Shown one piece after another: positions 1 to 7,186 of a stretch of DNA of 7,186 nucleotides. Each line of letters begins with the position of its first letter. Position 1 is the stretch's first letter. A program made the translations under genes and the position numbers. Below the pieces are notes generated by a model that saw only the letters and a list, made by a program, of their open reading frames with translations, ran no database searches and was not told where the DNA came from. The DNA comes from an uncultured Candidatus Saccharibacteria bacterium (GTDB lineage Bacteria > Patescibacteria > Saccharimonadia > Saccharimonadales > UBA10212), in the NCBI GenBank assembly GCA_946478715.1, contig CAMLDA010000031.1, positions 1 to 7,186 on the forward strand, written 5' to 3'.

Positions 1-100
1 ACTCCATGCGCTTGGGATAGCAGCGCCGCCTGCGTGCGCTGTTCTTACAATAATATGCGCCGCTTTTGACGTCCTTGTTGATGATTGTTCCCTGGTCCAT
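1..100 (-). CDS. 5' part of a small basic protein, unknown function (runs off window)
   Basis: The minus-strand frame opens with ATG at 100-98 and stays open to the window edge, giving 33 residues beginning MDQGTIINKDVKSGAYYCKN. A good Shine-Dalgarno sequence, AGGAG (complement of 108-112), lies 7 bases before the ATG and fixes the start. The visible part is strongly basic, with an Arg/Lys-rich stretch (SARRRRCYPKR) and two cysteines about nine residues apart, which could suit a nucleic-acid or metal-binding protein. No family is recognised. A TATAAA-like -10 lies upstream on the same strand (around 124-130), but no good -35 goes with it. The 3' end is missing, so size and function cannot be judged. 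Confidence 0.6.
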   Translation of the reverse strand, partial: MDQGTIINKDVKSGAYYCKNSARRRRCYPKRME

Positions 101-161
101 AGCGTTTCTCCTGATTCCTGAGTTTATAAAAAGAGGGCCTTCATCTGCTGATAGATGCGGC

Positions 162-314
162 GAACGGCTTTTAAAGTGAGCTGCCGGATAAGATTTGCTA
201 ACCGTTCATAGCAGTTCCGTGACCGGTAACTTGTAGTTTGGAGGGACCAGCAGTGACCTGGGTATGCTGCCCTGGCGAGTAGTCTGTGAGGAGGAACCTT
301 GCAGGAGCCCTCAC
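162..314. other. Cluster of four hairpins in a gene-poor stretch; possible structured RNA
   Basis: Four stems follow one another: GAACGG 162-167 with CCGTTC 202-207; GTTCCG 214-219 with CGGTAAC 224-230 (one bulged T, loop TGAC); CCAGCAG 247-253 with CTG(CC)CTGG 267-275; and GTGAGG 286-291 with CCTCAC 309-314. No convincing gene covers 101-323, so this is what the stretch holds. The strand is uncertain because stems read equally well on both. It does not match the RNase P, tmRNA or SRP RNA signatures that I checked by eye (no GAGGAAAGTCC, no tRNA-like end, no GGAA-capped domain). Short stems arise by chance, so this is a weak call. Confidence 0.25.
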
Positions 315-323
315 ACGGCTGAT

Positions 324-530
324 TTAAATTATAAGCGCTTTAGCCCGCTTGGCAATATGGAATTTTTCACCGAACCGGTATATAAGATAGATGAAGCTTA
401 GGACTAGTTTCACCCCTGTCAACCTCTTGACCTTATAAGCGGACTGTCCTATAATGATAATCGGAATCAATTGGGATTCTGGCCCCGGACAAGCATACAG
501 TGACTTACCGGCGGAAAACCGAAACAGCAT
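324..530 (-). CDS. Doubtful 68-aa ORF, one hydrophobic stretch
   Basis: This open frame runs from ATG (530-528) to a stop at 324 and encodes a 68-aa basic protein. It has a hydrophobic patch, IPIIIIG, near residues 22-28 and a second, VLSFIYLIYRF, near 43-53. There is no Shine-Dalgarno sequence before the ATG. The ORF lies antisense to a near-consensus promoter (427-455) and to the start of a candidate small RNA, which argues against it. It is the only long frame in this gene-poor interval, so it is listed with low confidence. No family is recognised. Confidence 0.18.
   Translation of the reverse strand: MLFRFSAGKSLYACPGPESQLIPIIIIGQSAYKVKRLTGVKLVLSFIYLIYRFGEKFHIAKRAKALII
427..455 (+). promoter_or_regulatory. 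Near-consensus sigma-70-type promoter for a candidate small RNA
   Basis: TTGACC (427-432) is followed after exactly 17 bases by a perfect TATAAT (450-455). Transcription would begin near 462. The next 3' signal is the stem and T-tract ending near 640, and no good ORF lies in between after the start site, so the product is probably a noncoding RNA of about 180 bases. Confidence 0.6.
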
Positions 531-640
531 TGCCCAAAACTAGGTAGGTCTAATCACACACAACACCTCACCGGCAGACTAAGCAATCGCGCACTAAGGC
601 GAAAGTAAAAAGCAGCAGTCGGCGTAAAGAGGTGTTTTTA
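462..640 (+). ncRNA. Candidate small structured RNA of about 180 nt, unidentified
   Basis: The interval is framed by a near-consensus promoter (427-455) and a terminator-like 3' end. Visible stems are GAATC 464-468 with GATTC 475-479 (loop AATTGG); CGG 512-514 with CCG 519-521 (AAAA loop); and a nested set in the 3' half. That set is AACACCTC 562-569 with GAGGTGTT 629-636, inside it GCAGACT 574-580 with AGTCGGC 617-623 (one A-G mismatch), and inside that TCGC 587-590 with GCGA 599-602. TTGGG 471-475 could instead pair with CCCAA 533-537. The length suits 6S RNA, but the typical long closing stem joining both ends is not seen. No RNA family is recognised. It sits directly upstream of the promoter of the membrane operon and may belong to the same module. 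Confidence 0.45.
562..640 (+). terminator. Terminator-like 8-bp stem with T-tract ending the small RNA
   Basis: AACACCTC (562-569) pairs perfectly with GAGGTGTT (629-636), and the T-run TTTTT at 635-639 overlaps the stem end. The 59-base apical part folds into further stems, so this is bulkier than a standard intrinsic terminator, but the stem-then-T layout is right on the plus strand only. The next promoter starts 16 bases downstream, which fits the end of one transcription unit. Confidence 0.45.
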
Positions 641-655
641 TATATCTCTACTCGA

Positions 656-684
656 TTGACTAAAATAGTTAAAAATGCTATAAT
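656..684 (+). promoter_or_regulatory. Near-consensus promoter of the two-gene membrane operon
   Basis: TTGACT (656-661), a 17-base spacer and a perfect TATAAT (679-684) predict a start near 691. The first start codon is at 849, leaving a leader of about 158 bases. An AAGGAG at 699-704 has no start codon at a usable distance and is probably not a ribosome site. This promoter and the one at 427-455 share the same near-perfect layout, suggesting strong constitutive initiation with control moved to the RNA level. Confidence 0.65.
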
Positions 685-690
685 ATACAC

Positions 691-848
691 AATTTTCAAG
701 GAGTAAGCGCCTTAGCCTTCTGATGCCAGCCGGGTAAAGCATACCCATCTGACATGAGGGGGATACCTCTCACGGGTGACGGCATCGATATTCGTCGTAC
801 GGGGGCAGCAGCCGTCCTGCTGCACGACCTTTCAAAAGTGAGGCTACT
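691..848 (+). promoter_or_regulatory. Structured 5' leader, candidate riboregulator of the membrane operon
   Basis: The leader can fold into a junction closed by GATGCC 722-727 with GGCATC 781-786. The junction holds two hairpins: GGGTA 732-736 with TACCC 742-746 (loop AAGCA), and TGAGGGG 755-761 with CCTCTCA 766-772 (one G-U pair, loop GATA). A strong third hairpin follows: GTCGT 794-798 plus GCAGCAG 805-811 pair with CTGCTGC 817-823 plus ACGAC 824-828, with ACGGGG bulged. CTCAC (769-773), part of the second hairpin, is also complementary to GTGAG (838-842) in the Shine-Dalgarno site of the first gene, so the two pairings exclude each other. I compared it from memory with c-di-AMP, c-di-GMP, TPP, SAM, fluoride and guanidine riboswitch motifs and saw no match. 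Confidence 0.4.
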
Positions 849-1376
849 TTGCCAACCCCTAGGATCCAGTACAAGAGGACCTGGCTGGGAATCGCCGGAA
901 TCGGCACGGCGGCTTTGCTCGCCATCGCCATCTACGGCATTCTCGACCAGCAGTCGAACAAGCCGACGGGCGGCGGACGCGGCAGCGTGATAACGCAGCC
1001 GCTGGTCCCCAGCGACCAGGACAGCGTGCGGTCGTGGTTCGGGCCGTGGCATTCCGCCCCGGTCCGCTCCAGCGGAGCTCCTGCTCTGGTGGAGCTTTTG
1101 CCCGGCGGCGGCGTTGACGTCTCGTCCTGGACGGCGGATACCGCCGGCTGGACGGATGCCGACCCGCCGCAGATTACCAGCGTCAGCGTGACGGGTCAGA
1201 CCGTATCGCTGCAGCTGGGAGACATCGCGGTCTACCGGCTCGGCGTCGGTCAGCCGTTCGTCATCAAGGAGCTCCCCCAGCAGGTGTATGCCATCCGGCG
1301 TACGCCCAGCGGGTACAGCATCGTCTCGTCATCGGCCGCGCAGGTCCACAAGCTCGGCCACCACCTCAACCAGTAG
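849..1376 (+). CDS. Single-pass membrane protein with external domain, unknown function
   Basis: The product has 175 residues. I chose the TTG at 849 because GTGAGG (838-843) lies 5 bases before it, and because this start gives a short basic N-terminus (PRIQYKR) followed by a hydrophobic helix at about residues 12-32. This is the topology of a membrane anchor or uncleaved signal with the rest outside the cell. A Gly-rich linker (about 41-45) leads into a domain of about 125 residues rich in Ser, Val and Pro with beta-type alternation (ITSVSVTGQTVSLQLGDIAV around 108-127). No family is recognised. It precedes the four-helix protein, whose Shine-Dalgarno site overlaps this gene's TAG stop, so the two are probably translated together and may interact. 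Codon use is GC-rich at third positions; I found only one ATA codon. Confidence 0.8.
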   Translation: MPTPRIQYKRTWLGIAGIGTAALLAIAIYGILDQQSNKPTGGGRGSVITQPLVPSDQDSVRSWFGPWHSAPVRSSGAPALVELLPGGGVDVSSWTADTAGWTDADPPQITSVSVTGQTVSLQLGDIAVYRLGVGQPFVIKELPQQVYAIRRTPSGYSIVSSSAAQVHKLGHHLNQ

Positions 1377-1386
1377 GAGACAACGG

Positions 1387-3183
1387 ATGTTCTGGTTTGT
1401 ACACGCGCTCGTCCTGTCGCTGGTCATGGTCGGTCCCGCCACTGCGGTGGCAGCGATCGGCACATCCTTCAAGTCGGTGGAGCGCACCTTGCTCGCCGGC
1501 GTCGGGATGTTCGTCTTCTGGACGTTCATGAACTGGTGGATCCTGTACGTCATGGCGCCGATCGTGGGCTTCACGTCCACGTCGTTCTACCAGTCGTACG
1601 GGCTGTACTTCCTCGAGCTGATCGTCACCGCGATCGTGCTCGGGATGGCGTCCTACAACGACGAGAAGGATTTCGTCAGCGTCGGCACGGTCATCAACGC
1701 GCTCGTCCTGGTCTGCCTGGTCGTCTTTGGCCTCTTCTGGGGTACGGGCGGCCGCATCTGGACCAGCGGGCGGGCGCACACGCTGCGTGACCTCGTGACG
1801 GTCAAGTTCGAGAAGCCGGGCGCCTATCCCGACACCGACCCGAACCACATCCTGATGGTGTCGGAACAGATGGCGGACTTCAAGGCGAGCACCGTGCTCG
1901 CCAGCAACACGCAGCGCAACGTCGGGACCTACTTCAAGCTCGGCTCCGGCGTGCTGCAGTCGGTCGACCACCACCTCTACTGGCTCTATCTGCTCAAGCC
2001 CAACAGCTGGCGGCAGGCGGGCAAGTTCCACGGCCACTCGATCGGCTACGTGGTCGTCGACGCCGAGGACCCCGACGTCCCTGCCCGGCTGAAGCTGGGG
2101 TACGAGATGCGGTTCTTCCCCGGTGGGTTCTACGACCACAGCATCGGCCGTCACCTGTACAAGAACGGCTACGCCGGCGCCAAGGTGACGGACATCACGC
2201 TCGAAGTCGACGACAGCTGGCGCCCGTACTTCACGGCCGCGTCCGACAGGCTGACGCTGAACTTCAAGCGGATGGTCCCCGGGGCAATGCTGCTCATCGA
2301 CCCGCAGACCGGAGCGATCAAGAAGTACTCGCTCCACGACATTCCCTCCTGGGTGGATCGGGTCTACTCGGCGGGAACGGTCAAGCAGATGCTGAACTGG
2401 TGGGGCGAGTGGGCCCAAGCCAAGCACAGCTTCTGGAACGAGAGCAGCGGCAATCGCTACAAGGTCAATCGCGACCCGGTGCTGGTCTACACGAAGGAAG
2501 GCCACCCAGTGTGGCAGGCGATCATGACCAGCTGGAACCACAGCAACGCAGCGGCCTACCTGGCGCTGTTCGACGCCCGGGACAACTCGGCCCGCCTCTA
2601 CCAGGTTCAAAACCTGACCCTGGAGAACACGGCCGAGCAGACGATCCTGGGCTCGGGCAACAACGTCAAGCGGCTGGAGCCGGTCCATCTGAGCCTGCAC
2701 AAGATCTACGGGCAGCTCACCTGGGTGGCACCGCTGCTGGCGCCCGGCGGTTCCACGAGCGACTCGGTCCATACCGGGGCGTTCCAAGGCCTGGCCCTCA
2801 TGCGTGCCGATGACCCGAACGGCAACAACGTGGTCTTCGCCACGAACAAGGACGACGCCCTCAGCAACTACCTGCAGAAGCTCGCGGCGGGCGACCGCAA
2901 CGTCGCCAACCCGGAGCAGAACAGCAACATCAAGGTGGTCCAGGGGGTCGTGGAGAGGGTCGGCCTGCCGATCGTCCAGAACGGTCAGACCGTGATCAGC
3001 TTCATCCTCACGGGTGACCCGAACCACGAGTACCAGGAGGCGCTGACGGCTGACAGCAGCCCTGACCTGAAGTACATCACGGCAGGGGCCAAGGTGCGCT
3101 TCACGTTCGTCGACGTCGGCAGCAGCGGTCCCGAGCGGACCGTCAGCAACTTCGACGATCTCAGTCTCCACCTCGGCAAGTAG
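1387..3183 (+). CDS. Four-helix membrane protein with large extracytoplasmic part, unknown function
   Basis: The product has 598 residues. I chose the ATG at 1387 over the in-frame start 99 bases upstream because AGGAG (1375-1379) precedes it by 7 bases and the hydrophobic helix then begins at once; the upstream extension is Ser/Arg-rich and overlaps the previous gene. Four hydrophobic helices lie near residues 3-24, 35-60, 70-89 and 98-119. About 475 residues follow, probably outside the cell, rich in Trp, Tyr and Asn (for example SWVDRVYSAGTVKQMLNWWG around 320-340). The last 85 residues or so (from about 512) show an alternating beta pattern that resembles an OB-fold, but this is only a visual impression. 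No transport, enzyme or conjugation motif is recognised. It ends TAG TAA. I saw no in-frame ATA codon and third positions are strongly G/C, unlike the MFS and hydrolase genes downstream, which suggests horizontal acquisition. Confidence 0.88.
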   Translation: MFWFVHALVLSLVMVGPATAVAAIGTSFKSVERTLLAGVGMFVFWTFMNWWILYVMAPIVGFTSTSFYQSYGLYFLELIVTAIVLGMASYNDEKDFVSVGTVINALVLVCLVVFGLFWGTGGRIWTSGRAHTLRDLVTVKFEKPGAYPDTDPNHILMVSEQMADFKASTVLASNTQRNVGTYFKLGSGVLQSVDHHLYWLYLLKPNSWRQAGKFHGHSIGYVVVDAEDPDVPARLKLGYEMRFFPGGFYDHSIGRHLYKNGYAGAKVTDITLEVDDSWRPYFTAASDRLTLNFKRMVPGAMLLIDPQTGAIKKYSLHDIPSWVDRVYSAGTVKQMLNWWGEWAQAKHSFWNESSGNRYKVNRDPVLVYTKEGHPVWQAIMTSWNHSNAAAYLALFDARDNSARLYQVQNLTLENTAEQTILGSGNNVKRLEPVHLSLHKIYGQLTWVAPLLAPGGSTSDSVHTGAFQGLALMRADDPNGNNVVFATNKDDALSNYLQKLAAGDRNVANPEQNSNIKVVQGVVERVGLPIVQNGQTVISFILTGDPNHEYQEALTADSSPDLKYITAGAKVRFTFVDVGSSGPERTVSNFDDLSLHLGK

Positions 3184-3234
3184 TAACACATGGCAGTAAC
3201 CTGCCCCGCTTAACTGAGCCGGTCAGTCAGTAAT

Positions 3235-3311
3235 CCTCGCAAGAGGTCGGCGTTGAGAGCCTCGCCCCCAGTCATGGCAGCATGGCGTTCAGGGGCGGGC
3301 GCTCTCCGCCG
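3235..3311 (+). other. 3' UTR hairpins: GNRA-capped stem and a 19-bp bulged hairpin
   Basis: CCTC 3235-3238 pairs with GAGG 3243-3246 across a GCAA (GNRA) tetraloop. Next is a large hairpin: C3248-G3252 pairs with C3307-G3311; after a TT bulge, 3255-3268 pairs with 3292-3306 with one bulged C (3300) and one T-G pair. The 23-base apical part holds the self-complementary CATG 3273-3276 and 3281-3284. No T-tract follows, so it is not a normal intrinsic terminator. Its base abuts the first nucleotide of the hammerhead (3312), so the helices could stack. It may protect the operon's message from 3' exonucleases after cleavage. Confidence 0.6.
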
Positions 3312-3366
3312 GTAGTTTCCACGAATGTGTGTTCGTGCTGATGAGCCCGAAAGGGCGAAAAACTAC
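3312..3366 (+). ncRNA. Type III hammerhead self-cleaving ribozyme
   Basis: Every universal hammerhead element is present. Stem III: GTAGTTT 3312-3318 pairs with AAACTAC 3360-3366. Cleavage site: C17 is C3319 after U16.1 (T3318), an NUH triplet UUC, so the cut falls between 3319 and 3320. Stem I: CACGAA 3320-3325 pairs with TTCGTG 3332-3337, loop TGTGTG. Core CUGAUGA: 3338-3344. Stem II: GCCC 3345-3348 pairs with GGGC 3353-3356, GAAA loop. Core GAA: 3357-3359, with A15.1 at 3360 pairing with U16.1. Stems I and II are closed by loops and stem III is open, which defines type III. The ribozyme follows the membrane operon and ends 9 bases before the stop of the convergent hydrolase gene. Known hammerheads of this type occur in bacterial and phage genomes and in circular RNA replicons. 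Confidence 0.93.
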
Positions 3367-3375
3367 AGATTTACA

Positions 3376-4842
3376 TCAAGCCGCCCGCGGCAGCGCGTCT
3401 TCCCGGATGTATTCAATAGGCGTATGGGCGGCAGCGCCGAAAACATGGCCGCGGGTACGGTGCATCCTTTGCCCTATCCCGGTAACCGGATTATGGTGTT
3501 CGGCGTAGTCCCCGGTTATATCTACCACCGCCAGATTGCTTTCGTGTATTCCCTGAAGCTGGCCGGTAAGTTCCTGCCGTATAGCTGGCAGGAGCACGCC
3601 GTCACGAGACAGCTGGCGGCTTATGCCTCTCATCACGATAACGTCCGCCACAGGCCATTTGGGGCCCCGCCAATGCCGGTCGTACTCTTCGTAGTGCGGA
3701 TCGTAGACATCCCTATTATCGGTCGCTACGCTTGGCAGAGGATAATCAGGGCTGAACCCTTCATTAATCAGAGTCACCAGCGAATGCAGCTGAGACACCG
3801 GCAGGCTGCCATCCAGTAACGGGGTGAGATTGCCAATAGTGTCCTTAAGCTGCGGCTTGCCGTTATAAGTCGAATAAAAAGCTCCCTTGCCGCCGCGGGC
3901 TTCCGGGAAATAGTGCCTAAGCATCGCCTCTCCCAGCCTGCCTGCCGTCTGTCTATAGCGATCAGCGTCTTCTTCGCGGCCCACCCTGCTGGATAATTCG
4001 CCCATAGCCAGGTAGTTCTCGCGCAGCAGATAATTGAACCAGACATCTATAAACTCGGTATTCTCATGGACCCTTTCCGGCTTCCAGCCGGCCTTATATC
4101 CCGCAAGGTTGATCGCCAGGGCGCCGGCGTAATCAATCGCCCGGTTGCGTTTATTGAACAGGCTTCCCATATGTTCGCCCCGGCGCGGCTTCCGCCGCAG
4201 CAGAGAGGCCGCCAGTTTCCCGAATTGCCTTTGCAGCTCCTCTGTCTTCCATTCATCGTATTCAGGGCCGGAGTCGCGATTGGCTTCGTGGGGATGCAGC
4301 AAAAACACCCGCGGATCGTCCTCGGCCACCTGGCGGTGGCCCATGAGGTGGTCGTAGTAACCCTGTACTACAGGATATATCTGTGCCAGGAACTTATCCG
4401 GGTCTATTGCTTGGGCGGGTGAAACCGGCGGCCTTGAGCTTGCTCTGTCATGCAGCTTCAGGACGCTATAGGCGATTATTGGGGTCTGGGTATAATCATT
4501 TCCCTCGAAAGGGCTGGTGGACAGGAGGCGCTCGGGGTTTATGGTAAAGCGCTTAGGGGGATGCTTGACGCCGGTAATGAACCCGTCAGCCCTTTGATAA
4601 TCGCAAAAGGACAGTAGCTGGGCGGCCGACTTCCGGTAGTATCCATATGCGGTCCGTAAATCAGCCGCCACGCAGCCGTCCATGATGTAATTCGAATGAT
4701 AAAACTTCTCTGCCGGGGGATGGTATGGCGCTTGGTCCACCCCCAGCCGGGCGGCTAGCGCGGCTTCGCTAGCGTCAAGCTGGGCCATAGGATGAGGGCG
4801 GCCGGCATACCGGGCCGCATCAAGGCTATACGGCAGTTCCAT
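3376..4842 (-). CDS. GH63/MGH1-like glycoside hydrolase
   Basis: The 488-aa product has the hallmarks of clan GH-G-type (alpha/alpha)6-barrel hydrolases of the GH63 and mannosylglycerate-hydrolase group. RDSGPEYDEW (189-198) corresponds to the family's D-N/G-S-P motif, with D190 the likely general acid. The stretch PLLDGSLP (341-348), then DNRDVYDPHY (375-384) and WRGPKWPV (391-398) follow the family order. YAEHHNPVTGIG (446-457) corresponds to the E-x-x-N-P-x-T-G motif, with E448 the likely general base. Residues 47-65, including D55, replace the usual W-D substrate-binding motif. There is no signal peptide, so it should act in the cytoplasm on an alpha-linked sugar such as a glucoside, oligosaccharide or mannosylglycerate-like solute; the substrate cannot be told from sequence. 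The length is usual for the family. It is divergent from the MFS gene, with a 97-base gap. No strong Shine-Dalgarno precedes the ATG; a TAATAC (complement of 4852-4857) 9 bases upstream could be a weak -10. Confidence 0.88.
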   Translation of the reverse strand: MELPYSLDAARYAGRPHPMAQLDASEAALAARLGVDQAPYHPPAEKFYHSNYIMDGCVAADLRTAYGYYRKSAAQLLSFCDYQRADGFITGVKHPPKRFTINPERLLSTSPFEGNDYTQTPIIAYSVLKLHDRASSRPPVSPAQAIDPDKFLAQIYPVVQGYYDHLMGHRQVAEDDPRVFLLHPHEANRDSGPEYDEWKTEELQRQFGKLAASLLRRKPRRGEHMGSLFNKRNRAIDYAGALAINLAGYKAGWKPERVHENTEFIDVWFNYLLRENYLAMGELSSRVGREEDADRYRQTAGRLGEAMLRHYFPEARGGKGAFYSTYNGKPQLKDTIGNLTPLLDGSLPVSQLHSLVTLINEGFSPDYPLPSVATDNRDVYDPHYEEYDRHWRGPKWPVADVIVMRGISRQLSRDGVLLPAIRQELTGQLQGIHESNLAVVDITGDYAEHHNPVTGIGQRMHRTRGHVFGAAAHTPIEYIREDALPRAA

Positions 4843-4923
4843 ATCCTAAGGGTATTACTCTTCGGGGTGGATGCCAAGGTTGAGCGTATTAGCTATCTGA
4901 CGGCTTCTATTCCGGACTTCGCT

Positions 4924-4929
4924 TATAAT
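4924..4929 (+). promoter_or_regulatory. -10 box of the MFS gene, implying a nearly leaderless message
   Basis: A perfect TATAAT at 4924-4929 ends 10 bases before the ATG at 4940. Transcription would begin about 4 bases before the start codon, and no Shine-Dalgarno sequence is seen. CTGACG (4897-4902) resembles a -35, but its 21-base spacing is too long, so the -35 is unclear. The rest of the 97-base divergent gap (4843-4939) shows nothing else I can name. Confidence 0.5.
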
Positions 4930-4939
4930 TGCATTTGAT

Positions 4940-6223
4940 ATGAGAGTTAAATCAAGCGGCCCTGTCCGACTGCTAAAGACAGCCAGCTTCAGAAAGCTGT
5001 TCATGGGCCAAGCCGTATCAGGACTGGGAGACTGGGTGGCGACATTCGGCTTCATCGCCTTGGCGTATGACCTGACGCATAACACCAACTACGTGGCCTG
5101 GATCCTGATAATCCGGCTGGTGCCGCCGCTGCTGGCGGCGCCCTTCGGAGGCATACTGGCTGACCGGCTGCCGCGTAGGCCGCTGATGATAAGCCTGGAT
5201 ATCGCCCGGGCGGGCCTGATAGCCCTTGTCCCGTTCCTGAACATCTGGCTGATATTCGCGATCGCCTTCGTACATGAGTTTCTGGCGCTCTTTTATTATC
5301 CGGCACGGGATTCCGCCCTTCCCGACCTGGTACCAAAAAAAATGCTGGCTGCGGCCAACGGGCTTATCCTGGCCTCTTCATACGGCACTCTGCCTATTGC
5401 CGGGGCGATTTTCAGCGCCGTCAGGAACTCCTCTTCGCTGGTGCCGGTCTGGTTTCCTTTCCATCACATAATCAACCAGCGGCCGGTGGCGCTGGTTTTC
5501 TTTCTGGACAGCCTGACTTTTCTCTTCTCGGCGGTTATGGTCTACATGATGAGTATCCCTCATCGCGGCGCCGCTAATAAAAACGGCCTGAGGGATGAAT
5601 TCATGGAAGGCGTCCGTTATATATGGGATAACAGGCCGGTGCGGCTGCTGGCGCTGGGTATCCTGATGGCGATGTTCGGCGGAGGCGTGCTTTTTGCCGT
5701 AGGTATCGCTTATGTCAGGGAAACCTTGAACGGGAGCGATTCGACCTTCGGGTGGCTGGCATCGCTATGGGGCGCCGGGATGGCTCTTGGCCTGCTGCTG
5801 GTCAGAAAGCTTATAAGCTGGCGCGGCGGGGCCTACGTGTTCGTTGCGTCTGTGGCTTTTTGCGGCGCTTTGCTGATAAGCATGGCCCTGGTTTCCAAAG
5901 TATTCCTGGCCTTTGCATTCGCGGTGCCGTTCGGCATGGCTTTTGCGCTGGCGATAACTTTAGCCATGAGCCTGGCGCAGACTTGGTCTGATGAGGCCGT
6001 GCGCGGGCGTACTCTTGGCGGGCTGCAGCTGCTTTATCGAGGCGGCCTGGCGGCCGGCGCGCTGATAATGGGGGCGGTCGCCCATGAAGTCCACGCTGTA
6101 ACGCTGATAATCCGCCTTGATAGCAATCAGCTGAGCATGATTATCAGCGGATTGCTTATAATCGTCTCCGCAGGAGTATCCAGCCGGATGCTCCATCTGC
6201 CCAAAAAGAAACTTTCGGCGTGA
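4940..6223 (+). CDS. MFS transporter, EntS/MFS_3-like exporter
   Basis: The 427-aa product has about 12 hydrophobic helices, the usual size for the major facilitator superfamily. Helix 1 starts after a short basic N-terminus (FRKLFMGQAVSGLGDW, 17-32). The loop between helices 2 and 3 carries motif A, GGILADRLPRRPLM (70-83). The segment FYYPARDSALPDLVP (118-132), then AAANGL, is typical of the MFS_3/enterobactin-exporter-like branch. Members export siderophores, drugs or other small molecules by proton antiport; the substrate here is unknown. The ATG at 4940 follows a TATAAT by 10 bases with no Shine-Dalgarno, and no better in-frame start exists. The gene uses ATA for Ile often, unlike the upstream membrane operon. 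It ends in TGA, and no terminator is seen before the next small ORF. Confidence 0.92.
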   Translation: MRVKSSGPVRLLKTASFRKLFMGQAVSGLGDWVATFGFIALAYDLTHNTNYVAWILIIRLVPPLLAAPFGGILADRLPRRPLMISLDIARAGLIALVPFLNIWLIFAIAFVHEFLALFYYPARDSALPDLVPKKMLAAANGLILASSYGTLPIAGAIFSAVRNSSSLVPVWFPFHHIINQRPVALVFFLDSLTFLFSAVMVYMMSIPHRGAANKNGLRDEFMEGVRYIWDNRPVRLLALGILMAMFGGGVLFAVGIAYVRETLNGSDSTFGWLASLWGAGMALGLLLVRKLISWRGGAYVFVASVAFCGALLISMALVSKVFLAFAFAVPFGMAFALAITLAMSLAQTWSDEAVRGRTLGGLQLLYRGGLAAGALIMGAVAHEVHAVTLIIRLDSNQLSMIISGLLIIVSAGVSSRMLHLPKKKLSA

Positions 6224-6256
6224 ATGTTTTTCCGCATATGTTAAAATCATAAGGTC

Positions 6257-6418
6257 TTGATTTTAAACAAACATCTCAACCTTAAATACGCCGCCGGCGC
6301 CCTGCACCGCCGCCATCACCTGTCTAACCAGAACACCTTGGAAATCGTTCTTACCCTTTTGTTGGTCAGCGTCATTTACCGCCTGCTGGCTTTTTTGAGC
6401 CGCGAAGCACGGTATTAA
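6257..6418 (+). CDS. Small 53-aa protein with one membrane helix, hypothetical
   Basis: The frame runs from TTG (6257) to TAA (6416-6418). The N-terminal half is basic (KHLNLKY, ALHRRHH) and the C-terminal half has one hydrophobic helix (EIVLTLLLVSVIYRLLAFL, about 29-47), followed by a charged tail (SREARY). Codon use resembles the neighbouring chromosomal genes. A -10-like TAAAAT (6242-6247) ends 9 bases before the TTG, and AAGG (6251-6254) is too close for a normal ribosome site, so a leaderless message is plausible. It begins 33 bases after the MFS stop and might be its partner, but nothing shows this. It is short and unrecognised and could be chance. Confidence 0.4.
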   Translation: MILNKHLNLKYAAGALHRRHHLSNQNTLEIVLTLLLVSVIYRLLAFLSREARY

Positions 6419-6504
6419 AATTCATACGCCAGCCCGGTTAATAATCTTATAGCCGGTTTATCTCATATGGGTTAAGGTGGTAATGCTAAAGAAGTGGAGG
6501 TTTT

Positions 6505-6684
6505 ATGGCAGCAAGATCCAGCAGCCCAAGGGGCTTCGCGGCCATGTCTAAGGAGCAGGCCGATAGAATCCGCAGTTTAGGCGGTAAAAAAAGCCCGATG
6601 AAATTCAAGAAGAATGACGCCCGCACCCGCGCCGCGGGCCGGCTTGGTGGCAGCCGTTCCCGCCGCCCCGCCAGCGACGACTGA
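6505..6684 (+). CDS. KGG-repeat small stress-type protein
   Basis: The 59-aa product is very basic. It follows the pattern of the KGG / stress-induced family (YciG/GsiB-like): RGFAAM (9-14), the typical R-G-F-A-x-M opening; then EQADRIRSLGGKKS (17-30), repeat one; FKKNDARTRAAGRLGG (34-49), repeat two; then a basic tail. Such proteins are small, hydrophilic and probably disordered; in other bacteria they are induced by stress, and their molecular role is not settled. The start is firm: GGAGG (6496-6500) lies 4 bases before the ATG. A clear intrinsic terminator follows the stop by 6 bases, so this is a single-gene unit or the end of a short one. The 86 bases upstream contain no promoter I would call. 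Confidence 0.85.
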   Translation: MAARSSSPRGFAAMSKEQADRIRSLGGKKSPMKFKKNDARTRAAGRLGGSRSRRPASDD

Positions 6685-6690
6685 TAAATC

Positions 6691-6715
6691 GAGGCCGAGC
6701 AGGCCTCTTTTTATT
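6691..6715 (+). terminator. Intrinsic terminator of the KGG gene
   Basis: GAGGCC (6691-6696) pairs perfectly with GGCCTC (6702-6707) across a GAGCA loop, followed by TTTTTATT (6708-6715). It lies 6 bases after the KGG stop codon. Confidence 0.85.
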
Positions 6716-6716
6716 A

Positions 6717-6745
6717 GTGACCTTCCACCTCTGTTATGTTATGAT
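6717..6745 (+). promoter_or_regulatory. Putative promoter of tRNA-Glu
   Basis: GTGACC (6717-6722, four of six -35 matches), a 17-base spacer and TATGAT (6740-6745, five of six -10 matches) predict a start near 6752, 17 bases before the mature tRNA. It begins right after the KGG terminator, as expected for a separate unit. Confidence 0.5.
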
Positions 6746-6768
6746 TTTTTTGATTAGGAACAGCTGGC

Positions 6769-6843
6769 GGCCCCATCGTCTAGCGGTTAGGACACTGGGT
6801 TCTCATCCCAGCAACAGGGGTTCGATTCCCCTTGGGGTCACCA
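6769..6843 (+). tRNA. tRNA-Glu (anticodon CTC), CCA encoded
   Basis: The full cloverleaf is visible. The acceptor stem is GGCCCCA 6769-6775 with TGGGGTC 6833-6839, then A73 and an encoded CCA (6841-6843). The anticodon stem CTGGG/CCCAG flanks loop TTCTCAT, with anticodon CTC reading GAG codons. The T-arm is AGGGG-TTCGATT-CCCCT (to 6832). The D-arm holds AGCGGTTAGGAC. The length of 75 nt includes CCA. The convergent gene downstream ends 11 bases away, and no terminator is seen in between. Confidence 0.97.
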
Positions 6844-6854
6844 ATTGCGCCTAA

Positions 6855-7186
6855 TCATGGTTTATAGCCGACCATCGAGCCGGAGCCGACAAGCGATATC
6901 CAGGTCTGGCCGGCGTCCAGTTTCATGGCCGAACCCTGCGAGTCTTTGAAAGCGAGCTGGCCGCTGGTGCCGGTCTTGCTCCAGCTGCCTATAGCTACTC
7001 CTCCATCCTGGAAGAAATAGGCCCGGCCGGTGCCGCTGTCTTCGTAGACGCTATGGTGGTTATCGGCGGCCAGACGGTAGCCCATTATCAGGGCGATGAC
7101 AACTTTCGGATGTAGCCGCACCCCTTTCCTATCCGCAGCACTGGTTAAATCAAGGTGGGGGGCTCCGCCCTCGCTCCTTAAATACG
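6855..7186 (-). CDS. C-terminal part of a DUF3048 (YerB-like) protein, 5' end outside window
   Basis: The minus-strand frame is open from the window edge to TGA at 6857-6855, giving about 110 residues. A GTG at 7121 could be mistaken for the start, but upstream codons continue the family pattern (YLRSEGGAPHLD at the edge), so the gene enters from beyond 7186. Family features seen are YRLAADNHHSVY, then GTGRAYFFQDGGVAIGSW, then KLDAGQTWISLV, matching the C-terminal DUF3048 domain, with its G-x-A-x-x-F-x-D-G-x-x-x-x-G-x-W and G-Q-T-W-I segments. DUF3048 proteins such as Bacillus YerB are secreted or lipid-anchored envelope proteins of unknown biochemical role; the signal region is not visible here. 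It is convergent with the tRNA. Confidence 0.85.
   Translation of the reverse strand, partial: YLRSEGGAPHLDLTSAADRKGVRLHPKVVIALIMGYRLAADNHHSVYEDSGTGRAYFFQDGGVAIGSWSKTGTSGQLAFKDSQGSAMKLDAGQTWISLVGSGSMVGYKP

Follow-up and report, generated by a model that had tools for sequence, protein, structure and literature searches.

The presence of a hammerhead ribozyme motif behind a bacterial gene raises the question of what such an RNA might do there, whether for that gene, for a mobile or phage-derived element, or for nothing at all. In the window, as we call the whole 7,186-nt stretch of DNA that was analysed, the motif occupies positions 3312-3366 and starts 128 nt after the stop codon of an open reading frame, ORF2; its bacterial setting, assigned in the original prediction, is borne out by ORF2, which shares 99% identity with a protein that carries the label 'Candidatus Saccharimonadales bacterium', so that the window stems from such a metagenome-assembled genome or from a very close one. 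The motif, the hairpin in front of it, its position, its covariation and its recurrence in related genomes were computed, and we propose, with a probability of roughly 0.6, that the ribozyme generates the 3' end of the mRNA of ORF1 and ORF2, leaving it with a hairpin and, at its very end, a 2',3'-cyclic phosphate.

Anatomy of the hammerhead

The elements of the motif are as follows, those without other support being placed by anatomy.

3312-3366, + strand: type III hammerhead ribozyme (RF00008, 43.0 bits; leave-one-out model R2, 74.4 bits; anatomy)
3312-3318, + strand: stem III, 5' strand
3319, + strand: C17
3320-3325/3332-3337, + strand: stem I, 6 pairs
3338-3344, + strand: core CTGATGA
3345-3348/3353-3356, + strand: stem II, 4 pairs
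3349-3352, + strand: stem II loop GAAA
3357-3359, + strand: core GAA
3360-3366, + strand: stem III, 3' strand (stem III has 7 pairs)

Each element of the complete type III core and stems that had been predicted for this site was found where it had been placed. The CUGANGA...GAA core, the NUH cleavage triplet and A15.1-U16.1 are all present (U3318, C3319, A3360), the predicted cut falls at 3319|3320, and the three stems include an open stem III, in which both the 5' and the 3' ends of the hammerhead lie. The unconstrained minimum-energy fold of 3184-3375 includes the entire hammerhead. The covariance search with Rfam, which had been suggested as a check, gave a divided answer: RF00008 (Hammerhead_3) matched exactly 3312-3366 over model positions 1-54 of 54, with an E-value of 5.3e-7, but the 43.0 bits remained under the curated gathering score of 48.5, which is a search cut-off and no defining part of a hammerhead. 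Our own covariance model, R2, made from 65 relatives chosen because their stem and loop lengths equal those of the window motif, itself left out, scored the window at 74.4 bits, with an E-value of 2.5e-22 that is rough since the calibration was short.

A strict motif parser, which asks for the core letters together with no fewer than 4 pairs in stem I, 3 in stem II and 4 in stem III, recovered 37 of 44 Rfam-found motifs. Applied to the window, it returned one motif. From 300 dinucleotide-shuffled copies of the window, read on both strands, and from 1.24 Mb of loci shuffled once by mononucleotide, it returned none, and a chance origin is thus very unlikely, as had been argued from the letters alone. 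Neither Rfam nor the parser found a second hammerhead in the window.

Genes of the window and the 3'UTR hairpin

The motif lies between two genes on the + strand and a convergent gene.

656-684, + strand: promoter-like site TTGACT-17-TATAAT before ORF1 (consensus scan, 11/12 matches)
849-1376, + strand: ORF1, 175 aa, with an N-terminal hydrophobic stretch (by eye), GC3 0.86
1387-3183, + strand: ORF2, 598 aa, the gene preceding the hairpin-hammerhead module, GC3 0.925
3248-3311, + strand: stable 3'UTR RNA hairpin whose 3' end abuts stem III (minimum-energy fold of 3184-3375)
3376-4842, - strand: convergent gene, MGH1-like glycoside hydrolase (Pfam PF22422, E 3.8e-29)

Promoter-like sites numbered eight in the window, with 3.1 expected, and such a match does not indicate use; a candidate structured leader at 692-848 was not significant (z -1.37). 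No Pfam family exceeded the cut-off for ORF1 or ORF2. At E <= 0.001, 104 proteins matched ORF2, its own near-copy included, and the named sources of this family, which has no Pfam name, include Saccharimonadales, Ktedonobacterales and Paceibacterota. An AF2 model of ORF2 (mean pLDDT 82.3) has helices at the N-terminus followed by a beta-rich part, and a PDB search with it gave no convincing fold match, the TM-scores being 0.05-0.25 among the 50 matches listed. Weak tblastn matches to ORF2 in six plasmid records were uninformative on function. A gene pair resembling ORF1-ORF2 (by eye) is present in locus L313, and the ORF1-like gene there (69-1379) has a segment apparently repeated around a stretch of N.

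The hairpin in front of the hammerhead is stable by comparison with shuffles: the 110 nt of the window that end at the cut site gave a z of -5.1 with 30 shuffles and of -4.38 with 200, none of which was as stable. With a same-strand gene upstream whose stop lies within about 150 nt, and a stable hairpin before stem III, the window thus has the arrangement that we call the module. No terminator-like site was found on the + strand of the window from ORF2 to 3375. The convergent gene, which is not part of the module, has its 3' end 9 nt past the hammerhead, and read-through past the hammerhead would enter it. The GC3 of the next two genes is 0.64 (the convergent gene) and 0.69, compared with 0.925 for ORF2. 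Farther along, a small protein encoded at 6505-6684, KGG-like by eye, has a weak PHROG match (E 0.0029), and its gene is followed by a tRNA-Glu(CTC) gene at 6769.

Recurrence in related genomes

As a guide to the host class, an MFS protein matched in 40 of 239 genomes and was not selective. The phylum to which G003 (Patescibacteria group bacterium) belongs was surveyed in 379 genomes, of which RF00008 matched 30 at E <= 0.01, one of them over the cut-off. Four of these 30, G308 included, carry a 16S probe site of Saccharibacteria, and for this reason the class of G308, which we sampled further, is probably Saccharimonadia; the label is inferred, and the probe site did not show in the class genomes G038, G186, G300 and G324, perhaps because these have no assembled 16S gene. 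In this class, RF00008 matched 77 of 392 genomes at E <= 0.01, three of them over the cut-off, and R2, at E <= 1e-4, matched 101 of 392 and left the other 291 without a match, a single genome having as many as 14; most rows of R2 came from the same genomes and R2 tolerates a changed core letter, so that these counts describe the sample rather than provide an independent test and include copies that may not cut. From the loci fetched for most of the RF00008 matches of both surveys (most of the weaker class matches being left out), 134 distinct motifs were parsed. The window motif is part of a recurrent module, a long hairpin followed by a type III hammerhead, in related genomes.

Evidence that the structure is maintained came from the 66 motifs that have the stem and loop lengths of the window motif. 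In this set 93.7% of cells were paired, and kept pairs with both sides changed amounted to 355 cells, compared with 98.6 in shuffles (0/500 as high), the opposite of the uncompensated breaks in stems I-III by which the original prediction might have been refuted. The covariation score was 0.809, compared with 0.224 for shuffled sets (0/500 as high) and 0.087-0.132 once the partners had been slid. A double change occurred at least once in 15/17 pairs, a count not above that of shuffles (13.9; 136/500 as high). The parser demands pairs, and covariation as measured here accordingly leans to structure, but compensatory changes are not demanded. In all 66 motifs T is the first letter of loop I and A the last of loop II, conserved letters as would fit a loop-loop contact.

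Not every copy is intact. In genome G541, the region L325:3680-6474 holds an array of four hairpin repeats, comprising one with an intact hammerhead, two with a single core letter changed and one hairpin without a hammerhead; R2 still scores the two broken-core copies. These changed or missing cores are evidence against activity at every copy, and broken cores beside kept hairpins speak for a hairpin partly independent of the hammerhead. Three of the four hairpins lack an intact core, so that of the two halves the hairpin may matter more.

Position of the module and its hairpin

Thirteen of the 134 motifs overlapped a crude ORF call and were set aside, leaving 121 for position counts, which rest on crude ORF calls and on loci some of which are related to one another. 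The upstream gene was on the same strand in 95 motifs and on the opposite strand in 26, and the stop codon of the same-strand gene lay 25-133 nt ahead of the motif in 75 of the 95. Downstream, 66 genes were on the same strand and 54 on the opposite strand, with none in one case.

A stable hairpin is the usual partner. Over 133 motifs, z averaged -4.05 for the 110 nt up to the cut site (under -2 in 107 motifs and under -3 in 91), and the MFE averaged -40.1 kcal/mol, compared with -26.1 kcal/mol for the 110 nt downstream. When the 110 nt after the stop codon were folded, the mean z was -3.26 for 72 tagged genes, by which we mean genes upstream of a module (39/72 below -3), and -1.17 for 150 randomly drawn other genes (27/150 below -3). 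Stems of at least six weighted pairs whose end lies 0-3 nt ahead of stem III occurred in 20/134 motifs, compared with 1.6 in shuffles, and the main hairpin ended within -12 to +10 nt of stem III in 96/133 (72%), compared with 66% for shuffled sequences, a placement that is only weakly special.

Sequestration of stem III by the hairpin was considered as a general rule and rejected, average pairing at that place being equal to that of shuffles. It is a trait of a subgroup: the 5' strand of stem III is mostly paired upstream in 36/133 motifs, and in 19 sequences with a shared flank (within 2 edits) the hairpin stem continues into the stem III 5' strand. When 13 of these 19, picked by eye, were aligned and folded, 9 of 29 hairpin pairs were kept with both sides changed. 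The idea that the module simply replaces missing terminators was not supported, terminator-like sites not being depleted after tagged genes (27/92, with 6.3 expected from shuffles, and 140/677 after other genes). In L139 and L161, the letters directly behind the hammerhead resemble TTGACA/TANAAT, as though the following promoter began at this point (by eye).

Genes that carry the module

The original prediction had linked the motif to a membrane-protein operon, and this link to ORF2 is not supported: among the window and 44 other loci with ORF2-family relatives, a hammerhead occurs in the window alone, none being present in the fetched flanks of the 44, some of which (e.g. L003, L014 and L017) stop at or soon after the gene and make the test blunt there. 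RF00008 was found in none of seven genomes with ORF2-relative loci and, among Ktedonobacteria, in which ORF2 relatives are present, in 0/47 genomes, while Rfam at the gathering score returned one tRNA and nothing more from 12 of 27 ORF2-relative genome loci.

Genes tagged by the module have in common their composition. Their GC content exceeded that of the other genes in 58/61 loci (Wilcoxon p 7e-11, loci taken as independent). When 92 upstream proteins were compared, 76 had no relative among the rest (E <= 1e-4) and 16 fell into seven clusters. Pfam assigned 21 families to 80 of the 92, each in one or two members, and PHROGs gave 41 families for the same 80, with one or two members each among the 25 listed; the PHROGs matches include adenylosuccinate synthetase, helicase, endolysin and tape-measure proteins. 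Since the tagged genes are GC-rich and mostly unrelated, and since relatives of ORF2 lack the motif in the fetched flanks, the tail accompanies a kind of gene rather than one gene.

Alternative explanations

The hairpin-hammerhead might be the tail of a mobile, cassette-like gene unit, the hairpin acting as a recombination site or the ribozyme aiding spread, with mRNA trimming secondary. Such a unit would fit the diversity of the genes (76/92 upstream proteins unlinked), their GC richness for the locus (58/61; in the window, a GC3 of 0.925 compared with 0.64-0.69) and the copies in series on one contig, the tail being a repeat of about 150 bp in G541. It would also fit a 1967-nt block, 84.7% identical, that is shared by L131 and L145 from two genomes and that starts 265 nt upstream of a glycosyltransferase-like gene and reaches the hammerhead (block end 6533, hammerhead 6483-6537), with no other match in the fetched flanks. 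Yet several of the 15 locus pairs compared stay similar past the hammerhead (e.g. L076/L084, L076/L092, L073/L088, L089/L093, L077/L157 and L058/L059, the last pair from one genome), while in L081/L124 the similarity stops at the hammerhead except for one further 36-nt match. No conserved core site was seen by eye after the hammerhead, no empty site was seen among six genomes of one genus around G541, and no integron integrase exceeded the cut-off in any of the 12 multi-copy genomes, on which ground an integron is rejected; sub-threshold integrase matches were also present in 14/14 controls. On balance we consider a mobile unit of this kind unlikely. Less likely again is a phage-derived element, in which the tail would have come with (pro)phage genes and would cut polycistronic phage RNA into single-gene messages, as in the processing that Perreault et al. 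(2011, PMC3088659) proposed, according to the retrieved text, for clustered prophage hammerheads. The hammerhead core pattern is common in viral contigs (at least 120 stretches), 80 viral loci listed gave 28 distinct type III motifs, 23 of which have a same-strand upstream gene, often about 30 nt off, and PHROGs families occur among the 80 upstream proteins, endolysin and tape-measure included. The viral hairpins are weaker, however (mean z -2.4; 16/28 below -2 and 7/28 below -3), the window-like stem-loop I pattern had no match in viral contigs, the 3'UTR of the window matched nothing in the phage collection at the DNA level, ORF2 matched three phage records at only about 22%, and PHROGs gave nothing for ORF1 or ORF2.

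As observations on the viral contigs themselves, two or three type III hammerheads follow one another in each of L204, L236 and L254, every one of them with a gene on the same strand 8-55 nt ahead of it, and L248:1892-6178 has five matches to the hammerhead-core pattern within 4.3 kb of a 92.7-kb contig.

Two further readings concern the RNA itself. That the motif is an inactive relic or a chance assembly is very improbable: copies with changed or absent cores do lie beside an intact one in G541, but the window core is complete, 300 shuffles gave no parse, and both the covariation (0.809 compared with 0.224 shuffled) and the leave-one-out score of 74.4 bits point the other way. The least probable reading, to which we give hardly any weight, is a maker of circular RNA, in which two hammerheads in direct orientation would excise a unit that is then ligated into a circle; same-strand copies do occur in series in other genomes, but the window has a single hammerhead, not the two direct ones by which retrozymes are recognised, and RtcB was not found in 12/12 multi-copy genomes.

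A proposed model for mRNA 3'-end formation

The reading that we prefer is the formation of the mRNA 3' end by the ribozyme. RNA polymerase would pass the hairpin and then the hammerhead, which would fold and cut after C3319, leaving an mRNA with the hairpin 3248-3311 and an 8-nt tail (3312-3319) that ends in a 2',3'-cyclic phosphate, such an end being a property of the hammerhead reaction. This new end may be a poor start for 3' exonucleases and would be shielded by the hairpin, whereas the 3' piece would begin with a 5'-OH and be detached, which would also limit antisense read-through into 3376-4842. The GC-rich accessory genes that carry the module may then be helped by a protected 3' end. 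From cleavage in the cell onward, through the cyclic phosphate and the protective end to the benefit for these genes, we infer the path from the computed features. RtcB, which could rejoin hammerhead-cleaved ends, was found in 9/14 controls and in none of the 12 multi-copy genomes, and its missing matches in those 12 are consistent with cut ends staying open. Against this reading count the 26 of 121 motifs whose upstream gene is on the opposite strand, the undepleted terminator-like sites behind tagged genes, the only weakly special end of the main hairpin, the hairpins without an intact core in G541 and the 291 of 392 class genomes that R2 did not match.

A broader version, offered tentatively and at well below even odds, is that ultra-small bacteria carry mobile, GC-rich transcription units with a hairpin-hammerhead as 3' boundary, in which the ribozyme would both make the message end and mark the unit, so that accessory genes would bring with them an mRNA 3' end independent of the host. 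In the one subgroup in which the 3' arm of the hairpin is the 5' strand of stem III, cutting would zip the end into the hairpin and become irreversible.

Taken as a set, these hammerheads tend to lie behind a gene, usually have a hairpin as partner and go with genes of one consistent kind (GC-rich for their locus, mostly without known family), and for this reason a function in mRNA 3'-end formation is open to a reporter test. If the proposal is true, a ribozyme shares in the routine maturation of messages in a widespread group of small-genome bacteria.

Comparison with known systems

The window motif resembles RF00008 Hammerhead_3 in its core letters, three stems, open stem III and full-length match but scores below the gathering score, which 3/392 class genomes pass, compared with 101/392 that match the model made here. 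The hammerheads of plant satellite RNAs are also type III, with a similar loop I and a tetraloop on stem II, and process rolling-circle multimers; the window differs in that its 3'UTR hammerhead is encoded in DNA and occurs once. Integron gene cassettes consist of assorted genes followed by similar structured attC tails, sometimes in series, whereas the tail described here carries a ribozyme core and no integrase exceeded the cut-off (12 genomes).

PMC searches found no paper on hammerheads together with Saccharibacteria, Patescibacteria, Candidate Phyla Radiation or integrons, nor on Saccharibacteria with noncoding RNA and ribozyme, an absence that is weak in both cases since subscription journals lie mostly outside PMC. 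The closest precedent is the report of Perreault et al. (2011, PMC3088659), in which, by the text retrieved, clustered hammerheads surround changing prophage genes and are proposed to process long transcripts; the likeness lies in hammerheads flanking changing genes and in the idea of transcript processing. The hammerheads of that report are of all three types, many of them near integrase genes; TM7 has 0 occurrences in its main text, and the retrieved parts mention neither this group of bacteria nor a hairpin ahead of the ribozyme. A 2017 review (PMC6155905), in the part retrieved, calls the role of bacterial hammerheads an open question and describes them as close together, flanking small non-conserved ORFs, with many tied to phages. 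Bacterial hammerheads, their prophage clusters and the idea of transcript cutting were therefore known beforehand, at least from the retrieved text of PMC3088659; new, as far as the PMC searches reach, are how often the motif occurs in the sampled class, the hairpin that usually goes with it and the GC-rich genes that it follows.
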